Shown piece after piece: positions 1-64,000 of a DNA stretch of 64,000 nucleotides; the stretch's first letter is position 1; each line of letters starts with the position of its first letter. The notes under the pieces were generated by a model. The model had not been told where the DNA came from. It searched no databases and saw nothing but the letters and a program-made list of their open reading frames with translations. The stretch covers positions 62,001 through 126,000 of the forward strand of contig NZ_LMDI01000075.1 in the NCBI RefSeq assembly GCF_001425785.1, given 5' to 3'. The DNA is from Rhizobacter sp. Root1221 (GTDB lineage: Bacteria > Pseudomonadota > Gammaproteobacteria > Burkholderiales > Burkholderiaceae_C). The position numbers were made by a program, and so were the translations under genes.

Positions 1-320
1 TGGCCTCTTGGCTGGTTGGCTGCGGACAGAGGTGTCCGCGTTGAACCTGACGATAGGGGTCACCGGTTAAGAGGTGGTTAGGGCTGGGTGAAGCGAACGT
101 TAAGGTGGGGGGCTGTGGTGATGTTCCGGAAGCCGAGCCATGCCACCAGCGTCTGAGACGTGCTATCAAGATTTGAGGCGGCGATCCGCAGGGGAGGAGG
201 CCGCTGCCAAGCTGTTGAACGCTTTCGGCGCCCATTGATACTCGGCGCATGGCCTTCGACCACCAAATCGTCGGCCCCCAGCCAGAAGCATCCCGGCTGA
301 AGTAGTCCATCATTCCCTAC
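1..320. other. Stretch with no supported gene
   Basis: No convincing gene is seen. A 62-codon minus-strand open frame (78-266) has no ribosome site or recognisable domain. Several short GTTAAG/GTTAGG-like motifs lie at 66-110, but they do not pair as an integron attC site. The left edge may hold the end of a gene outside the window. Confidence 0.4.
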
Positions 321-587
321 ATGCCCAACTATTCGTGGTCTTGTTTCGCATGCGGTGCAGTGAATCGCGCCGAGCAGCGCCTATGCGGCCAATGTGCCTG
401 TCCGGCAGGTCCGACATCCGTTCAAGTGCATTCCTTCAGGGCAGCACATCTCCAACGAGGAGGCATGTTGCTTGGAGAAGCTGCTCTACGGGAGCACAGG
501 GATCACGTGTCAGCGTTTGACATGCTCATGCGCCCTGCGCTGCTTGTCTTGCTGGGGTGGTGGACGTCAGACCGGACGAAACGGTGA
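321..587 (+). CDS. Small zinc-ribbon protein with hydrophobic C-terminus
   Basis: An 88-residue hypothetical protein. The N-terminus carries two CxxC knuckles (CFAC near residues 8-11 and CGQC near 22-25) in the arrangement of a RanBP2-like or zinc-ribbon finger, so zinc binding is likely. Near residues 69-80 there is a short hydrophobic run (MRPALLVLLGWW), too short to be a confident membrane span. The start ATG has no strong ribosome site. It stands alone ahead of a lipoprotein gene. The knuckles argue for a real gene, but function is unknown; the C-terminal half may be degraded. Confidence 0.5.
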   Translation: MPNYSWSCFACGAVNRAEQRLCGQCACPAGPTSVQVHSFRAAHLQRGGMLLGEAALREHRDHVSAFDMLMRPALLVLLGWWTSDRTKR

Positions 588-803
588 CCGCTTCCATCCC
601 GGAACGCCCCTTCCCTGCGGCACTGCATGTCTCAGACTTCGCCGCCGAGCTCGCCCCAAGTGCAAGGCAGGCAAGGAGGCCAGCCCAAGACCTCCGCAGC
701 AAAAGTCAAATCGACATTCCTGCATGAGCCGCCTCAACCTTCATCGCCCCGCCAGCAGGTGAACGACAATGGCCACCCTACCCACTTTCGAGAGATGTGC
801 CTC

Positions 804-1151
804 ATGAACCTGCCGCGCCCCCTGCTTGCTGCCGCGATCACCCTCGGCCTCCTGTCGCTGACGGCCTGCACGACGCTCGAACTCGACCTCCCGCCGGAGC
901 CGCTTGCAGGCTACGACCTGGTGGACCCGTCGAAGGTGGACGCTGCCAAGTACCGCACGGACTACCAGGCTTGCGTGGCACTCGCCAACCAGAACCTGGA
1001 CGACGTGACCCGCTTCGCCGGCCGCGTGGCCGGTGCGGCGGCCGACCGGGCGTCGCTCGGCATCCTGGGCCAACGCCAGGCGAAGGATGCGGACCGCGGC
1101 ACGGTGCTCAAGCGCTGCCTCACGGGGCGCGGCTACAACGTCATCCGCTGA
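804..1151 (+). CDS. Small lipoprotein, glycine-zipper-like
   Basis: A 115-residue predicted outer-membrane lipoprotein of unknown role. The signal peptide ends in a lipobox LTAC with the acylated cysteine at residue 22. The mature part contains an Ala/Gly-rich segment (about residues 72-85, GRVAGAAADRASLG) typical of short glycine-zipper envelope proteins, and ends with a conserved-looking CLxGRGYNVI tail. The ATG at 804 was chosen because it begins directly at a lipoprotein signal and follows GAGAG at 790-794; longer in-frame starts add a non-secretory extension. It converges on the membrane protein downstream. Confidence 0.7.
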   Translation: MNLPRPLLAAAITLGLLSLTACTTLELDLPPEPLAGYDLVDPSKVDAAKYRTDYQACVALANQNLDDVTRFAGRVAGAAADRASLGILGQRQAKDADRGTVLKRCLTGRGYNVIR

Positions 1152-1196
1152 GGGTGACGCCGGGCGCTGCGGCGCCCGGCCCAGAGGCCCAGCCGC

Positions 1197-1484
1197 TCAG
1201 TCCTTGATCTCGCGGGCCTCGATGTCGATGACCTCGACCGCCTGCGGCTGGCGCCGCGGTGCGTGGGCCTGCGCACGCGCCCGCATGCCGGCCATGGTGG
1301 CCCGCGGGTCCATGCGCTGGAACCGGAACTGCGGCCGGCGCCCGGTGAGCAGGCTCCACACCAGCACGCCAGCACCGAGCACCACGGCCAGCACCAGCAC
1401 GATGCCGGCCATGACGATGCCGGAAGTGATCAGCACCAGGCGGATCAGGGTGGACAGGACGTCCTTCAGGAACTGGGTCAACAC
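1197..1484 (-). CDS. Small inner-membrane protein of unknown function
   Basis: About 95 residues. Residues near 10-45 form one long or two adjacent hydrophobic segments (LIRLVLITSGIVMAGIVLVL, then GAGVLVWSLL), followed by a basic, Arg/Gln-rich cytoplasmic tail that ends EAREIKD. No family recognised. The start is uncertain: GTG at 1484 or TTG at 1481 lie just after a GAGG, while a TTG at 1526 would add 14 residues. It is convergent with the upstream lipoprotein and follows, on the same strand, the dioxygenase gene. Confidence 0.6.
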   Translation of the reverse strand: MLTQFLKDVLSTLIRLVLITSGIVMAGIVLVLAVVLGAGVLVWSLLTGRRPQFRFQRMDPRATMAGMRARAQAHAPRRQPQAVEVIDIEAREIKD

Positions 1485-1548
1485 ACGGCCTCGTGAACGG
1501 GAACAACCCGGAAAGTGATTATCCAACCTGGGGGCGCTGGCCCCGCGT

Positions 1549-2328
1549 TCAAGACCCTGCCGGCACCGGGCCCTGGAAGCCTCCGGCCCGGAATGTCAGC
1601 ACCAGCGTGTCGCGGTGGCCGTGTTCACCCACCGGCTGGATGGGGGTGCTCTCGTGGATGACCTTCGCGTCGTCCAGCATCAGCATCGTCCACGGCTGGG
1701 TCATCGTGAAGCGGATGCCATGCGGGCCCGCCGCCTCGAACACCCGGGTCTCCCCCCCCTTGACCCCATCGCGGCCCACCAGCACGACGGCGACGAAGTC
1801 GACCCCGTCGCGGTGTGCGCCCTCGGGCGTGGGCCGGCCGATGCCGTCGGTGGTGTCGATGCGGAACTGGTGGGCTTCGACGTACCAGGGCTGCGCGCCC
1901 TTCAGCGCAGAGCAGGTGCCAGCCAACGCCACCACCAGGCGTGACCATACCGGCTGGTCGACAACGGCCCGGGACATGGGTTCGAACCACCGTTCGAGAC
2001 CGCCGTGCAAGGCGTTGTACTCGACCGGCTGCCAGTGCGCCCGGTGTGGCACCGGATCGATCTGCGTGTCCTCGACGATGAAACAGGCGTGGCGGCGGCG
2101 GCGGTAGCGTCCGCCATCGCGCAGGTAGGCGTCGGGCGGCAGGTCGTCCCACGAGGGGCGCAGGGCATCGAGCGCATCCGGGGCGGTGCCGATCAGCGCG
2201 CACAGCCCGTCGGGGCTGACGACGGCGTGTCCGGTGGTGGCGAGGGCGCGGCCCAGGCGAAGCGGCTGGGCGTATGGCGGCGTCAGGGTCGAGGACAGGG
2301 AGGCGGTCATGGGGGTCAATGATGCCAT
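1549..2328 (-). CDS. 2OG-Fe dioxygenase family protein
   Basis: A 259-residue protein resembling the 2OG-Fe(II) dioxygenase family PF10014, whose characterised members hydroxylate free amino acids such as isoleucine. The metal-binding His-x-Asp appears as EGAHRDGVDF near residue 175, and a distal histidine lies in the DDAKVIHESTP segment near residue 228; an Arg near the end (TLVLTFRAGG) would bind 2-oxoglutarate. An ATG at 2310 would shorten it by six residues. It stands alone, divergent from the hemolysin III family gene, so the substrate cannot be inferred from neighbours. Confidence 0.8.
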   Translation of the reverse strand: MASLTPMTASLSSTLTPPYAQPLRLGRALATTGHAVVSPDGLCALIGTAPDALDALRPSWDDLPPDAYLRDGGRYRRRRHACFIVEDTQIDPVPHRAHWQPVEYNALHGGLERWFEPMSRAVVDQPVWSRLVVALAGTCSALKGAQPWYVEAHQFRIDTTDGIGRPTPEGAHRDGVDFVAVVLVGRDGVKGGETRVFEAAGPHGIRFTMTQPWTMLMLDDAKVIHESTPIQPVGEHGHRDTLVLTFRAGGFQGPVPAGS

Positions 2329-2394
2329 CAGCGTCCTGCCACATCGTTCTGGTAGCCTCGCCGGAACGGACAACCAACCCAGAGAAGAGAACCC

Positions 2395-3009
2395 ATGTAC
2401 CCGGGAGAACGGTTCAACAGCGTCACTCACCTCGCCGGCCTGCTGCTCGCAGCCGCCGGTTCTGCCGTGCTCATCGTCCAGGCCGCACGCGCTGGCGACG
2501 CCTGGCAGGTCGTGAGCTTCAGCATCTTCGCGGCCACCATGGTGCTGCTGTACGGTGCGTCCGCCGCGTACCACAGCGTGCGCGGCGCGGCCAAGCGCGT
2601 GCTGGTGAAGTTCGACCACTGCGCCATCTACCTGCTCATCGCCGGCACCTACACGCCCTTCACGCTCGTCACGCTGCGTGGCCCGTGGGGCTGGGCGCTC
2701 TTCGGCACGGTGTGGGGGCTCGCCATCATCGGCATCGTCAAGGAACTGGCCCTCGGCCGCGACCGCGTGCCGTCGGTGCCGCTCTACGTCGCGATGGGCT
2801 GGCTCGGCGTCATTGCCGCGGTGCCCCTCTTCCGGCAGTTGCCCGCGTGGGGCCTCTTCTGGCTCGTGGCCGGCGGCCTGATGTACACGGCCGGCATCAT
2901 CTTCTACGCCAACGACGAACGCTGGCGCCACGCGCACGGCGTCTGGCACCTGTTCGTGCTGGCCGGCACGGCCTGCCACTACTTCACGGTGCTGTACTTT
3001 GTCGGCTGA
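2395..3009 (+). CDS. Hemolysin III / TrhA-YqfA family membrane protein
   Basis: A 204-residue seven-helix membrane protein of the hemolysin III (YqfA/TrhA, PAQR-like) family, involved in membrane energetics or lipid homeostasis rather than true haemolysis. Family signatures are visible: ERFNSVTHL at the N-terminus, SAAYHS near residue 58, [17 protein letters not shown] near 76-92, and the C-terminal H-E/D-type motif [14 protein letters not shown] near 180-198. The His/Asp/Ser residues form the putative metal site of the PAQR superfamily. The gene overlaps the following VF530-family gene by 11 bases. Confidence 0.9.
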
Positions 3010-3274
3010 CACCCCACCGCCCCCACCCCCGCAGGCGCGCAACCCGCTCCACGGCATCACGCTCGAGCGCATCCTCGAGGAACTGGTCGAGTTCGGCGGC
3101 TGGGACGGCCTGGCCGGCCAGATCGACATCCGATGCTTCAAGAGCGACCCCAGCATCTCGTCGAGCCTGAAGTTCCTGCGCAAGACGCCCTGGGCGCGCG
3201 CGAAGGTCGAGAGCCTGTACCTCTTCATGCTGCGCGAGAAGGCCCGCCGGGAAAAGGCCTCGCGGGGCGGGTGA
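2999..3274 (+). CDS. VF530 family (DUF2132) DNA-binding-like protein
   Basis: A 91-residue protein of the VF530/DUF2132 family: the core [21 protein letters not shown]...[29 protein letters not shown] is characteristic. Family members are small helical proteins proposed to bind nucleic acid; the cellular role is unproven. The only in-frame start that gives the full domain is a TTG at 2999 inside the end of the preceding gene, so translation is probably coupled. A proline run (residues 6-11) precedes the domain. Confidence 0.8.
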
Positions 3275-3459
3275 GCCGGCTGTAGGCCTTCGCCGACAGT
3301 CATTGGCTCCGCATCCCGACAGCCCCCCGCGCCGCTGTCCGCTGGGGAACGCGGATCTCGCCACCGATCATCGTTTTCACTCCCGCCGCTTCGGTGTGCG
3401 CGGAGTTGCATCACCCGCCACCCCGGCGGTGTGAGATGACGCTGAAAGGAAACGAGACG

Positions 3460-4032
3460 ATGTCCCGACATGTCAAACGCCAGCTGATCGCCGCGATGGT
3501 CACCTCCGGTGCCGCCGCCCTCGCCCTGCCCGTGCAGGCCCAATTCATCGACCCGCAGCACAGCGGCCCGTACGTGGGCGTGGGCGCGGGTGCCACCCGG
3601 CTCAAGGGCGACGACCTGCCCGACGCCCCCACCGACCGCTCCGACGCGGGCGCCAAGGTGTTCGCCGGCTACCACTTCAACCCGTACTTCGGCGCCGAAC
3701 TGGGCGTGATGAACACCGGCCGCTTCGAAAGTTCGGCCGGCTCGTTGCGCGGCCAGGGTGTGTACCTCGACGCCGTGGGCCGGTTCCCGGTCGTGGGTGC
3801 GCTGTCGGCCACGGGCCGCTTGGGGCTGTTCCAGGGCAAGCTGAAGGACGGCCGCTCCGGCACGGAGATCACCGACGACGGCATGAACGTCAAGGGCGGC
3901 CTGGGCGTGCAGTACGACCTGACCAAGAACCACGCACTGAGCGCCGAATGGGAGCGCTACCGCTTCGAAGGCACCGGCAACGGCAAGGTCAACACCGACC
4001 TCTACACGGTGGGCTACAAGTTCTCGTTCTGA
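3460..4032 (+). CDS. OmpA/OmpX-like outer-membrane beta-barrel protein
   Basis: A 190-residue porin-like protein of the small 8-strand barrel type (PF13505). The signal peptide ends ALPVQAQ near residue 27, and the mature chain alternates as amphipathic strands, with GPYVGVGAGATRLKG at the start and the terminal VGYKFSF, whose final aromatic residue is the standard barrel-assembly signal. The ATG at 3460 follows AAGGA at 3446-3450; an upstream in-frame start is not secretory. A clear terminator follows at 4051. Function is likely structural or adhesive; no partner is nearby. Confidence 0.85.
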   Translation: MSRHVKRQLIAAMVTSGAAALALPVQAQFIDPQHSGPYVGVGAGATRLKGDDLPDAPTDRSDAGAKVFAGYHFNPYFGAELGVMNTGRFESSAGSLRGQGVYLDAVGRFPVVGALSATGRLGLFQGKLKDGRSGTEITDDGMNVKGGLGVQYDLTKNHALSAEWERYRFEGTGNGKVNTDLYTVGYKFSF

Positions 4033-4050
4033 CGAACGGACACCCCACCC

Positions 4051-4078
4051 AACCGCCCGCACTGCCGGGCGGTTTGTC
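4051..4078 (+). terminator. Rho-independent terminator after the barrel gene
   Basis: Perfect 9-bp stem AACCGCCCG / CGGGCGGTT with a six-base loop, followed by TTGTCGTT. It ends the 3460-4032 transcript and could also serve the opposite strand, where the S4-domain gene ends at 4096. Confidence 0.8.
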
Positions 4079-4095
4079 GTTGCCCGCCGGGGTTT

Positions 4096-4335
4096 TCAGT
4101 CGAGCGATGCCGGCATCGTGGGGGCATGCACCCTCACGCACACCCCGGTGACGTTGACCTCCTGGCCCGCACGCACCTTGCACGTCTTGCGCAGTTCGGG
4201 CTGGCCATCGACGGCCACCCGGCCATCGGCCACCAGGGCCTTCGCGGCACCGCCGCTGCCCGCCATGCCGGTGGCCTTCAACAAGGCGTCGAGGGGAATG
4301 AACTCGCCACGGAGTTCGAAATCGATGATGGTCAT
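4096..4335 (-). CDS. S4-domain RNA-binding protein (YbcJ-like)
   Basis: A 79-residue single-domain S4 protein. The fold signature is seen in FIPLDALLKATGMAGSGGAAKALVADGRVAVDG (residues 12-44), followed by the ...CKVRAGQEV turn. Similar small proteins (E. coli YbcJ) bind structured RNA, but the target is not known. The ATG at 4335 opens MTIIDFELRGEFI, the usual start of the family. It is the last gene on the minus strand after the formaldehyde genes, about 160 bp beyond the end of the flavin oxidoreductase, so it may be a separate unit. Confidence 0.85.
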   Translation of the reverse strand: MTIIDFELRGEFIPLDALLKATGMAGSGGAAKALVADGRVAVDGQPELRKTCKVRAGQEVNVTGVCVRVHAPTMPASLD

Positions 4336-4496
4336 GGTGCTGTCCCGCGCGTCAGTCAAGCTCGGGGCCGCCAGGGCCCCGTGACCATTGTGCGGCGGCC
4401 GGCGCGCCGTGGCACGCCGGCATTGCCACGTTGTGCCAACTCTCCGCGCTTTCATGCGCTTTGTGGCTCGGGGCCGACAACAGCGACCCGGCGCGT

Positions 4497-5489
4497 TCAG
4501 GTGCGGGCCAGCGCGAACTCGGTGGCCAGCAGCTCGTACGACCGGCGGCGCACGGCCGGGTCGTGGGCCCAGCAGTTGACAACGAGTTCGCCAAGCTCGA
4601 ACCGATCGGCGAGCGCGCGCAGCTTTTGCGCCACCTGCGCGGCACTGCCCACGAACCCGCGCTCGCGCATCGGCGCCACGGTGAGCATCTCGTCGTGGGT
4701 GAAACCCTGTTCGGCCACCACGTCGGGTGACGGCAACGGCCGCAGCACGCCGCGGCCCCGGTCCACCCGCCACCGTTCGCGGCTCAGCGCGTGGTGGCGG
4801 GCTTCGGCCTCGGTGTCGGCCGCCAGCGCCCACACGCACAGCGTGGGCGACGCCAACGGGTGCCGCTCGCTGCCGCGGTACAGCTGGCGGTAGGTCTCGA
4901 CGGCCTGCTCGGCGCCCTGCCCGTCGGTGAAGAAGTACGCGAACGCGTACGGCAGGCCGAGTTGCGCGGCGAGCTGCGCACCGTAGTCGGAGCTCCCCAG
5001 CACCCACAGTTCCGGCGCAAATGCGCCGCGCGGGTGGGCGTCGATGCCCTTGTGGCGCTGGTTGGCGGTCCACGCGAGCAGGTCCTGGATCTGGCCGGGG
5101 AAGTGGTCGGCCGACCCGAAGCCGTGCGGGTTGAGCGCCTGCGCCGTGCGCATGTCGCCGCCCGGTGCACGGCCCACGCCGAGGTCGATGCGGCCCGGCG
5201 CCAGCGCTTCGAGCACGCGGAACTGCTCGGCCACCTTCAGCGACGCGTAGTGCGGCAGCATCACGCCCGCGCTGCCGATGCGGATGCGCGACGTGCGCGC
5301 GGCGATGGCCGCCATCAGCACCTCGGGTGCGCTGCCCACGATGGTGGGCAGGCTGTGGTGCTCGCTGAGCCAGAAGCGGTGGTAACCGAGCCCTTCGCAG
5401 AACACGGCCAGGTCGAGCGTGTCGCGGATGGCCGCGTCCTCGGTGGACCCGGCAAGCGACACCGACTGGTCGAGCACCGAGAGTTTCAT
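4497..5489 (-). CDS. LLM-class flavin-dependent oxidoreductase
   Basis: A 330-residue luciferase-like monooxygenase of the subgroup often labelled MsnO8-type. Recognisable elements are LGYHRFWLSEHHSLPTIVGSAPEVL (residues 34-58) and ALAPGRIDLGVGRAPGG (near 97-113), the flavin-binding region. These enzymes use reduced FMN and oxygen on an organic substrate that cannot be told from sequence. Its ATG overlaps the stop of fghA by four bases (ATGA), so it is translated with the formaldehyde pathway genes; a role in one-carbon or sulfonate-derived aldehyde release is possible but only inferred. Confidence 0.85.
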   Translation of the reverse strand: MKLSVLDQSVSLAGSTEDAAIRDTLDLAVFCEGLGYHRFWLSEHHSLPTIVGSAPEVLMAAIAARTSRIRIGSAGVMLPHYASLKVAEQFRVLEALAPGRIDLGVGRAPGGDMRTAQALNPHGFGSADHFPGQIQDLLAWTANQRHKGIDAHPRGAFAPELWVLGSSDYGAQLAAQLGLPYAFAYFFTDGQGAEQAVETYRQLYRGSERHPLASPTLCVWALAADTEAEARHHALSRERWRVDRGRGVLRPLPSPDVVAEQGFTHDEMLTVAPMRERGFVGSAAQVAQKLRALADRFELGELVVNCWAHDPAVRRRSYELLATEFALART

Positions 5490-6328
5490 GCGTGCAGCGC
5501 CTGCGCGTGGTGGGCCAGGTGGTCGGCCACCACGGTCTGGATGAAGTAGTAGCCGTGGTCGTACCCGCCGTGGCGGCGCAGCACGAGGGGCTGGCCCGCG
5601 GCGCGGCACGCGTCTTCGAACAGGTTCGGGTGCAACTGCTCGGCCAGGAACTTGTCGGCCAGGCCCTGGTCGACGAGCAGCGGCGGCACCCGGGCGCCGT
5701 CCTTCACCAGTTCGGTGGCATCGTGTGCGGCCCAGGCCGGGCGGTCATCGCCGAGGTAACCCAGGAAGGCCTTGTGGCCCCACGGACACTGCGTGGGCGC
5801 GGCGATGGGCGCGATGGCCGACACGCTGCGGTACAGGCCGGGGTGTTTCAACGCGAGGGTGAGCGCACCGTGGCCGCCCATCGAGTGGCCGAAGAGTCCC
5901 ACCCGGTCGGCCTGCGCGGGAAATTCTCGCGGAACCAGCGCATGCAGCTCCTGCGTGACGTACGACGCCATGCGCCAGCGTTCGCGCCACGGCGCCTCGG
6001 TGGCGTCGAGGTAGAAGCCCGCGCCGTCGCCGAAGTCCCAGGCCGCGTCGGCCCCGGCCACGCCGGTGCCACGCGGGCTGGTGTCGGGCGTGACCAGCAT
6101 CAGCCCGTGCTGCGCGGCGTACCGCTGCGCGCCCGCCTTGATGGCGAAGGTCTCCTCGGTGCAGGTGAGTCCGGCGAGGTACACCAGCACCGGCACCGGG
6201 CCGTGCGCCGCCTGCGGCGGGCGGTACACGCCGAACTTCATCGGCAGGCCGATGACGTCCGAGTCGTGCCGGTAGAACCCCTGCACGCCACCGAAGCAGG
6301 CGTGCTCGCTCAGCACCTCGACGGCCAT
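5486..6328 (-). CDS. fghA: S-formylglutathione hydrolase
   Basis: A 280-residue esterase-D-family hydrolase that splits S-formylglutathione to formate and glutathione, the second step of glutathione-dependent formaldehyde oxidation in the cytosol. The nucleophile elbow GHSMGG places the catalytic serine at residue 149; PDTSPRG (81-87) and GYDHGYYFIQTVVADH near the C-terminus, with the catalytic histidine, match the family. Length is normal. It lies one base downstream of frmA and overlaps the LLM oxidoreductase, so the three form one operon. Confidence 0.95.
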   Translation of the reverse strand: MAVEVLSEHACFGGVQGFYRHDSDVIGLPMKFGVYRPPQAAHGPVPVLVYLAGLTCTEETFAIKAGAQRYAAQHGLMLVTPDTSPRGTGVAGADAAWDFGDGAGFYLDATEAPWRERWRMASYVTQELHALVPREFPAQADRVGLFGHSMGGHGALTLALKHPGLYRSVSAIAPIAAPTQCPWGHKAFLGYLGDDRPAWAAHDATELVKDGARVPPLLVDQGLADKFLAEQLHPNLFEDACRAAGQPLVLRRHGGYDHGYYFIQTVVADHLAHHAQALHA

Positions 6329-6329
6329 C

Positions 6330-7436
6330 TCAGAACTCCACGACGGAGCGGATGGATTCGCCGCGGTGCATCAGGTCGAACCCCTCGTTGATCTGCTCGA
6401 GCTTGAGCTTGTGCGTGATCAGCTCGTCGATGTTGACCTTGCCTTCCATGTACCAGTCGACGATCTTCGGCACGTCGGTGCGGCCGCGGGCGCCGCCGAA
6501 GGCGGAGCCCTCCCACTTGCGTCCGGTCACCAGCTGGAACGGCCGCGTGCTGATCTCGGCGCCGGCCTCGGCCACGCCGATGATGATGCTGCGGCCCCAG
6601 CCTTTGTGCGTGCACTCGAGCGCCTGGCGCATCACCTTCGTGTTGCCGATGCACTCGAAGCTGTAGTCGGCGCCGCCGTCGGTGAGCTGCACGATGGTGT
6701 CGACGACGTTGTCGACGAGCTTCGGGTTGATGAAGTCGGTCATGCCGAAGCGGCGGGCCATGGCTTCGCGCTCGGGGTTCAGGTCGACGCCGATGATCTT
6801 GCCGGCCCCCACCATCTTCGCACCCTGGATCACGTTGAGGCCGATGCCGCCGAGCCCGAACACCACGACGGTGGCACCCGCTTCCACCTTGGCCGTGAAC
6901 AGCACCGCGCCGATGCCGGTGGTGACACCGCAGCCGATGTAGCAGACCTTGTCGAACGGGGCGTCCGTGCGGATCTTCGCCAGTGCGATCTCCGGCACGA
7001 CGATGTGGTTCGCGAAGGTGGACGTGCCCATGTAGTGCAGGATGGGTTTCCCGTCGATCGAGAAGCGGCTCGTGCCGTCGGGCATCAGGCCCTTGCCCTG
7101 CGTGCTGCGGATCTGCTGGCACAGGTTCGTCTTGCGCGAGAGGCAGAACTTGCACTGGCGGCACTCGGGCGTGTACAGCGGGATCACGTGGTCACCCTTG
7201 CGCAGCGACGTCACGCCCGCACCCACATCCACCACGACACCAGCCCCTTCGTGGCCCAGGATCGCCGGGAACAGGCCTTCGGGATCGGCGCCCGACAGCG
7301 TGTAGGCGTCGGTGTGGCAGATGCCGGTGGCCTTGATCTCGACCAGCACTTCCCCGGCACGCGGGCCTTCCAGGTCGACGGTTTCGATGGTGAGCGGCTG
7401 GCCGGCCTTCCAGGCCACGGCGGCACGTGTTTTCAT
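6330..7436 (-). CDS. frmA: S-(hydroxymethyl)glutathione dehydrogenase / class III alcohol dehydrogenase
   Basis: A 368-residue zinc-dependent dehydrogenase that oxidises S-hydroxymethylglutathione (formaldehyde plus glutathione) with NAD. Visible are the catalytic-zinc cysteine in [21 protein letters not shown] with the zinc histidine, the four-cysteine structural-zinc loop [15 protein letters not shown], and the Rossmann [14 protein letters not shown]. The ATG at 7436 opens [15 protein letters not shown], the normal family start; an upstream in-frame start adds an unrelated extension. First gene of the formaldehyde operon with fghA. Confidence 0.96.
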
Positions 7437-7742
7437 GGGGATTCCTTCTGCGGATGCGTCGAGTTCGGGGGTGCGCCGCATTGTGTCAGCGACGGCCACG
7501 GGCTGCAGCGCAGGACGGCGGGCGAGCGAAAAGGCGGGGCATCGGCCCCGCAGGGCCCGGGTGTGGTGTATAGTCGCGCCACAGGAACCCGCAAGTCGGT
7601 TCTGGTGAGTGATATTTTCGTGATGCCGCCCTGGTTCCAGGCCGGTTCGTTAGAAATCCCCCCCGAATCCTTCCTCTTGAGTGTGACTGCACGCACGGCA
7701 TGTTGCTGCGCGTTATTTTGTGATTAGATAGGATTTCGTCCC
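7437..7742. promoter_or_regulatory. Divergent region and long leader of the cold-shock gene
   Basis: About 300 bp separate frmA (minus) from the cold-shock gene (plus). A possible -10 TATAGT lies at 7569-7574 on the plus strand, without an obvious -35. If used, it would give a leader of roughly 160 bases, as is common for cspA-type mRNAs. The leader holds short inverted repeats (GAACC...GGTTC near 7585-7600; CTGGTTCCAG near 7631-7640) and AT-rich sequence before the start codon. Promoter assignment is tentative. Confidence 0.4.
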
Positions 7743-7958
7743 ATGACGACCCAAACCCAAACCGGTACCGTGAAGTGGTTCAATGAGAGCAAGGGCTTCG
7801 GCTTCATCGCTCAGGACGCTGGCGGTGCCGACTTGTTCGCGCACTTCCGCGACATCTCTGGCAACGGCTTCAAGACGCTGCTGGAAAACCAGCGCGTCGA
7901 ATTCGAAGTGAAGCAAGGCCAGAAGGGCCTGCAAGCTGCGAACATTCGCGTGCTCTGA
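7743..7958 (+). CDS. Cold-shock protein (CspA family)
   Basis: A 71-residue single cold-shock domain, the full family length. RNP1-like KGFGFIAQ (residues 17-24) and RNP2-like LFAHF (31-35; VFVHF in the E. coli protein) are present, so it should bind single-stranded RNA/DNA as an RNA chaperone. A long leader precedes it and a strong terminator follows at 7996. Codon use (AAG, GAA, AAC) and the compact unit suggest high expression. Which stress induces it cannot be told. Confidence 0.95.
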
Positions 7959-7995
7959 TGGACCGCTTGCCGCCCCGTGCGGCAGCCATCCAGTG

Positions 7996-8023
7996 AAAGG
8001 CGGCCTCCGGGCCGCTTTTTTTT
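7996..8023 (+). terminator. Rho-independent terminator of the cold-shock gene
   Basis: GCGGCC (8000-8005), loop TCCG, GGCCGC (8010-8015) followed by eight T residues, with an A-rich flank upstream. A textbook intrinsic terminator about 40 bp after the stop codon. Confidence 0.93.
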
Positions 8024-8041
8024 CGCCCCTGCCTTTCGCCC

Positions 8042-8680
8042 CTACAGCGCCACGCGGCGCGGCGCGGCCGGGCCAGCGCCCATCCACAACAGCCGCTGCA
8101 CCTGCTTCGCGGTGGGCGACGGGATGGTCGAGTGTGGCGTGCGCACGAGCTGGTCCACCGGGTACCCGCCCGCACGCAGCTGGTCGACGACGGCCTCGTA
8201 GGCCGGCGCATCCATCGCCGGCGTACGGGCCAGGATCCACAGGTACTCCCGGCCCGGTTCGCTGACCACCGCATACCGGTATTCCGGGTCGAGCAACACC
8301 ACCCAGTAGTCACCGCGGCCCACCGGGAACCACTGCAGCCAGCTCGGCAGGAAGCTCACCTTCAGCTTCGCGCCGCTCGTGTCGCCCGCCGCCAGGGTGG
8401 CCCGGCCCTCGATGCGGTCGATGTCACCATTGGCCTTGCGGCACCGGTTCACCACCCCCATCGACCCGTCGGGGTTCGGGCTGTAGGTGGCCGAGACATC
8501 CCCCACGCACTGGTCCTGGAAACGGTTCGGCAACCGCGCCAGTTCGTACCACGTGCCGGCGTACCGTCCGAGATCGACCTTCGCCACGCTCTGGACGGGA
8601 GGTGCGGCCACGGCGGCTCCCAGCGCCAGCCAGGCGGCCAGCAGGGTGGCCCCGACAAGGCGTTGGTGGAGAAGGCTCAT
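8042..8680 (-). CDS. blc: Bacterial lipocalin (Blc-like)
   Basis: A 212-residue secreted lipocalin. The signal peptide ends near AAVAAPP (residue 26); the chain lacks a lipobox cysteine, so unlike E. coli Blc it seems periplasmic and not lipid-anchored. The lipocalin signature GRYAGTWYELARLPNRFQ (near 38-55) and the later ...YAVVSEPGREYLWILARTP strand are intact. These proteins bind lysophospholipids or fatty acids and help envelope repair. ATG at 8680 chosen at the signal peptide. Divergent from the curA-like reductase. Confidence 0.88.
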   Translation of the reverse strand: MSLLHQRLVGATLLAAWLALGAAVAAPPVQSVAKVDLGRYAGTWYELARLPNRFQDQCVGDVSATYSPNPDGSMGVVNRCRKANGDIDRIEGRATLAAGDTSGAKLKVSFLPSWLQWFPVGRGDYWVVLLDPEYRYAVVSEPGREYLWILARTPAMDAPAYEAVVDQLRAGGYPVDQLVRTPHSTIPSPTAKQVQRLLWMGAGPAAPRRVAL

Positions 8681-8854
8681 GGGGAAACATCCTTGTTCGT
8701 TCTCATCCGGACGACTATAAGAACGGGGAGCCGCCCCGGCTGTCAGGCATGAGCCCCCCCTGCTGTGGGCGACCTCTGACATCTGCGCGACACGGCCCGC
8801 CCCACCCCGCCGCTACGATCGCCCTCCTCGAGCATCCTCCGGAAACACTCCACC

Positions 8855-9883
8855 ATGGCCACTCCAACGAACCACCAGATCCGCCTAGCCGCCCGGCCGG
8901 TCGGCATGCCCACCCGGGACAACTGGCGTGTCACCGACGAGCCGGTGCCCGCACTGGCCGACGGCGACGTGCTGGTCAAGACCCTCGCGCTGTCGCTCGA
9001 CCCGGCCATGCGCGGGTGGATGAACGAAGGCAAGAGCTACATCCCGCCCGTGGGCCTGGGCGACGTGATGCGCGCGGGCGGCGTGGGCGTGGTGATCGGG
9101 TCGAAGAACCCCGCATTCCGCGAAGGCGACCACGTGAGCGGCTCGCTCGGCGTGCAGACGCACTGCCTGGTGCCTGCGGCGGACGTGCGCCGCACCGGCC
9201 TCGCGAAGATCGACACGGCGGCCGGCACGCTGACCCAGTGGCTCAACGTGCTGGGCATGCCCGGCATGACCGGCTACTTCGGCCTGATGGACGTGGGCCA
9301 GCCGAAGGCCGGCGAGACGCTGGTCGTCTCCGGCGCGGCCGGCGCGGTGGGGCAGACGGTGGGCCAGCTCGGCAAGATCCTCGGGTTGCGCACGGTAGGC
9401 ATCGCGGGCGGCAAGGCCAAGTGCGACTGGGTCGTCAACGAACTCGGTTTCGATGCCTGCGTCGACTACAAGGCGGGCCCCATCAAGGACGGGCTGCGGC
9501 AGGCCTGCCCCGATGGCGTGGACATCTACTTCGACAACGTGGGCGGTGACATCCTGGACGCGGTGCTCACCCGCATCAACCGCAAGGCCCGCATCGTGAT
9601 CTGCGGCGCCATCAGCCAGTACAACAACACGACGCCGGTCAAGGGCCCGTCGAACTACATGTCGCTGCTGGTCAACCGCGCCCGCATGGAAGGCATCGTG
9701 GTGTTCGACTACGCCGACCGCTATCCCGTGGCCATCAAGGAACTGTCGGGCTACCTGCGCGACGGCCGCATGAAGAGCAAGGAAGACATCGTGGACGGCA
9801 TCGACACCTTCCCCGAAACCCTGCTGAAACTGTTCAACGGCGAAAACTTCGGCAAGCTCGTGCTGAAAGTCGCGGACGCGTGA
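8855..9883 (+). CDS. NADP-dependent oxidoreductase (CurA-like, MDR family)
   Basis: A 342-residue member of the zinc-free medium-chain reductase group (CurA, leukotriene B4 12-hydroxydehydrogenase-like) that reduces activated double bonds of enones with NADPH. Characteristic are LSLDPAMRGWMNEGKSYIPPV (residues 48-68), the Rossmann motif SGAAGAVGQTVGQLGKILG (near 155-173), VYFDNVGG-type motif IYFDNVGG (near 225-232) and ICGAISQYNN. Single-gene unit with its own promoter region shared with the lipocalin gene. Confidence 0.93.
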   Translation: MATPTNHQIRLAARPVGMPTRDNWRVTDEPVPALADGDVLVKTLALSLDPAMRGWMNEGKSYIPPVGLGDVMRAGGVGVVIGSKNPAFREGDHVSGSLGVQTHCLVPAADVRRTGLAKIDTAAGTLTQWLNVLGMPGMTGYFGLMDVGQPKAGETLVVSGAAGAVGQTVGQLGKILGLRTVGIAGGKAKCDWVVNELGFDACVDYKAGPIKDGLRQACPDGVDIYFDNVGGDILDAVLTRINRKARIVICGAISQYNNTTPVKGPSNYMSLLVNRARMEGIVVFDYADRYPVAIKELSGYLRDGRMKSKEDIVDGIDTFPETLLKLFNGENFGKLVLKVADA

Positions 9884-9991
9884 ACCGGCCGGCACATTGA
9901 ACCGCCCGCGGGGGCTTCCCCGGGGGCACCGGGGCGGCGGCGCGCATAAACTGCCAGGGCGTCCATTTTCGACGTCGCCACCCCGGTTTCA

Positions 9992-12775
9992 ATGGCCCCA
10001 CCTCGCCCACCGCCGCCAGCGAGCACGGCCCCACCAGCCTGGGCCGCGCTGCTCGATGCGGCGTCCGATCTGCTGGCGTTCCTGGATGCCGACGGCCGAA
10101 TCCTCTGGGTCAACGCTGGTTTCGAGCGCGCGAGCGGCCACGCCTCGGCGCAGGTGCTGCAGCAGCCGGTGGTGCCGCTGCTGCAGGCCGCTTCCGCGCC
10201 TGCAGCGCCGGGCGCGCCGTGGGCGCAGGTGCACGCGGCGCTCGCCGGCCACGCCGCCGTCGCCGGCGTGGCGTTGCCGTGGACCGACCGGTCCGGAACA
10301 GCCCGCACCGGCCTGCTGTCGTTGACCCCGCTGCCCGGAGGGCAGGGAGCGCCGGCAGGGGCCCGGTGGCAGATGGTGCTCCAGGACACCACCGAAACCC
10401 AGCGCCTCGCGGTGCTGCTCGGCACGGCCCAGGACGTCGGCCGGCTGGGCATCCTGGAACGCCACAACAACACCAGCGCGCAACTGAAAATGGCGGTGGA
10501 GCTCGGCAACATCGCCACCTGGCGGCACGACCTCCGGCTCGACCGCATGTTCTACGACGAGCGCGCGTTCGAGATCGTGGGCATCGAGCCGCGCGCCGAG
10601 GGCCTGAGCCTCGCCGAGGTGCGCGCCTTGATCCACCCGGATGACCTGCCGCAGGTGCTGGCCACCGCCAAAGAGGCCCTGACATCCGACCGCCCCGTGG
10701 ACATGGAGGCGCGGTACCGCCGTGCCGACGGCTCCTGGCGCTACCTGCTGACCCGCCGCATCCTGCGCCGGGACGAACACGGCCAACCGCTCGAGTTCGT
10801 GGGCGTGGGGCTCGACGTGACGGAACAGGTCGAGAAATCCCGCCACATGGGCGAGGTGACCAAGCGCCTCGAGATCGCCGCCGCTGCGGCGGGCCTGGGC
10901 ATCTGGAGCCGCGACCCGGTCACGCGTGCGCCCGAGTGGAACTCGCAGATGTTCGAGATCGTGGGGCGCTCGCCGCGCGACGGCCTGCCCACGCGCCACG
11001 AGTGGCTCGAACAGGTCATCTACCCCGACGACCGGGCCCGGATGCGCAACGCCCATGCCGACATGCTGGCGTCGAACGGCACCCCCATCGAACACCAGTA
11101 CCGCATCGTCCGGCCCGACGGCCGGGTGCGGTGGCTCGTCAACCGGTCCTGCCGCGAGGTGCGGGACGGCCAGCCGGTGCTGTTCGGCATCACGATGGAC
11201 ATCACGCACCGCGTGGAGACCGAGACCGCGCTGCGCCAGGCCAACGACCGCATCGCACTCGCCACCCACGGTGCCGGCATCGGCACGTGGGAACGTGACG
11301 TCAAGACGGACCGCGCGACGTGGGACGCCCAGATGTTCGCGCTGCGCGGCCTCATGCCGGCCCCGGGCGCGAACGTGGACCGCCTGCGCTTCGAGCTGAG
11401 CCACCCGGAAGACCTGCCCCACATCATCGAGGTCAACGAGGCCTCCGTGCGCAACCACCGCATGTGCACGTACGAGTTCCGCGTGCGCATGCCCGACGGC
11501 AGCTACCGCTGGCTCGCCTCGCGCTCCGTGCCGGTGTACGACGCGAACGGGGTGCCGGTGCGCCAGATCGGCGTGAACTGGGACATCCACGAGCGTGTCA
11601 CCGCCGAGGCCGAACGCCAGGAGAAGCTCATCGCCCAGCGCGAAAGCGAGGCGAAGTCCCGTTTCCTTTCACGCATGAGCCACGAGTTGCGCACGCCGCT
11701 CAATGCCGTGCTCGGGTTCGCGCAGTTGCTCCAGCGGGGCGCGAGCCTCGCGCCGGACCAGCGCGAGAAGGTCGCCCACATCCATTCGGCGGGCGAGCAC
11801 CTGCTGGCACTCATCAACGACGTGCTCGACCTCTCCAGCCTGGAACAGGGCCAGCTCCGCGTCGAGCTGCAACCCGTGCCGCTGGCCGAGGTGCTGGACG
11901 ACACACTGCCCCTCGTCCACGCGCTCGCACTGCAACACGGCGTGGAAGTGGGGATCGGGGACGTGCCCGGGGTGGCGTGGGGTGACCGCACCCGCATCCG
12001 GCAGGTCGCCATCAACCTGCTGACGAACGCGATCAAGTACAACCGCCCGGGCGGCCACGTGACCGTGACCGGCACCATCCACGGCAACGCCGTCACGCTC
12101 GACGTCGTCGACACGGGCCGCGGCATGACCGGCCAGCAGCTGGGCCAGCTGTTCGAGCCGTTCAACCGCCTCGGGGTGGAACGCGAAGGCATCGAGGGCA
12201 CCGGCATCGGCCTGGCGGTCGTGAAGGCGCTGCTGGAGCGCATGGGCGGCGCCATCGAGGTGGCGAGCGAGGCCGGCAGCGGCTCACGGTTCACGGTGCG
12301 GCTGCCCCGGTTCGACAACACCGCCGTGGCCGGCCCCGGCGACATGCCGGCCACCGGACCCGCGGTCCACGCCAAGCCCGGCCGCGCGGGCCAGGTGCTC
12401 TACATCGAGGACAACCCCGTCAACCAGCTCCTCGTCGAGGAGCTGGTGCGTGGACACGCCGGCCTGGCCATCGAGTCCAGTTCCACCGGCATGGCCGGGG
12501 TGGCACGTGCCGCGCTGCTGAAGCCCGACCTGATCCTGATCGACATCCAGCTGCCCGACATCGACGGCTTCGAGGTGATCCGCCGCCTGCGTGGCGAACC
12601 GGCCACCGCGGGCATCCCGTGCATCGCGCTGTCGGCCAACGCGATGTCGGAGGACATCGCGCGGGCGCTGGCGGCCGGGTTCGAGGACTACTGGACCAAA
12701 CCCATCGCGTTCGCCAGCTTCCTGTCGGCGCTCGACCGGCTGTTCCCGGCACACCATGCCGCAGGCGCCCGATAA
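9992..12775 (+). CDS. Soluble multi-PAS hybrid histidine kinase with receiver domain
   Basis: A 927-residue signalling protein without membrane segments. The N-terminal part holds about four PAS/PAC repeats (roughly 10-145, 165-290, 295-410 and 415-545; each later one ends with a RxxDGxxRWLxxR-type PAC motif). HisKA follows with FLSRMSHELRTPLNAV and phospho-acceptor His564; the ATPase domain shows NLLTNAIKYN, DTGRGM and GIGLAVVKALLERMGG. A C-terminal receiver (about 800-920) has the phospho-acceptor Asp851 in LILIDIQLPDIDGFE and the conserved Lys in YWTKPI. No partner regulator is adjacent; it probably senses a cytosolic ligand or redox state and passes phosphate elsewhere. Confidence 0.93.
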   Translation: MAPPRPPPPASTAPPAWAALLDAASDLLAFLDADGRILWVNAGFERASGHASAQVLQQPVVPLLQAASAPAAPGAPWAQVHAALAGHAAVAGVALPWTDRSGTARTGLLSLTPLPGGQGAPAGARWQMVLQDTTETQRLAVLLGTAQDVGRLGILERHNNTSAQLKMAVELGNIATWRHDLRLDRMFYDERAFEIVGIEPRAEGLSLAEVRALIHPDDLPQVLATAKEALTSDRPVDMEARYRRADGSWRYLLTRRILRRDEHGQPLEFVGVGLDVTEQVEKSRHMGEVTKRLEIAAAAAGLGIWSRDPVTRAPEWNSQMFEIVGRSPRDGLPTRHEWLEQVIYPDDRARMRNAHADMLASNGTPIEHQYRIVRPDGRVRWLVNRSCREVRDGQPVLFGITMDITHRVETETALRQANDRIALATHGAGIGTWERDVKTDRATWDAQMFALRGLMPAPGANVDRLRFELSHPEDLPHIIEVNEASVRNHRMCTYEFRVRMPDGSYRWLASRSVPVYDANGVPVRQIGVNWDIHERVTAEAERQEKLIAQRESEAKSRFLSRMSHELRTPLNAVLGFAQLLQRGASLAPDQREKVAHIHSAGEHLLALINDVLDLSSLEQGQLRVELQPVPLAEVLDDTLPLVHALALQHGVEVGIGDVPGVAWGDRTRIRQVAINLLTNAIKYNRPGGHVTVTGTIHGNAVTLDVVDTGRGMTGQQLGQLFEPFNRLGVEREGIEGTGIGLAVVKALLERMGGAIEVASEAGSGSRFTVRLPRFDNTAVAGPGDMPATGPAVHAKPGRAGQVLYIEDNPVNQLLVEELVRGHAGLAIESSSTGMAGVARAALLKPDLILIDIQLPDIDGFEVIRRLRGEPATAGIPCIALSANAMSEDIARALAAGFEDYWTKPIAFASFLSALDRLFPAHHAAGAR

Positions 12776-12805
12776 TGCACGATCGTTCGATTTTGCAGTT
12801 CACCC

Positions 12806-13630
12806 ATGTCCGCCCTCACCACGCTTTCCGCCCTGTTGGCCGCCCGCACGCTTGACGCCGCCGCACGCACCGTCACGTTCGAGATCCCGGAAGACTGGCA
12901 GCAGGGCCGCACCACGTTCGGCGGCCTGATCGCCACGCTGGCCGTGCAGGCGATGCGCGACGTGGCCGGCCCCGCGTGGCCGCCCGAGGTGAGCCTGCGG
13001 GCCCTGCAGACGAGTTTCATCGGCCCGGTCGAACGCGGTGTGTTCGAGGTGTCGGTGCAGGTACTGCGCGAAGGCAAACACGTGCGCCAGGTGCAGGCGC
13101 TGGTGCGACAGAACGGCCAGACGTCCGCCATCCTGCTGGGTGTGTTCGGCACGCCGCGCGACACGGTGGTGCCGGTGATGGCCCCGGCCCGCCCCGAGGT
13201 GGCGCGCTCACCCGACCAGTCGATCCAGGTGCCGTTCCTGCCCGGCGTGACACCCAACTTCACGCAGCACTTCGACTTCCGCTGGGGTGAAGGCACCATG
13301 CCCTACAGCGGTGCCGACAGCTGGCACAGCCGCATCCACCTGCGCCTCAAGAGCGAAACCGTGGCGCCCGAGTTGCTGACCGTGTTGCTGGCCGACTCCC
13401 CGCCGTCGCCCGTGATCAGCCGCTTCACGAAGCCGGCACCGGCCAGTTCGGTGTCGTGGGAACTCGAACTGCGCCCGGTGGCCGACGCCGAACAGGGCGA
13501 CGCCTGGTGGCGCGTGGACACCGACGTGATCGCTGCTGCCGGCGGCTACGTCAACCAGGTGTCCAAGCTCTGGACGCCCTCGGGCGAACTCGCGTCCATC
13601 GGCTACCAGGTCGTGGCTGTCTACGGGTGA
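12806..13630 (+). CDS. Acyl-CoA thioesterase (double hotdog)
   Basis: A 274-residue thioesterase of the TesB/YbgC-like double-hotdog superfamily. The first hotdog shows QGRTTFGGLIATLAVQAM (residues 32-49), a pattern typical of acyl-CoA thioesterase II-like proteins, with RALQTSFIGPVERG and VRQVQALVRQNGQ strands; the second hotdog starts near 165 (MPYSGADSWHSRIHLRL). It should hydrolyse acyl-CoA in the cytosol; chain length is unknown. Starts 30 bp after the kinase gene on the same strand, perhaps co-transcribed by read-through. Confidence 0.85.
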   Translation: MSALTTLSALLAARTLDAAARTVTFEIPEDWQQGRTTFGGLIATLAVQAMRDVAGPAWPPEVSLRALQTSFIGPVERGVFEVSVQVLREGKHVRQVQALVRQNGQTSAILLGVFGTPRDTVVPVMAPARPEVARSPDQSIQVPFLPGVTPNFTQHFDFRWGEGTMPYSGADSWHSRIHLRLKSETVAPELLTVLLADSPPSPVISRFTKPAPASSVSWELELRPVADAEQGDAWWRVDTDVIAAAGGYVNQVSKLWTPSGELASIGYQVVAVYG

Positions 13631-13709
13631 CACGCGGCAGGTAGACTTCGCTCCGAACAGAACAAGGACCCCGCGCGCCGTGCCGGGGTTGTCGAGGGAG
13701 ATCGATTCA

Positions 13710-14126
13710 ATGCGTTTTGCCAAATGGCTGCTGGCCGTGCTCGTTCCGCTGCTGCTCGTGGCGGCCTACTTTGCCGTGGTGCTCAGCTGGAACTACGCCA
13801 GCGGCGAACGCGCCGGCTGGGTGCAGAAGCTGTCCCGCAAGGGCTGGCTCTGCAAGACCTGGGAAGGTGAACTCGCGCTCGTGTCACTGCCGGGCAGCAC
13901 GCCCGAGAAGTTCCTCTTCACGATCCACGACGACGCCGTGGCCGCCCAGGTCAACGCCGTGATGGGCCAGCGCGTGGCGCTGCACTACGTGGAAAAGGTG
14001 GGCCTGCCCACCACCTGCTTCGGCGAGACCCGGCACTACGTGACCGGTGTTCGCGCGCAGGAGGAGATCCAGCTGACGCCGGGGGTGGTGGTGCCACGGC
14101 CCACGGCGCCCGCTTCGGCGCCCTGA
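13710..14126 (+). CDS. Membrane-anchored hypothetical protein
   Basis: A 138-residue protein with one N-terminal membrane anchor (about 5-27, WLLAVLVPLLLVAAYFAVVLSW) and a periplasmic domain containing two cysteines (CKTWEGEL and PTTCFGETRHYV) that could form a disulfide. No family name is certain. The ATG at 13710 follows AGGGAG at 13695-13700, nine bases upstream. The end faces a hairpin shared with the convergent gene at 14139. Confidence 0.75.
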   Translation: MRFAKWLLAVLVPLLLVAAYFAVVLSWNYASGERAGWVQKLSRKGWLCKTWEGELALVSLPGSTPEKFLFTIHDDAVAAQVNAVMGQRVALHYVEKVGLPTTCFGETRHYVTGVRAQEEIQLTPGVVVPRPTAPASAP

Positions 14127-14131
14127 CCCGC

Positions 14132-14153
14132 AAGGGGCTCAGCCGAGCCCCTT
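14132..14153. terminator. Bidirectional hairpin between convergent genes
   Basis: Perfect 9-bp inverted repeat AAGGGGCTC / GAGCCCCTT with four-base loop AGCC. It sits between the stop of the 13710 gene and includes the last codons of the gene ending at 14139. T-tracts are weak on both sides, so termination efficiency is uncertain. Confidence 0.55.
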
Positions 14154-14405
14154 CTCCAGCAGGTCCACCAGGAGCGCGTTCACGCCCCCTTCGTGGTCGG
14201 CGCCCTGCGCGTTGATGCGGGCCACCAGGTCGGCGGGCAGCTTGCAGGCGAATGGCACCAGGCCGGCGGCCGCATCGCGCTTGCGCTGCTCGCGTTTGTC
14301 GAGTGCCACGGCCGCGCCCTGCGCGAACCGGTCGGGGGCGCCAGCGCCCTTGCGCTTGCCCTCGATCTTCAGGGCCATCTGCTTGGCCAGGTCGAACTTC
14401 TTCAT
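14139..14405 (-). CDS. Hypothetical small basic protein
   Basis: About 88 residues, rich in Lys/Arg at the N-terminal half (KKFDLAKQMALKIEGKRKGAG, KREQRKRDAA) and ending in a helical segment LPADLVARINAQG..GGVNALLVDLLEKGLG that resembles ribbon-helix-helix or antitoxin-like C-termini. No partner toxin is adjacent. ATG at 14405 or 14411 (two codons longer). Divergent from yaeQ with about 100 bp between. Function not recognised. Confidence 0.7.
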   Translation of the reverse strand: MKKFDLAKQMALKIEGKRKGAGAPDRFAQGAAVALDKREQRKRDAAAGLVPFACKLPADLVARINAQGADHEGGVNALLVDLLEKGLG

Positions 14406-14506
14406 CGTCATCGGTACACCCGCTCTGTCGTCATCGACCGGCATTGTCGCCGGGCGCGGGCCATCTGGTCTAATCCGGATCCACTCTTTCGAACCGGCCC
14501 CCACCC

Positions 14507-15061
14507 ATGGCGCTCAAAGCCACGATCTACAAAGCCAACCTGCAGATCGCCGACATGGACCGCAACGTCTACGGCGACCACGGTATCACCATCGCCCGCC
14601 ACCCGTCGGAAACCGACGAACGGATGATGATCCGGGTGCTGGCCTACGCGCTCAACGTGCCCCAGGACAACCACAACGGCACGCTCGAGTTCGCCAAGAG
14701 CCTGTGGGACACCGATGAGCCCGACCTGTGGCAGAAGGACCTCACGGGCCAGATCGTCCACTGGATCGACGTGGGCCAGCCCGACGACAAGCGCATGATG
14801 AAGTCGGCGCCGCGCGCCGAACGGGTCACGGTGTACAGCTTCGCCTCGAGCTCGGCCATCTGGTGGAGCGGCGTGGCCACGAAGATCACCCGCGCGCGCA
14901 ACGTCACCGTGTGGCAGGTGCCCGCCGAGCAGAGCCAGGCCCTCGCCGAACTCGCCCAGCGCACGATGCAGCTGCAGGTCACGGTGCAGGACGGCACCGC
15001 ATGGATCGGCGACGGCCAACGGTCCGTCGAGGTCACCCCCGAGCGGCTCACACCGGGCTGA
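14507..15061 (+). CDS. yaeQ: YaeQ family protein
   Basis: A 184-residue YaeQ protein, a PD-(D/E)xK nuclease-like fold of unproven function. The family start MALKATIYKANLQIADMDR and later RHPSETDERMMIRVLAYAL, DEPDLWQKDLTGQI.HWIDVGQPDDKR and VTVYSF are intact. The D-E-K cluster in DEPDLWQKD...DVGQPD is the nuclease-like core. Homologues were once linked to RfaH-like activity, not confirmed. A normal-length, probably monocistronic gene. Confidence 0.95.
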   Translation: MALKATIYKANLQIADMDRNVYGDHGITIARHPSETDERMMIRVLAYALNVPQDNHNGTLEFAKSLWDTDEPDLWQKDLTGQIVHWIDVGQPDDKRMMKSAPRAERVTVYSFASSSAIWWSGVATKITRARNVTVWQVPAEQSQALAELAQRTMQLQVTVQDGTAWIGDGQRSVEVTPERLTPG

Positions 15062-15160
15062 GAGGCTGACCGCACGCGGGCCAGGGGGAAACATGCCCCC
15101 CGCCACGGCGTGCAGGAGGGTCTGCGTCAGAATGGGCCTCCCGCAGCTTCCCGACGTGCC

Positions 15161-15439
15161 ATGGAACGACCCGCCCCCGACGTGATCCACAACGCTGCGC
15201 TGCAGCGCTTCGAGACCACCATCGACGGCCACCTGAACGTGGCCGACTACGTGCTGTCGAACGGCACGCTCGTCATGACCCACACGGCGGTTCACCCGTC
15301 GCTGCGGGGCCACGGTGTTGCGGCCGCACTCGTCGAACAGGCGCTGGCGTTCGCGCGCGCCGAGGGGCTCAAGGTCGACCCCGTGTGTTCGTACGTGCAG
15401 GGTTACCTGCAGCGGCATCCCGAACACCTGACTGCCTGA
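15161..15439 (+). CDS. Small GNAT acetyltransferase (YjdJ-like)
   Basis: A 92-residue minimal GNAT-fold protein (COG2388 group). It shows the acetyl-CoA-binding VHPSLRGHGVAAALVEQALAFAR (about 45-67) and the C-terminal CSYVQGYLQRHPE seen in the family; E. coli YjdJ is a homologue. The acceptor is unknown. ATG at 15161 was preferred to an upstream in-frame start because family members begin right at this point. The next gene begins two bases after its stop. Confidence 0.88.
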   Translation: MERPAPDVIHNAALQRFETTIDGHLNVADYVLSNGTLVMTHTAVHPSLRGHGVAAALVEQALAFARAEGLKVDPVCSYVQGYLQRHPEHLTA

Positions 15440-15441
15440 CC

Positions 15442-17568
15442 TTGGCTCTGCTTCCCCGGGCCGCCGCGTGGCTGGCCCTTCTTGTCCTGTCCGCCTGCAC
15501 CACCATGACCGACCCCGTCCGCACCGCACCCGAGACCGACGACCCCCTGCTGTGGCTCGAGGACGTGCAAGGCACGGCGGCACTCGACTGGGTGCGCGGG
15601 CAGAACCAGCTCACGCAATCGGAACTGATGGCTCGCCCCGAGTACGGCCCCACGCGGGCGCAGTTGCTCGAGGTGCTCAACGCCCGCGACCGCATCCCGT
15701 TCGTGGCACGCCGCGGCGCGTGGCTCTACAACCTGTGGCAGGACGACACCCACAAGCGCGGCCTGTGGCGCCGCACCACGCTCGCGCAGTACAAACTGCC
15801 CGCACCGCAGTGGGAAACCGTCATCGACCTCGACGCGCTCGCCGCCGCCGAGAACGAGAACTGGGTCTGGGGCGGCGCCACATGCCTCGGCCCGGACTAC
15901 CGGCACTGCCTCATCTCGCTGTCGCGCGGCGGCGCCGATGCGAAGGTGATCCGCGAGTTCGACGCCGTCGAGAAACGCTTTGTCGACGGCGGCTTCCAGC
16001 TGCCCGAGGCCAAGTCCGATGTGGACTGGGTCGACGCCGACACGCTGTTCGTGGGCACTGATTTCGGCCCGGGTTCGATGACCGATTCGGGGTACCCGCG
16101 CATCATCAAGCGCTGGCAGCGTGGCACACCGCTCAGCGCGGCGGTCACGGTGTTCGAGGGCGAAGCGAAGGACGTGGCCGTGGGGGTTTCGGTCGACAAG
16201 ACCCCGGGCTTCGAGCGCACGCTCTTCAGCCGCGCCACCGACTTCTACAACCAGAAGTTCTTCCTGCTCGACGGCAGCAGCCTCGTGCCGCTCGACATCC
16301 CGAGCGACGCCTCGCCGAGTTTCCTGCGCGACACGCTGCTGCTGAGCCTGCGCAGCCCCCTGGACGCCGGCGGCACGCAGTTCCCGAGCGGCTCGCTGCT
16401 GCACACCGACGCCGCGGCCTACCTGCGCGGCGAGCGGCACCTGCAGCCGCTGTTCACGCCCACGGCCGAACGGTCGCTCGCCGGGTACACCTTCACGCGT
16501 GACCACGTGCTGCTCAACGTGATGGACAACGTGGCGAGCCGCCTCGAGCGGTGGCACAAGGCCGGCGGCACGTTCACCGGCCGCCCCATCGAGGCCCCGT
16601 TCCCCGGCAGCCTGGGCGTGAGCCCGCTGCACGACCCGCTGCTGCCTGCCGACGACCTGGCCGAGAACTACCTGCTCACCTACACCGATTTCCTGACCCC
16701 CGACTCGCTGTACCTGGGCAGCACGGCCGACGACCGGCGCGAGCCGTTGAAGTCGCGCGAGGCCCTCTTCGATGCCACGGGCCAACGGGCCGAGCAGCGG
16801 TTTGCCACGTCGAAGGACGGCACACGGGTGCCCTACTTCGTGGTGTGGCCGGCCGGCGCCACGGCGGATGGCAACAACCCCACGCTGCTGTACGGCTACG
16901 GGGGCTTCGAGATCTCGCTGAAACCCTGGTACTCGGGCGGCTTCGGCCGGGCCTGGTACCGGCGCGGTGGCGTGCTGGTGGTGGCCAACATCCGCGGCGG
17001 CGGCGAGTACGGCCCGCGCTGGCACCAGGCCGCCGTCAAGGCCCACAAGCAGCGCAGCTACGACGACTTCATCGCGGTGGCCGAGCACCTCGTCGCCACC
17101 GGCGTCACGTCACCGAAACACCTCGGCATCATGGGCGGCAGCAACGGCGGCCTGCTGGTGGGCGCCACCTTCGTGCAGCGCCCCGACCTCTTCAACGCGG
17201 TGGTGTGCCAGGTGCCGCTGCTCGACATGCGGCGCTACCACACGCTGCTGGCCGGGGCCTCGTGGATGGCCGAGTACGGCAACCCCGACGACGCGGCCGA
17301 GTGGTCCTTCATTTCGTCGTACAGCCCGTACCAGAACGTCCGGACCGGCGCCGCGTACCCGCGCGTGCTGTTCACCACGTCCACCCGCGACGACCGCGTG
17401 CACCCCGCGCACGCCCGCAAGATGGCCGCGCGCATGATGGCGCAGGGTCATCCGGTGCTGTACTACGAGAACATCGAAGGCGGGCACGGCGGCGCCGCCG
17501 ACAACGACCAGCGCGCTCATCTCCAGGCACTCGAATTCAGCTACCTCTGGCAGCAGCTGAAAAAGTGA
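15442..17568 (+). CDS. Prolyl oligopeptidase-family (S9A) serine peptidase, lipoprotein
   Basis: A 708-residue S9A peptidase. Residues near 1-20 form a lipoprotein signal ending LVLSAC, so the enzyme is probably anchored in the periplasm. The N-terminal DDPLLWLEDVQG motif and beta-propeller are followed by the alpha/beta-hydrolase domain: GGGEYGPRWHQAA, nucleophile GGSNGGLLVG (Ser567), Asp in TRDDRVHPAHARK and His in EGGHGGAAD. It cleaves short proline-containing peptides. The start is uncertain: TTG at 15442, immediately after the GNAT stop, preserves the signal; ATG at 15505 would make it cytosolic. Confidence 0.92.
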   Translation: MALLPRAAAWLALLVLSACTTMTDPVRTAPETDDPLLWLEDVQGTAALDWVRGQNQLTQSELMARPEYGPTRAQLLEVLNARDRIPFVARRGAWLYNLWQDDTHKRGLWRRTTLAQYKLPAPQWETVIDLDALAAAENENWVWGGATCLGPDYRHCLISLSRGGADAKVIREFDAVEKRFVDGGFQLPEAKSDVDWVDADTLFVGTDFGPGSMTDSGYPRIIKRWQRGTPLSAAVTVFEGEAKDVAVGVSVDKTPGFERTLFSRATDFYNQKFFLLDGSSLVPLDIPSDASPSFLRDTLLLSLRSPLDAGGTQFPSGSLLHTDAAAYLRGERHLQPLFTPTAERSLAGYTFTRDHVLLNVMDNVASRLERWHKAGGTFTGRPIEAPFPGSLGVSPLHDPLLPADDLAENYLLTYTDFLTPDSLYLGSTADDRREPLKSREALFDATGQRAEQRFATSKDGTRVPYFVVWPAGATADGNNPTLLYGYGGFEISLKPWYSGGFGRAWYRRGGVLVVANIRGGGEYGPRWHQAAVKAHKQRSYDDFIAVAEHLVATGVTSPKHLGIMGGSNGGLLVGATFVQRPDLFNAVVCQVPLLDMRRYHTLLAGASWMAEYGNPDDAAEWSFISSYSPYQNVRTGAAYPRVLFTTSTRDDRVHPAHARKMAARMMAQGHPVLYYENIEGGHGGAADNDQRAHLQALEFSYLWQQLKK

Positions 17569-17661
17569 AGCCCGTGTTTTTGGCAGCTTGAGAGCGAGCG
17601 GGCCGCGGTCGGCTCGCTCGGCAGCCCCCTCCTTGGAGGCGATTTCTTCAGGTGCGTTCTT

Positions 17662-17820
17662 CTAGATCTTGCCCAGCAGCAGCAGGATGACCACGACCAC
17701 CAGCACGAGCCCGAGACCGCCGGTGGGGCCATAGCCCCAGCTGCGGCTGTGCGGCCAGCTCGGCAATGCACCGATCAGCAGCAGGACCAGCACGATCAAC
17801 AGAATGGTTCCCAACGTCAT
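17662..17820 (-). CDS. DUF3309-like tiny membrane protein
   Basis: A 52-residue protein read directly from the minus strand: MTLGTILLIVLVLLLIGAL, then a polar turn SWPHSRSWGYGPTGG, then a second hydrophobic helix and GKI. This two-helix hairpin with the WPHSRSWGYGPTGG centre matches the DUF3309 family, common in stress-responsive proteobacterial loci. A strong ribosome site AAGGAG lies about seven bases before the ATG at 17820. It is convergent with the peptidase gene, and between them lies an AGCGAGC/GCTCGCT inverted repeat. Confidence 0.85.
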   Translation of the reverse strand: MTLGTILLIVLVLLLIGALPSWPHSRSWGYGPTGGLGLVLVVVVILLLLGKI

Positions 17821-18131
17821 GGTTGGCTCCTTGGTGTTATTGAGATTCCCACGATAAGGATGTCAGGCGGCTGGCGACAGATGGCAACGGCGTGACCGGG
17901 TGTCGGCTCGGAGCACGGCCGGATGTCGTTGGCTTCCTACATGCGCCGGGAACCGGGCCTGGACGCGATCGACTCCACCGGGTCGATGAATGGGTAATTT
18001 CGCACGGCAAAAGCGCCGACCGCCTCGCCCGCGTATGGGTTTCCACTCAGGCAATCGGGGCCGGAATCCGTAACCTTGCGTAAGCTCCATTTCCCCGACC
18101 TGCGGTTGCCCCGCCGCCCAGAAAGCTGTCG
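17821..18131. promoter_or_regulatory. Divergent region between DUF3309 gene and cheW; weak sigma-28-like site
   Basis: About 310 bp without a supported gene. A TAAT (17995-17998), 16-base spacer, GCCGACCG (18015-18022) arrangement loosely resembles a FliA promoter for cheW, but the -10 matches poorly and the spacer is one base long. No other structure is seen. Confidence 0.3.
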
Positions 18132-18662
18132 ATGTCCCAGACGATTGCCCTCGATGAAACCCCGTTCCTGCCGGCCGACGGCGCCAGCACCTCGTCCGCA
18201 CGCGCCATGGCGCTCGGGCACACGTCGGACTACCTGGCCTTCAAGCTCGGGAGCGAGGAGTACGGCATCGACATCCTGCGGGTGCAGGAAATCCGCTCCT
18301 TCGAACCGCCCACCCGCATGGCCAACGCCCCTCACGGCGTGTTGGGCGTGCTCGACCTGCGCGGCGTCATCGTGCCCGTGGTCGACCTGCGCCTGCACCT
18401 GCGGTTCGCCGAGGCGCGGTACGACAGCAACACGGTGGTGATCGTGCTCAGCGTCACCGGCCGGGTGGTGGGTGTCGTGGTGGACGGTGTATCCGACGTG
18501 ATCAGCCTCGGCCCGAAACAGATGCGGCCCGCACCCGGCTTCAATGCCCGGCTCTCCGCGGAGCACGTGATGGGCATCGGCACGATCGACCGCCGGATGC
18601 TGATCCTGGTCGACATCGACCCGCTGTTGTCGGACCCGGCGCTCGGATTACTGAACCCCTGA
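18132..18662 (+). CDS. cheW: Chemotaxis coupling protein CheW
   Basis: A 176-residue CheW-domain protein that couples chemoreceptors to CheA. The domain starts near residue 31 with DYLAFKLGSEEYGIDILRVQEIR and continues with VLGVLDLRGVIVPVVDLRLHL (receptor/CheA contact) and VVGVVVDGVSDVISL. About 25 extra residues precede the domain. It is followed by a chemoreceptor gene with its own promoter. The last codons overlap a 15-base tandem duplication that carries the stop. No cheA, cheY or other flagellar genes are in the window, so this is a satellite chemotaxis pair. Confidence 0.93.
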   Translation: MSQTIALDETPFLPADGASTSSARAMALGHTSDYLAFKLGSEEYGIDILRVQEIRSFEPPTRMANAPHGVLGVLDLRGVIVPVVDLRLHLRFAEARYDSNTVVIVLSVTGRVVGVVVDGVSDVISLGPKQMRPAPGFNARLSAEHVMGIGTIDRRMLILVDIDPLLSDPALGLLNP

Positions 18663-18680
18663 TCACTGAACCGCTGATCA
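18651..18680 (+). repeat. 15-base tandem duplication at the end of cheW
   Basis: CTGAACCCCTGATCA (18651-18665) is followed at once by CTGAACCGCTGATCA (18666-18680), one mismatch. The first copy carries the cheW stop codon, so the second is untranslated. The CTGATCA/TGATCAG ends can also pair as a weak hairpin. Confidence 0.85.
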
Positions 18681-18708
18681 GTTTGGCAAGGGCATATCTC
18701 ACACCCAC

Positions 18709-18735
18709 TCAAGTCGCGTGGACATTTTCCGATAA
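18709..18735 (+). promoter_or_regulatory. Sigma-28 (FliA) promoter of the chemoreceptor gene
   Basis: TCAAGTCG (18709-18716), an 11-base spacer, and TCCGATAA (18728-18735) match the FliA consensus TAAAGTTT-N11-GCCGATAA closely, including the whole CCGATAA core. It lies 95 bp before the GTG of the methyl-accepting protein, implying a leader of about 90 bases and co-regulation with flagellar late genes. Confidence 0.85.
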
Positions 18736-18830
18736 GAACTCAAACCTCTTGTCGCTCGGTCGGTCGCCAAGGGGTGGCCCGGGTTCATCGTGAATCCTGC
18801 CCGTGGGACCGGCCAGAGTGAGAGTGGATC

Positions 18831-20564
18831 GTGAATGTTTCCCAATTCAGCATCGGCAAACGCCTCGGGCTGTCCTTCCTGCTGATCCTGGCGATCACCG
18901 CACTGATCGGTGCGGTGGGCGTGTGGCGCCTGCAGACCCTGAAAGAAGCCAGCGTCCATTTGGCCACCGTGGAAATGGACCGCCGGGCGCTGACCCAGAG
19001 CTGGGCCTCGCTGATCCGCATGAACTGGGTGCGCGCCTCCGCGGCGCTCACGTCGAACGATGCGTCGTTGCAGGCCTCGCTCAAGCGCGAGATGGATGCC
19101 ACGTCCACCGAGATCGGCGACAAGCAAAAGCGCCTCGAATCGATGATCGACGAGGCCGATGGCGTCAAGATCCTCGAGGAGATCGCCCGGACCCGGGAGA
19201 TCTACCGCGTCAAGCGCGCCGCGCTGCAGAAACAGAAACAGGCCGGCGAGGACATCCTCGCGGCCGTGCAGAGTGACCTGCGCCCGCTGGCGGACACGTA
19301 CCTCGCGTCACTCGACACCCTTGAAAAGTTCATGGACGAACGGCTCGCCCGCAGCCAGGCGGACACGGTTGCCGCGGCCACCGCGAGCCAATGGCTGCTG
19401 GGCCTGGGTGCCCTCGTGGCCACCGCCCTCGGCATCCTCCTCGCGTGGCTCGCCACGAGGTCGATCACCCGCCCGGTGCGCCATGCCGCGGCCTCGGCCG
19501 AAGCCATCGCCCACGGTGACCTGACGGTGGCCATCGACACCGCCGGCCCCACCGAGACGGCACACCTGCTCACCGCGTTGCGTGACATGCGCGACCGGCT
19601 CGCCACCATCGTCACCGGCGTGCGCCAGAACGCCGAGTGCGTGGCCACGGCCTCGGCGGAAATCGCCACCGGCAACAACGACCTGAGCGCCCGCACCGAG
19701 GAACAGGCCAGCGCCATCGAGGAAACCTCGTCGTCGATGGAAGAACTGTCGAGCACCGTCAAGCAGAACGCCGACAACGCCTCCCAGGCCAACCAGATGG
19801 CGCTGCGGGCGTCGGAAGTGGCCGTCCAGGGCGGCGACGTGGTGGGGCGTGTGATCGAGACGATGAAGGGCATCAACGACAGCTCCAAGCGCATCGTCGA
19901 CATCATCAGCGTGATCGACGGCATCGCGTTCCAGACCAACATCCTCGCGCTGAACGCCGCGGTGGAAGCGGCGCGTGCCGGTGAACAGGGCCGCGGTTTC
20001 GCGGTGGTGGCCGGCGAGGTGCGTTCGCTCGCGCAGCGCAGCGCCGAAGCGGCCAAGGAAATCAAGACGCTGATCTCCACGAGCGTGGGGCGCGTCGAGC
20101 AAGGCACGGCCCTCGTGGACCAGGCGGGTGGGACGATGCACGAGGTGGTCACCGCCATCCGGCGCGTGACCGACATCGTGGGCGAGATCAGTTCAGCCAG
20201 CAGCGAACAGAGCCTCGGCGTGTCGCAGGTGGGTGAGGCGATGACCCAGATGGACCAGGCCACGCAGCAGAACGCGGCACTGGTCGAGGAATCGGCGGCT
20301 GCCGCCGAAAGCCTCAAGGTGCAGGCCCAACAACTGGTCGAAGCCGTGGCGGTGTTCAAGCTGGCTGGCGGCAAGGTGTCCAGCACCCCGGCGCCGATGG
20401 CCAAGGCGCCCCAGGCACCGGTGATCCAGCGGTCGATGGGCGGTTCGCCCACCGCGTCCCCCGCGAAGGTGATCCGACCGGCGTTCAAGCCGGCGGCCAC
20501 ACCCGCGCCTGTGCCGGCCACCCCGATGCCGAAGACGGGGACGGACGACTGGGAGTCGTTCTGA
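18831..20564 (+). CDS. Methyl-accepting chemotaxis protein with CheR-docking tail
   Basis: A 577-residue transmembrane chemoreceptor. TM1 spans about 12-32, a periplasmic four-helix-bundle-type sensor 35-185, TM2 188-208, then HAMP and the signalling domain, with hairpin tip [20 protein letters not shown] near 365-384. The ligand is not predictable. The chain ends in an Ala/Pro-rich linker (about 510-570) and the peptide DDWESF, whose DWESF resembles the NWETF pentapeptide that docks CheR and CheB. GTG start at 18831. Driven by the sigma-28 site at 18709. Confidence 0.95.
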
Positions 20565-20593
20565 GTTGACCGAGCAAGTCTTCCCGGCGAAGG

Positions 20594-20760
20594 CCCACTG
20601 CTGCCCGGGGAAAATCTCGGTCATCCCGGCGAACGCCGGGATCTCCAGCGGTGGACGGGAACGCTGCTGTTGAGCGAGAAGGTGGAGATCCCGGCCTGCG
20701 CCGGGACGACAGGGCTGAACTTGCCGCTCAGCGCTCAAACTTTCCCCGGACAGCAGTGAG
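20594..20760. repeat. Nested palindromic repeat element (REP/BIME-like), copy 1
   Basis: Two nested inverted repeats between convergent genes. Outer arms 20594-20613 and 20741-20760 match 18 of 20; inner arms 20621-20647 and 20683-20709 match 24 of 27. Each inner arm is itself a hairpin built on CCCGGCG...GCCGGG. The inner arm recurs at 27098 and 27243. It may stabilise or end the convergent transcripts from 20564 and 20785. Confidence 0.85.
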
Positions 20761-20784
20761 CGAAGACCGGGGAGGACCGGGTAC

Positions 20785-22497
20785 TCAACCCTTTTCCTGG
20801 TCCTGCAACAAGCGCCACATCACCTTGCCAGAGCCGGACTTCGGCAACGCGTCGACGAACTGCACGATCTTCGGCACCTTGTAGGCCGCCATGTGGTCCT
20901 TGGCCCAGCCCGTGATGTCCTCGGCCGAGGTCTTGCCCTTCGCGTCCGCACGGAGCACCACGACGGCCTTGACCGTTTCACCACGATAGGCGTCGGACGC
21001 CGAGATGATGCAGGCCTCCTGCACGGCAGGGTGCTTGTACAACAGCATCTCCACCTCGGCCGGCCACACCTTGAAGCCGCTCGCATTGATCATGCGTTTC
21101 AGGCGGTCGGTGATGAAGAAGTAACCTTCATCGTCCATGCGCCCGAGGTCGCCGGTACGAAAGAACGACTTGCCGCCGATGTCCACGAACGCCGCGGCGG
21201 TGGCTTCCGGCTGGTTCCAGTAGCCCTTGAACACCTGCCGGCCATGGCTGATGATCTCGCCCACCTCGCCGGGGGGCAGCTCCTTCAGCGTGAGCGGGTC
21301 CACCACGCGCGAGTCGACGCTGTAGGTGGGGATGCCGAGGCACTGCTGCTTCGCGCGCTCCGGCGGGTTCGCGTGCGTGGCGGCACAGGTTTCGGTGAGG
21401 CCGTACCCTTCCGCGAACACCAGACCGAACTCCTCCAGCAGGCGCTCGGCCACGGCCTGCGGCATGGAGGCCCCGCCCCCGTTCAGCACCTTCAGGCTGC
21501 TCAGGTCGAAGCGCTTGTAGTTCGGGCTGCCGAACAGGTCGATGATCATCGTGGGAATGCAGGTGAAGTGTGTCACCCGGTAACGCGAGATCATGCGGCC
21601 GGCGAGTTCGCGATCCCAGCGCGGCAGCACGACCACCGTGCTGCCGGCATACACCGATGCGCACACGATGCCCACCATGCCGGTGATGTGGAACATGGGC
21701 ACCACCCCGAGGCTGACCGTCTCGGCACTGCCGTGCGCCCACTGGATGCCCACCGTGTTCGACATCACGGTGCCATGCGTGTGGATGCAGCCCTTCGGGT
21801 TGCCGGTGGTGCCCGAGGTGTAGGGCAGCACGGCCATGTCGTCGGGGCCTGCGGTGTGCGGGCCAGGCACGTGCTTCTCGGCCAGCACGTTGGTCCAGCG
21901 CACGAACTGCGTGGCGGGTGACGACTCGGGGAGCGGCGGGTCCAGCCGGAGCCAGGCCTCGATGGGCGCGGGCGGTGCCAGGTCGGCATCGATCGGTCCT
22001 TGAGGCAAGGCGTCGGTGAAGCGGGTCACCAGCACGTGCTGCAGGCGCTGGGCCTCAGGCACGGCAGCATTGGCAGCGGCCACGACCGCCGCACCATCGG
22101 CCGTGCAGATCGCGACACGGGCGGCCGGGTCGGTGATGTAGTGGCCGAACTCCTCGGCCTTGTTCATCGGGTTGACGGGCACCACCACCGCATCGGCGCG
22201 CAGGATGCCGTAGTACGCGGCCACGAACTGCGGGCAGTTCTGCATGTAGAGCATCACGCGGTCGCCCTTTTTCACGCCCACGTGCTGCAGCCACCCCGCG
22301 ATGGCCTCGGCCTGTTCGCGCAGCGCCGCGTAGCTCAGTGCCTCCCCGAAAAAAACGAGCGCAGCCTTCTGCGGGAACCGCCGCGCGGAGACCTCGAGGT
22401 TGAACCACAACGACGTGGACGGCACGGCCAGGTCACGGGGCAGGCGCTTCGGCCAGATGCGTTCGTGGGGACGGAGGGCAGCAGTCTCGGTGGGCAC
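20785..22497 (-). CDS. AMP-dependent long-chain acyl-CoA synthetase
   Basis: A 570-residue acyl-activating enzyme (ANL superfamily) that forms acyl-CoA through an acyl-adenylate. Core motifs are intact: P-loop YTSGTTGNPKGCIHTHG (about 225-241), GYGLTETC (near 355), the adenylate-binding YFFITDRLKRMINASGFKVWPAEVE hinge and the catalytic lysine in PKSGSGKVMWRLL at the C-terminus. Substrate is probably a fatty or aromatic acid; the sequence does not decide. Divergent from the dehydrogenase-like lipoprotein gene. Confidence 0.93.
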   Translation of the reverse strand: MPTETAALRPHERIWPKRLPRDLAVPSTSLWFNLEVSARRFPQKAALVFFGEALSYAALREQAEAIAGWLQHVGVKKGDRVMLYMQNCPQFVAAYYGILRADAVVVPVNPMNKAEEFGHYITDPAARVAICTADGAAVVAAANAAVPEAQRLQHVLVTRFTDALPQGPIDADLAPPAPIEAWLRLDPPLPESSPATQFVRWTNVLAEKHVPGPHTAGPDDMAVLPYTSGTTGNPKGCIHTHGTVMSNTVGIQWAHGSAETVSLGVVPMFHITGMVGIVCASVYAGSTVVVLPRWDRELAGRMISRYRVTHFTCIPTMIIDLFGSPNYKRFDLSSLKVLNGGGASMPQAVAERLLEEFGLVFAEGYGLTETCAATHANPPERAKQQCLGIPTYSVDSRVVDPLTLKELPPGEVGEIISHGRQVFKGYWNQPEATAAAFVDIGGKSFFRTGDLGRMDDEGYFFITDRLKRMINASGFKVWPAEVEMLLYKHPAVQEACIISASDAYRGETVKAVVVLRADAKGKTSAEDITGWAKDHMAAYKVPKIVQFVDALPKSGSGKVMWRLLQDQEKG

Positions 22498-22711
22498 GGG
22501 ATCTCCTGGTTCTTTTGGTGGTCTCAGAGGTATAGCCGAAGCCCGTGAATCCGCCTGTCACGGGTACGACCCGGCCGATCAGTGGAAACCCTGGACGACC
22601 GGTCAGCGGACAGTGCGGAACCTCGCGAGGTCATCGGACAATCGGTTGCGCAGCAGTCACCGATCTGTGGCACAACTGCAGCGGCAAGCGTACTCAAGGG
22701 AAAAGACAAAC

Positions 22712-24241
22712 ATGGCAAAACATTCGAAGGCGCAACTCATCGCGCTGTGGGCGTGCGTGGGCGGTCTGGTCGCCGCGTGTGGCGGCGGTTCCGGCGGTGA
22801 CCTGTCATCGCCACCTCCCCCCCCCGCCGGCACGCCGGGATCGGGCGGCGGGACCGTTGGCGGCGGCGGCACGCCGCCCGCGCCGCCGCCGCCCGGGGGT
22901 GGTGGTGTGGGTGCGCAAGACCCCACGGTCACCCTGACCTCCCCCGCCAACTTCACCGACGGGCTCACCGGCACCATCTCGCTGACGGCCACGGCCACCG
23001 ACAACGTGGGCGTGGCCGGCGTGGAATTCCAGGTGGACGGCGTGGCCGTCGGCGCCGAGGACACCACGGCGCCCTATTCGGTTTCGCTCGACACGGCCGA
23101 TTTCGCCGCGGGCCAGCACATCGTCCGCGCCCGCGCCCGAGACACCTCGAACAACCGCTCCACCTGGGGCACCGCCACCGTGCGTTTCGGCGGCACCGCC
23201 GCGGTGGCCAAGGGGTTCACGAAAGACGAGACCTGGATCACCGGCCTGACCAAGGCCACGTCCATCGCCCAGGCACCGGACGGCCGGCTGTTCATCGCCG
23301 AACAGGGTGGTGCCGTGCGCGTGGTCAAGAATGGCACGCGCCTGGCCACGCCCTTCACCACCGTGGTGTCGGATGAAAACGGCGAACGCGGGGCGATCGG
23401 CATCGCGCTGCACCCGCAGTTCGCCACCAACAACTACGTCTACGTCCACTACACCACCAAGTCCAGCCCGCACGGCCGCATCAGCCGTTTCACGGCCAAC
23501 GGCGACGTCGCGTTCGCGAACAGCGAGGAAATCCTCTTCGAACTGCCCGCGCTGAGCAGCGCCACGAACCACAACGGCGGGGCCATCCACTTCGGCGCAG
23601 ACGGCAAGCTGTACGTGGGCGTGGGCGACAACGCCGACGGCAGCCGCTCGCCGCTGCTCACCAGCGTGTTCGGCAAGATCCTGCGGCTCAACGACGACGG
23701 CGCCATCCCCACCGACAACCCGCACTACGCCACCACCACCGGCCAGGCTCAGGCCATCTGGGCGCGCGGGCTGCGCAACCCGTTCACATTCGCGGTGCAG
23801 CCCACCACGGGCACGCTGTACATCAACGACGTGGGCGAAAACACCTGGGAAGAGGTCAACGTGGGCGCCGCAGGTGCCAACTACGGCTGGCCCGCCACCG
23901 AGGGGGACACCACCGCCGCCGGCATCACCGCGCCGCTGTTCTCGTACCGGCACGCGGCCACCGTCCCACCGGGCACCGGCAAGGGCGGGTTCATCACCGG
24001 CCAGTCGATCGTGGGCGGCACGTTCTACCCGTCGGGGGGCACGTTCCCGGTGGCCTACCAGGGCAGCTACTTCTTCGCCGACTTCCTGAGCCGCATCGTG
24101 GGCCGGCTCGACCCGGCGAACGGACACGCCGCATCCGTCTTCGCCAACATGACGGGCATGCCGGTGGACGTGCTGGCCGGCAACGACGGGGCGCTGTACG
24201 TGCTGTACCGCGGCAGCATCGCCCGCATCACCGCCCCGTGA
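22712..24241 (+). CDS. PQQ-type sugar dehydrogenase-like lipoprotein with Ig-like domain
   Basis: A 509-residue exported protein. A lipoprotein signal ends GLVAAC (Cys23), then a Gly/Pro-rich linker (about 24-68), an Ig-like domain of the cell-surface type (about 70-160, VTLTSPANFTDGLTG...VGVAGVEFQVDGVAVG), then a six-bladed propeller of the glucose/sorbosone dehydrogenase family (about 170-509; SIAQAPDGRLFIAEQGGAVRV, GERGAIGIALHPQF, NHNGGAIHFGADGKLYVGVGDN). The enzyme oxidises sugars or sugar alcohols with PQQ in soluble GDH; cofactor and substrate are not proven here. ATG at 22712 follows AAGGGAAAAG. Confidence 0.88.
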   Translation: MAKHSKAQLIALWACVGGLVAACGGGSGGDLSSPPPPPAGTPGSGGGTVGGGGTPPAPPPPGGGGVGAQDPTVTLTSPANFTDGLTGTISLTATATDNVGVAGVEFQVDGVAVGAEDTTAPYSVSLDTADFAAGQHIVRARARDTSNNRSTWGTATVRFGGTAAVAKGFTKDETWITGLTKATSIAQAPDGRLFIAEQGGAVRVVKNGTRLATPFTTVVSDENGERGAIGIALHPQFATNNYVYVHYTTKSSPHGRISRFTANGDVAFANSEEILFELPALSSATNHNGGAIHFGADGKLYVGVGDNADGSRSPLLTSVFGKILRLNDDGAIPTDNPHYATTTGQAQAIWARGLRNPFTFAVQPTTGTLYINDVGENTWEEVNVGAAGANYGWPATEGDTTAAGITAPLFSYRHAATVPPGTGKGGFITGQSIVGGTFYPSGGTFPVAYQGSYFFADFLSRIVGRLDPANGHAASVFANMTGMPVDVLAGNDGALYVLYRGSIARITAP

Positions 24242-24275
24242 CACCGGGCTGGGCCGCATCTTGCTATAGCAGCCC

Positions 24276-24815
24276 ATGGCCGCCGTCGCGCATGCTCCCG
24301 TCCCCGCGCGCCTGCGCTCGGGGGCACCGGCCATCCTGGACATCGAGGCGTCGGGGTTCGGCCGGGCCAGCTACCCCATCGAAGTAGGTTACATCCTGGG
24401 GGACGGCACCAGCTTCTGCACGCTGATCAGGCCAGCGCCCACCTGGACCCACTGGGACACCAGCGCGGAATCCGTGCACCACATTCCCCGCGCCACGCTC
24501 GACCGGCACGGGCGCTCGGTGGCCGAGGTGGCCGCCACGCTGAACGAGCGCCTGCGCGGGCAGACGCTGTTCAGCGACGGCTGGGGGCACGACTACCCGT
24601 GGCTGTCGGCCTTGTTCGAGGAAGCCGGTTGTGTGCCGCTGTTCCGCCTGGACAGCTTGCGCAAGCTGTTGTCCGAGGACGAAGCGACACGCTGGCAGCG
24701 CACGCGTGACCGCATCAGCGGTGAGTTTTCACTGGCGCGGCACCGGGCCAGCACGGATGCCTGGCTGTTGCAGCAGACGTGGCTGCGGGTTCAGGAAGAG
24801 GCCGGGGCCGACTGA
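24276..24815 (+). CDS. DEDD-type 3'-5' exonuclease-like protein
   Basis: A 179-residue RNase H-fold exonuclease-like protein. It opens with ILDIEASGFG (residues 20-29, the DxE motif), has DTSAESVHHIPRATL (66-80), FSDGWGHDYPWL (a further acidic site near 99-110) and ends with RHRASTDAWLL (about 158-168), where H and D complete the DEDDh set. It probably degrades a nucleic-acid end or oligonucleotide. Single gene, 34 bp after the dehydrogenase-like gene. Confidence 0.85.
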   Translation: MAAVAHAPVPARLRSGAPAILDIEASGFGRASYPIEVGYILGDGTSFCTLIRPAPTWTHWDTSAESVHHIPRATLDRHGRSVAEVAATLNERLRGQTLFSDGWGHDYPWLSALFEEAGCVPLFRLDSLRKLLSEDEATRWQRTRDRISGEFSLARHRASTDAWLLQQTWLRVQEEAGAD

Positions 24816-24854
24816 GAAGGCGTGCTGCAGCCGGGCCAGCCAGGCCGATGTATG

Positions 24855-26657
24855 TCACCACTCCTCTTCCCGCCGCAGCTGCGCACACTGCGGGTGGTCG
24901 ACCAGGGCACCCTGAGTGCACACCCGCCGCATGCAGCTGGACATGGATCCGCTGCTGCGGGCGTTGCAGGTGTCGCGCGGGGTGGGTGCCGCCGCGGTGT
25001 CCGGGGTGGTGGCCGGCTTGGGTTTCGGGCGCGGTACCGCGGGTGCGGCCGCACGCGGCGTGGCCGCAGTCGTTGGCGCGGGGACCACGGCCACGGCGGA
25101 GGCCGGTGCCGGGGCAGGCACGACGGCGCTGGCCGCCCAGTTGGGAACCGCGATGGTCGGGATGCTGGCCGGTACGGCAGCCACTGGCGCCGGGGCCGGC
25201 ACCGGTGCAGGCGCCGGGGCGGTGGGGGCCACGATCACTGGTACCGGGGCGGGTGCAGGTGCGGGCGCAGGTGCGGCCACCACCGGGGCGACGGGTCCGT
25301 TGAAGCGGTCTTTCAGCAGCACATAGCCGAGGCCCAGCACCAGCAGCACGACCACGGCGAGCGCCCCGAGCACCAGTGCCGTGCGGGACGATGGGGCGGC
25401 GGCGGCCGGCTCGTCGTCGCCGTCGTCGAACAACGGGGGCAGCGCCCGCGACGTGCGCGGTGGTGCCGCGGGCGGTTGCGGGGTGGGAGACGGTGCGGCG
25501 ACTGGCGGAGACGCCGGCGGCGGGCTGACGGGCAGTGCGGCGGCGGGACCGGCCGGCTGCGTGGGCGCCGACTGGGTGACGACGGTGAGTTCCAGGTCCA
25601 CCGGCGCGGCCGCGGGGGCCGAGCCGCCGGACTGGTGCGTGCGGTCCCAGCCCGGCGGCGCGGCGCGGGTGGGTTCGGTGTCGACCACGGGCGGCGGCGT
25701 GACCACCGTTTGCGGCGGGTCGAAGCGGCCTTCGAGTGCGTCGCGGAACTGCTGCACGTTCTGGGGCCGGGTGTGCGGGCTGACCGTGAGCGCCCAGTCG
25801 ATCGCCTTGAGCACCTTCAGCGGCATGCTGCCGGTGTGCTCGCGGCCCAGCGACGTGAGCGGCTTCTGGTCATCGTGGACCGCACGCGACGCCGACGGCG
25901 AGGGCGGGCGGCCCGTCACGACGAAGTGCAACACCGCGCCGAGTGCGTACAGGTCGGTCCACGGGCCTTGGCGCAGGTGGCCCACGTCGGCGTACTGCTC
26001 GATGGGCGCATAGCTCGGCTTGAGCACGGCGGTGAGGGATTGCGTGCGGTCGCCGATCACGGCGCGGGCCGCGCCGAAGTCGAGCAGCACGGGTGGGCCG
26101 TCGGGCAGCAGCAGGATGTTGTCGGGGGCGATGTCGCGGTGGTAGACGCTTTCCTTGTGCAGCACTTCCATGGCCCCGAGCAGCGGGTCCACGAGGCCGC
26201 GGAGCCAGCCTTCGTCGGGCACCTGCAGCATCGAGCGGCGCTCTTCCTTGAGCGTGCGGCCCGGGTAGAACGGCATGGCCATGTACGCCGTGCCGTTGGC
26301 CTCCCAGAAGCGGTACACCTTGACGAGCGACGCGTGGTTGAAGCGCGCCAGCAGCTTGGCCTCGTTGACGAACGAGCGCAGGCCGATGTTGAACGTGTCC
26401 TGGTGCATGCTGGAGCGCACCGACACCTCGGTGCCACGCCCGCGCGCCGCCATCATGGACGGCATGTACTCCTTGACGGCTACCAGGCGGTCGAGGGCAT
26501 GGTCCATCGCGAGGTAGACGATGCCGAAGCCGCCCACGCCGAGCACCCGGAGGATCTCGAATTCGGCGAGGCGCGTGCCGATGGGCAGCGCATCGTGTTC
26601 GTCCTGCAGCGGGGCGCTGGCACCGGTGCTCGTGGTCGGGGGAAGGCTCGCGGACAT
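24855..26657 (-). CDS. Membrane-anchored Ser/Thr protein kinase with Ala/Pro-rich periplasmic tail
   Basis: A 600-residue Hanks-type kinase. The N-terminal domain (about 30-310) has the glycine loop GVGGFGIVYLA, ATP-lysine 62 in VAVKEY, catalytic HRDIAPDN (Asp175) and DFG (193-195). An acidic Pro-rich linker follows, then one membrane span (about 427-448) and a tail made mostly of AP/PAP repeats (455-560). The last 30 residues hold four cysteines (CNARSSGSMSSCMRRVCTQG...PQC), which may form disulfides. ATG at 26657 was chosen; an upstream start adds 21 unrelated residues. Divergent from ppnP; targets unknown. Confidence 0.93.
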   Translation of the reverse strand: MSASLPPTTSTGASAPLQDEHDALPIGTRLAEFEILRVLGVGGFGIVYLAMDHALDRLVAVKEYMPSMMAARGRGTEVSVRSSMHQDTFNIGLRSFVNEAKLLARFNHASLVKVYRFWEANGTAYMAMPFYPGRTLKEERRSMLQVPDEGWLRGLVDPLLGAMEVLHKESVYHRDIAPDNILLLPDGPPVLLDFGAARAVIGDRTQSLTAVLKPSYAPIEQYADVGHLRQGPWTDLYALGAVLHFVVTGRPPSPSASRAVHDDQKPLTSLGREHTGSMPLKVLKAIDWALTVSPHTRPQNVQQFRDALEGRFDPPQTVVTPPPVVDTEPTRAAPPGWDRTHQSGGSAPAAAPVDLELTVVTQSAPTQPAGPAAALPVSPPPASPPVAAPSPTPQPPAAPPRTSRALPPLFDDGDDEPAAAAPSSRTALVLGALAVVVLLVLGLGYVLLKDRFNGPVAPVVAAPAPAPAPAPVPVIVAPTAPAPAPVPAPAPVAAVPASIPTIAVPNWAASAVVPAPAPASAVAVVPAPTTAATPRAAAPAVPRPKPKPATTPDTAAAPTPRDTCNARSSGSMSSCMRRVCTQGALVDHPQCAQLRREEEW

Positions 26658-26743
26658 GGGGCGAGAGCTTATCGCAGCGCAAGCGGCCACCGCCCCCCTC
26701 TTTCCGGTGTCTAAAATCACGGATCCTTCTACAAATACGCCCC

Positions 26744-27067
26744 ATGAGCACCACCATCACCCAGAGCCTGGCCGGCAAGGTCAGCACCAAGGCCAACGTC
26801 TACTTCGACGGCAAGTGCGTCTCGCACAGCATCGAACTCGCCGACGGCACCAAGAAAAGCGTCGGCGTGATCCTCCCCGCCACGCTGAACTTCGGCACCG
26901 GCGCCCCGGAAATCATGGAACTGATCGACGGCACCTGCCGCGTGAAGCTCAAGGGCGAGACGGAATGGACCACCTACACGGGCGGGCAGTCGTTCAACGT
27001 GCCGGGCAACTCGTCGTTCGACATCGAAGTGACCGCCGCGGTCCACTACGTCTGCCATTTCGGTTGA
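26744..27067 (+). CDS. ppnP: Pyrimidine/purine nucleoside phosphorylase
   Basis: A 107-residue cupin of the PpnP (YaiE, DUF1255) family, which phosphorolyses nucleosides to free base and ribose 1-phosphate. Diagnostic segments are KANVYFDGKCVSHSIELADGTKKSVGVILPATLNFGT, EIMELIDGTCRVKL and the closing SFNVPGNSSFDIEV...HYVCHFG. Length is typical. A palindromic repeat follows 27 bp downstream in place of a simple terminator. Confidence 0.95.
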   Translation: MSTTITQSLAGKVSTKANVYFDGKCVSHSIELADGTKKSVGVILPATLNFGTGAPEIMELIDGTCRVKLKGETEWTTYTGGQSFNVPGNSSFDIEVTAAVHYVCHFG

Positions 27068-27097
27068 TCCTGCCCCGTCACCCCATCCAAGGAACAG

Positions 27098-27278
27098 GCT
27101 GTCGCCCCGGCGCAGGCCGGGGTCTCCACCGGTGCCAAGCATCCGGGCGGTGGCGGTTGTCTGGCTTGGGGTACCGCTGGGCCGCTGTCGTCGAGCGCCA
27201 GGGGGTGTCAACCGAGGCGCTGAACACGAGCCTTTCCCGCTGACCGGTGGGGATCCCGGCCTCCGCCGGGACGACAGG
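27098..27278. repeat. Palindromic repeat element, copy 2
   Basis: Inverted arms 27098-27133 and 27243-27278 match at 31 of 36 positions and enclose 109 bp. The core of the right arm differs from the inner arm of the 20.6 kb element at two of 27 positions, so both belong to one dispersed family. A further partial half (CCTGTCATCCCGG) lies at 27291-27303. Located between convergent ppnP and murB. Confidence 0.85.
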
Positions 27279-27349
27279 ATAGGCGGGCGGGCCTGTCATC
27301 CCGGAGACGGCCCGTTGCTGTGTATTGCCGACAGCCCACCGGGGGCCGG

Positions 27350-28366
27350 TCACACCACCACGGGTTCCGGCTCCAGCCGAATGCCGAACCGGCCATAGAC
27401 GCTCTCCTCGATCGCCTTGGCCAGCAGCATCACCTCGGACCCGATGGCCCCGCCGCGGTTGACCAGCACCAGCGCCTGCTTCTCGTAGACGCCGGCCTTG
27501 CCCACGCTCTTGCCCTTCCAGCCGCAGGCGTCGATCATCCAGCCGGCGGCGAGTTTCATGCTGCCGTCGGGCATGGGGTAGTGCACGATCTCCGGGTCGC
27601 GGCCGATGATGTCTCGGCACTGTTCCGGGGTGACCACCGGGTTCTTGAAAAAGCTGCCGGCGTTGCCCACCACGGCCGGATCGGGCAGCTTGGCACGGCG
27701 GATCGCGCAGATCCAGTCGAACACCTGCCTCGCTTCCGGGCGGGCCACCCCGTGTTCGGCCATCTTGCGCTCGATCTCCAGGTACCCGAGCACCGGCTGC
27801 CAGGGCTTGGGCAGGCGGAACCGCACGCGGGTGATGACCACCCGGCCGGCGAGCGAGTGCTTGAACACGCTGTCGCGGTAACCGAACGCACAGATCCCGG
27901 CGCCAAGGGTCACCGACCGGCCGGTGACGAGGTCCACGCCGTCCAGCGCATCGAAGCGGTCTTTCACCTCGATGCCGTAGGCGCCGATGTTCTGCACCGG
28001 CGACGCACCCACCGTGCCGGGGATCAGCGCCAGGTTTTCGAGGCCCGGCAGGCCCTGGTCGAGGGTCCAGGCCACGAAATCGTGCCACGGTTCGCCGGCG
28101 CCGGCCTCGACGATCCAGGCGTCGGCCCGCTCCTCGACCACCCGGCGGCCCCGCACCTCGACTTTCAGCACCAGCTGCGGCATATCGCGGGTCAGCACGA
28201 TGTTGCTGCCGCCCCCGAGGATGAACTTGGGCGAGCGCCCGAGATCGGGGTGATCCACCACCTGGCGCACGCCGGCGTCGTCCGTCACACGGACGAGTGT
28301 TTGTGCCACAGCTGGCAGACCGAAGCTGTTATAGGGTTTCAGGCTGACGCCGGACTCGATTTGCAT
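27350..28366 (-). CDS. murB: UDP-N-acetylmuramate dehydrogenase
   Basis: A 338-residue MurB, the FAD enzyme that reduces UDP-GlcNAc-enolpyruvate to UDP-MurNAc with NADPH in peptidoglycan synthesis. It begins [15 protein letters not shown] and shows [30 protein letters not shown] (FAD and substrate loop) and [13 protein letters not shown] with the proton-donating serine; [15 protein letters not shown] is the type-I C-terminal region. Only 40 bp separate its ATG from the divergent yajQ start, so the two promoters must overlap. Confidence 0.96.
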
Positions 28367-28406
28367 GGCAGAATTTTCGCTGATTCAGCGAACCCGAGAA
28401 AAACCA

Positions 28407-28895
28407 ATGCCCAGCTTCGACGCCGTCCTCGATCCGAACCTCGTGGAAGTCCGCAATGCCGTCGACAACACCGCGAAGGAAATCGGCACGCGATTCGACT
28501 TCAAGGGCTCGTCCGCGAAGGTCGAACTCAAGGAGAAGGAACTCACCGTCTTCGCCGACAGCGACTTCCAGATCGACCAGGTGATGGACATCCTGCTCGC
28601 CAAGCTCACGAAGCGCAACGTCGACATCCGTTTCATGGACCGCACCGCCAAGGTCGAGAAGATCGGCGGCGACAAGGTCAAGCAGGTCATCACCGTCAAG
28701 AGCGGCATCGACTCGGACACCGCCAAGAAGATCCAGACGGTCATCAAGGGCAGCAAGCTCAAGGTGCAGGCCTCGATCCAGGGCGACACGGTGCGTGTCA
28801 CCGGCACCAAGCGGGACGACCTGCAGGCAGCCATGGCCCTGATCCGCACCGAAGTGGCCGACGCGCCGCTTTCGTTCAACAACTTCCGGGACTGA
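28407..28895 (+). CDS. yajQ: YajQ family nucleotide-binding protein
   Basis: A 162-residue YajQ (UPF0234) protein of two ferredoxin-like domains. It starts with the family motif [21 protein letters not shown], and has [19 protein letters not shown] and the closing [12 protein letters not shown] homologue in Xanthomonas binds cyclic di-GMP and regulates transcription; others bind tRNA or GTP. Divergent from murB; the protease gene follows three bases after the stop, suggesting co-transcription. Confidence 0.95.
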
Positions 28896-28898
28896 CCC

Positions 28899-29543
28899 GT
28901 GCGCCTCGTGGCGGCCGGCCTGTCGGTCTTCCTGTGGGCCGGCAGCGCCGCGGGCCAAAGCGTGTCCATGAGCGGCAGCCTCGGCTCCAGCAAGGCGCTC
29001 CTGGTCATCGACGGCAAGCCGCGCACCGTTGCGGTGGGCACCACGGTGCAGGGCGTGCGGCTCGTCAGCACCGGCCCGCAGGAATCGGTGGTCGAGGTCG
29101 AAGGCAAGCGGGTCGTGCTCCAGCTGGGCGCCGCCCAGATGAACCTCGGCGACAGCGAACCCGTCACCAGCGGCGGGCGGCGCATCGTGCTGTCGGCCGG
29201 CCTCGGCGGGCACTTCATGGCGCCCGGCTCCATCAACGGGGGCACGGTGCAGTTCATGGTGGACACCGGCGCCACGGTCATCGCCATCGGCGAATCCGAC
29301 GCGGCCCGCATCGGCCTCAAGTACCGCGACGGCCAGCGCTCGATGGTGAGCACGGCCAACGGCACCGTGGCCGTCTACCGCGTGACGCTCAGTTCGGTGC
29401 GCATCGGCGACGTGCTGGTCCACAACGTGGAGGCCGCGGTCGTGCCGTCGAGCATGCCGTACGTGCTGCTCGGCAACAGCTTCCTCGGGCATTTCCAGAT
29501 GACCCGCAACAACGACGTGATGACGCTCGACCGGCGGTTCTGA
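28899..29543 (+). CDS. Retropepsin-like aspartic protease (clan AA)
   Basis: A 214-residue secreted aspartic protease of the TIGR02281-like clan AA group. After a signal peptide (about 1-20, ending AAGQ), residues 30-90 form a small N-terminal domain; the protease core starts near 100 with FMVDTGATV (catalytic Asp122) and continues YRDGQRSMVSTANG and LLGNSFLGHFQ. Such single-chain retropepsins dimerise. GTG start at 28899 directly after yajQ. The physiological target is unknown, probably a periplasmic or membrane protein. Confidence 0.88.
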   Translation: MRLVAAGLSVFLWAGSAAGQSVSMSGSLGSSKALLVIDGKPRTVAVGTTVQGVRLVSTGPQESVVEVEGKRVVLQLGAAQMNLGDSEPVTSGGRRIVLSAGLGGHFMAPGSINGGTVQFMVDTGATVIAIGESDAARIGLKYRDGQRSMVSTANGTVAVYRVTLSSVRIGDVLVHNVEAAVVPSSMPYVLLGNSFLGHFQMTRNNDVMTLDRRF

Positions 29544-29558
29544 GAGGGCCCCCAGGGT

Positions 29559-29578
29559 CCGGGCTGCGCCCAGCCCGG
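29559..29578 (+). terminator. Hairpin before the Mrp operon
   Basis: Perfect 8-bp stem CCGGGCTG / CAGCCCGG with four-base loop, 15 bp after the protease stop. No T-run follows (CGTTCCTT), so it may attenuate or protect the 3' end and not fully terminate. Confidence 0.5.
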
Positions 29579-29631
29579 CGTTCCTTGAGGCCCCGCGGAA
29601 CTTCCCAGGCCTTGCACTAGACTAGACCGGG

Positions 29632-32547
29632 ATGCCCCTTGCACTCCTGGTCCTCCTCCCCTTCCTCGGCAGCGTCGTTGCGGCGCTGCTGCCCACCAAT
29701 GCCCGCAACCGCGAGTCCACGCTCGCCGGCCTGATCGCGCTGGCCGGGGTGGTGCAGGTGGCCCTGCTGTACCCGCAGGTAGCCGGCGGGCAGGTGATCC
29801 GCCAGCAAATCGCCTGGCTGCCATCGCTCGGCATCGACCTCGTGTTCCGCATGGACGGCTTCGCGTGGATGTTCGCCATGCTGGTGCTGGGCGTGGGTGC
29901 GCTGGTGGTGCTGTACGCCCGGTACTACATGTCCCCGGCCGACCCGGTGCCCCGCTTCTTCGCGTTTTTCCTCGCGTTCATGGGCGCCATGACGGGCGTG
30001 GTGCTGTCGGGCCACCTCGTGCAGCTGGTGCTGTTCTGGGAACTGACCAGCCTGTTCTCGTTCCTGCTGATCGGCTACTGGCACCACCGGTCGGACGCCC
30101 GCCGTGGGGCACGCATGGCCCTCGTCGTGACCGGCACCGGGGGGCTGTGCCTGCTGGTGGGGGTGCTGCTGATCGGCCGCATCGTGGGCTCGTACGACCT
30201 GGACGTGGTGCTGCGGTCCGGCGACCTGATCCGCAACCACGCGCTGTACCCGGCGACCCTCGCGCTCGTGCTGCTGGGCGCCCTCACCAAGAGCGCGCAG
30301 TTCCCGTTCCACTTCTGGCTGCCCCACGCCATGGCGGCGCCCACGCCGGTGTCGGCGTACCTGCACTCGGCCACGATGGTCAAGGCGGGTGTCTTCCTGC
30401 TGGCGCGGCTGTGGCCCGTGCTGTCGGGCACCGACCTCTGGTTCTGGGCCGTGGGCGGCGCCGGCGTCTGCACGCTGCTGCTGGGCGCCTACGCGGCCAT
30501 GTTCCAGAACGACCTGAAGGGCCTGCTGGCGTACTCCACCATCAGCCACCTCGGGCTCATCACGCTGCTGCTGGGCCTCAACAGCGACCTCGCGGCCGTG
30601 GCGGCGGTGTTCCACATCATGAACCACGCCACGTTCAAGGCGTCGCTGTTCATGGCCGCGGGCATCATCGACCACGAGACCGGCACCCGCGACATCCGCC
30701 GGTTGAACGGCCTGTTCAAGGCCATGCCCATCACGGGCACGCTCGCGATGGTGGCCGCCGCCGCGATGGCCGGGGTGCCGCTGCTCAACGGATTCCTGTC
30801 GAAGGAGATGTTCTTCGCCGAAACCGTGTTCGTCTCGTCGGCCCCGTGGGTGGAGGCCGCGCTGCCGCTGGCCGCCACGCTCGCCGGCATCTTCAGCGTG
30901 GCCTATTCGCTGCGGTTCACGTACGACGTGTTCTTCGGACCGCTCTCCGACGACCTGCCCCGCGCCCCGCACGAGCCATCGCGCTGGATGCGCGTGCCGG
31001 TGGAGCTGCTGGTGCTCGCCTGCCTGGTGGTAGGCGTGGCCCCGGCGTTGTCGGTGGGCCCGGTGCTCGAGATGGCCGCGCGGCCGGTGGTGGGCGGCAC
31101 GCTGCCGGTCTACAGCCTGGCCGTCTGGCACGGCTGGAACGCGCCCATGATGATGAGCCTGGTGGCGCTTGGCGGTGGCACGGTGTTCTACCTGCTGCTG
31201 CGCAAGCAGCTCAAGCTGGGGCGCTTCCCGGCCCCGCCGGTGATCTCGCGGTGGAGCGGCAAGCGGTTCTTCGAACGCGCGCTCGTGGCGCTCAGCTGGT
31301 TCGGCCGGCGCGGCCTGCGCACGTTCGGCACCACGCGCCTGCAGTCGCAGCTGTTCCGCATGCTGCTCGTGGCCGTCGTGTTCGCGGTGGCGCCGCTGTG
31401 GGGCCAGCATCTGGGCTGGGGAGACCGGCCGCGCATCCCGATGTCGCCGGTGTTCGCCGGCATCTGGGCCGTCGGCATCGCGTGTGCCATCGGGGCTGCG
31501 TGGCAGGCCAAGTACCACCGCCTCGCCGCACTCACGCTGATGGCGGGCGCCGGCCTGGCCACCTGCATCACCTTCGTGTGGTTCTCCGCACCCGACCTGG
31601 CCCTCACGCAGCTGACCGTCGAAGTGGTGACCACCGTGCTGATCCTGCTGGGCCTGCGCTGGCTGCCCAAGCGCATCGAACCCAACGCCCGCGAGCTGCG
31701 CACCGACGCCCATGCCCGGGCCCGGCGCGCACGCGATTTCGTGCTCGCGGCCATCGCCGGCCTCGGCATGGCCACGCTGTCGTACGCCATGCTGACCCGC
31801 GCCGCGCCGCAGAGCATCTCGCCGTTTTTCCTTTCGCGGGCCCTGCCGGAAGGGGGTGGCACCAACGTCGTCAACGTGATGCTGGTCGACTTCCGCGGGT
31901 TCGACACCATGGGCGAGATCGTTGTGCTGGCCGCGGTGGCGCTCACCGTGTATGCGCTGCTGCGCAGGTTCCGGCCGCCCGGTGAAAGCATCGGCCGGCC
32001 CGTCCAGCAGCGTGTCGTGCCACGCGACCTCGCCACCGACCTCGTCAAGCCGCGCAGCGCCGCCGACACCGCCCAGGGTTACCTGCTCGTGCCGGCCGTG
32101 CTGGCACGCCTGCTGCTGCCGCTGTCGTGGGTCATTGCCATGTACCTCTTCATGCGCGGCCACAACGAACCGGGCGGTGGCTTCGTGGCGGGCCTCGTGG
32201 TGGCCATCGCGTTCATCGTGCAGTACATCGTGGCCGGCACCCACTGGGTGGAGGCCCACATGAAGCTGCGGCCACCCCGCTGGATCGCCGTGGGCCTGCT
32301 GTTCGCACTCGGCACCGGGCTCGGCGCGGGCATTTTCGGTTTCCCGTTCCTCACCACCCACACCGCCCACCTGCACCTGCCGCTGCTGGGCGAGGTGCAC
32401 GTGGCCAGCGCCCTGTTCTTCGACATCGGCGTGTTCGCCACCGTGGTGGGTTCCACGCTGCTGATCCTCACCGCCCTCGCCCACCAATCGGTGCGCAGCC
32501 ACCGCAAGGACCGACCCGTGACCGCAACCGTGACCGGAGCCGCCTGA
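29632..32547 (+). CDS. mrpA: Mrp-type Na+(K+)/H+ antiporter subunit A fused to subunit B
   Basis: A 971-residue polytopic protein. The first part (about 1-500) is the NuoL-like MrpA core with FPFHFWLPHAMAAPTPVSAYLHSATMVKAGVFLLARLWP and LLAYSTISHLGL, which carry the proton-channel lysines; 600-770 is the MrpA C-terminal region; 810-950 is the MrpB/MnhB domain (LFMRGHNEPGGGFVAGLVVAIAF). Fusion of A and B is usual in the PhaAB-type systems of proteobacteria. With C-G it exchanges cations for protons in alkali or salt stress. Starts the operon at 29632 with ATG. Confidence 0.95.
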   Translation: MPLALLVLLPFLGSVVAALLPTNARNRESTLAGLIALAGVVQVALLYPQVAGGQVIRQQIAWLPSLGIDLVFRMDGFAWMFAMLVLGVGALVVLYARYYMSPADPVPRFFAFFLAFMGAMTGVVLSGHLVQLVLFWELTSLFSFLLIGYWHHRSDARRGARMALVVTGTGGLCLLVGVLLIGRIVGSYDLDVVLRSGDLIRNHALYPATLALVLLGALTKSAQFPFHFWLPHAMAAPTPVSAYLHSATMVKAGVFLLARLWPVLSGTDLWFWAVGGAGVCTLLLGAYAAMFQNDLKGLLAYSTISHLGLITLLLGLNSDLAAVAAVFHIMNHATFKASLFMAAGIIDHETGTRDIRRLNGLFKAMPITGTLAMVAAAAMAGVPLLNGFLSKEMFFAETVFVSSAPWVEAALPLAATLAGIFSVAYSLRFTYDVFFGPLSDDLPRAPHEPSRWMRVPVELLVLACLVVGVAPALSVGPVLEMAARPVVGGTLPVYSLAVWHGWNAPMMMSLVALGGGTVFYLLLRKQLKLGRFPAPPVISRWSGKRFFERALVALSWFGRRGLRTFGTTRLQSQLFRMLLVAVVFAVAPLWGQHLGWGDRPRIPMSPVFAGIWAVGIACAIGAAWQAKYHRLAALTLMAGAGLATCITFVWFSAPDLALTQLTVEVVTTVLILLGLRWLPKRIEPNARELRTDAHARARRARDFVLAAIAGLGMATLSYAMLTRAAPQSISPFFLSRALPEGGGTNVVNVMLVDFRGFDTMGEIVVLAAVALTVYALLRRFRPPGESIGRPVQQRVVPRDLATDLVKPRSAADTAQGYLLVPAVLARLLLPLSWVIAMYLFMRGHNEPGGGFVAGLVVAIAFIVQYIVAGTHWVEAHMKLRPPRWIAVGLLFALGTGLGAGIFGFPFLTTHTAHLHLPLLGEVHVASALFFDIGVFATVVGSTLLILTALAHQSVRSHRKDRPVTATVTGAA

Positions 32548-32891
32548 TGGAAGAAATCATCGCCCTCGCGATCGGCGTGCTGGCCGCCTCGGGCGTCTGG
32601 CTGCTGCTGCGGCCCCGCACGTTCCAGGTCATCATGGGCCTGTCGCTGCTGTCATATGCGGTGAACCTGTTCATCTTCAGCATGGGCAGCCTGTCGATCG
32701 GCCACGAGCCCATCATCCGACCGGGCCTGCCGGCCGATCTGCAGCACTACACCGACCCGATGCCGCAGGCCCTCGTGCTCACGGCCATCGTGATCGGGTT
32801 CGCCATGACCGCCCTCTTCCTCGTGGTGCTGCTCGCCTCGCGCGGCTTCACCGGCACCGATCACGTCGATGGCGACGGAGGGCACGGATGA
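32547..32891 (+). CDS. mrpC: Mrp antiporter subunit C
   Basis: A 114-residue NuoK-like membrane subunit with three helices: IIALAIGVLAASGVWLLL, FQVIMGLSLLSYAVNLFIF and ALVLTAIVIGFAMTALFLVVLL, the standard MrpC pattern including YTDPMPQALVLTAIVIG. Its ATG at 32547 shares a base with the TGA of mrpAB, and its end overlaps mrpD by four bases. A much longer in-frame reading upstream is only the alternative frame of mrpAB. Confidence 0.94.
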   Translation: MEEIIALAIGVLAASGVWLLLRPRTFQVIMGLSLLSYAVNLFIFSMGSLSIGHEPIIRPGLPADLQHYTDPMPQALVLTAIVIGFAMTALFLVVLLASRGFTGTDHVDGDGGHG

Positions 32892-34588
32892 CCGCGCCCG
32901 CGTTGCAGGCACTCGCCCCCGGCCTCTGGCCCCACCTGATCGTCGCCCCGCTGCTGCTGCCCATGCTGACTGCGGCCGCGATGCTGCTGCTCGGTGAAAA
33001 ACGCCGCCGGATCAAGGGCTGGGTCAACATCGCCTCCACGTTCACCGGTCTCGTGATGGCCGTGATGCTGCTGCGCTGGGTGGACCGGCACGGCGTGCCC
33101 GGCGTGGTGGGCGTGTACCTGCCATCGAACTGGGACGTGCCCTACGGCATCGTGCTCGCGGCCGACCGCCTGAGCGCGCTGATGCTCGTGCTGGCCGGCA
33201 TCGTGGCACTCGGTGCGCTGCTGTTCGCGGTGGCACGCTGGGACCGCGCCGGCGTGCACTTCCACCCGCTCTTCCAGATCCAGCTGATGGGCCTGTACGG
33301 GGCATTCCTGACCGCCGACCTGTTCAACCTCTTCGTGTTTTTCGAGGTGATGCTCGCCGCGTCGTACGGGCTGATGCTGCACGGTTCGGGCCGGCAGCGG
33401 GTCAGCGCCGGGCTGCACTACGTGGCCATCAACCTCGTCGCGTCATCGTTCTTCCTCATCGGCGCGGCCATGATCTACGGGGTCACCGGCACGCTGAACT
33501 TCGCCGACCTCGCGGTCAAGATCCCGCACATCCCCGCCGACGACCGCGGCCTGCTGCACGCAGGCGCGGCCATCCTCGCCACCGCGTTCCTCGCCAAGGC
33601 CGCCATGTGGCCCATGAACGCGTGGCTCGAGCCGGCCTACTCCGCCGCCAGTGCGCCGGTGGCCGGCCTCTTTGCCATCATGACCAAGGTGGGCGTGTAT
33701 GCGGTGCTGCGGCTGTGGACACTGCTGTTCTCCGACCAGGCCGGTGCGTCGGCCCAGTTCGGCGGCCCGTGGCTCGTGGTGGGCGGGCTCGTCACCGTCG
33801 CGTTCGGCTCGCTGGGCATGCTGGGGGCGAAACGCCTGGCCCGGCTCGCGAGCTTCAGCGTGCTCATTTCCTCGGGCACGCTGCTCGCGGCCATCGGCTT
33901 CGGCCGCCCGGCCCTCACCGGCGGTGCGCTGTATTACCTCGCCAGTTCCACGCTGTCCGTGAGCGCCTTTTTCCTGCTCGCCGAACTCGTGGAACGCTCG
34001 CGTGTGGCCGCCGGCGACAAACCGGAGGGCGACACGGTGCCAGGCCGGCTCGACGACGGGGAGTCCAACTTCGACAGCCGCCTCGGTGCCAACCTCGACG
34101 AAGAGGAGGAACTGCTGATCGGCCGGGCCATCCCCGCCGCCATGGCCTTCCTGGGCCTGAGTTTCATCGCCTGCACGCTGCTGTTGAGCGGAATGCCGCC
34201 GCTGTCGGGTTTCATCGGCAAGCTGGCCATCCTCACCGCGGTGCTGGACCCGCTCGACGGCCCCACGGTGCCGCGCTCGGCCTGGGCGCTCGTGGCGTTG
34301 ATGGTGGGCTCCGGGCTCGTGTCGATGATCGCGTTGTCGCGTGCCGGCATCCGCCACTTCTGGGCCCCGCAGGACCGTCCGGCACCGCGCCTGCGCGTGA
34401 TCGAATGCCTGCCCATCGGGTTGCTCGTGCTCGCCTGCTGCGCGCTGGTGGTGAACGGTGACGCACTGGTCCGCTACGGCCGCGCCACGGCCGAATCGTT
34501 GCAACATCCCACGCCGTACATCGACGCGGTGACGACGGCCCGCCCGGCGCCGTCGCCCAGCCGCATGCCCGAGGGCATCGCACCATGA
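32888..34588 (+). CDS. mrpD: Mrp antiporter subunit D
   Basis: A 566-residue NuoN/NuoM-like membrane subunit with about 14 helices. The proton-path segments are visible as LFNLFVFFEVMLAASYGLMLHGSG (conserved glutamate, about 140-163) and AKAAMWPMNAWLEPAYSAASAPVAGLFAIMTKVGVYAVLRL (conserved lysines, about 237-277). A polar acidic insert near 375-410 (KPEGDTVPGRLDDGESNFDSR) is unusual in length. Starts inside the end of mrpC (ATGA) and overlaps mrpE similarly. Confidence 0.95.
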   Translation: MTAPALQALAPGLWPHLIVAPLLLPMLTAAAMLLLGEKRRRIKGWVNIASTFTGLVMAVMLLRWVDRHGVPGVVGVYLPSNWDVPYGIVLAADRLSALMLVLAGIVALGALLFAVARWDRAGVHFHPLFQIQLMGLYGAFLTADLFNLFVFFEVMLAASYGLMLHGSGRQRVSAGLHYVAINLVASSFFLIGAAMIYGVTGTLNFADLAVKIPHIPADDRGLLHAGAAILATAFLAKAAMWPMNAWLEPAYSAASAPVAGLFAIMTKVGVYAVLRLWTLLFSDQAGASAQFGGPWLVVGGLVTVAFGSLGMLGAKRLARLASFSVLISSGTLLAAIGFGRPALTGGALYYLASSTLSVSAFFLLAELVERSRVAAGDKPEGDTVPGRLDDGESNFDSRLGANLDEEEELLIGRAIPAAMAFLGLSFIACTLLLSGMPPLSGFIGKLAILTAVLDPLDGPTVPRSAWALVALMVGSGLVSMIALSRAGIRHFWAPQDRPAPRLRVIECLPIGLLVLACCALVVNGDALVRYGRATAESLQHPTPYIDAVTTARPAPSPSRMPEGIAP

Positions 34589-35073
34589 AACGGCTGCTCC
34601 CTGCCCCGCTGCTGTCGGTGTCGATCCTCGCGCTGTGGCTGGTGCTCAACGGCTCGCTGGGCCTCGGGCAGTGGCTGCTGGGCCTCGTGCTCGCGCTGGT
34701 GGTGCCCCTTGCCACCGCGTCGCTGCGGCCCACGCCCGCGCGCATCCGCAAGCCCTGGACGGTGGTGCGCCTGATCCTGCGCGTGGGCCGCGACGTGATC
34801 CAGTCGAACGTCGTGGTCGCCCGCGGCGTATTGCGCGCACACCGGCACCCGCCCCAGGGCACGTTCGTTCGCGTTCCCCTCGAGCTGCGCGACCCGCACG
34901 GCCTCGCCGCGCTGGCCGCCATCATGTGCGTGACCCCGGGCACCGTCTGGGCCGAGTTGTCGCTCGACCGCGGCGCGCTGCTGCTGCACGTGTTCAACCT
35001 GGACGATGAGGCCGCCTTCATCGCGCACCTCCAGACCCACTACGAGCGGCCCCTGATGGAGATCTTCGAATGA
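34585..35073 (+). CDS. mrpE: Mrp antiporter subunit E
   Basis: A 162-residue MrpE subunit. Two N-terminal helices (about 5-45) precede the cytoplasmic domain with VRLILRVGRDVIQSNVVVARGVL and the conserved AAIMCVTPGTVWAELSLDRGALLLHVFNLDDE. It is needed for assembly of the antiporter and has no counterpart in Complex I. Start and end overlap neighbours by four bases each. Confidence 0.94.
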   Translation: MKRLLPAPLLSVSILALWLVLNGSLGLGQWLLGLVLALVVPLATASLRPTPARIRKPWTVVRLILRVGRDVIQSNVVVARGVLRAHRHPPQGTFVRVPLELRDPHGLAALAAIMCVTPGTVWAELSLDRGALLLHVFNLDDEAAFIAHLQTHYERPLMEIFE

Positions 35074-35348
35074 GCCCCCTGCTCTACTGGGCCATCACGG
35101 CCGCCCTCGTGTTCCTTGCGCTCGCGATGGCGCTGGCCACCGTGCGCCTCTTCCGCGGGCCCTCCGCGCAGGACCGCGTGCTGGCGCTCGATGCGCTGTA
35201 CATCTGCGGCATGCTCGTGATGCTGGTGCTGGGCATCCGCTACGCCAGCAATGTGTTCTTCGAGGCCGCGCTGTTGATCGCGCTCTTCGGGTTCGTCGGC
35301 TCGGCGTCGATGGCCAAGTTCCTGCTGCGCGGCGAGGTGATCGAATGA
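35070..35348 (+). CDS. mrpF: Mrp antiporter subunit F
   Basis: A 92-residue three-helix subunit with the family core ATVRLFRGPSAQDRVLALDALYICGM (about 24-49) and an alanine/leucine-rich final helix ending SASMAKFLLRGEVIE. The conserved RGPSAQDRVLALD segment is diagnostic for MrpF/PhaF. Overlaps mrpE and mrpG by four bases (ATGA). Confidence 0.94.
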   Translation: MSPLLYWAITAALVFLALAMALATVRLFRGPSAQDRVLALDALYICGMLVMLVLGIRYASNVFFEAALLIALFGFVGSASMAKFLLRGEVIE

Positions 35349-35686
35349 GCGGCGCGGTGCCCCTCTGGGTCGAGGTCACCGTGGCCGTGCTGATCGTCAC
35401 TGGCGCGCTGTTCACGCTCGTGGGCACATGGGGCCTGCTGCGCCTGCCCGACTTCTTCCTGCGCATGCACGCACCGGCCCTCGGGTCCACCATCGGCGCC
35501 TGGTGCGTGGCCGCCGCGTCGGTGCTGTACTTCTCGGTGCGCGACGGCCGCCTGGTGTTCCACCCGTGGCTGATCCCCGTGTTCCTGTCGATCACCGCGC
35601 CCATCACCACGTCGCTGCTGGCGCGCACCGGGGTGTTCCGGGCGCGCGAATCAGGTGACAAGACCGTGCCGCCGCCGCTCGGTTGA
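35345..35686 (+). CDS. mrpG: Mrp antiporter subunit G
   Basis: A 113-residue last subunit. Its first helix is followed by the signature LVGTWGLLRLPDFFLRMHAPALGSTIGAWCV (about 26-56), characteristic of MrpG/PhaG, and two more helices. The C-terminus is short and polar. It closes the six-gene operon; no strong terminator is seen in the 110 bp before the next, convergent gene. Confidence 0.94.
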   Translation: MSGAVPLWVEVTVAVLIVTGALFTLVGTWGLLRLPDFFLRMHAPALGSTIGAWCVAAASVLYFSVRDGRLVFHPWLIPVFLSITAPITTSLLARTGVFRARESGDKTVPPPLG

Positions 35687-35796
35687 TCGCCACCCTCGGC
35701 ACTGTCCCCCATGCCCCAAGCAGCCGAAACGGTGACGCCTGTCCCCGCGCGGTCCCACGCGACAGCGGGGGCGGGCGCGGGGAACGAACAGCAGCG

Positions 35797-36126
35797 TCAG
35801 GTGACGATGTCGATCTGGTCGATGAACGCGACACGCTCACCGTCCTGGAACACCTCCACCGCGGTGTAGGGCACCTTGTCAGGCACCACCCGATCGAATC
35901 GCACCTGGATGCAAGTGATGACCTGGGGCCACATGCCTGGTTGCTGGACCAGGCTGAGATCGAGCATCAGCACGCCGGGATTGATGCCTTGCGGCTCCCG
36001 CATGGTGAGCTGCGGAACGACGCCCGGATTCGGCACCACGACGTCGCCGACAACATGAAAGTCGTCAGGCTTGGGCGGCATCGTGTTCAGCCACGCATGC
36101 CATTTCCTGCAATCTGATTTCGCCAT
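35797..36126 (-). CDS. Hypothetical protein
   Basis: A 109-residue protein of unknown function, without signal peptide, cysteine cluster or membrane span. It begins MAKSDCRKWHAWLNTMPPKPDD and reads as a beta-rich fold (DFHVVGDVVVPNPGVVPQL, LMLDLSLVQQPG, PYTAVEVFQDGERVAFIDQIDIV). The ATG at 36126 follows GGGAGGAAAC with ideal spacing, which supports a real start. Base composition here is less GC-rich than in the Mrp operon. Confidence 0.75.
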   Translation of the reverse strand: MAKSDCRKWHAWLNTMPPKPDDFHVVGDVVVPNPGVVPQLTMREPQGINPGVLMLDLSLVQQPGMWPQVITCIQVRFDRVVPDKVPYTAVEVFQDGERVAFIDQIDIVT

Positions 36127-36379
36127 GTTTCCTCCCACTCGAAGCTGTGAAGGTTCATCGACATCCCTGGCGTGGGACGTTGATGCCAGCCAAGGATAGG
36201 CAGCTCGTGGCGATGTGCATCGTCAACCTTGTGGAGGCCGTCGACACACAACGACAACTGTCTTCGACATCTTCCGGGTCAACGAGTGGCAAAGGACAAC
36301 CGGACGCGATGCTCACCTGGATCGGCCCGCGGGTGCGCACAGGGTTGTATGAACGGTGGACCGTTGGACCATTGAAATC

Positions 36380-37024
36380 TCATGGCCTCATCGGCTCATA
36401 GATCCGGGGCGGATCAGTGATCTGGCCGTAGCCGCCAACCAGGCGAAGTTGGATGCCCGGCGCCACGGTGGTTCGCAGGGGCACGATGGCAAGCGCCGGA
36501 AATTGCTTCGTGATGACCGGGATGTCGCGTGCACCTTCGCTCTTCAGCGTCACGCTCATCGATCCAATCCCGAATGGCATCCAGCGGCCGGCAAAATGAA
36601 AGTTGCCGAGATAGATGGTCTTGCCGCTTTCAACGGTGAAGGGGATGCCAACCACCAGTTCGACGACGCCCCGGGTGGCACCGAACCCCGCGCCCCAACC
36701 GGTGATTTCGTAGTCTCCGGCAGGCAACTCGGTCACGAAGGGCTGACCACGCACACCCAACTCGGGCCCCTCGGAGGACAGCCATCCGCCGATGGTTTTG
36801 ATCGCCCCATCAGTGACCTCGAAGCGGAACCTCTCGGCAGAGTCGACCTTCCTGACAAAGACGCGGTAGTAGTTCCCCTGGTGGGTGTAGGTCATGGAAC
36901 CCGCAGCCAACCCGACCTGTTTGTCCGGCGGTGGGCGGTAATCCGCAGAAATCGTGGGGGAGGCGCATGCACCCAACAGCAGCAGGCACGCCAACATGAA
37001 AACACGGCGAAGAGATTGCATCAT
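36380..37024 (-). CDS. Lipoprotein of unknown function
   Basis: A 214-residue predicted lipoprotein: signal peptide MMQSLRRVFMLACLLLLGAC with the acylated cysteine at residue 20, then a beta-rich domain with GDYEITGWGAGFG and GKTIYLGNFHFAGRW. The pattern (secreted, short conserved turn, DUF-like immunoglobulin-type strands) recalls carboxypeptidase-regulatory-like proteins, but no family is certain. Start could also be the second ATG at 37021. It lies 44 bp after the next lipoprotein gene on the same strand, probably one operon. Confidence 0.8.
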   Translation of the reverse strand: MMQSLRRVFMLACLLLLGACASPTISADYRPPPDKQVGLAAGSMTYTHQGNYYRVFVRKVDSAERFRFEVTDGAIKTIGGWLSSEGPELGVRGQPFVTELPAGDYEITGWGAGFGATRGVVELVVGIPFTVESGKTIYLGNFHFAGRWMPFGIGSMSVTLKSEGARDIPVITKQFPALAIVPLRTTVAPGIQLRLVGGYGQITDPPRIYEPMRP

Positions 37025-37067
37025 TGAAGTCTCGATCCCAGGTCCGGAAAACTCATCCACCCGCGGC

Positions 37068-37709
37068 TCAGAGCGCAGCCTTGACGGCAGCCCTGAATTC
37101 CGGTGTCGCCAGGCACTGGGCCGCCAGGTTGTTCAGGGTTCCCGGCAACGTGACGACGTAGTCGTCGATGCCGACGAACACCATCCCCTGGTGCTTGATT
37201 TGCGCCCTTCCCACGTAACGCTTGTGCCAGACCTCGTTGCCGCCATCGATGTTGAACACTTCGACATAGGCCACCAGCACCAGGTCCGTCCGGCTCTTGG
37301 TCCATCCGCGCCGAACCACCGTGTCGTCGAGAATGTCCAACCGCACCCGCAGTTCCAATGGCGACGCGGCCGACCGCGTGACCCCAGCCTTCAGCAAGGC
37401 TGCATCGAAAGCTTGCGCGACGTAGTCGGCCAACGGTTTGTCGAGGGCGTACACGCCCTCCATCTTGTGCCCGTGCCCATTCCGCTTGTTCAACAACACG
37501 CGTGGATCCTCGATCCGCTTGTTGGGCGCGAAGGCCTCCTTGCGCGCATCGGTCACCACCACGCCACGCAGCGACACGCCATTCAGCTGTTCTGCCACCT
37601 CGGGCACCACCTGGGCGTCGGGGCGGTAATCCAGCCGGGCATCGGTTCGCATCAATGTGCAACCGCTGAGGCACATCATCAGCACCAAGGAAAGCGTTGT
37701 CGTCTTCAT
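37068..37709 (-). CDS. YajG-like lipoprotein
   Basis: A 213-residue lipoprotein: signal MKTTTLSLVLMMCLSGC with lipobox LSGC (Cys17). The mature part has LRGVVVTDARKEAFAPNKRI near 50-67, ...LADYVAQAFDAALLKAGVTR, and a pair of strands (LRVRLDILDD, LVLVAYVEVFN), weakly like YajG or LPS-assembly-type lipoproteins. Role unknown; likely outer-membrane associated. ATG at 37709; a GTG one codon earlier is possible. First gene of the two-lipoprotein unit. Confidence 0.78.
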   Translation of the reverse strand: MKTTTLSLVLMMCLSGCTLMRTDARLDYRPDAQVVPEVAEQLNGVSLRGVVVTDARKEAFAPNKRIEDPRVLLNKRNGHGHKMEGVYALDKPLADYVAQAFDAALLKAGVTRSAASPLELRVRLDILDDTVVRRGWTKSRTDLVLVAYVEVFNIDGGNEVWHKRYVGRAQIKHQGMVFVGIDDYVVTLPGTLNNLAAQCLATPEFRAAVKAAL

Positions 37710-37911
37710 CACCAGTCAATCGAAAGTAGTGTCTGCATGCGTTGGAAAGCCGGGATTCTGCCCTGAACGCACAGCACGGACCGCAGCGCGGCGGCCTGCT
37801 CCGTCCTCGGCAGTCTCGTGACACCATCCCTTCGGGCAGAGATGCTTCCATCTGGGCCGACGTCGACCTCACCAGCTACCGGATGTCCGTGTGATGCCCG
37901 GAGACTTCTCC

Positions 37912-38523
37912 CTAGGTTCTGACGCCCTGTGCCGACGTGATCGCTTCACTGGCGGCCCGGCCGTGCCAGCGCCGCACGGGACGTTGGAAGAACAGGCTGT
38001 TCGGGAGCTGGAGGCTCGTCCCGTTCTGGGCATCCCCGCTTTCGAGCAGCGTGGTGTAGACCAGGTTGATGTCCACGACCTGGCCTTTCACCCCGGGTTT
38101 GTCGCCGGTATCCAGCAGTTCCACCACATCACCGATCCGGAAGGACCGCGTGACGTAGATCAACAGGGCGCAGAACAGGTTCGACAGCACGCTCCATGCG
38201 GCAAAGAAGGCCACGGCCCCGACCGTCGCGAACCCCGTGAACGCGGTCCAGAGGATCGCGCCCGAGACGCCCAGCCGCCCCAGGGCCCACAGGACCGCGC
38301 CGCCATAGACCAGCACGCCCACCGTGCGCAGGAACAGCGTTGTGACCTTGACCGGGAGGCCATAGGTGCTGGTGAGCCGGCGGATGATGTGACGCGCGAT
38401 GCGCATCACGAGCCAGGCGCCGATGCCGATGAGGGCCACCTCGATCAATGGCACCAGGATGTCCACCCACTCGGCTGCCCAGGTGGGCAGGCGTTCATAC
38501 AGGGATTCGAGGAGCTTGTTCAT
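37912..38523 (-). CDS. Small-conductance mechanosensitive channel (MscS family)
   Basis: A 203-residue MscS-type channel, short for the family. Helices near 20-40 and 60-80 precede the pore helix WTAFTGFATVGAVAFFAAWSVLSNLFCALLIYV (about 92-124, Ala/Gly-rich) and a beta domain beginning FRIGDVVELLDTGDKPGVKGQVVDINLVYTTLLES. The usual C-terminal alpha/beta domain is much reduced, so the vestibule is small. Relieves osmotic downshock. Start ATG at 38523 or 38532; neither has a good ribosome site. Confidence 0.88.
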   Translation of the reverse strand: MNKLLESLYERLPTWAAEWVDILVPLIEVALIGIGAWLVMRIARHIIRRLTSTYGLPVKVTTLFLRTVGVLVYGGAVLWALGRLGVSGAILWTAFTGFATVGAVAFFAAWSVLSNLFCALLIYVTRSFRIGDVVELLDTGDKPGVKGQVVDINLVYTTLLESGDAQNGTSLQLPNSLFFQRPVRRWHGRAASEAITSAQGVRT

Positions 38524-38585
38524 GGAAGCCATTGTCCGATGCCGTGGGCGGCGCGTCTGCCCTCACCTTGGCAAGGGCCCCCGCG

Positions 38586-39494
38586 CTACGCCTTCCTGGT
38601 GGGCCGCGTGCCACGCAGGACTTCCAACGCCAGTGGCAGCGCGGGATTGGTGGACGCCGTGTGCCATGCCGCCGCGGTGGTGACCACGTCGACGGACTCG
38701 TGCAAGGGCCGCAGGACGACGTTCCCGGGCGCCAGGCGCTTCAATCCCGCGGGAACCAGGGCGATGCCCTGTCCGCAACTGACGAAAGCGACCTGGGTGG
38801 CAACGCTGCGAACCTCGTGGAGGATCCGTGGTGAGAAGCCCTGGGCCTGGCAGAGGGCCACGATGCTGTCGAAGTAGACCGGGCTGACACGACGCGCGAA
38901 CATGACGAACGACTCTTCGGTCAGGTCCTTCAGCTTGACGCGCCGCCGCAGTGCCAGCCGGTGGGTCGCCGGCAGCGCCACGGTCAACTTGTCTTCTGCC
39001 ATCGTCACCGTGGCAATCGAGCTGCCCAGTTCCCCTTGAAGCCGGGCGAACGCCAGGTCGACGTCCCCACCCTCCAGCGCAGGCAGCGCCTCGGCGCTGT
39101 CGATCTCCCGCACCGAGATCGTCAATTGCGGATGGCGGTCCCGCATGCGGTCCAGGAATGGCGGCAGCACCTCCAGCATGGCGGAAGAGATCGCGCCGAT
39201 GGTCAGCAGCCCGGTCTGGCCTGCCGTGGCTTCGCGCACCGCCAGCTCCAGCTGTTCCATCTGCTGTGCGAACTTGCGCACTGCAGGAAGGATGGTCTGC
39301 CCGAAGGGAGTGAGTTGCGCGCCTCGCCGCGAGCGGACGAACAGCTTGGCCTTCAGCGCCTGCTCGAGGATCTGGATCTGTTCGGTCAAAGGCGGCTGGG
39401 ACATGCCCAGCCGCTTTGCCGCACGGCCGAAGTGCTGTTCCTCGGCCACGGCAAGGAACAGCCACAGGTGGCGCAACAGGCGAAAGTTGATCAT
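38586..39494 (-). CDS. LysR-family transcriptional regulator of the RraA-type operon
   Basis: A 302-residue LysR regulator. HTH at about 3-60 (LRHLWLFLAVAEEQHFGRAAKRLGMSQPPLTEQIQILEQAL), effector domain 90-295 with VVLPATHRLA-like and GQGIALVPAGLKRL segments. The HTH sequence (EEQHFGRAAKRLGMSQPPLTEQI) is of the BenM/CatM/aromatic-catabolic group. It is divergent from the three RraA genes with 106 bp between, and is their likely regulator; the inducer is unknown. Confidence 0.93.
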   Translation of the reverse strand: MINFRLLRHLWLFLAVAEEQHFGRAAKRLGMSQPPLTEQIQILEQALKAKLFVRSRRGAQLTPFGQTILPAVRKFAQQMEQLELAVREATAGQTGLLTIGAISSAMLEVLPPFLDRMRDRHPQLTISVREIDSAEALPALEGGDVDLAFARLQGELGSSIATVTMAEDKLTVALPATHRLALRRRVKLKDLTEESFVMFARRVSPVYFDSIVALCQAQGFSPRILHEVRSVATQVAFVSCGQGIALVPAGLKRLAPGNVVLRPLHESVDVVTTAAAWHTASTNPALPLALEVLRGTRPTRKA

Positions 39495-39600
39495 GGCGGT
39501 TCCATAGGTTTGGCATATCGAACGGTTCCTGGAATCGGAATTTACAGAATGATCGGCGAGTCCGACAGTGTCGTCACCAGCACCCCACGGACATCTCACG
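39495..39600. promoter_or_regulatory. Divergent LysR control region with T-N11-A site
   Basis: The 106-bp gap holds ATAGGTTTGGCATAT (39504-39518), an ATA/TAT inverted pair with the T-N11-A spacing of LysR binding sites. A second dyad, TTCC-N7-GGAA, lies at about 39526-39540. Both sit near the regulator start, as expected for an autoregulatory site. Confidence 0.5.
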
Positions 39601-40266
39601 ATGAAACCATCCAACCTAGACCGCCTGGAGCGCCTGGACACCACCACGGTGTCGGACGCCCTGGACTTCCTGGCCCTTCCCGGCGCCACCGTCGGCCTGC
39701 GCCCGCTCTGGCACTGCCCGAAGATCGTCGGGCGAGCCAGCACGGTCCAGCTCGGCCCCAAGGTCGGCGGCGCGCCGACCGTGCACCTGATCTCGCCGGT
39801 CATCGCGGCCATCGACACCGGCGAGCGCGTCCTCGTGATCTCCGGCGGCATCGACGGTGTCTCGTGCTGGGGAGACATCCTGGCCAATGCGGCCAGGTCC
39901 AAGCGTGTTCGCGGAACGGTGATCGATGGCTTCAGCCGGGACATCGAGGCCAACGAAGAGATCGCCTACCCGGTGTACGGCCGCGGCGCCACGATGGTCA
40001 GCGCCCGCAACCGCGTGGTGCAGTTGGCGTCGGGCACGCCCATCCTCGTCGCCGGCGTGACGGTGCGCGAGGACGACTATGTGATCGCCGACCGCTGCGG
40101 CACGGTCTTCGTCGCCGCCGATCGCATCGCCGAGGTGCTGGACCTGGCCGAGCGCATCGCGCGCCGGCAGGACGGCATGGTGCAGGCGGTGCGCTCGGGC
40201 CGATCGGTCGAGGACGTCATGCACGACAAGGAATTCGAGGCCATCAAGGCAGGAGCCACACCATGA
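39601..40266 (+). CDS. RraA/HMG-aldolase family protein 1
   Basis: A 221-residue member of the RraA / 4-hydroxy-4-methyl-2-oxoglutarate (HMG) aldolase family, which bind divalent metal and cleave or decarboxylate oxo-acids. The metal/substrate motif is intact: CWGD (89-92) and GFSRD with Arg113-Asp114. It lacks the usual NL motif in the 60s (GGAPTVHLI). First gene of a five-gene operon (three RraA-type genes, aminotransferase, hydrolase), overlapping the next by four bases. Not the E. coli RNase E inhibitor in role, as the R-D pair suggests an enzyme; substrate unknown. Confidence 0.85.
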   Translation: MKPSNLDRLERLDTTTVSDALDFLALPGATVGLRPLWHCPKIVGRASTVQLGPKVGGAPTVHLISPVIAAIDTGERVLVISGGIDGVSCWGDILANAARSKRVRGTVIDGFSRDIEANEEIAYPVYGRGATMVSARNRVVQLASGTPILVAGVTVREDDYVIADRCGTVFVAADRIAEVLDLAERIARRQDGMVQAVRSGRSVEDVMHDKEFEAIKAGATP

Positions 40267-40937
40267 ACGCGCAGCATGAAACCGATCGGGCGCTGGTCGC
40301 CCTGTTCGAGGGCCTGGACACGCCGGGCGTCTCGGACGCCATGGACAAGCTCGGCATCCCGGGGCAGTGCCTCGGCATCGCGCCGCTGGACAACTACCGC
40401 GGCACGGTCGTCGGCCCGGCGTTCACGGTCAAGTACGTGAGCTGCGGCCAACCGGCCGGAACCGTGGGGGACTTCATCGACGAGGTGGCCGAGGGCGACG
40501 TCATCGTCATCGACAACGATGCGCGCACCGACTGCACCGTCTGGGGCGACATCATGACCCAGTACGCCGGCACCAGGAAGATCGCCGCGACCGTGATCGA
40601 CGGCGTCTGCCGCGACGTGGCCAAGGCACTCGCTGACGGCTATCCGCTGTTCACGCGGGGGCGCTTCATGCGCACCGGCAAGGACCGCGTCGAGGTCGCG
40701 GCGGTCAATGAACCGGTGTCGGTGGGCACGGCGCGGGTCTGCGCCCGGGACATCGTGGTGGCGGATGCCAACGGCGTGGTGGTCGTGCCGCGCGCGCGTG
40801 CCCGCGACGTCGCCGAGGCGGCCCGCAAGATCGAAGTGATCGAGTCGGGCATCCGCGAGCAGATCGCGGCGGGCAAGACGCTGGGCGAAGCGCGCGCCGC
40901 GCTGAGCTACCACACGCTGCAAAGGAAAGGCACATGA
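40263..40937 (+). CDS. RraA/HMG-aldolase family protein 2
   Basis: A 224-residue paralogue. It begins LFEGLDTPGVSDAMDKLGIPG, has VWGD (94-96 region), GVCRD with Arg117-Asp118, and ends LGEARAALSYHTLQRKGT, which resembles the C-terminus of 4-carboxy-4-hydroxy-2-oxoadipate or oxaloacetate-acting members. It is clearly different from its neighbours in sequence, so it is not a recent tandem copy. ATG at 40263 overlaps the upstream stop; its own end overlaps the third paralogue by four bases. Confidence 0.87.
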   Translation: MNAQHETDRALVALFEGLDTPGVSDAMDKLGIPGQCLGIAPLDNYRGTVVGPAFTVKYVSCGQPAGTVGDFIDEVAEGDVIVIDNDARTDCTVWGDIMTQYAGTRKIAATVIDGVCRDVAKALADGYPLFTRGRFMRTGKDRVEVAAVNEPVSVGTARVCARDIVVADANGVVVVPRARARDVAEAARKIEVIESGIREQIAAGKTLGEARAALSYHTLQRKGT

Positions 40938-41566
40938 GCACCCACCACAAGGATGTGGCGGCCCGGGCCCTGGCCCTCGGCACGTCCACGCTCTACGAGG
41001 CCTCGGGCCTGCGTTGTTCGGTCGATCCGCTGATCCGCGCCGCCTGGCCAGGCGCCGCCATCGCTGCGCCGGCGTATCCGGTGCAATGCTCGCCCGGCGA
41101 CAACCTCGGCATCCACATCGCCATGGCGCGCGCGCCGCGTGGCAGCGTGCTCGTGGTGGGCACCGGTGACTTCGTCGCCGGGTACTGGGGCGAGGTGCTC
41201 ACCGTGGCGGCCGAGGCCGCGGGTCTTGCAGGCCTCGTGATCGACGGCGGTGTGCGCGACGTGGCGGCGCTCGCGCGGCGCCGGTTCCCGGTGTTCACGC
41301 GGGGCGTCTCGGTGCGTGGCACCGTGAAGGCCAGCGCGCACTCCATCGGCCAGCCGATCCCCTTCACAGGCGTCACCGTCGCGGCCGGTGACCTGGTGGT
41401 GGCCGATGACGATGGTGTCATCGTCCTGCCCGCAGCCGACGTGGAGCGGACCCTGGCCGCCGGCGAAGCACGTGCCGCCAAGGAGGCCGAGATGATGAAG
41501 CGGCTCGCCGCAGGGGCCACGACCCTCGACCTGCTGGGCCTCTCGCAGTGGAGGGACGGCGAATGA
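40934..41566 (+). CDS. RraA/HMG-aldolase family protein 3
   Basis: A 210-residue third paralogue, closest to the canonical 4-hydroxy-4-methyl-2-oxoglutarate / 4-carboxy-4-hydroxy-2-oxoadipate aldolase form: PGDNLGIHIAMARAPRGSVLVVGTGDFVAGYWGEV, then GGVRD (Arg108-Asp109) and AAGDLVVADDDGVIVLP. These are the residues that bind Mg and pyruvate in characterised aldolases, so cleavage to pyruvate is plausible. The aminotransferase ATG overlaps its stop. Confidence 0.9.
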   Translation: MSTHHKDVAARALALGTSTLYEASGLRCSVDPLIRAAWPGAAIAAPAYPVQCSPGDNLGIHIAMARAPRGSVLVVGTGDFVAGYWGEVLTVAAEAAGLAGLVIDGGVRDVAALARRRFPVFTRGVSVRGTVKASAHSIGQPIPFTGVTVAAGDLVVADDDGVIVLPAADVERTLAAGEARAAKEAEMMKRLAAGATTLDLLGLSQWRDGE

Positions 41567-42780
41567 ACGGCGATCTGCAGCGCTTGAACGCCCACCTGGC
41601 CGCAGCCAAGCCTTCGGCCACCTACCGCATGATCGACCGGGTGGCCGAGCACCGGGCGGCCGGCGCGAAGGTGATCTCGCTGTCCGCCGGCGAACCCGAC
41701 TTCGACACACCCACGCATGTGCGCGAAGCGGCGATCGCGGCAATCCAGGCCGGCCACACGCGCTACACCCAGGTGGCGGGCATGCGCGCGCTGCGCGAGG
41801 CGGTGGCGCAGAAGTACCGGCGCGAGAACGGCCTGGCGGTCTCCTGGCAGGACACGATCGTGTGCAGCGGCGGCAAGCAGGTGCTGTACAACGCGCTGGC
41901 CGCGACGCTGAACGAGGGCGACGAAGTCATCATCCCCGCGCCGTACTGGGTCAGCTACCCCGAGATGGTGCAGCTGACGGGTGCCACGCCGGTGATCGTG
42001 CACTGCGGCGAGACGGACGGCTTCAAGCTGACGCCCCGGGCACTGGCAGACGCCATCACGCCTCGCACGCGATGGCTGATCCTGAACTCACCGTCCAACC
42101 CGACCGGCGCGGTGTATTCCGCCGGCGAACTGCGGGCGCTGGCCGATGTGTTGCTCGACCACCCCCACGTGCTCGTGCTGTCGGACGACATCTACGAGCA
42201 CCTGATCTTCGACGGCGCCGCGTTCCACACCATGGCGCAGGTCGAACCCCGGCTGGGCGAACGCACGCTGACGATGAACGGCGTGTCCAAGGCTTATGCG
42301 ATGACCGGGTGGCGCATCGGCTTCGGGACCGGCCCGCGCTGGCTGCTCGATGCGATGGAGAAGCTGCAGAGCCAGCAGACCTCGGGCGCTTGTTCGATCT
42401 CGCAGCATGCTGCACTAGCGGCCTTGAACGGGCCGCAGCAGTTCGTGGGCGATACGCGCGCCGTCTTCGAGCGCCGGCGCGACGCGATGGTGCGCATGCT
42501 CAACGAGACCCCAGGACTGCGCTGCGCGCCGCCCGCGGGTGCGTTCTACGCATTCGCTTCGTGCGAAGGGCTGATGGGCCGCACCACGAGGGCGGGAACC
42601 CGGCTGAACACCGACGAGGATGTCGCACTGGCGCTCCTCGGCGAAGCCGGCGTGGCGGTTGTCCAGGGCAGTGCCTTCGGACTCGGGCCGTACATCCGGA
42701 TTGCCTACGCCCTCGACGACCGATCGCTCGTGCAGGCCTGCGAGGCGATCCGGGACTTCTGCAGCGCCACGCGTCCTTGA
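41563..42780 (+). CDS. Class I/II pyridoxal-phosphate aminotransferase
   Basis: A 405-residue fold-type I aminotransferase of the aspartate aminotransferase subgroup. Visible are SAGEPDFDTP (41-50), SGGKQVLYN, NSPSNPTGAVY (175-185), SDDIYEHL and the PLP-binding lysine 243 in NGVSKAYAMTGWRIGFG, which is the highly conserved family motif. In the operon it probably converts an amino acid into the oxo-acid used by the RraA-type enzymes, or the reverse. Overlaps the third RraA gene by four bases. Confidence 0.93.
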   Translation: MNGDLQRLNAHLAAAKPSATYRMIDRVAEHRAAGAKVISLSAGEPDFDTPTHVREAAIAAIQAGHTRYTQVAGMRALREAVAQKYRRENGLAVSWQDTIVCSGGKQVLYNALAATLNEGDEVIIPAPYWVSYPEMVQLTGATPVIVHCGETDGFKLTPRALADAITPRTRWLILNSPSNPTGAVYSAGELRALADVLLDHPHVLVLSDDIYEHLIFDGAAFHTMAQVEPRLGERTLTMNGVSKAYAMTGWRIGFGTGPRWLLDAMEKLQSQQTSGACSISQHAALAALNGPQQFVGDTRAVFERRRDAMVRMLNETPGLRCAPPAGAFYAFASCEGLMGRTTRAGTRLNTDEDVALALLGEAGVAVVQGSAFGLGPYIRIAYALDDRSLVQACEAIRDFCSATRP

Positions 42781-42799
42781 CCGCGCCCGGGATCTGTTC

Positions 42800-43660
42800 A
42801 TGGCCAACGAATTCACACGATCCGCGATCGCACTCGACGTGCAGGGCGTGCCGGTCGACGTCGCGGCGATCCACCGCCCCGGACACCTCGAACCGATCGT
42901 GTTCCTGCACGGCTTCGGTTCGACGAAGGAGGACTATGCCGACATCGTCCGCCACGCGGACTTCGACGGGCACCCTTTCCTGGCGTACGACGCCCCGGGG
43001 TGCGGTGAGTCAGGCTGCGCTGACCTGTCGCAGGTGTCGATCCCGTTCCTCGTTGAAACAGCACTCACTGTCCTTGGTTCGATGGGCATCGAGCGCTTCC
43101 ACCTGGTCGGTCATTCCATGGGCGGCCTCACCGCGTTGATGCTCGCCAACGCGCATCCGGACCGGGTGCTGAGCTTCGTGGACATCGAGGGCAATCTCGC
43201 GCCCGAGGACTGTTTCCTCAGCCGCCAGATCACCCTGTACCCCGAGGCGGACGCCGGGCGCTTCTTCGACGACTTCATCGAGCGCACGCGCCACGCGCCT
43301 GCCTATGCCAGTGCCTTGTACGCGGCCAGCCTGCGTCACAAGGTCCGCGCCGCGGCAGTGCGCGGCATCTTCGAGTCGATGGTGCAGCTCTCCGACCACG
43401 GCAACCTGATGGACCGCTTTCTGGGCCTGCCGTGCCGCAAGATGTTCATGTTCGGCGAGCAGAACGCGACCCTCTCCTACCTCAGGCATATCCAGACCCG
43501 CGGCGTGCAGCTGTCGGAGATCCCCCGTTGCGGGCACTTTCCGATGTACTCGAATCCGGCTGTGATGTGGACGGAAATCTCGCGCTTCCTGTCGGCCCGG
43601 CCGGTCGAGGGGACCCGATCGTCAGCTTGCCCGCCCGACGGGATTCCGCCGTCGGGGTGA
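42800..43660 (+). CDS. Alpha/beta-fold hydrolase
   Basis: A 286-residue hydrolase. HGFGSTKEDY (37-46) is the oxyanion-hole region, GHSMGG the nucleophile elbow (Ser106), and RCGHFPMYSNP holds the catalytic histidine near 254. It has no signal peptide. The substrate could be an ester, amide or ring-opened C-C bond compound in the pathway served by the three RraA-type enzymes. Its stop lies one base from the stop of the convergent receptor gene, leaving no room for a terminator. Confidence 0.9.
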   Translation: MANEFTRSAIALDVQGVPVDVAAIHRPGHLEPIVFLHGFGSTKEDYADIVRHADFDGHPFLAYDAPGCGESGCADLSQVSIPFLVETALTVLGSMGIERFHLVGHSMGGLTALMLANAHPDRVLSFVDIEGNLAPEDCFLSRQITLYPEADAGRFFDDFIERTRHAPAYASALYAASLRHKVRAAAVRGIFESMVQLSDHGNLMDRFLGLPCRKMFMFGEQNATLSYLRHIQTRGVQLSEIPRCGHFPMYSNPAVMWTEISRFLSARPVEGTRSSACPPDGIPPSG

Positions 43661-43661
43661 T

Positions 43662-44633
43662 TCAGTCAGCCTGGATCTTCGCCGCCTTGACCACCTGCGA
43701 CCAGCGTGCAAGCTCGGCGGTGCTGTGGTCGGCCAGTTGCTGCGGGCTCATGAAGTCCGCCGAGGCGCCCAGCTCGGTCGCCTTCTGCTTGAATGCCGGC
43801 GTTGCCATCAACCTGGCGATCTCGGCCGACAGCTTGTCGATGACAGGCTTGGGTGTCTTGGCCGGCGCGAACACGGCAAACCAGGAGGTGGCGTCCAGCT
43901 TGGGCAGGCCGGCTTCGGCCGCGGTGGGCACGGTGGGCAGTGACGCCACACGCGCTGCCCCGGTCACCGCCAGGGCCCGCAACTTGCCCGATTGGATGAA
44001 GGGCATGAACGGCGGCGGCGTGCCGAACGTGAGGTCGACTTGGGCGCCCAGCAAGTCCTGCAGCGCGGGCCCGGTGCCCTTGTACGGAACGTGTGTCATG
44101 GCCACACCAGCCTGCTGCTCCAGCATCGCACCGGTCACGTGCTGCAGGGAGCCGTTTCCGGAAGAAGCGTAGGTCAGCTTGCCCGGGTTCGCCTTGGCGT
44201 AGGCAATCAGGTCAGCCAGCGTCTTCACAGGCAGGCCTTCGCGGACCACGATCACCTGCGGCGCGCTGAGGACGTTCGCCACGGCCTGGAAATCCTTGGC
44301 TTCCCATGGCGAGTTCTTGACCACATGGGGCGTGATGACGTGGTAACCCGAGTACTGCATCAGCAGCGTGTATCCGTCCGGCTCGGCGCGTTTGACCACG
44401 CTCGCGGCGATGCCACCGCTGGCGCCTGCGCGATTGTCAACGACCACCGTCTGCCCAAGCGCTTTCCCGAGCGGCTCGGCCAGCATCCGGGCGGCGATGT
44501 CGGTCGTTCCACCCGGGGCACTGGACACGATCAGCGTGATCGGCTTGTTCGGGTAGTCACCCTGTGCGATGGCGCCGCCGGTACAAGCGCCCAGGAGGGT
44601 CAGGAGAATCTGGCGGCGTTGGAAGTTCAGCAT
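43662..44633 (-). CDS. Bug-family (TctC) periplasmic solute-binding protein
   Basis: A 323-residue tripartite tricarboxylate receptor. The export signal (about 1-23, LLTLLGACTGGAIAQ) is followed by DYPNKPITLIVSSAPGGTTDIAARMLAEPLGKALGQTVVVDNRAGASGGIAA, the Bug signature. It binds carboxylates; no tctA/tctB genes are adjacent, as is common for Bug proteins. It belongs to the five-gene minus operon and probably delivers that pathway's substrate. Confidence 0.93.
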   Translation of the reverse strand: MLNFQRRQILLTLLGACTGGAIAQGDYPNKPITLIVSSAPGGTTDIAARMLAEPLGKALGQTVVVDNRAGASGGIAASVVKRAEPDGYTLLMQYSGYHVITPHVVKNSPWEAKDFQAVANVLSAPQVIVVREGLPVKTLADLIAYAKANPGKLTYASSGNGSLQHVTGAMLEQQAGVAMTHVPYKGTGPALQDLLGAQVDLTFGTPPPFMPFIQSGKLRALAVTGAARVASLPTVPTAAEAGLPKLDATSWFAVFAPAKTPKPVIDKLSAEIARLMATPAFKQKATELGASADFMSPQQLADHSTAELARWSQVVKAAKIQAD

Positions 44634-44685
44634 GATCAGGTTCTTTCGATGGGTTTCAAACGAGGGGCTCGTGGTGCCAGTTGCG

Positions 44686-45639
44686 TCAGGCGCCGGCGTG
44701 ACGTTTCGCGAGGTGCTGCTCGACGATGCCTTCGACCTTCGATGCCAGGTTCGCCTGGGCAGACTCGCTGGCCCAGGCGACGTGCGGCGTCACCAGCAAG
44801 TTCGGAACGTCCCCGGCGAGCAGCGGGTGCGAGGACGGCGGAGGTTCTGTGTCCAGGACGTCGATGGCCGCGCCGCCCAGTTGTCCGCACCGCAGGGCCC
44901 GGATCAGTGCGTCCGCATCCACCAGGGCACCCCGACCCGTGTTGATCAGGGTCGCCGTCGGTTTCATCAAGGCCAGGCGGCGCGCGTCGATCAGGTGGTG
45001 GGTCTGCGGCGTCAACGGCACATGGAGCGTCACCGCGTCCGCCTCGCCGAGAAGGACGTCGAGCTCGCGTTCGTCGTCCGCGGCGGGCCGGCCGGGCGAC
45101 CGGGCGTACAGCACGGTCATGCCCAGGCCGCGGGCAAGCCGGGCGGTGGCTTCGCCGATGCGGCCGCGGCCAACCACGCCGAGCACCGTGCCGCCCACGC
45201 TGCGGATGGCCGGCCCATGCCAGCAGAAGTGGGTCGACCTGGACCACCGGCCATCGGTGGCCGCCTGCGCGTAAGCCGCCAGCGAACGCCGCGCCATCAG
45301 CAGCGTGGCGATCACGTGCTCGGCCACCGAATCCGTGCCGTAGTCAGGCACGTTCCGCACGGCGATACCCAGCGCCTTCGCCGCCTCGAGGTCGACGTTG
45401 TCGGTGCCCGCCGCGGACACCACCACGAGCTTCAACCGCGGTGCCTCGCGAAGCTGTTGTCCGGTCAGCCGAATCTTGTTGGTGATGACAACATCTGCCC
45501 GGGCGATGCGCTCGGCCACCCGGTCCGCGGGCGTGGTGTCGTGCGGCTCGTAGACGACCTGCGCGGACGCCGCGAACGTCAGCGGCAGGGGAAGGCTGCC
45601 GGCATCGAGGAAAACAACGACCGTGGAGGGCGTGCTCAT
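44686..45639 (-). CDS. D-2-hydroxyacid dehydrogenase
   Basis: A 317-residue NAD(P)-dependent dehydrogenase that interconverts 2-hydroxy and 2-oxo acids. The dinucleotide motif GVVGRGRIGEATARLARGLGM (about 152-172), arginine in INTGRGALVD, glutamate in VLDTEP and histidine in TPHVAWASE form the family catalytic set. Substrate is likely a carboxylate related to the neighbouring lyase route. ATG at 45639 overlaps the VOC gene stop by four bases. Confidence 0.92.
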   Translation of the reverse strand: MSTPSTVVVFLDAGSLPLPLTFAASAQVVYEPHDTTPADRVAERIARADVVITNKIRLTGQQLREAPRLKLVVVSAAGTDNVDLEAAKALGIAVRNVPDYGTDSVAEHVIATLLMARRSLAAYAQAATDGRWSRSTHFCWHGPAIRSVGGTVLGVVGRGRIGEATARLARGLGMTVLYARSPGRPAADDERELDVLLGEADAVTLHVPLTPQTHHLIDARRLALMKPTATLINTGRGALVDADALIRALRCGQLGGAAIDVLDTEPPPSSHPLLAGDVPNLLVTPHVAWASESAQANLASKVEGIVEQHLAKRHAGA

Positions 45640-46031
45640 GGTGCCGGCTCCGAGATCTCGATGAGGTTCAGGTCGGGGTCCCGAACGTACACCGAGCGGA
45701 TCTTCGACGTGGCCCCCGTTCGCATCACCGGCCCCTCGACGATGGGAACGCAGCGCGTGCGGAGCCGCTCGACCACCGCGTCCAACGGCACGGCCGCGAT
45801 GAAGCAGAGGTCCAGGGCGCCCGGCACCGGCGTGTGCGCCTTCGGGTCGAACTCGCGGCCTTTGACGTGCAGGTTGATCTTCTGGTGGCCGAACCTGAAG
45901 GCCTTGCGCTCCACGGGCGGCGTTCCGCCCACGAAGGATTCGAGTTGCATGCCCAACACCTCGGTGTAGAAGCGCACGCAGGCGGCTTCGTGCGAGGTCG
46001 TGAGCACGAGGTGGTCCAGGTGGTCGATCAT
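45636..46031 (-). CDS. VOC-superfamily protein
   Basis: A 131-residue single-domain glyoxalase/bleomycin-resistance/dioxygenase protein: IDHLDHLVLTTSHEAACVRFYTEVLGM at the N-terminus gives the first metal histidine, and DPDLNLIEISEP at the end gives the metal glutamate. It may act as a small lyase, isomerase or epimerase on a pathway intermediate. It overlaps both neighbours by four bases, so tightly co-translated. Confidence 0.88.
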   Translation of the reverse strand: MIDHLDHLVLTTSHEAACVRFYTEVLGMQLESFVGGTPPVERKAFRFGHQKINLHVKGREFDPKAHTPVPGALDLCFIAAVPLDAVVERLRTRCVPIVEGPVMRTGATSKIRSVYVRDPDLNLIEISEPAP

Positions 46032-47020
46032 GTCGGGCTCCCTTGCGCCCTTTGTGCGTCACGCGCGAGCGCACGTTCGCGGATCGCGTCGAAACCGTCG
46101 GGCGGGGCGTGCCGCCTGAGCCGCTCCCCGGCGCGGGAAACCTGGGAGGGCACGTCATGGCCGATCAGCTCGGCCAATCGATGGGCCGCCTGCACGAGAC
46201 CCGGGAGAGACAGGCCGGTGTCGTAGCCCATGCACGCCAGCATGTGCACCACGTCCTCCGTGGCCACATTGCCCGATGCCCCTGGGGCGTAGGGGCAGCC
46301 GCCGATGCCCCCCAGCGACATGTCGAACTGCCGGACGCCAGCCTCGACCGCCGCGACCGTGTTGACCAGGCCCATCGCCCGCGTGTTGTGGAAGTGGGCG
46401 GTGAAGGCCAGTGATGGCTGGCGCCGCAACGCCGTGTCGCAGACCTGTTGCACCTGCGTCGGGTAGGCCATGCCCGTCGTGTCGCACAGCGTGATGCCCT
46501 GGGCACCGGCCTCGGCGAACCGATCGATCCACCCGAGCACCCCGTCGAGCGGAACCTCGCCTTCCATGGGGCACCCGAAGACGCAGGACAGCGACACGTT
46601 GACGGGCACCCGCGAGGCTTTGGCGAGGGCCATCACGTCCAGCAGTTGCCGGAACGACTGCTCCCGCGTCATGCGCAGGTTGGCGAGGTTGTGGGTCTCG
46701 CTCGCCGACATGACGAGGTTGAACTCGCCGGTGTTGCATTCGAGGGCACGCTCCCCACCCCGCACGTTCGGCACGAGGGCCGTGTACACGACACCGGGGA
46801 CACGCTCGATGCGGTGCATGACCGCCTCGGCGTCCCGCAAGGCGGGGATGGCCTGGGGCGACGTGAACGACGTGACCTCGATCTTCGCGTAGCCCAGGCG
46901 GCTCAATGCGTCCACCAGCGCCACTTTGTCATCGGTCTCGACGAATCGGCATTCCGCCTGCAACCCGTCGCGGGTTCCCACTTCGTTGATGGCGAGCCTG
47001 AGCCCGTTGCCTGTTTGCAT
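46028..47020 (-). CDS. HMG-CoA lyase-family enzyme
   Basis: A 330-residue (beta/alpha)8 lyase of the hydroxymethylglutaryl-CoA lyase family (DRE-TIM). NEVGTRDGLQ (Arg17-Asp18), TAHFHNTRAMGL (metal histidines) and GGIGGCPYAPGASGNVATED (catalytic cysteine) are all intact, so it is probably active, cleaving a 3-hydroxy-3-methyl-acyl-CoA to a ketoacid and acyl-CoA. It lies 22 bp after the CaiB gene and is translated with the VOC gene. True substrate may be HMG-CoA or a related branched compound. Confidence 0.92.
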   Translation of the reverse strand: MQTGNGLRLAINEVGTRDGLQAECRFVETDDKVALVDALSRLGYAKIEVTSFTSPQAIPALRDAEAVMHRIERVPGVVYTALVPNVRGGERALECNTGEFNLVMSASETHNLANLRMTREQSFRQLLDVMALAKASRVPVNVSLSCVFGCPMEGEVPLDGVLGWIDRFAEAGAQGITLCDTTGMAYPTQVQQVCDTALRRQPSLAFTAHFHNTRAMGLVNTVAAVEAGVRQFDMSLGGIGGCPYAPGASGNVATEDVVHMLACMGYDTGLSLPGLVQAAHRLAELIGHDVPSQVSRAGERLRRHAPPDGFDAIRERALARDAQRAQGSPT

Positions 47021-47042
47021 GAGAGTTCCTTGTCAGATGGCA

Positions 47043-48200
47043 TCAACCGCGCACGGGCCATCCCCGTGCGGAGACGACTTCGGCGTTGTGCTGGCCCAGG
47101 CGCGGCGCGGGGTGCGCGATCCGCCCCGGGGTGGCGCTCAACTTCGGGATGATCCCCGGCACCTTCAGCACCGATCCGTCCGACGTGGTGGTCTCGACGA
47201 TCATCTCGCGGGCCTGGTACTGCGGGTCGTTGACGATGTCATCCACGGCATAGACCTTGCCAGCCGGGACGTTGGCCTGGTCGAGCACGCCGAGCACCTC
47301 ATCGAGCGGCTTCGTCACCGTCCACGCCTCGATGGCGGCATCGATCTCCTCGACCCGGGCCACGCGGCCGTCGTTGCGGGCGAGCGCGGGATCGCGCTCG
47401 AGGTCCGGGCGGCCGATGGCGGCCATGAGCCGCTTGAAGATGCTGTCGCCGTTGCCCGCGATGAGCGCGTACTTGTCGTCCGCGCAGCGGTAGGCATTGG
47501 TGGGAGCGATGCCCGGCAGCGCACTGCCGGAGCGCTCCCGCACGGCGCCGAAAGCGTCGTACTCCGGCAGCAGGCTTTCCATCACGTTGAACACGCTTTC
47601 GTAGAGGGCCACGTCGATGACCTGGCCTTCCCCACCGCGAGCGTCGCGATGGTAGAGCGCCGTCAGTACGCCGATCACCCCGTGCAGCGCAGACAGCGTG
47701 TCGCCAATGGAGATGCCGCAGCGAACCGGCACCCTGCCCGGTTCTCCCGTCAGGTGGCGCAGCCCGCCCATGGCTTCGCCGAGCACGCCGAAACCAGGCT
47801 TGTGCCGGTAGGGGCCGGTCTGTCCGTACCCGGAGATGCGAAGCATGATCAGCCGCGGATTCAGCGCGTGCAGGGTGTCCCAGCCAAGCCCCCACTTCTC
47901 GAGCGTGCCGGGTTTGAAGTTCTCGATCAGGATGTCGGCCTCGCGGGCGAGATCGAGAACCACTGACTGTCCCTCGCTGCTGCGAAGGTCCAGCGCGACG
48001 GAGCGCTTGTTGCGCGACTGGACTTCCCACCACACCGACGTGCCGTCGCGCAGCATGCGCCACTTGCGCAGCGGGTCCCCCGCCTCCTGCGGCTCGATCT
48101 TGATGACGTCCGCGCCAAACTCGGCGAGCGTCTTGCCCGCAAAGGGGCCCGCGATGAGCTGGCCCAGTTCGATGACCTTGAGTCCCTTCAGTGCTTCCAT
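47043..48200 (-). CDS. CaiB/BaiF family III CoA-transferase
   Basis: A 385-residue family III CoA-transferase that moves CoA between carboxylic acids through an aspartyl-anhydride. The N-terminus MEALKGLKVIELGQLIAGPFAGKTLAEFGADVIKIE is diagnostic, and the conserved acceptor-loop aspartate sits in GISIGDTLSALHG. It probably activates the imported acid for the HMG-CoA-lyase-type enzyme. ATG at 48200 follows GAGGAA with good spacing. First gene of the minus operon, divergent from a LysR gene. Confidence 0.93.
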   Translation of the reverse strand: MEALKGLKVIELGQLIAGPFAGKTLAEFGADVIKIEPQEAGDPLRKWRMLRDGTSVWWEVQSRNKRSVALDLRSSEGQSVVLDLAREADILIENFKPGTLEKWGLGWDTLHALNPRLIMLRISGYGQTGPYRHKPGFGVLGEAMGGLRHLTGEPGRVPVRCGISIGDTLSALHGVIGVLTALYHRDARGGEGQVIDVALYESVFNVMESLLPEYDAFGAVRERSGSALPGIAPTNAYRCADDKYALIAGNGDSIFKRLMAAIGRPDLERDPALARNDGRVARVEEIDAAIEAWTVTKPLDEVLGVLDQANVPAGKVYAVDDIVNDPQYQAREMIVETTTSDGSVLKVPGIIPKLSATPGRIAHPAPRLGQHNAEVVSARGWPVRG

Positions 48201-48307
48201 GCCGGTTCCTCGTTGCATGGAGAGACTCTAGGCGGCGCTGGCCCAGTCTGGAATTGCCGAGTGGACAACGCCCCTTCGCGTTTTGAGAAGTCCGTAGAAT
48301 TCCCCGG
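48201..48307. promoter_or_regulatory. Divergent LysR control region
   Basis: Between the CoA-transferase gene and the second LysR gene. TTGCCGAGTGGACAA (48254-48268) contains TTG/CAA arms with T-N11-A spacing, a possible LysR site. Evidence is weak. Confidence 0.35.
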
Positions 48308-49243
48308 ATGGACAGGCTGATCAATCCGGCGCGAGTCGACTTCGTCACGCTGCGGCTGTTTTGCGCGGTCGCGCAATCCGGCAGCATCACGAAAGGCGCG
48401 CAGGCCTGCAGCCTCGCGCTGTCGGCTGCGAGCCGGCGCCTGGCCGACTTCGAGAGCGCATCGGGCACACGGCTGCTAGAGCGGTCCGCGCAAGGTGTGT
48501 CGCTGACACCGGCCGGTCATGTGGCGTTGCAGCACGCCGTGCGCCTGTTCCAGGGCTTCGAGCAGCTCAGCAGCGAACTCGGCGACTACTCACGCGGCGT
48601 CCGCGGCCACGTCCGCCTGTGGGCCAACATGTCCTCGTTGACCGCGTACTTGCCCGCCTGCCTGAGCGCCTTCATGGAAGAGCAGCCTGACATCCGGGTG
48701 GAGGTTGAAGAGCAGCTCAGCGGAGACATCACGCGCGCGCTCGTGGAGGGCCTGGCAGACATCGGCATCTTCGCGGACAACACCCCGACGCACGGGCTCT
48801 CGGTGGAGCCATTCCGGGAAGACCTGCTCGTGGTGCTCTGCTCGCGCAAGCATGCATTGGCTCGACGCAAGCGGGTGTTCTTCGCCGAGTGCCTCGATCA
48901 CGAGTTCGTCGGGCTCAACCGCGGCAGCTCGCTCCTGGAGTTGACCTCGCGGGCGGCGCAGCTTGCTGCCAAGGCCATGAAGCTCCGCGTTCAAGTGCGA
49001 AGTTTCGACGCCATGTGCCAGATGATCGAAGCCAACCTGGGCATCGGCGTGTTGCCTGCCGGTGTTCTCAAGCGCCCCTTGCCGAAATCGCTCGCCGTGA
49101 TCGAACTCAACGAACCTTGGGCGCGCCGACACCTCCTTCTCGGCACGTCGACGGGCCGTGAGCACTCTGCGGCCGCCTCATTGCTCAGGACGCGCCTGCT
49201 CGAGTCGGCCCGGGAGACATCATTGCCTGCCCGGCCGATCTGA
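48308..49243 (+). CDS. LysR-family regulator of the CoA-transferase operon
   Basis: A 311-residue LysR protein. HTH about 12-70 (LRLFCAVAQSGSITKGAQACSLALSAASRRLADFE), effector domain 95-295 with ...ANLGIGVLPAGVLKR. The HTH is of the subgroup seen in many Burkholderiales Bug/CoA-transferase loci. It is divergent from caiB-like gene 47043-48200 and is its likely activator. The inducer is presumably the imported acid or its CoA ester. Confidence 0.93.
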   Translation: MDRLINPARVDFVTLRLFCAVAQSGSITKGAQACSLALSAASRRLADFESASGTRLLERSAQGVSLTPAGHVALQHAVRLFQGFEQLSSELGDYSRGVRGHVRLWANMSSLTAYLPACLSAFMEEQPDIRVEVEEQLSGDITRALVEGLADIGIFADNTPTHGLSVEPFREDLLVVLCSRKHALARRKRVFFAECLDHEFVGLNRGSSLLELTSRAAQLAAKAMKLRVQVRSFDAMCQMIEANLGIGVLPAGVLKRPLPKSLAVIELNEPWARRHLLLGTSTGREHSAAASLLRTRLLESARETSLPARPI

Positions 49244-49335
49244 GCCCTGCCCTTGCGCGCGATGCTGCAGAATCCTCCCTGGGGACCCGCGCACGCAAGC
49301 CGGGCCGAGCCTCTCAAGTCAAGCACAGGAGCACC

Positions 49336-49599
49336 ATGTCCGTACCCGAGATCTGCCCCAAGTGTTTCTCCGACTTTTCGGCCCGGAAGGCGCTCCTTTC
49401 CGGCGGCGTCCGCTTTGGGTACAGCGCGTTCTCGGACAAGGGTCCGGCGGTCCGGTGCCCGAACTGCTGGCACGTCTTTCCTTCGCGCAACCTGCGACTG
49501 TTCGGGTTCCTTCCAACCGATTCCCTTCGCTGGGTGGTGCTGGGCATCCTGGCCGCGTGCTTCATCTTGTCTTTTCTTCTCAAACGCCACGCGTCGTGA
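49336..49599 (+). CDS. Zinc-ribbon membrane-anchored small protein
   Basis: An 87-residue hypothetical protein with two CxxC motifs (CPKC at 7-10, CPNC near 41-44) forming a zinc ribbon, followed by a single membrane helix (about 66-84, LRWVVLGILAACFILSFLL). Cytosolic zinc domain on a C-terminal anchor is likely. Function unknown. It is preceded by a plausible start near CAGGAGCACC, which supports the ATG at 49336. Confidence 0.75.
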   Translation: MSVPEICPKCFSDFSARKALLSGGVRFGYSAFSDKGPAVRCPNCWHVFPSRNLRLFGFLPTDSLRWVVLGILAACFILSFLLKRHAS

Positions 49600-49663
49600 G
49601 GACCCGGCAAGGATCGGCTTCTCAGCGGTCGCCCCCTCCAGAGTCGGTGGCCCGCCAAGATGC

Positions 49664-50791
49664 CTAGCGTCGTGTCAGCGTGGCCAAGCGCTCGATGCAA
49701 CGCCCATGCCGTTCGTCGACGCGTGACGCGAACCATTGTGTCGTGAGCTTGCGCGTGATCTTCGGGCTCTTGAGGTCGATCCGCGGCACCACGGCACGAG
49801 GCAGCTTGCGGGCATCGAGTTCCTCTGCATAGGCGAACGTCCGCTGGTACAGCGCGGTGTTCTCGAAGCCCGGCTCGTCGCCCTTTCGCAGGTCGCGTCG
49901 CACCTCACCTTCGCCCAGCTTCAAACGGCTCGCGAGTGTCAGCGCAACGCGTTCAGTCTCGCCTGCGTGCGCTTGGGGCGAGCGCGAGATCAGGTCGCCG
50001 TCGAGCGCGAGCGACAGGCCCGAGGCAACGGCCAGGGCGTTCTGGAAGGCCGCGTTGCGGCTCGCATAGCGGCCGGCGTTGAAATCGGCGAAGCGATAGA
50101 TCGGCGCATCGTATGGCGCCTCGTAGCCCAACAGGTGCGCAGCCCCGAAGTAGATGCCGCCGCGCCGGGTGAACACCTCATGGCGGATCGAGTGCCTCAC
50201 CTCGTAGGGATAGCGCTGCGCCTCGGCGTGCGCTTGCGCGAAGGCGATGCTCACTTGCATCGGCCCGCCGGTGCGCACCGGGTTGTTGTCGGAGAGGAAG
50301 CGCTTGCCCAGCGGCACCATGCCGATGAAGTCCTCGAAGATCTCGCTCAGCTGCCGCTCGGTCTTCACGGCGTTGAGCCGCTCTGCATAGGTGCGGCCAT
50401 CCGGTGAACCCACCGCGAGTGCGGCGCGCACCGCGAGCATGGGCACGCCGGCCTCGTCCGCGCGGCGTTCGATCTCCTTCCACGCGATGGCCGACAGGCC
50501 GGGCACCGCCGGGTCGGCGCGGTAGCTCGACTCTTGTTCGATGACCGCCATCACGGCGCAGAGGTTCTGCGCCGTGGAGGGCAAGCCGAGCGTGGCCAGG
50601 GCCGCATGGATGTCGGTGGCCCAGCCGTCGGCGTCGGGCGCCTTGTCTTTCAGCACCGTGGCGACCACGCGGCGTGCCTCGGTGGGGCCCATGCCTTCTG
50701 GCTTGGGTGCAGGGGTGGGCACGGCGCATCCGGCAAGCAAGGCAACGAGCGACAGCGCACTCAAGGCGTGATGGAAGGCGCTGGACGTCAT
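49664..50791 (-). CDS. DUF1615 lipoprotein with lysozyme-like region
   Basis: A 375-residue predicted lipoprotein (signal ending LVALLAGC, Cys22). The body matches DUF1615: ENLCAVMAVIEQESSYRADP-type segment (LCAVMAVIEQESSYRADPAVPGL), with a glutamate placed as in lytic transglycosylases, then RTGGPMQVSIAFAQAHAE and RRGGIYFGAAHLLGYEA. Peptidoglycan hydrolase activity is a reasonable but unproven guess. Same strand as the following hydrolase; 38 bp after its stop. Confidence 0.85.
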   Translation of the reverse strand: MTSSAFHHALSALSLVALLAGCAVPTPAPKPEGMGPTEARRVVATVLKDKAPDADGWATDIHAALATLGLPSTAQNLCAVMAVIEQESSYRADPAVPGLSAIAWKEIERRADEAGVPMLAVRAALAVGSPDGRTYAERLNAVKTERQLSEIFEDFIGMVPLGKRFLSDNNPVRTGGPMQVSIAFAQAHAEAQRYPYEVRHSIRHEVFTRRGGIYFGAAHLLGYEAPYDAPIYRFADFNAGRYASRNAAFQNALAVASGLSLALDGDLISRSPQAHAGETERVALTLASRLKLGEGEVRRDLRKGDEPGFENTALYQRTFAYAEELDARKLPRAVVPRIDLKSPKITRKLTTQWFASRVDERHGRCIERLATLTRR

Positions 50792-50829
50792 GTCTTGAAG
50801 GGCCTGCTGGAGAAACCGGGAAGAGCCCC

Positions 50830-52077
50830 TTACCAGTTGCCGTATCGGGCAACGATGCCGCGCAGCAACGCATCGCGTTCGGCGCCGAGATGCGCGCCGC
50901 TCGCGTCGCCCGAGGCATCCTTCCCGACGGCAGTGTGCACCACCACGAGTTTCAGCGCCGGGTCGACGAAGATCGCTTGTCCGTGGATGCCCTGGAGGGC
51001 GAAACGGCGGTGGCTCCCGGGCAGGATCCAGGTTTGCAGGCCGTAGCCGTAGTAGGTGCTGCCGTGGTACTGCATGTGCCCTGGCCGAAACGCTTCTGGC
51101 TGCTGTTGCGCATCGGTCATCGCGAGCACATGTTCTCGCGACAGCACGGCAGCATGGGGGCCCTGCCCGTCGTTGGCCAGCATCAGCCCCAGGCGCGCGT
51201 AGTCGCGCAACGTGGCATTGAAGCCACCCTGCGCGAGCTCAACCTGGTCAACCGGGTTGATCAGCCAGGTCGCCTGCGCCTCTGCCCCGATCGCCTGCCA
51301 GACCGTCTCGCCGACGTAGTCGCACATCGTGCGGCCCGTGGCGCCTCGCAGCACGAGCCCGAGCACTTGGGTCTGGGCGCCTGCGTAGTTGAAGCGCTGC
51401 CCTTCCGGCTCGGCGCGCTCCGTGACGAGGCGCACGGCGTGGGCAATGCCGAGTCGGCGCGCGGCATCGTTGAAGGCGCGCCGGTCGTCGTGCGCGGAAT
51501 AGTCCTCGACGAAGCGTGCACCGGAGGCCATGCGCATCAGGTGCACGATGCGGGTCTGGCCGTAGAGCGTTCCCTCGAGCTCGGGCGCGTAGGCCTCGGC
51601 CCGGTCGTCGAGCGAGCGAATCAGCCCGTCCTCCACGGCCTTCAGGACACCCAGCGCGGTGATGGTCTTTGCCATGGAGTGGGACACCATCCGCATGTCC
51701 GCCGTGCGCTGGTAGTTGTAGCGCTCGGCGACGATCTCGCCGTCCTTCACGACCAGCAGGCCGGTGGCACGTTGCCGCTGCATGTAGTCATCCAGCGTGA
51801 GCGTGCGGCCGTCGAAGCGATAGCGGATTGGCGGCTCCGTCGCAGCTGTCTTCAGCGGCCATGGCGCCGTTGCCGGAGCCAGTGCACACGACGGATTGAA
51901 GCTGTCCATGGCGCTGAACGAGCCCACGATGTAGGGCTCCTGGTAAGCCTGCGCCATGCTGCGCCCGGCGGGATAGCCAGCAGACCTTCCCAACGCCTCT
52001 TCGTCGGGTGCTGCAACGACGGCGCCCGCGGCCGCGAAGAACGAGAAGAACAACGCGACCAGGCGAAGAAACTTCAT
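50830..52077 (-). CDS. Beta-lactamase-like serine hydrolase
   Basis: A 415-residue secreted hydrolase of the penicillin-binding-protein/beta-lactamase class C fold. Signal peptide about 1-23 (AAAGAVVAAPD). The nucleophile motif SMAK gives Ser134/Lys137; the tyrosine is in FNYAGAQTQ, and HGQAIFVD is the third element. Such EstB-type proteins are esterases or peptidases and not usually beta-lactamases. Probably in one transcription unit with the DUF1615 gene. Confidence 0.85.
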   Translation of the reverse strand: MKFLRLVALFFSFFAAAGAVVAAPDEEALGRSAGYPAGRSMAQAYQEPYIVGSFSAMDSFNPSCALAPATAPWPLKTAATEPPIRYRFDGRTLTLDDYMQRQRATGLLVVKDGEIVAERYNYQRTADMRMVSHSMAKTITALGVLKAVEDGLIRSLDDRAEAYAPELEGTLYGQTRIVHLMRMASGARFVEDYSAHDDRRAFNDAARRLGIAHAVRLVTERAEPEGQRFNYAGAQTQVLGLVLRGATGRTMCDYVGETVWQAIGAEAQATWLINPVDQVELAQGGFNATLRDYARLGLMLANDGQGPHAAVLSREHVLAMTDAQQQPEAFRPGHMQYHGSTYYGYGLQTWILPGSHRRFALQGIHGQAIFVDPALKLVVVHTAVGKDASGDASGAHLGAERDALLRGIVARYGNW

Positions 52078-52156
52078 GAACGCGGCATCCGGTGGGGGTG
52101 GGCCATTGTCGCATGGCCTGCTGTCATTGCAGTGGCCATGCGGTCGCTGGAGGCCA

Positions 52157-52558
52157 CTACCTGTCCTCGTGACAATTCAGCATCCACTGCACACCAAAGC
52201 GGTCGGTCAGCTTCCCGTAGTAGTCCCCCCATGGCTGGATTCCCAGGGGCGTTGTCACGACGCCACCCGACCCCAAGGCGCCGAAGAGCCGGTCGGTGGA
52301 CGCCCGGTCGTCCATCGCAAGCAAGTGCGCGGAACCCCGCATGGGCTCCGCGTCGTCGTTGTCCGAGGCATGGAAAAGAAGGCCCGGTCCTTCGAATCTG
52401 GCGTGCATCACCTTGCCGATCAGCGCTTCGCTCTTTGCCGGCATGCCGCCGACCCCATGACGCAGCACCTCCACCACGCGGCCGAGACCGCATTCCGCGT
52501 AGAAGCTCAACGCCTGGTCGCATGTGTCCGTGAAGAACAAGTAGTTCGAGAGTTGCAT
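52157..52558 (-). CDS. VOC-family protein (PhnB-like)
   Basis: A 133-residue small VOC-superfamily protein of the PhnB-like type: LSNYLFFTDTCDQALSFYAECGLG at the N-terminus and PWGDYYGKLTDRFGVQWMLNC at the C-terminus, the usual PhnB core. No known activity; PhnB-like proteins may bind metal or a small ligand. It lies three bases after the tautomerase gene on the same strand, hence probably controlled by the TetR regulator with it. Confidence 0.87.
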   Translation of the reverse strand: MQLSNYLFFTDTCDQALSFYAECGLGRVVEVLRHGVGGMPAKSEALIGKVMHARFEGPGLLFHASDNDDAEPMRGSAHLLAMDDRASTDRLFGALGSGGVVTTPLGIQPWGDYYGKLTDRFGVQWMLNCHEDR

Positions 52559-52561
52559 GGA

Positions 52562-52963
52562 TCAGGCTGCGAGTTGCGCGTTGGTCAACGCCACCCCGCC
52601 GATGCCCCAGGCCCCGTCCACGGCATGGACCACGTTGACCCAGATCCGTTCCTTGGGCTGCATTTCACCGGACATCGCATGAATGATGTTGGTGGCCTCC
52701 TCGATGTACCCGACTTGAATGTCACGGCTGGCAAACGCGAAAGCCGGGACCGTCCATTCGATGAATGCCACCGAGGCCTCCTTCGATCCGGCGTAAGTGT
52801 GTTCCTTCGGAAGAAGGTGGATCGAACCCACGATGTTCGGCGCTACCGCCGGGTTCCCCGTCAAACCATGCCACTTGAGCATGGCATCCGAGAGCCGAGC
52901 GAAGGCGACTTTCTCTTGGCCTTCGGCGAGTACGCCTTCGGTGAGGGTCAGGGTGAGCGGCAT
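52562..52963 (-). CDS. Tautomerase-family protein
   Basis: A 133-residue protein resembling the tautomerase superfamily. The chain begins Met-Pro, giving the N-terminal proline needed for catalysis in 4-oxalocrotonate-tautomerase-type enzymes, and LSDAMLKWHGLTGNP with FIEWTVPAFAFASRDIQVGY fits the beta-alpha-beta unit, here two fused units. ATG at 52963 follows a GGAG with proper spacing. Divergent from TetR, with the operator pair in between. Confidence 0.75.
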   Translation of the reverse strand: MPLTLTLTEGVLAEGQEKVAFARLSDAMLKWHGLTGNPAVAPNIVGSIHLLPKEHTYAGSKEASVAFIEWTVPAFAFASRDIQVGYIEEATNIIHAMSGEMQPKERIWVNVVHAVDGAWGIGGVALTNAQLAA

Positions 52964-53022
52964 GGGTTTCTCCAGGTGAGGATGGCGGCTGTCGAGCGTG
53001 TGCACCTGCGGCGCAGGCCAAT

Positions 53023-53061
53023 TACATAACGGTCGTTACTCCAATCTACATAACGATCGTT
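53023..53061. promoter_or_regulatory. TetR operator pair
   Basis: Two direct repeats, TACATAACGGTCGTT (53023-53037) and TACATAACGATCGTT (53047-53061), spaced 24 bp centre to centre. The second holds the perfect palindrome AACGATCGTT, the first a near-palindrome. They sit between the tautomerase gene start and the TetR gene, overlapping the expected promoter. Confidence 0.85.
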
Positions 53062-53106
53062 CTCTCGTCAACTACAATCATGAATTCACGAATGGCAGGA
53101 GTTCCC

Positions 53107-53721
53107 ATGTCGCGGTCCGAGCAGAAGGTGCAGACGCGCCAGCGCATCCTGGAAGCCGCTGGACGCGTGTTTCGCAAGGGCGGATTTGGCGGCATCGGGG
53201 TCGATGGCCTGGCGAAAGAGGCGGGCGTGACCTCTGGTGCCTTTTACGTGCACTTCGATTCCAAGGCCGATGCATTCCGCGAGTCGGTCAAGCACGGAAT
53301 GGCCGATCTGCGCGGCGGTGTTCTGTACTTTCAAGCCGAGCACGGGCGCGTGTGGTGGCCGGCGTTCGTGCGGTTCTACCTGACGGCCAAACGCACCTGC
53401 GACCTTTCGGAGGGATGCACATTGCAGTCGATGCCGGCGGAAGTGGCGCGGTCCGATCAGGCGTCACGAGCGGTGTTCGAGGCTGCGCTGCGCGATGTCG
53501 CGCAGGCCGTCGTCGACGGCCCTGTGTCGCCGTCAGCCCCGAGGGACATTGACAGCGCATGCGCCGCGTTGGCCACGCTGGTGGGTGCCGTGACGCTCGC
53601 GCGCGCTGTGGACAGCGAAGCCTTCGCGAGTCAGATCGCAGCAGCCACTGAGAACACCTTGCTCGGGGCACAACCTGGGACCCCAGCGCGGGCACGCGCC
53701 CGCAAGCCTTCGGCTGAATAG
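53107..53721 (+). CDS. TetR/AcrR-family repressor
   Basis: A 204-residue TetR regulator: N-terminal HTH (about 8-52, TRQRILEAAGRVFRKGGFGGIGVDGLAKEAGVTSGAFYVHF) and an all-helical ligand domain with a cysteine motif CDLSEGCTLQSMPAEVARS. ATG at 53107 follows AGGAG with good spacing; upstream in-frame ATGs at 53080 and 53092 lie closer to the operator. It probably represses itself and the divergent tautomerase/VOC pair, responding to a reactive small molecule. Confidence 0.9.
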   Translation: MSRSEQKVQTRQRILEAAGRVFRKGGFGGIGVDGLAKEAGVTSGAFYVHFDSKADAFRESVKHGMADLRGGVLYFQAEHGRVWWPAFVRFYLTAKRTCDLSEGCTLQSMPAEVARSDQASRAVFEAALRDVAQAVVDGPVSPSAPRDIDSACAALATLVGAVTLARAVDSEAFASQIAAATENTLLGAQPGTPARARARKPSAE

Positions 53722-54041
53722 CGCGCGGCGCTGCGCATGGCGTCACGGCGCCCGTGCAACCATCAACCGCGCGAGGCCGCCCAGGCGATACATGCCGTCC
53801 GCGCCGCGATACCGCTCTGCCTTGGTCGCCGAGCGCCCGGGGGAGCCCGAAGGCGAGGCACCACCCGATCACGTCGTGCCGACGCCAGGGCTTCGCGAGG
53901 CCGGTTGAAGGACTGCCCTACCTGTAGTCCATGCGCCGATCATGCGGCATCGAGCGCTGCGCCCGCTCCCACAAGGGGCAACAGCGTACCAGCCGCTGCA
54001 TCGGGCGGCAGGTCAATAGGCTTGGGCCCGCCGCTTCCCCC
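53722..54041. other. Stretch without a supported gene, possibly relic
   Basis: About 320 bp. On the minus strand a short reading near 53749-53830 gives KAERYRGADGMYRLGGLARLM with a stop and frame break upstream, which looks like the C-terminus of a decayed gene. No promoter, repeat or RNA was recognised. Confidence 0.3.
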
Positions 54042-54869
54042 TCACTCGCCAGCAATCAGCCGTTCGATCACCACGCGCAGCCCGGGGTGCTCCGGCACCT
54101 GGATGGCGAACTCATCCCGCAGCACCTCAAGCACCGCATCAACGTCCCGCAGTTGCACCCGTTCGCTGGCTTCGCCCAGGCGATGGATGGCGAAGCTGCC
54201 GTTGTTCAGGGTCTTGCGCAGACGATGGCCGGTGCGGGCGACGATCAGTTGGCCAAGGAATGGCGAGTCCGGATGGGTGGATACGTACCAGCTGCCGACC
54301 GCGCAATCGATGTCCGCCACCACTTGCAGGTCGAACACGTACATCGCCCGCCAGCTCCCGGTCACCAGTGCGCGCAAGGTGTAGGTACCGCCGATCAGAG
54401 TGAGTCGGTAAGGCTCGTGTGGGGTGGCTTGCTCCGCTTCGCTGTCCAGCTGCAGCGGGCCGGTCGGCACCATGCCGCCGAAGCCCACATCGGCGATGTA
54501 GCGCACACCCTCGAGGGTCACCAGCACCAGCATGTGCGTGCGAGCAGTCTGGGCATCCTCCGGGCCGCCCATCACCACTCGCCCGGTCAGCACGCGCGCC
54601 TCGAAGCCCAGCGCCTGCAACAGCAGCAGAAACAGCTGGTTGAGCTCAAAGCAATAGCCGCCGCGCCCCTGGCGCAGCAGCTTGTCCTGCACCGCAGGCG
54701 GGTCGACGGGCACCGGGGCGTGAAGCATCGTTGACAGGGTTTCAAAGGGAAACTCAGCGGTGTGCCGCAACTGCAGTTCGCGCAGGGTTTCGAGGGTCGG
54801 CGGCGGTGCCGACGGGTAGCCCAGGCGCTTGAGGTAAGTCTCCAGATCCAGCATGAAGGGCTCGCTCAT
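54042..54869 (-). CDS. Arylamine N-acetyltransferase
   Basis: A 275-residue NAT that transfers acetyl from acetyl-CoA to aromatic amines and hydrazines. The catalytic triad is visible as RGGYCFELN (Cys73), THMLVLV (His112) and ADVGFGG (Asp127). Length and order match bacterial NATs. The ribosome site AAAAGGAGACACG precedes ATG at 54869. Codon use is slightly less GC-biased than in neighbours, and the flanking 320-bp stretch looks decayed, so transfer is possible. Confidence 0.93.
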   Translation of the reverse strand: MSEPFMLDLETYLKRLGYPSAPPPTLETLRELQLRHTAEFPFETLSTMLHAPVPVDPPAVQDKLLRQGRGGYCFELNQLFLLLLQALGFEARVLTGRVVMGGPEDAQTARTHMLVLVTLEGVRYIADVGFGGMVPTGPLQLDSEAEQATPHEPYRLTLIGGTYTLRALVTGSWRAMYVFDLQVVADIDCAVGSWYVSTHPDSPFLGQLIVARTGHRLRKTLNNGSFAIHRLGEASERVQLRDVDAVLEVLRDEFAIQVPEHPGLRVVIERLIAGE

Positions 54870-54913
54870 CGACGTGTCTCCTTTTCTACCTGTCGTCCTG
54901 ATCGGACTCGGCC

Positions 54914-55327
54914 TCAGCGGCCAACTTCAGTGACGGCCTGGTCGCCCGACCGCCACTCGGCCGCCCCCACCAGGCAGTAGGTGCCCCGCACGCGCCATTG
55001 GGTGGCCGCCAGGGCCACCCGTGCGTCCACCCGCGCACAGCCGGCCGCCGCCGGTTCGGCCCGCACGCCGACCTTCGGCAGGTGCGGTGCAGGCGGCTCG
55101 TAGGTGAAGGTGTTCGCCTTCGGCTCGAACCCCAGCGCCGCGGTCAACGCGATCACGACGCTGTGCTGCGCCACCTCGGGCAGGCCCTGTTGCGTGAGCG
55201 CCGCCAGCAGTGCGGTGTGGGTGGTGTCGGCAAGGCGGGGGGTCAACGGGGTCACGGCCCATCCGGGAAGTGTCCATGCGCCGAGGATGAGGGCGGCGGC
55301 GGCAGTGGACAGGGTGAAGCGGGGCAT
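54914..55327 (-). CDS. Hypothetical secreted protein
   Basis: A 137-residue exported protein. Signal peptide about 1-24 (AALILGAWTLPGWAVTPL), then a helical part (TTHTALLAALTQQGLPEVAQHSVVIALTAALGF) and two cysteines in GCARVDARVAL and GTYCLVGAAEW that may pair. No family recognised. It is divergent from the next secreted-protein gene, 70 bp away, and shows the usual high GC of the region. Confidence 0.7.
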   Translation of the reverse strand: MPRFTLSTAAAALILGAWTLPGWAVTPLTPRLADTTHTALLAALTQQGLPEVAQHSVVIALTAALGFEPKANTFTYEPPAPHLPKVGVRAEPAAAGCARVDARVALAATQWRVRGTYCLVGAAEWRSGDQAVTEVGR

Positions 55328-55397
55328 GCGGCGATGTTCGCATGCCCCGTCGCCGTGCGCCAGAATGGCCGCCCCGCCCCTGCCACCCCGGCCCACG

Positions 55398-55862
55398 ATG
55401 AAACGACTCACCCTGCTGCTCCTGCTCGCCGCCACCTGCCTGGGCCTGGGCGCCACGGAACTGCCGAAGGGGGAGCGGCAATCCATCCTCGACGCCATCC
55501 GTCCGAAGGCGTCGGAAGAGGCCGGCCAGGCCGTGCGGATCAAGGTGGACCGCCTCAACGTCGACGGCGGCTGGGCCGTGCTGGTGGGCGGACTGGTGTC
55601 CGCCTCGGGCAAGGGGATGGACTGGGGCCTGGCCAACGGCTGCCACCCCGACCTCGACAAGATGCTGTGGGTGGTGCTGCAGAAGACGGGCGGCGCCTGG
55701 CGCGTGAAGCACCTGGACATCTGCGCGTCGGAGCCTCCATACTGGTACATGGAGCAATACGGCGGCCTCGTGTGGCCGTGTGGCGTCTACGCCGGCCTGG
55801 GAGAGGGGAGCGAAGGCACCCTCGAGCGCCAGTGCCGGCAGCAGGCCCGGCGCCGGCCCTGA
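55398..55862 (+). CDS. Hypothetical secreted protein
   Basis: A 154-residue exported protein with a signal peptide (about 1-19, LLLLLAATCLGLGATEL). The mature domain contains VDGGWAVLVGGLVSASGKGMDWGL and CHPDLDKMLWVVLQKTGGAWRVKHLDICASEPPYWYM; four cysteines may form disulfides. Similar proteins are found scattered in Burkholderiales but carry no function. ATG at 55398. Divergent from the previous secreted protein. Confidence 0.72.
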   Translation: MKRLTLLLLLAATCLGLGATELPKGERQSILDAIRPKASEEAGQAVRIKVDRLNVDGGWAVLVGGLVSASGKGMDWGLANGCHPDLDKMLWVVLQKTGGAWRVKHLDICASEPPYWYMEQYGGLVWPCGVYAGLGEGSEGTLERQCRQQARRRP

Positions 55863-55907
55863 ACCCGGCGGCGTGCCATCCGGGCCATGTTGAAGCACAC
55901 TATGGGC

Positions 55908-56357
55908 ATGCCCAACATCGCATCCGTCCTCAAGGAAGAGATCACCCGCCTGGCCCGCAAGGAGATCCGTGGCGACATCGCCGATCTCCGCAAGGCCCTG
56001 GCCACGCAACGCGCCGACATCGCCGAGCTGAAGCGAAAGAACCGGGAACTCGAACAAGCCGTCCGCCGGCTGCAGAAGGCCAGTGGCACGGCGCCCCCGG
56101 CGCCGTCCGCCGGGCCGGAGCCCGAAGCGTCCGGCCTGCGCTTCAGCGCCAAGGGCCTGGCCACGCACCGCAAGCGCCTCGGCCTGTCGGTAGCCGACGT
56201 GGGCCTGCTGGTGGGCGCGTCCGACCAATCCGTCTACCTGTGGGAGGCCGGCACCGTGCGGCCTCGGGCCAAGCACCTGCCCGCCATCGCCGCGCTCCGA
56301 ACCCTGGGCAAACGCGAAGCGGCTGCCAAGCTGGCGGCGATCAAGCCGGCCCGGTGA
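55908..56357 (+). CDS. XRE-type helix-turn-helix protein with coiled-coil N-terminus
   Basis: About 149 residues. Residues 1-65 read as a long, charged coiled coil (IASVLKEEITRLARKEIRGDIADLRKAL...ELKRKNRELEQAVRRLQK), then an Ala/Pro linker and an HTH (about 92-140, THRKRLGLSVADVGLLVGASDQSVYLWEAGTVRP). The fold suggests a dimeric DNA-binding regulator. ATG at 55908 preferred; starts at 55887 or 55902 add a few residues. The last 17 bases overlap the convergent MFS gene. Confidence 0.78.
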   Translation: MPNIASVLKEEITRLARKEIRGDIADLRKALATQRADIAELKRKNRELEQAVRRLQKASGTAPPAPSAGPEPEASGLRFSAKGLATHRKRLGLSVADVGLLVGASDQSVYLWEAGTVRPRAKHLPAIAALRTLGKREAAAKLAAIKPAR

Positions 56358-57564
56358 CCGCCGCCCGGCGCGACGGCGCCCCCGCCCACACGAACGCTCC
56401 CCACGCCAACCCGGCCAGTGCCGCCAGCATCAACAGCAGTTCCCGGTAGCCCGGCACCACCAGCAGCATCCAGGCCCCCGCGATGGGGCCCACCGCGCGC
56501 GGCACGAGGGACAGCACCGACAGCACACCGCTGATGCGGCCCACGTGCGCGTGCCCGAAGTACGTGGGCACCACGTGGCCGCGCACGATGGTGACCAGGC
56601 CGTTCGCAGCACCGAACAGCACCGCGAACACCAGCAGCACCCACAGGCCGCCGGCCAGCGCGAACAGCAGCAGCGACAGCGGCATTGCGGCAAACACAAC
56701 GAGCCCGAGCGTGCGGGCCGACCAGCGCTTGCCCGCCCCGAGGAATACCAGCCGCCCGATCACCTGCGACGGGCCGATCCACATCAGCACGGCGAGCGCG
56801 TCGCCCTGCGACGTGCCCTTCGACGCGAAGGCGGGCATCACGTGCGCCCAGAACGTGGCCGACACCACCGAATACAGCATGAAGGTGGCCGCAAGAAGCC
56901 AGAACGCCGAGTGGCGCAAGGCTTCGTGCAGCGTGGCATCGTCGGCCACGTCCGCGGCACGGGGCGGGCGCGGCGGGTCGCTACCCCGCAGCGCCCAGGC
57001 GTTGAGCGGTGCGGCCACGGCCAGCAGCACCGCGCCGATGACCGCAAGCGCCGGGCGCCAGCCGAACGCACCGATCAGCCACAGCGTCACGGGAAACGAC
57101 AGCGTGCTCGCGAACCCGCCCACCAGCGTGAGCCACGTGATGGCCGAGCCGTACCGGGTGGGGAAGCGCCGGGTGACCACGCTGAAGGCCGGTTCGTAGA
57201 GGCACATGGCCATCGCCATGCCGAGCAGGGCCCAGGCCACGTAGAGCAGCTCGATGCGGCCGGCCTGCGACCACACGCCGAACCCGAGCCCCGCGAGCAC
57301 CGTGCCGCCGGTCATCACCGCACGGCCATGGCCACGGTCGATGGCTGCACCGGCCCCGTAGCTGGCAGCACCCCACACGGCAAGGCCCAGCGTGAACGCC
57401 CCCATGATCGCGGACTTGGACCAGCCCAGCGTGTCCCGCATGGGCAGCACGAAGGCGGAGAAGGTGTAGTACAGCGCGCCCCAGGCCAGCAGTTGCGCCG
57501 CGGCCAGGCACGCGACGGTGTTGCCGAACGCCGGTGGGGCCACCGCGTCGGGATTTCGAGACAT
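56341..57564 (-). CDS. MFS transporter
   Basis: A 407-residue major-facilitator carrier with 12 predicted helices, of the monocarboxylate/oxalate-formate-like subgroup (LGWSKSAIMGAFTLGLAVWGAASYGAGAAIDRGHGR, GMAMAMCLYEPAFSVVTRRFPTRYGSAITW). Substrate is unknown, probably a small carboxylate or drug. ATG at 57564. Its 3' end overlaps the XRE gene by 17 bases on the opposite strand. Confidence 0.9.
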   Translation of the reverse strand: MSRNPDAVAPPAFGNTVACLAAAQLLAWGALYYTFSAFVLPMRDTLGWSKSAIMGAFTLGLAVWGAASYGAGAAIDRGHGRAVMTGGTVLAGLGFGVWSQAGRIELLYVAWALLGMAMAMCLYEPAFSVVTRRFPTRYGSAITWLTLVGGFASTLSFPVTLWLIGAFGWRPALAVIGAVLLAVAAPLNAWALRGSDPPRPPRAADVADDATLHEALRHSAFWLLAATFMLYSVVSATFWAHVMPAFASKGTSQGDALAVLMWIGPSQVIGRLVFLGAGKRWSARTLGLVVFAAMPLSLLLFALAGGLWVLLVFAVLFGAANGLVTIVRGHVVPTYFGHAHVGRISGVLSVLSLVPRAVGPIAGAWMLLVVPGYRELLLMLAALAGLAWGAFVWAGAPSRRAAVTGPA

Positions 57565-57645
57565 TGTGCGGATTGTGCGTGCGCCGGCGCGGCCCGGCTG
57601 TCACCGCAAGCACAGTCGACGGCGCCTTTGCGGGAAAATGGCCGT

Positions 57646-58959
57646 GTGCCCAGCCCCGACGCCTTCCCCACCGACCGCCCGCCCATCGTGTTCGTCCACG
57701 GCAACGGCGACACCGCGGGCCTGTGGATCACCACCGTGTGGCGCTTCGAATCGAACGGCTGGCCGCGCGAGCGGCTGCACGCCATCGACCACCCTTACCC
57801 GATGGCCCGCGACGATGACCGCGTGCCGCAACCGGGCCGCAGTTCCAGCGACGACCACGTGGCGTACCTCGCGGCCGAGGTGGACCGCGTGCGCGCGGCC
57901 ACCGGGGCCGAACGGGTCGCGCTGGTGGCCAACTCGCGCGGTGGTTTTGCGGTGCGCAATTACCTCGCACGGCACGGCGGTGCAGGCAGGGTGTCCCATG
58001 CCGTGCTCGGCGGCACCCCGAACCACGGCGTCTGGACATCGGACAGCCACCGGCCGGGCAGCGAGTTCAACGGCGCCGGCCCGCTGCTGTCGCTGCTGAA
58101 CGTGCCCGGCCCGGACGGCCACGAGGTCACGCCCGGGGTGGCCTGGCTCACGCTGCGGTCCGACGGCAATGACAAGTACTGCCAGCCCCACGGCGCCTGG
58201 CTCGGTGCCCCCCACCTCCCCACCGGCATCCAGGCCGACAGCCCCGAACTTCGCGGCGCCACCAACGTGGTGCTGCCCGGTGCCGACCACCGCGAAACCT
58301 CCTTCGGCCCGCACGCGTTCGCGCACACCTGGCAGTTCCTCACGGGCGCCCCGCCCGCCTCGCTCGAGATCACGCCCGAGCCCCGCCTGCGGCTGGACGG
58401 CAAGGTGTCGGGCTTCGGGGCCGACAACCACCGCGGCTTCGACCCGTCGAACCTGCCGCTCGTGGGCGCCACGGTCGAGGTGTACGCCACCCACCCCGCC
58501 ACCGGCGAACGGCTCGGCCCCGCCGTGCACCACCACACCGTGGGACCCGATGGGCGATGGGGGCCGTTCGACGCCCGGGCCGGCCAGCCCTACGAGTTCG
58601 TGCTGGCCGCGCCGGGTTACGCCACCACGCACCTGTACCGCTCGCCGTTCCTGCGGTCGTCCGGCATGGTCCACCTTCGGGTGGAGCGCTTGCCCCGGCC
58701 CGGCACACCGGGGCTCGCCGTGGTGACCCTGAGCCGCCCGCGCGGCTACTTCGACCGCGAGCGCGACCACATCACGCTCGACGGCCTGACCCCGCCACCC
58801 GACGTGCCGGCCGGCGTGGCCGGCATCTCGGCGGCCACCGCCCACGTCACCGACCGCTGCCACCGCACGGTGGCCGGCCAATTCAATGGCGAACACATCG
58901 CCGGCCGTGCGTGGCCGCTCGCCGAAGGCCACGTCGTCACGCTCGAACTGCACCACTGA
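57646..58959 (+). CDS. Lipase-like alpha/beta hydrolase with C-terminal beta domains
   Basis: A 437-residue cytosolic-looking hydrolase. PIVFVHGNGDTAGLW (oxyanion hole), nucleophile motif VANSRGG (Ser97, not the common GxSxG), and a histidine near ADHRET or HAFAHTWQF. The region 270-437 holds two beta-sandwich modules (GATVEVYATHPATGERLGPAVHHHTVGPDGRWGP; DHITLDGLTPPPDVPAG) resembling those in twin-domain PHB depolymerase or lipase proteins. GTG at 57646 is the best start; the reading frame upstream is open but non-coding. No signal peptide was found, which is odd for this architecture. Confidence 0.8.
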   Translation: MPSPDAFPTDRPPIVFVHGNGDTAGLWITTVWRFESNGWPRERLHAIDHPYPMARDDDRVPQPGRSSSDDHVAYLAAEVDRVRAATGAERVALVANSRGGFAVRNYLARHGGAGRVSHAVLGGTPNHGVWTSDSHRPGSEFNGAGPLLSLLNVPGPDGHEVTPGVAWLTLRSDGNDKYCQPHGAWLGAPHLPTGIQADSPELRGATNVVLPGADHRETSFGPHAFAHTWQFLTGAPPASLEITPEPRLRLDGKVSGFGADNHRGFDPSNLPLVGATVEVYATHPATGERLGPAVHHHTVGPDGRWGPFDARAGQPYEFVLAAPGYATTHLYRSPFLRSSGMVHLRVERLPRPGTPGLAVVTLSRPRGYFDRERDHITLDGLTPPPDVPAGVAGISAATAHVTDRCHRTVAGQFNGEHIAGRAWPLAEGHVVTLELHH

Positions 58960-58960
58960 C

Positions 58961-59656
58961 ATGAAACTCGCCCAGCTGCTCTTTTCCCAAGGTTTTGGCG
59001 CCCGCCGCGAATGCGAGGGCCTGATCGCCGCCGGCCACGTGACGGTGGGCGGCACCCGCGTCGACGACCCGTTCGCCGACGTCGATGCACCGGGCCTGCA
59101 GTTCACCGTGCGCGGCGAGGCCTGGACGTACCACGAGAAGGCGCTGCTGGTGATGAACAAGCCGCAGGGCGTGGAGTGTTCGCAAAAGCCCAAGCACCAC
59201 CCGAGCATCTACAGCCTGCTGCCCACCCCGCTGCGCCGCCGCGACGTGCAAAGCATCGGCCGCCTCGACGAGGACACCACCGGGCTGCTGCTGTTCACGG
59301 ACGACGGCGCGCTGATCCACCGCTTCACGTCGCCGAAGAAGCACGTGCCGAAGGTGTACGAGGTGACCTGCAAGCACCCGGTCACCCCCGACCAGGTCGA
59401 CCGCCTGCTCGAAGGCGTGAAGCTCGTGGACGACCCCGCCACCGTGCGCGCCGTGGCCTGCGAACTGACGAGCGAACTCACGCTGCGCATGACCCTCGTG
59501 GACGGCAAGTACCACCAGGTCAAGCGCATGATGGCCGCCGTCAGCAACCGGGTCGAAGGGCTGCACCGCAGCGGCTTCGGCGCGCTCACGCTGCCCGCCG
59601 GCCTGGCCCCGGGCCAATGGCAGTGGCTGGACGGCCCGCAGGCCATCGTGCCCTGA
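58961..59656 (+). CDS. rsuA: 16S rRNA pseudouridine synthase RsuA
   Basis: A 231-residue RsuA-family synthase that makes pseudouridine 516 in 16S rRNA. An S4 domain (about 1-60, LAQLLFSQGFGARRECEGLIAAGHVTVGG) precedes the catalytic domain with GRLDEDTTGLLLFT (catalytic Asp103), VYEVTCKHPVT and KYHQVKRMMAAVSNRVEGLHR. It begins two bases after the preceding stop, so probably co-transcribed with the hydrolase. Confidence 0.94.
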   Translation: MKLAQLLFSQGFGARRECEGLIAAGHVTVGGTRVDDPFADVDAPGLQFTVRGEAWTYHEKALLVMNKPQGVECSQKPKHHPSIYSLLPTPLRRRDVQSIGRLDEDTTGLLLFTDDGALIHRFTSPKKHVPKVYEVTCKHPVTPDQVDRLLEGVKLVDDPATVRAVACELTSELTLRMTLVDGKYHQVKRMMAAVSNRVEGLHRSGFGALTLPAGLAPGQWQWLDGPQAIVP

Positions 59657-59718
59657 CCTGTGCAGAATGGGGGGATGCCCATCGATTCTTTCGATGAGCC
59701 CACCCCGGGGCCCTTGCG

Positions 59719-60630
59719 ATGAACCTGCGTTTCGTGGAAGCCTTTCACTGGGCCGTGGCGCTCAAGAGCGTGACACGTGCGGCCGAGAAGCTCAACATCA
59801 CGCAGTCCGCGCTGTCGAGCCGCATCGCCGTCCTCGAGACCGAACTGGGTGTGCTGCTGCTGGACCGCCGCGACAAGCTGTTCCGCCTGACCGTGGCCGG
59901 CCAGCGCTTCCACGACCTGTCGCAGAACCTGCTGGTGATGCAGACGCAGATCAAGGAAGAGATGGGCTCGGCCACGATGCGCTCGCGCGTGTTGCGCATC
60001 GGGGCCATCGAGTCGGTAGTGCACAGCTGGCTCGCACCGTGGCTCAAGCACATGCAGGCCGAACACACCGACTTCGAGCTCGAGCTCACGGTCGAAACGA
60101 GCCCCATCCTCGTGGACCAGCTGCAGCGTGGCAAGCAGGACATGGTGTTCGCCGCGTTGCCCGCCTCGGGTGAAGGCATCCGCACCCGCACGCTGCCGTC
60201 GATGGCGATGAACTTCGTGGGCCACAAGGTGCTGCACGCCCGCCTCCTGTACAAGCTGCGCGACCTGCTCGGGTTCGACCTGCTCACGTTCCAGCGCGGT
60301 TCGCAGCCCCACGTGGCGCTGCTGGAACTGTTCCGCAGCGCGGGCAGCGAAACGCCCCGCGTGCACGCGATCCAGTCGGTGTCGGCCATGGTGCAGCTGG
60401 TGGAAGCGGGTTTCGGCATCGCCACGCTGCCGCGGGCCGCCGTGGACCACCTGTCGCTGCGCCTGCCGCTGCGCATCCTGCAGACGGACGTGGTGTTGGA
60501 ACCGCTTCCCGTGCACGCCAGTTACCGCGAGGATCCCACCTCCCACCTCACGGATGCCGCACTGGCGTCCGCCGTGGATCACGCCACCCAGCGCCCGCGC
60601 CCCACACGGCGCGCCACCACCGCCGGCTGA
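59719..60630 (+). CDS. LysR-family transcriptional regulator
   Basis: A 303-residue LysR regulator: HTH about 3-62 (LRFVEAFHWAVALKSVTRAAEKLNITQSALSSRIAVLETELG), effector domain 92-295 with GTRTLPSMAM-like strand and GFGIATLPRAAVDHL. ATG at 59719. It precedes the cyclase/ABC-importer gene set on the same strand, an arrangement unlike the usual divergent one, and is probably its regulator. Inducer unknown. Confidence 0.92.
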   Translation: MNLRFVEAFHWAVALKSVTRAAEKLNITQSALSSRIAVLETELGVLLLDRRDKLFRLTVAGQRFHDLSQNLLVMQTQIKEEMGSATMRSRVLRIGAIESVVHSWLAPWLKHMQAEHTDFELELTVETSPILVDQLQRGKQDMVFAALPASGEGIRTRTLPSMAMNFVGHKVLHARLLYKLRDLLGFDLLTFQRGSQPHVALLELFRSAGSETPRVHAIQSVSAMVQLVEAGFGIATLPRAAVDHLSLRLPLRILQTDVVLEPLPVHASYREDPTSHLTDAALASAVDHATQRPRPTRRATTAG

Positions 60631-60763
60631 CCCGAAGCACCGTCTGCAGGCACGGCCGCCCCAAGAACACCCCCGCCGCGCACCGGCGTTGGTCATCAGA
60701 AAAATCGATGGGCTGAGCAAGAAATTTCGCGTTGGCGAAGCGGTGTCCGAATTCCCACAATCT

Positions 60764-60788
60764 CGTCATGCACTCCAAACGCATGACG
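60764..60788 (+). promoter_or_regulatory. Inverted repeat upstream of the DUF1445 gene
   Basis: CGTCATGC / GCATGACG, a perfect 8-bp inverted repeat with a nine-base loop, ends a few bases before the ribosome site AAGGAAG. It could be an operator or an RNA hairpin in the leader. The 176-bp gap from 60631 also contains an unassigned promoter. Confidence 0.6.
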
Positions 60789-60806
60789 TGAAGGAAGACG
60801 AACACC

Positions 60807-61640
60807 ATGTTAGGTACTAACCCTCAGCCCCGGTCCTCCGCGGTTCCATCGCCCTCCTGGACCGCCGCATCCACCGGCCTCGACGTGCGGCTCGCCGCAC
60901 GCCGCGGTGCCCTCGACACCCACACCAGCGGCTTTGCGAGCGCCCACGTGCAAGGCAACCTGGTCATCCTGCCGGAGGCCCTGGGCCGCGACTTCCTGCG
61001 CTACTGCCAGGCCAACCCGAAGCCGTGCCCGGTGCTGGCCGTGTCCGAGCCCGGCGACCCGGCCATTCCCTCCCTCGGCGCCGACCTCGACATCCGCACC
61101 GACGTGCCCCGCTACCGCGTCTGGCGCCACGGGGAACTGGTGTCCGAACCCACCGACATCCGCGACCTCTGGCGTGACGACCTGATGAGCTTTGTCATCG
61201 GCTGTTCGTTCTCGTTCGAGCACGCGCTGCTCGCCCACGGCATCCCGCTCCGGCACATCACGCGGGGCCACAACGTGGCGATGTACCGCACCCGCATCGA
61301 GACCCGGCCGGCGGGCCCGTTCCACGGCCCCATGGTGGTGTCGATGCGGCCCATGAGCGCGGCCGATGCCACCCGCGCCACGGAGATCACCTCGCGCCTG
61401 CCCCAGGTCCATGGCGCGCCGGTGCACGTCGGCGACCCGGCCCTGATCGGCATCGCGGACATCGGCACCCCGGACTACGGCGACCCCGTGGAGATCCTGC
61501 CGGGCGAGGTGCCGGTGTTCTGGGCCTGCGGCGTGACACCCCAGGCCGCGATCGCCACCGCGCGGCCCGGCTTCTGCATCACCCACGCACCCGGGGCGAT
61601 GCTGGTCACCGACCTGCTGAACAGCGAACTGGCCGCCTGA
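60807..61640 (+). CDS. D-glutamate cyclase-like protein (DUF1445)
   Basis: A 277-residue protein of the DUF1445 family (PF07286), whose mammalian relative DGLUCY converts D-glutamate to 5-oxoproline. The core has [27 protein letters not shown] (about 122-148), [22 protein letters not shown] and [12 protein letters not shown]. Bacterial members are often annotated as hydro-lyases. In front of an importer for branched-chain-type amino acids it may process the imported acid. ATG at 60807 follows AAGGAAG. Confidence 0.88.
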
Positions 61641-61688
61641 CGGGCCATCAACTTCGATCCCAGTCATCTGAGCAACCAAGGAACCATC

Positions 61689-62957
61689 ATGCGTAGAACC
61701 TTCATCCGTGCCGTTCTCGGAGCCGCCGTCGTGTCGACCCTGGGGGTCTCGGCCCATGCGCAGACGCAGGAGATTCGCATCGGCGCGATCTACCCGCTGA
61801 CCGGCGCCGCGGCGTCGGCCGGTGCCGAGATGCGCCAGGCCATGGAACTCGCCGTGGACATCGTCAACAACGGGGCGAAGGGCATCCCCAACCTGCCCTT
61901 CGCCGCCGGCGGCGGCCTGCCCGGCCTGAAGGGCGCCAGGATCAAGCTCATCTTCGCCGACCACCAGGGCAACCCGCAGACCGGCGCGACCGAAGCCGAG
62001 CGCCTGATCACACAGGAGAAGGTGGTGGCGCTGATCGGCGCCTACAACAGCAACGTCACGGCCACCGCGAGCCAGGTGGCCGAGCGCTACAAGGTGCCGT
62101 TCCTGAACGCCGAATCGTCGTCGGCCTCGCTCACGCAGCGTGGCTTCCGCTGGTTCTTCCGCACCACGCCGCATGACGACCTCTTCGTGCACAACGCGTT
62201 CGAGTTCATGAAGGAGCTCGAAGCGAAGAAGGGCATCAAGGTGGGGGCGCTCGCCAACTTCAACGAGAACACGCTGTGGGGCAACGAGACCACGAAGCTG
62301 CAGGCCAAGCTCGCACCCGAGTTCGGCTACAGCCTGGTCAAGCAGATCACCTACCCGGCCAAGAGCACGCAGCTCACGTCGGAGGTGCAATCGTTGAAGG
62401 TGGCCAGCCCGAAGGTGGTGCTGCAGTCGTCGTACCTGGGCGACGCCATCCTGTCGATGAAGACGTACAAGGAACTCGGGTTCATGCCCGACATGATCCT
62501 CGCGAACAACGCCGGCTTCACCGACACCGAGTTCATCCGCACGCTGGGCAAGGATGCCGAGTTCGTGATCACGCGCGAGGTGTGGGCCCTCGACCTGACC
62601 TCCCGCAACCCGCTCATCAAGCAGGTCAACGACCTGTACTTCGGCCGCACCAAGGCCAACTTCACCGGCAACTCGTCGCGCAGCTTCACCGGCATCATGG
62701 TGCTGGCCGACGCCATCAACCGGGCCAAGGGCACCGACCCGGAGGAGATCCGCAAGGCGCTCGCCGCCACCGACCTGAAGGCCGACGGGCTGATCATGCC
62801 GTGGAACGGCGTGAAGTTCGACAGCACCGGCCAGAACACCCTGGGCCGCGGCATCCTCGTGCAGGTCATGGACGGCAAGTACAACACCGTGTGGCCGTTC
62901 AACATGGCCGCACGCGACGTGGTGTGGCCGATGCCCGGCTGGGACAAGCGCAAGTGA
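61689..62957 (+). CDS. livK: Periplasmic binding protein of branched-chain-type ABC importer
   Basis: A 422-residue type-I solute-binding protein with a signal peptide (about 1-25, VLGAAVVSTLGVSAHAQT). It contains EIRIGAIYPLTGAAASAGAEMRQAMELAVD and ...VVALIGAYNSNVTATASQVAERYKVPFLNAESSSASLTQRGFRWFFRT, standard Leu/Ile/Val-type features. The actual ligand is likely another amino or organic acid, as the cyclase gene sits upstream. Divergent start-stop gap to livH is 22 bp, operon with livH and livM. Confidence 0.93.
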   Translation: MRRTFIRAVLGAAVVSTLGVSAHAQTQEIRIGAIYPLTGAAASAGAEMRQAMELAVDIVNNGAKGIPNLPFAAGGGLPGLKGARIKLIFADHQGNPQTGATEAERLITQEKVVALIGAYNSNVTATASQVAERYKVPFLNAESSSASLTQRGFRWFFRTTPHDDLFVHNAFEFMKELEAKKGIKVGALANFNENTLWGNETTKLQAKLAPEFGYSLVKQITYPAKSTQLTSEVQSLKVASPKVVLQSSYLGDAILSMKTYKELGFMPDMILANNAGFTDTEFIRTLGKDAEFVITREVWALDLTSRNPLIKQVNDLYFGRTKANFTGNSSRSFTGIMVLADAINRAKGTDPEEIRKALAATDLKADGLIMPWNGVKFDSTGQNTLGRGILVQVMDGKYNTVWPFNMAARDVVWPMPGWDKRK

Positions 62958-62979
62958 CCGTGCGCGAAGGACCTTCCCC

Positions 62980-63846
62980 ATGACCACCGACATCCTGCTG
63001 CAGACGCTGGCCTCCGGCGTCCTGATCGGGCTGATCTACGCGCTCGTCGCGATCGGCCTCACCATGATCTTCGGCGTGATGGACATCGTGAACTTTGCCC
63101 ACGGCGAATTCCTGATGCTCGGCATGTATGCGAGCTTCTGGCTGTTCTCGCTGTACGCGCTGGACCCGGTGTTCACGCTGCCACTCACCGTGCTGATGCT
63201 GTTCGGCGTCGGCATGCTGGTCTACAAGACGATCATCCGCCGCATCATCGACGCGCCCATGCTGAGCCAGATCTTCGCCACGTTCGGACTGATGTTCCTG
63301 CTGCGCGGCGTGGCGCAGTTCCTGTGGAAGCCCGACTTCCGCTCCATCGAGAACTCACTCGTCAGCGGCGGTGTGAACGTGCTGGGCATCCAGCTCGGGC
63401 TGCCGCAGCTCGTGGCGGGGCTCGGGGCGGTGGTGGTCACGGGCACGGTCTACTGGTTCCTGCACCGCACGAAGCTCGGTGCGGCATTGGAAGCCACGGC
63501 CGCCGACAAGGAGGCCGCGCGCCTGATGGGCATCGACTCGCACAAGATGTTCGCGCTCGCCTGGGGCATCGGTGCCGCGTGTGCCGGCGCGGCAGGCGCC
63601 TTGCTGTCCACCTTCTTCCCCATCTTCCCCGAGGTGGGTGCCACCTTCATCCTGCTGGCGTTCGTGGTGGTCAACCTGGGCGGCTTCGGTAGCGTGGCGG
63701 GTGCCTTCATCGCCGGCATCCTGGTCGGGGTCATCGAGGTCATGGGGGGCCTGCTGCTGGGCCCGCAATACAAGATGGCCGTGGTGCTGGCGCTGTTCCT
63801 CGCGGTGCTGATGTTCCGGCCCCAGGGCCTCATGGGCAAGGCCTGA
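62980..63846 (+). CDS. livH: ABC permease LivH-type
   Basis: A 288-residue inner-membrane permease of the LivH family: ILLQTLASGVLIGLIYALVAIGLTMIFGVMDIVNFAHGEFLMLGMYA at the start, and the conserved AADKEAARLMGIDSHKMFALAWGIGAACAGAAGALL (about 169-206), the ABC-contact loop. Eight helices predicted. Pairs with the next permease. Confidence 0.95.
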   Translation: MTTDILLQTLASGVLIGLIYALVAIGLTMIFGVMDIVNFAHGEFLMLGMYASFWLFSLYALDPVFTLPLTVLMLFGVGMLVYKTIIRRIIDAPMLSQIFATFGLMFLLRGVAQFLWKPDFRSIENSLVSGGVNVLGIQLGLPQLVAGLGAVVVTGTVYWFLHRTKLGAALEATAADKEAARLMGIDSHKMFALAWGIGAACAGAAGALLSTFFPIFPEVGATFILLAFVVVNLGGFGSVAGAFIAGILVGVIEVMGGLLLGPQYKMAVVLALFLAVLMFRPQGLMGKA

Positions 63847-63856
63847 GGAGCACGAC

Positions 63857-64000
63857 ATGACACATTCCCCTTCCCATTCCCTTCGCCGCCTGTCGCCATG
63901 GCTGCTGGCCGTGGCCGCCCTCGTGGTGCCGCTGTTCGTCAGCAACCCGGCGCACCTGAACTTCGCCATCCTGGTGCTGATGGCCGCCCAACTCGGGGTC
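63857..64000 (+). CDS. livM: ABC permease LivM-type, cut by window end
   Basis: An ATG at 63857, 11 bp after the livH stop and preceded by GAGGAG, opens MTHSPSHSLRRLSPWLLAVAALVVPLFVSNP and runs to the last base. The polar N-terminus followed by hydrophobic helices is typical of LivM. Only 48 codons are visible; the ATP-binding genes are expected next. Confidence 0.8.
   Translation, partial: MTHSPSHSLRRLSPWLLAVAALVVPLFVSNPAHLNFAILVLMAAQLGV

Follow-up and report, generated by a model that had tools for sequence, protein, structure and literature searches.

Three long-diverged RraA-like enzymes encoded by one conserved operon in Rhizobacter sp. Root1221

Genes of the operon

The window analyzed here is a 64,000-nucleotide stretch of Rhizobacter sp. 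Root1221 (contig NZ_LMDI01000075.1, positions 62,001 to 126,000), and coordinates given without a locus name refer to it. Three consecutive plus-strand genes, designated P1 (39601-40266; 221 amino acids), P2 (40263-40937; 224 amino acids), and P3 (40934-41566; 210 amino acids), encode RraA-like proteins and are followed on the same strand by a class I aminotransferase (41563-42780), for which the nearest solved structure is 6F77, “Aspartate aminotransferase A” (489 bits), and by an alpha/beta hydrolase (42800-43627). The latter, a putative lactone or ester hydrolase, accompanies the aminotransferase in most full-length relatives. A LysR-type regulator (38586-39494; PF00126 and PF03466) is encoded divergently on the minus strand, and its orthologue accompanies P1 in most related loci. 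The first-pass annotation had described the three RraA-like genes as overlapping by four bases; the coordinates confirm this, with ATGA junctions that join the upstream stop to the next ATG between P1 and P2, between P2 and P3, and also between P3 and the aminotransferase. Among relatives, in-frame starts permit the same overlap in 30 of 61 neighboring P1-P2 pairs, 29 of 50 P2-P3 pairs, and 35 of 41 P3-aminotransferase pairs.

All three proteins belong to the RraA-like superfamily, matching PF03737 (cut-off, 24.5 bits) with 101 bits for P1 (E value, 8e-29), 115 for P2 (5e-33), and 125 for P3 (4e-36). RraA-like proteins are widespread, and to our knowledge few of them have a tested reaction; they are often misannotated, in plasmid records, for example, as a menaquinone methyltransferase, an RNase regulator, or a diguanylate cyclase. 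The source genome carries six RraA-like genes in total. One of these, on another contig, is a true LigK (381 bits; cut-off, 304.5), so that P3, located in the operon, is an additional enzyme.

The operon is adjoined on the minus strand (43662-48218) by genes for a TctC receptor, a 2-hydroxyacid dehydrogenase, a VOC protein, an HMG-CoA-lyase-like protein, and a CaiB-type CoA-transferase. Four of these five, all except the dehydrogenase, flank P1-aminotransferase-hydrolase in Cupriavidus (L076:1602-5258), and one or two of them also occur in 5 other loci among the best 80 of the 179 found with P1, which may indicate a linked branch for branched hydroxy acids. Farther upstream, at about 32900-35700 on the plus strand, open reading frames (ORFs) resembling subunits of Mrp/Mnh-type sodium/proton antiporters were recognized by eye.

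Three long-separated lineages

The three chains are clearly divergent, as originally noted: the pairwise identities between P1, P2, and P3 are 28 to 29% in a three-way alignment, and P2 and P1 share 31% in the genome search. Trees were built with FastTree (290 sequences) and IQ-TREE (120 sequences). Omitted from the larger set were 22 loci that duplicated others or were represented by a longer version (none was present for one of them, L016 of G131), as well as identical proteins and matches of less than 60 bits or 140 residues. Both trees separate three lineages, with IQ-TREE UFB support of 100 for P2, 82 for P1, and 99 for P1 and P2 as sisters; P3 forms a clade with LigK and other relatives at 94, and at 87 when these are set aside. 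For the P1 lineage as a whole, FastTree gives a support of just 0.019. In the Burkholderiales, Polymorphobacter, and Streptosporangium triplets, the first, second, and third genes sort into the matching lineages, the placement of the Streptosporangium P2 inside its lineage being weak (65). In the Aminobacter locus L109, the first two genes sort likewise and the third groups with LigK. The main groups of the distant P1 and P2 subtrees branch alike, with L109 and L115 swapped.

The first-pass annotation had named two outcomes that would speak against it, namely, that the three genes branch together as a recent duplication or that two of them prove inactive and are rarely conserved with the third. 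Recent tandem duplication is ruled out by the tree and the low identities, and decay of one copy is ruled out by pN/pS, which is 0.12 to 0.31 for the three genes (uncorrected; 7 relatives); none of them appears to be decaying, and all three look to be under purifying selection. On the phylogenetic evidence, P1, P2, and P3 are anciently separate lineages, none of which is a recent copy of another.

Active-site residues

Residues are numbered according to 3NOJ, the HMG/CHA aldolase of Pseudomonas putida F1 (LigK/PcmE/ProA type), with which the three proteins share a common fold. R123-D124 is invariant, at 100% in every lineage, and the Arg-Asp pairs reported in the first reading of the window (R113-D114 in P1, R117-D118 in P2, and R108-D109 in P3) are indeed present, each with an acid at the position of residue 102 (D92, D96, and E87, respectively) exactly 20 residues before the Arg. 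All three window proteins therefore contain D/E-X20-R-D, which we take to be the RraA-like class II aldolase motif. Thirteen distant P1 proteins have Gly102 together with Glu127, a G-X20-R-D-X2-E form that is presumably the alternative RraA-like motif. Most RraA-like homologues carry one of two motifs, according to the P. putida study (PMC5065237).

In the P3 core, N71, H75, G101, R123, D124, G144, T145, K147, R195, and E199 are conserved at 100% and E36 is also kept, with Glu in place of D102 and R40 replaced. P3 thus resembles 3NOJ in its metal and pyruvate residues and in most of the mutant-sensitive residues. In the same study, most mutants of the named active-site residues lose activity: the loss in kcat is about 1100-fold for N71A and K147A, 181-fold for R123K, and 18-fold for T145A, compared with about 2-fold for R195A and R40A and none for H75A (PMC5065237). 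The set comprising N71, T145, K147, R195, E199, and R123-D124 is complete in P3 and incomplete in P1 and P2, which differ from 3NOJ in lacking T145, K147, R195, and the N71 region. The first three of these residues are replaced throughout both lineages, K147 by Arg; N71 is mostly replaced, although Asn appears in some P2 rows where the alignment is poor. New residues are fixed in the pocket instead, A-R-N-R in P1 and G-K-D-R in P2 (SARNR and TGKDR, respectively, in the window proteins). The equivalent of Glu199 is kept in P2, including the window protein, and is Gln in 84 of 86 P1-core proteins, including that of the window.

Because the named active-site residues except Arg40 are kept, with Glu for Asp102, P3 is predicted to act as an HMG/CHA-type pyruvate aldolase. 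HMG-type cleavage would not be expected of P1 and P2, given the replacement of N71 and K147, and these two proteins should handle other 2-oxo acids. The initial description of all three genes as HMG/CHA aldolases probably holds for P3; it is too strong for P1 and P2, which retain just the metal/enolate core, because only P3 has the characterized residue set. Even P3 differs from 3NOJ and the LigK type in scoring under the LigK/PcmE CHA aldolase equivalog cut-offs (155.4 against 304.5 for TIGR02798 and 163.4 against 179 for NF006731), in lacking Arg40, and in having an aminotransferase neighbor; P1 and P2 score below P3 on both models.

The fold model of P2, a confident one (pLDDT, 91), was the only one submitted to a fold search, in which the nearest structures were 3K4I, then 5IR2, RraAS2, and 3NOJ; the P1 model was poor (pLDDT, 57) and was left out. 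The protein in 3K4I, PSPTO_3204, is uncharacterized; it shares 43% identity with P2 at a TM score of about 0.84 and is also the best PDB sequence match of P1.

Distribution of the trio

The first-pass annotation held that members of this family normally occur singly. This agrees with a sample of 60 family genomes, in which 137 RraA-like matches were found at an E value of 1e-10 and the directly adjacent ones were the window triplet, a P1-P2 pair in G018, and one pair in G005, with no others; in G016, an RraA-like pair is separated by about 1.3 kb containing a TctC gene. Related loci were collected with P1 as the bait, and of 179 that were confirmed, the best 80 were analyzed, such that the frequencies of P2 and P3 among them are conditional on P1. 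Presence was scored with tblastn identity cut-offs anywhere in the locus (57% for P2 and P3), and under these cut-offs, some divergent genes were scored as missing, namely, the P3-type genes near L041, L045, L047, L063, and L100 and the P2-type genes in L026 and L097. The conserved triplets that the first-pass annotation had proposed to look for do exist: all three genes are present in 51 of the 80 loci and contiguous in 48, and the P1-P2-P3 order is the same in Burkholderiales, Rhizobium, Polymorphobacter, Acinetobacter, Pseudomonas, and Streptosporangium. Among the 68 well-flanked loci of the best 80 of 179, P1, P2, and P3 occur together in 46, of which 33 have the whole LysR-P1-P2-P3-aminotransferase-hydrolase set; 13 have P1 and P2 and no P3; 4 have P1 and an aminotransferase match and no P2 orthologue; and 5 have P1 without a LysR orthologue, aminotransferase, P2, or P3. 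The aminotransferase match in L026 spans just 53 residues. P1, aminotransferase, and hydrolase form a small unit in L046 and L076. Space for another gene separates P1 from P2 in L078, L090, and L098, and is occupied by TctC in L078 and L098.

An independent check was provided by 150-genome samples of the family. Ten of the 150 genomes gave a match to P1 at 1e-20, and in G016, G087, and G131, which are among the ten, the matching genes were of the P2 type only; by tree, 8 P1-lineage genes occur in 7 of the 150, the source genome included. All 8 adjoin a P2-lineage gene, with adjacency in G069 inferred across contig ends, and 6 of the 8 have P3. At 1e-35, 11 P2-type genes were detected in 10 genomes, 3 of them without P1 (G131 was judged by identity alone). 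A class-wide search of 274 evenly drawn genomes with P1 at 1e-15 returned the source genome only, and breadth was therefore taken from wider genome contigs and plasmids. A search for the aminotransferase at 1e-150 detected it in 0 of 10 congeners and, among 60 relatives, in the source genome only; the operon is therefore patchy and may move. P1 of 60 to 80% identity was found in 14 of the 40 plasmid records having a match.

Several individual loci illustrate the range of arrangements. A 28-kb plasmid of Streptosporangium roseum (L112:7009-9930) carries LysR and the RraA trio, beside which neither an aminotransferase nor a hydrolase is annotated, and one Cupriavidus necator genome has three P1 loci (L064, L066, and L076) in three different contexts. 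A P2-type gene, a TctC receptor, and a P3-type gene, with no P1 between them, recur in L026:4615-6949, L044:11025-13387, L126, and L128. No description of the trio was found among the titles and abstract openings of literature on HMG aldolase and RraA gene clusters. The operon is real and conserved, and its three RraA-like enzymes separated long ago.

Alternative neighbor modules

Neighboring genes in relatives were clustered with a crude gene caller and grouping at 40% identity, and the names given here were assigned from Pfam or plasmid annotation that covered only part of each cluster. A PxpA-type gene occurs in 11 of 86 loci and a PxpC-type gene in 7 of 86, with a biotin carboxylase and carrier where annotated; it is possible that such a set opens a lactam. 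In L107 (1-3426) and L108 (13455-16633), genes for the biotin carboxylase and carrier, PxpA/B, and a carboxyltransferase lie beside the operon, and in L111 (3509-6048 and 13830-14597), biotin carboxylase/carrier genes and PxpA do so, suggesting biotin-dependent lactam opening by these 5-oxoprolinase-type sets.

The large subunit of aconitase X was found in 9 of 86 loci. Cupriavidus-type operons have the order aconitase X-TctC-lactonase-like-P1-P2-P3, the lactonase match being weak in L066. Aconitase X genes adjoin P1-P2(-P3) in L066, L070, L044, L085, L069, and L098, and the large and swivel pieces are separate where both were called (L085, L069, and L098). The functions of several two-piece bacterial aconitase X subtypes appear to be open, judging from the accessible part of one account (PMC8184944), and in the portions available of that text and of another on AcnX (PMC5144071), the words “RraA” and “aldolase” are absent.

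Distant P1-P2(-P3) sets resemble clusters for protocatechuate or gallate 4,5-cleavage, which we take to combine a LigB dioxygenase, a LigJ-type amidohydrolase, and the LigK aldolase. An amidohydrolase gene lies beside the distant set in 7 of 7 annotated plasmid sets examined (L109, L110, and L113 to L117), with RidA in 5 of these 7. LigB-type dioxygenases were annotated or detected in L109, L113, L115, L117, L120, and L122; none is shown in L110 or L116. The window operon, in contrast, has an aminotransferase and an alpha/beta hydrolase and neither a dioxygenase nor an amidohydrolase. Among the 86 loci, TctC receptors of one cluster are present in 22 and amino-acid permeases in 5. A Glu/Leu/Phe/Val dehydrogenase is a neighbor in the Rhizobium locus.

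Separate enzymes, heteromers, and other readings

The first-pass annotation proposed that the three proteins form a hetero-oligomer or act on three consecutive substrates. An assembly of P1 and P2, with or without P3, in which interface active sites combine residues of both paralogues would accord with their sister relationship (UFB, 99) and largely parallel distant subtrees, with the adjacency of P2 to 8 of 8 P1-lineage genes in the 150 family genomes (one inferred across contig ends), with the 4-base overlaps, and with the loss of the Glu199 equivalent from the P1 core and its retention in P2. Against it, of 14 genomes in which no P2 orthologue adjoins P1, 11 lack P2 at 1e-30, such that an obligate pairing, with P1 never found without P2, does not hold; the remaining 3 have P2 elsewhere in the genome or a divergent copy. 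Ten of the 11 P2-less genomes are metagenome assembled and one is an isolate, Paraburkholderia aspalathi (9.9 Mb), which has LysR-P1-aminotransferase-hydrolase. The P1 orthologues in these 11 show 75 to 78% identity, have open frames, and agree with other P1 proteins at each of the nine active-site positions compared; two other alignment columns separate the ten lone P1 proteins from the remaining ones, and an Ala for Gly at 127 occurs in L026, a locus outside the 11. Moreover, P2-lineage genes are also found without P1, no two-domain fusion was seen among 349 ORFs, and in a mirror-tree test on 32 loci, the P1-P2 distance correlation (0.88) is not above that of P1 and the aminotransferase (0.91). 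A compulsory heteromer is hence unlikely; in lineages that retain both genes one may form, but it is doubtful. Separate enzymes are more likely; the variable subsets (P1 with the aminotransferase, P1 and P2 with the aminotransferase, or all three) fit separable enzymes, and a possible action on three consecutive substrates is compatible with the data.

Alternatively, the three might be isofunctional pyruvate aldolases that differ in stereochemical or chain-length preference and give the operon a broad substrate range. R123-D124 and the acid at 102 in all three window proteins agree with this reading, as do the sufficiency of subsets of the trio in some genomes and the divergent P3-type genes near the operon in some loci that lack the P3 orthologue (L041, L045, L047, L063, and L100). 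However, the P1 and P2 pockets replace T145, K147, R195, and the N71 region, so that a common aldol reaction with one type of substrate cannot be taken for granted, and we consider isofunctionality rather unlikely, if a little less so than the heteromer. Far less probable still is a role of P1 and P2 as nonenzymatic regulators like Escherichia coli RraA: P2 does share its fold with RraA proteins, but the scores against the RNase E regulator RraA equivalogs are far under the cut-offs (at most 31.7 against 241 for TIGR02998 and 52.9 against 136 for NF006875), the catalytic Arg-Asp is fixed, one of the two metal motifs is kept, and the genes mostly adjoin catabolic genes.

A candidate pathway

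Our tentative reading, held at slightly less than even confidence, is that P1, P2, and P3 are separate metal-dependent enzymes of the pyruvate-enolate type in a catabolic operon, presumably LysR controlled, that degrades an amino acid of the 4-hydroxyglutamate type. The hydrolase would open the lactone or ester form of a dicarboxylic amino acid hydroxylated at position 4, for example, 4-hydroxyglutamate or 4-hydroxy-4-methylglutamate; in other loci, opening of the lactam would fall to a biotin-dependent complex of the 5-oxoprolinase type. The aspartate-aminotransferase-like enzyme would then convert the amino acid to a 4-hydroxy-2-oxo dicarboxylate, a dicarboxylic substrate being favored because the enzyme is nearest to aspartate aminotransferase A. 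P3 would cleave this 4-hydroxy-2-oxo acid by the HMG/CHA-aldolase mechanism to pyruvate and a second oxo acid. P1 and P2, with the same Arg-Asp metal/enolate core and a different carboxylate pocket, could act on other 2-oxo-acid intermediates or stereoisomers through aldol cleavage, decarboxylation, or keto-enol isomerization. The P1 reaction may lie outside the pathway, as P1 stands alone in 5 of 68 well-flanked loci.

In mammalian 4-hydroxyproline breakdown, an aspartate aminotransferase is followed by 4-hydroxy-2-oxoglutarate aldolase. The window operon would follow a similar logic, combining an aspartate-type aminotransferase with a pyruvate-forming aldolase, if its substrate is as proposed. 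It differs in being a bacterial operon, and the fold of the mammalian aldolase is presumably unrelated to that of P1 to P3.

The neighbors in relatives suggest several upstream chemistries, and therefore one fixed substrate is not demonstrated. 4-Hydroxy-2-oxo dicarboxylic acids form lactones, and we infer that a 4-hydroxy-2-oxo dicarboxylate is the compound that the varied neighbor modules could deliver. A broader proposal treats the P1-P2 pair as an old and mobile module of two RraA-fold paralogues that would catalyze an as yet undescribed step on dicarboxylates of the 4-hydroxy-2-oxo or 4-oxalo type. This module would be heteromeric where both genes are kept and would be reused with P3 behind at least four upstream chemistries (transamination, extradiol ring cleavage with an amidohydrolase, dehydration by aconitase X, and lactam opening by biotin-dependent enzymes); as a whole, we regard it as speculative and improbable.

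Returning to the reading of separate enzymes, the trio together with the aminotransferase and the hydrolase points to an undescribed breakdown route for a hydroxylated amino acid or similar acid. With its fixed order, one recognizable aldolase site, and clear neighbors, the trio makes the function of two RraA-like subfamilies directly testable, and it may help to explain the adjoining aconitase X enzymes and biotin-carboxylase/5-oxoprolinase sets.
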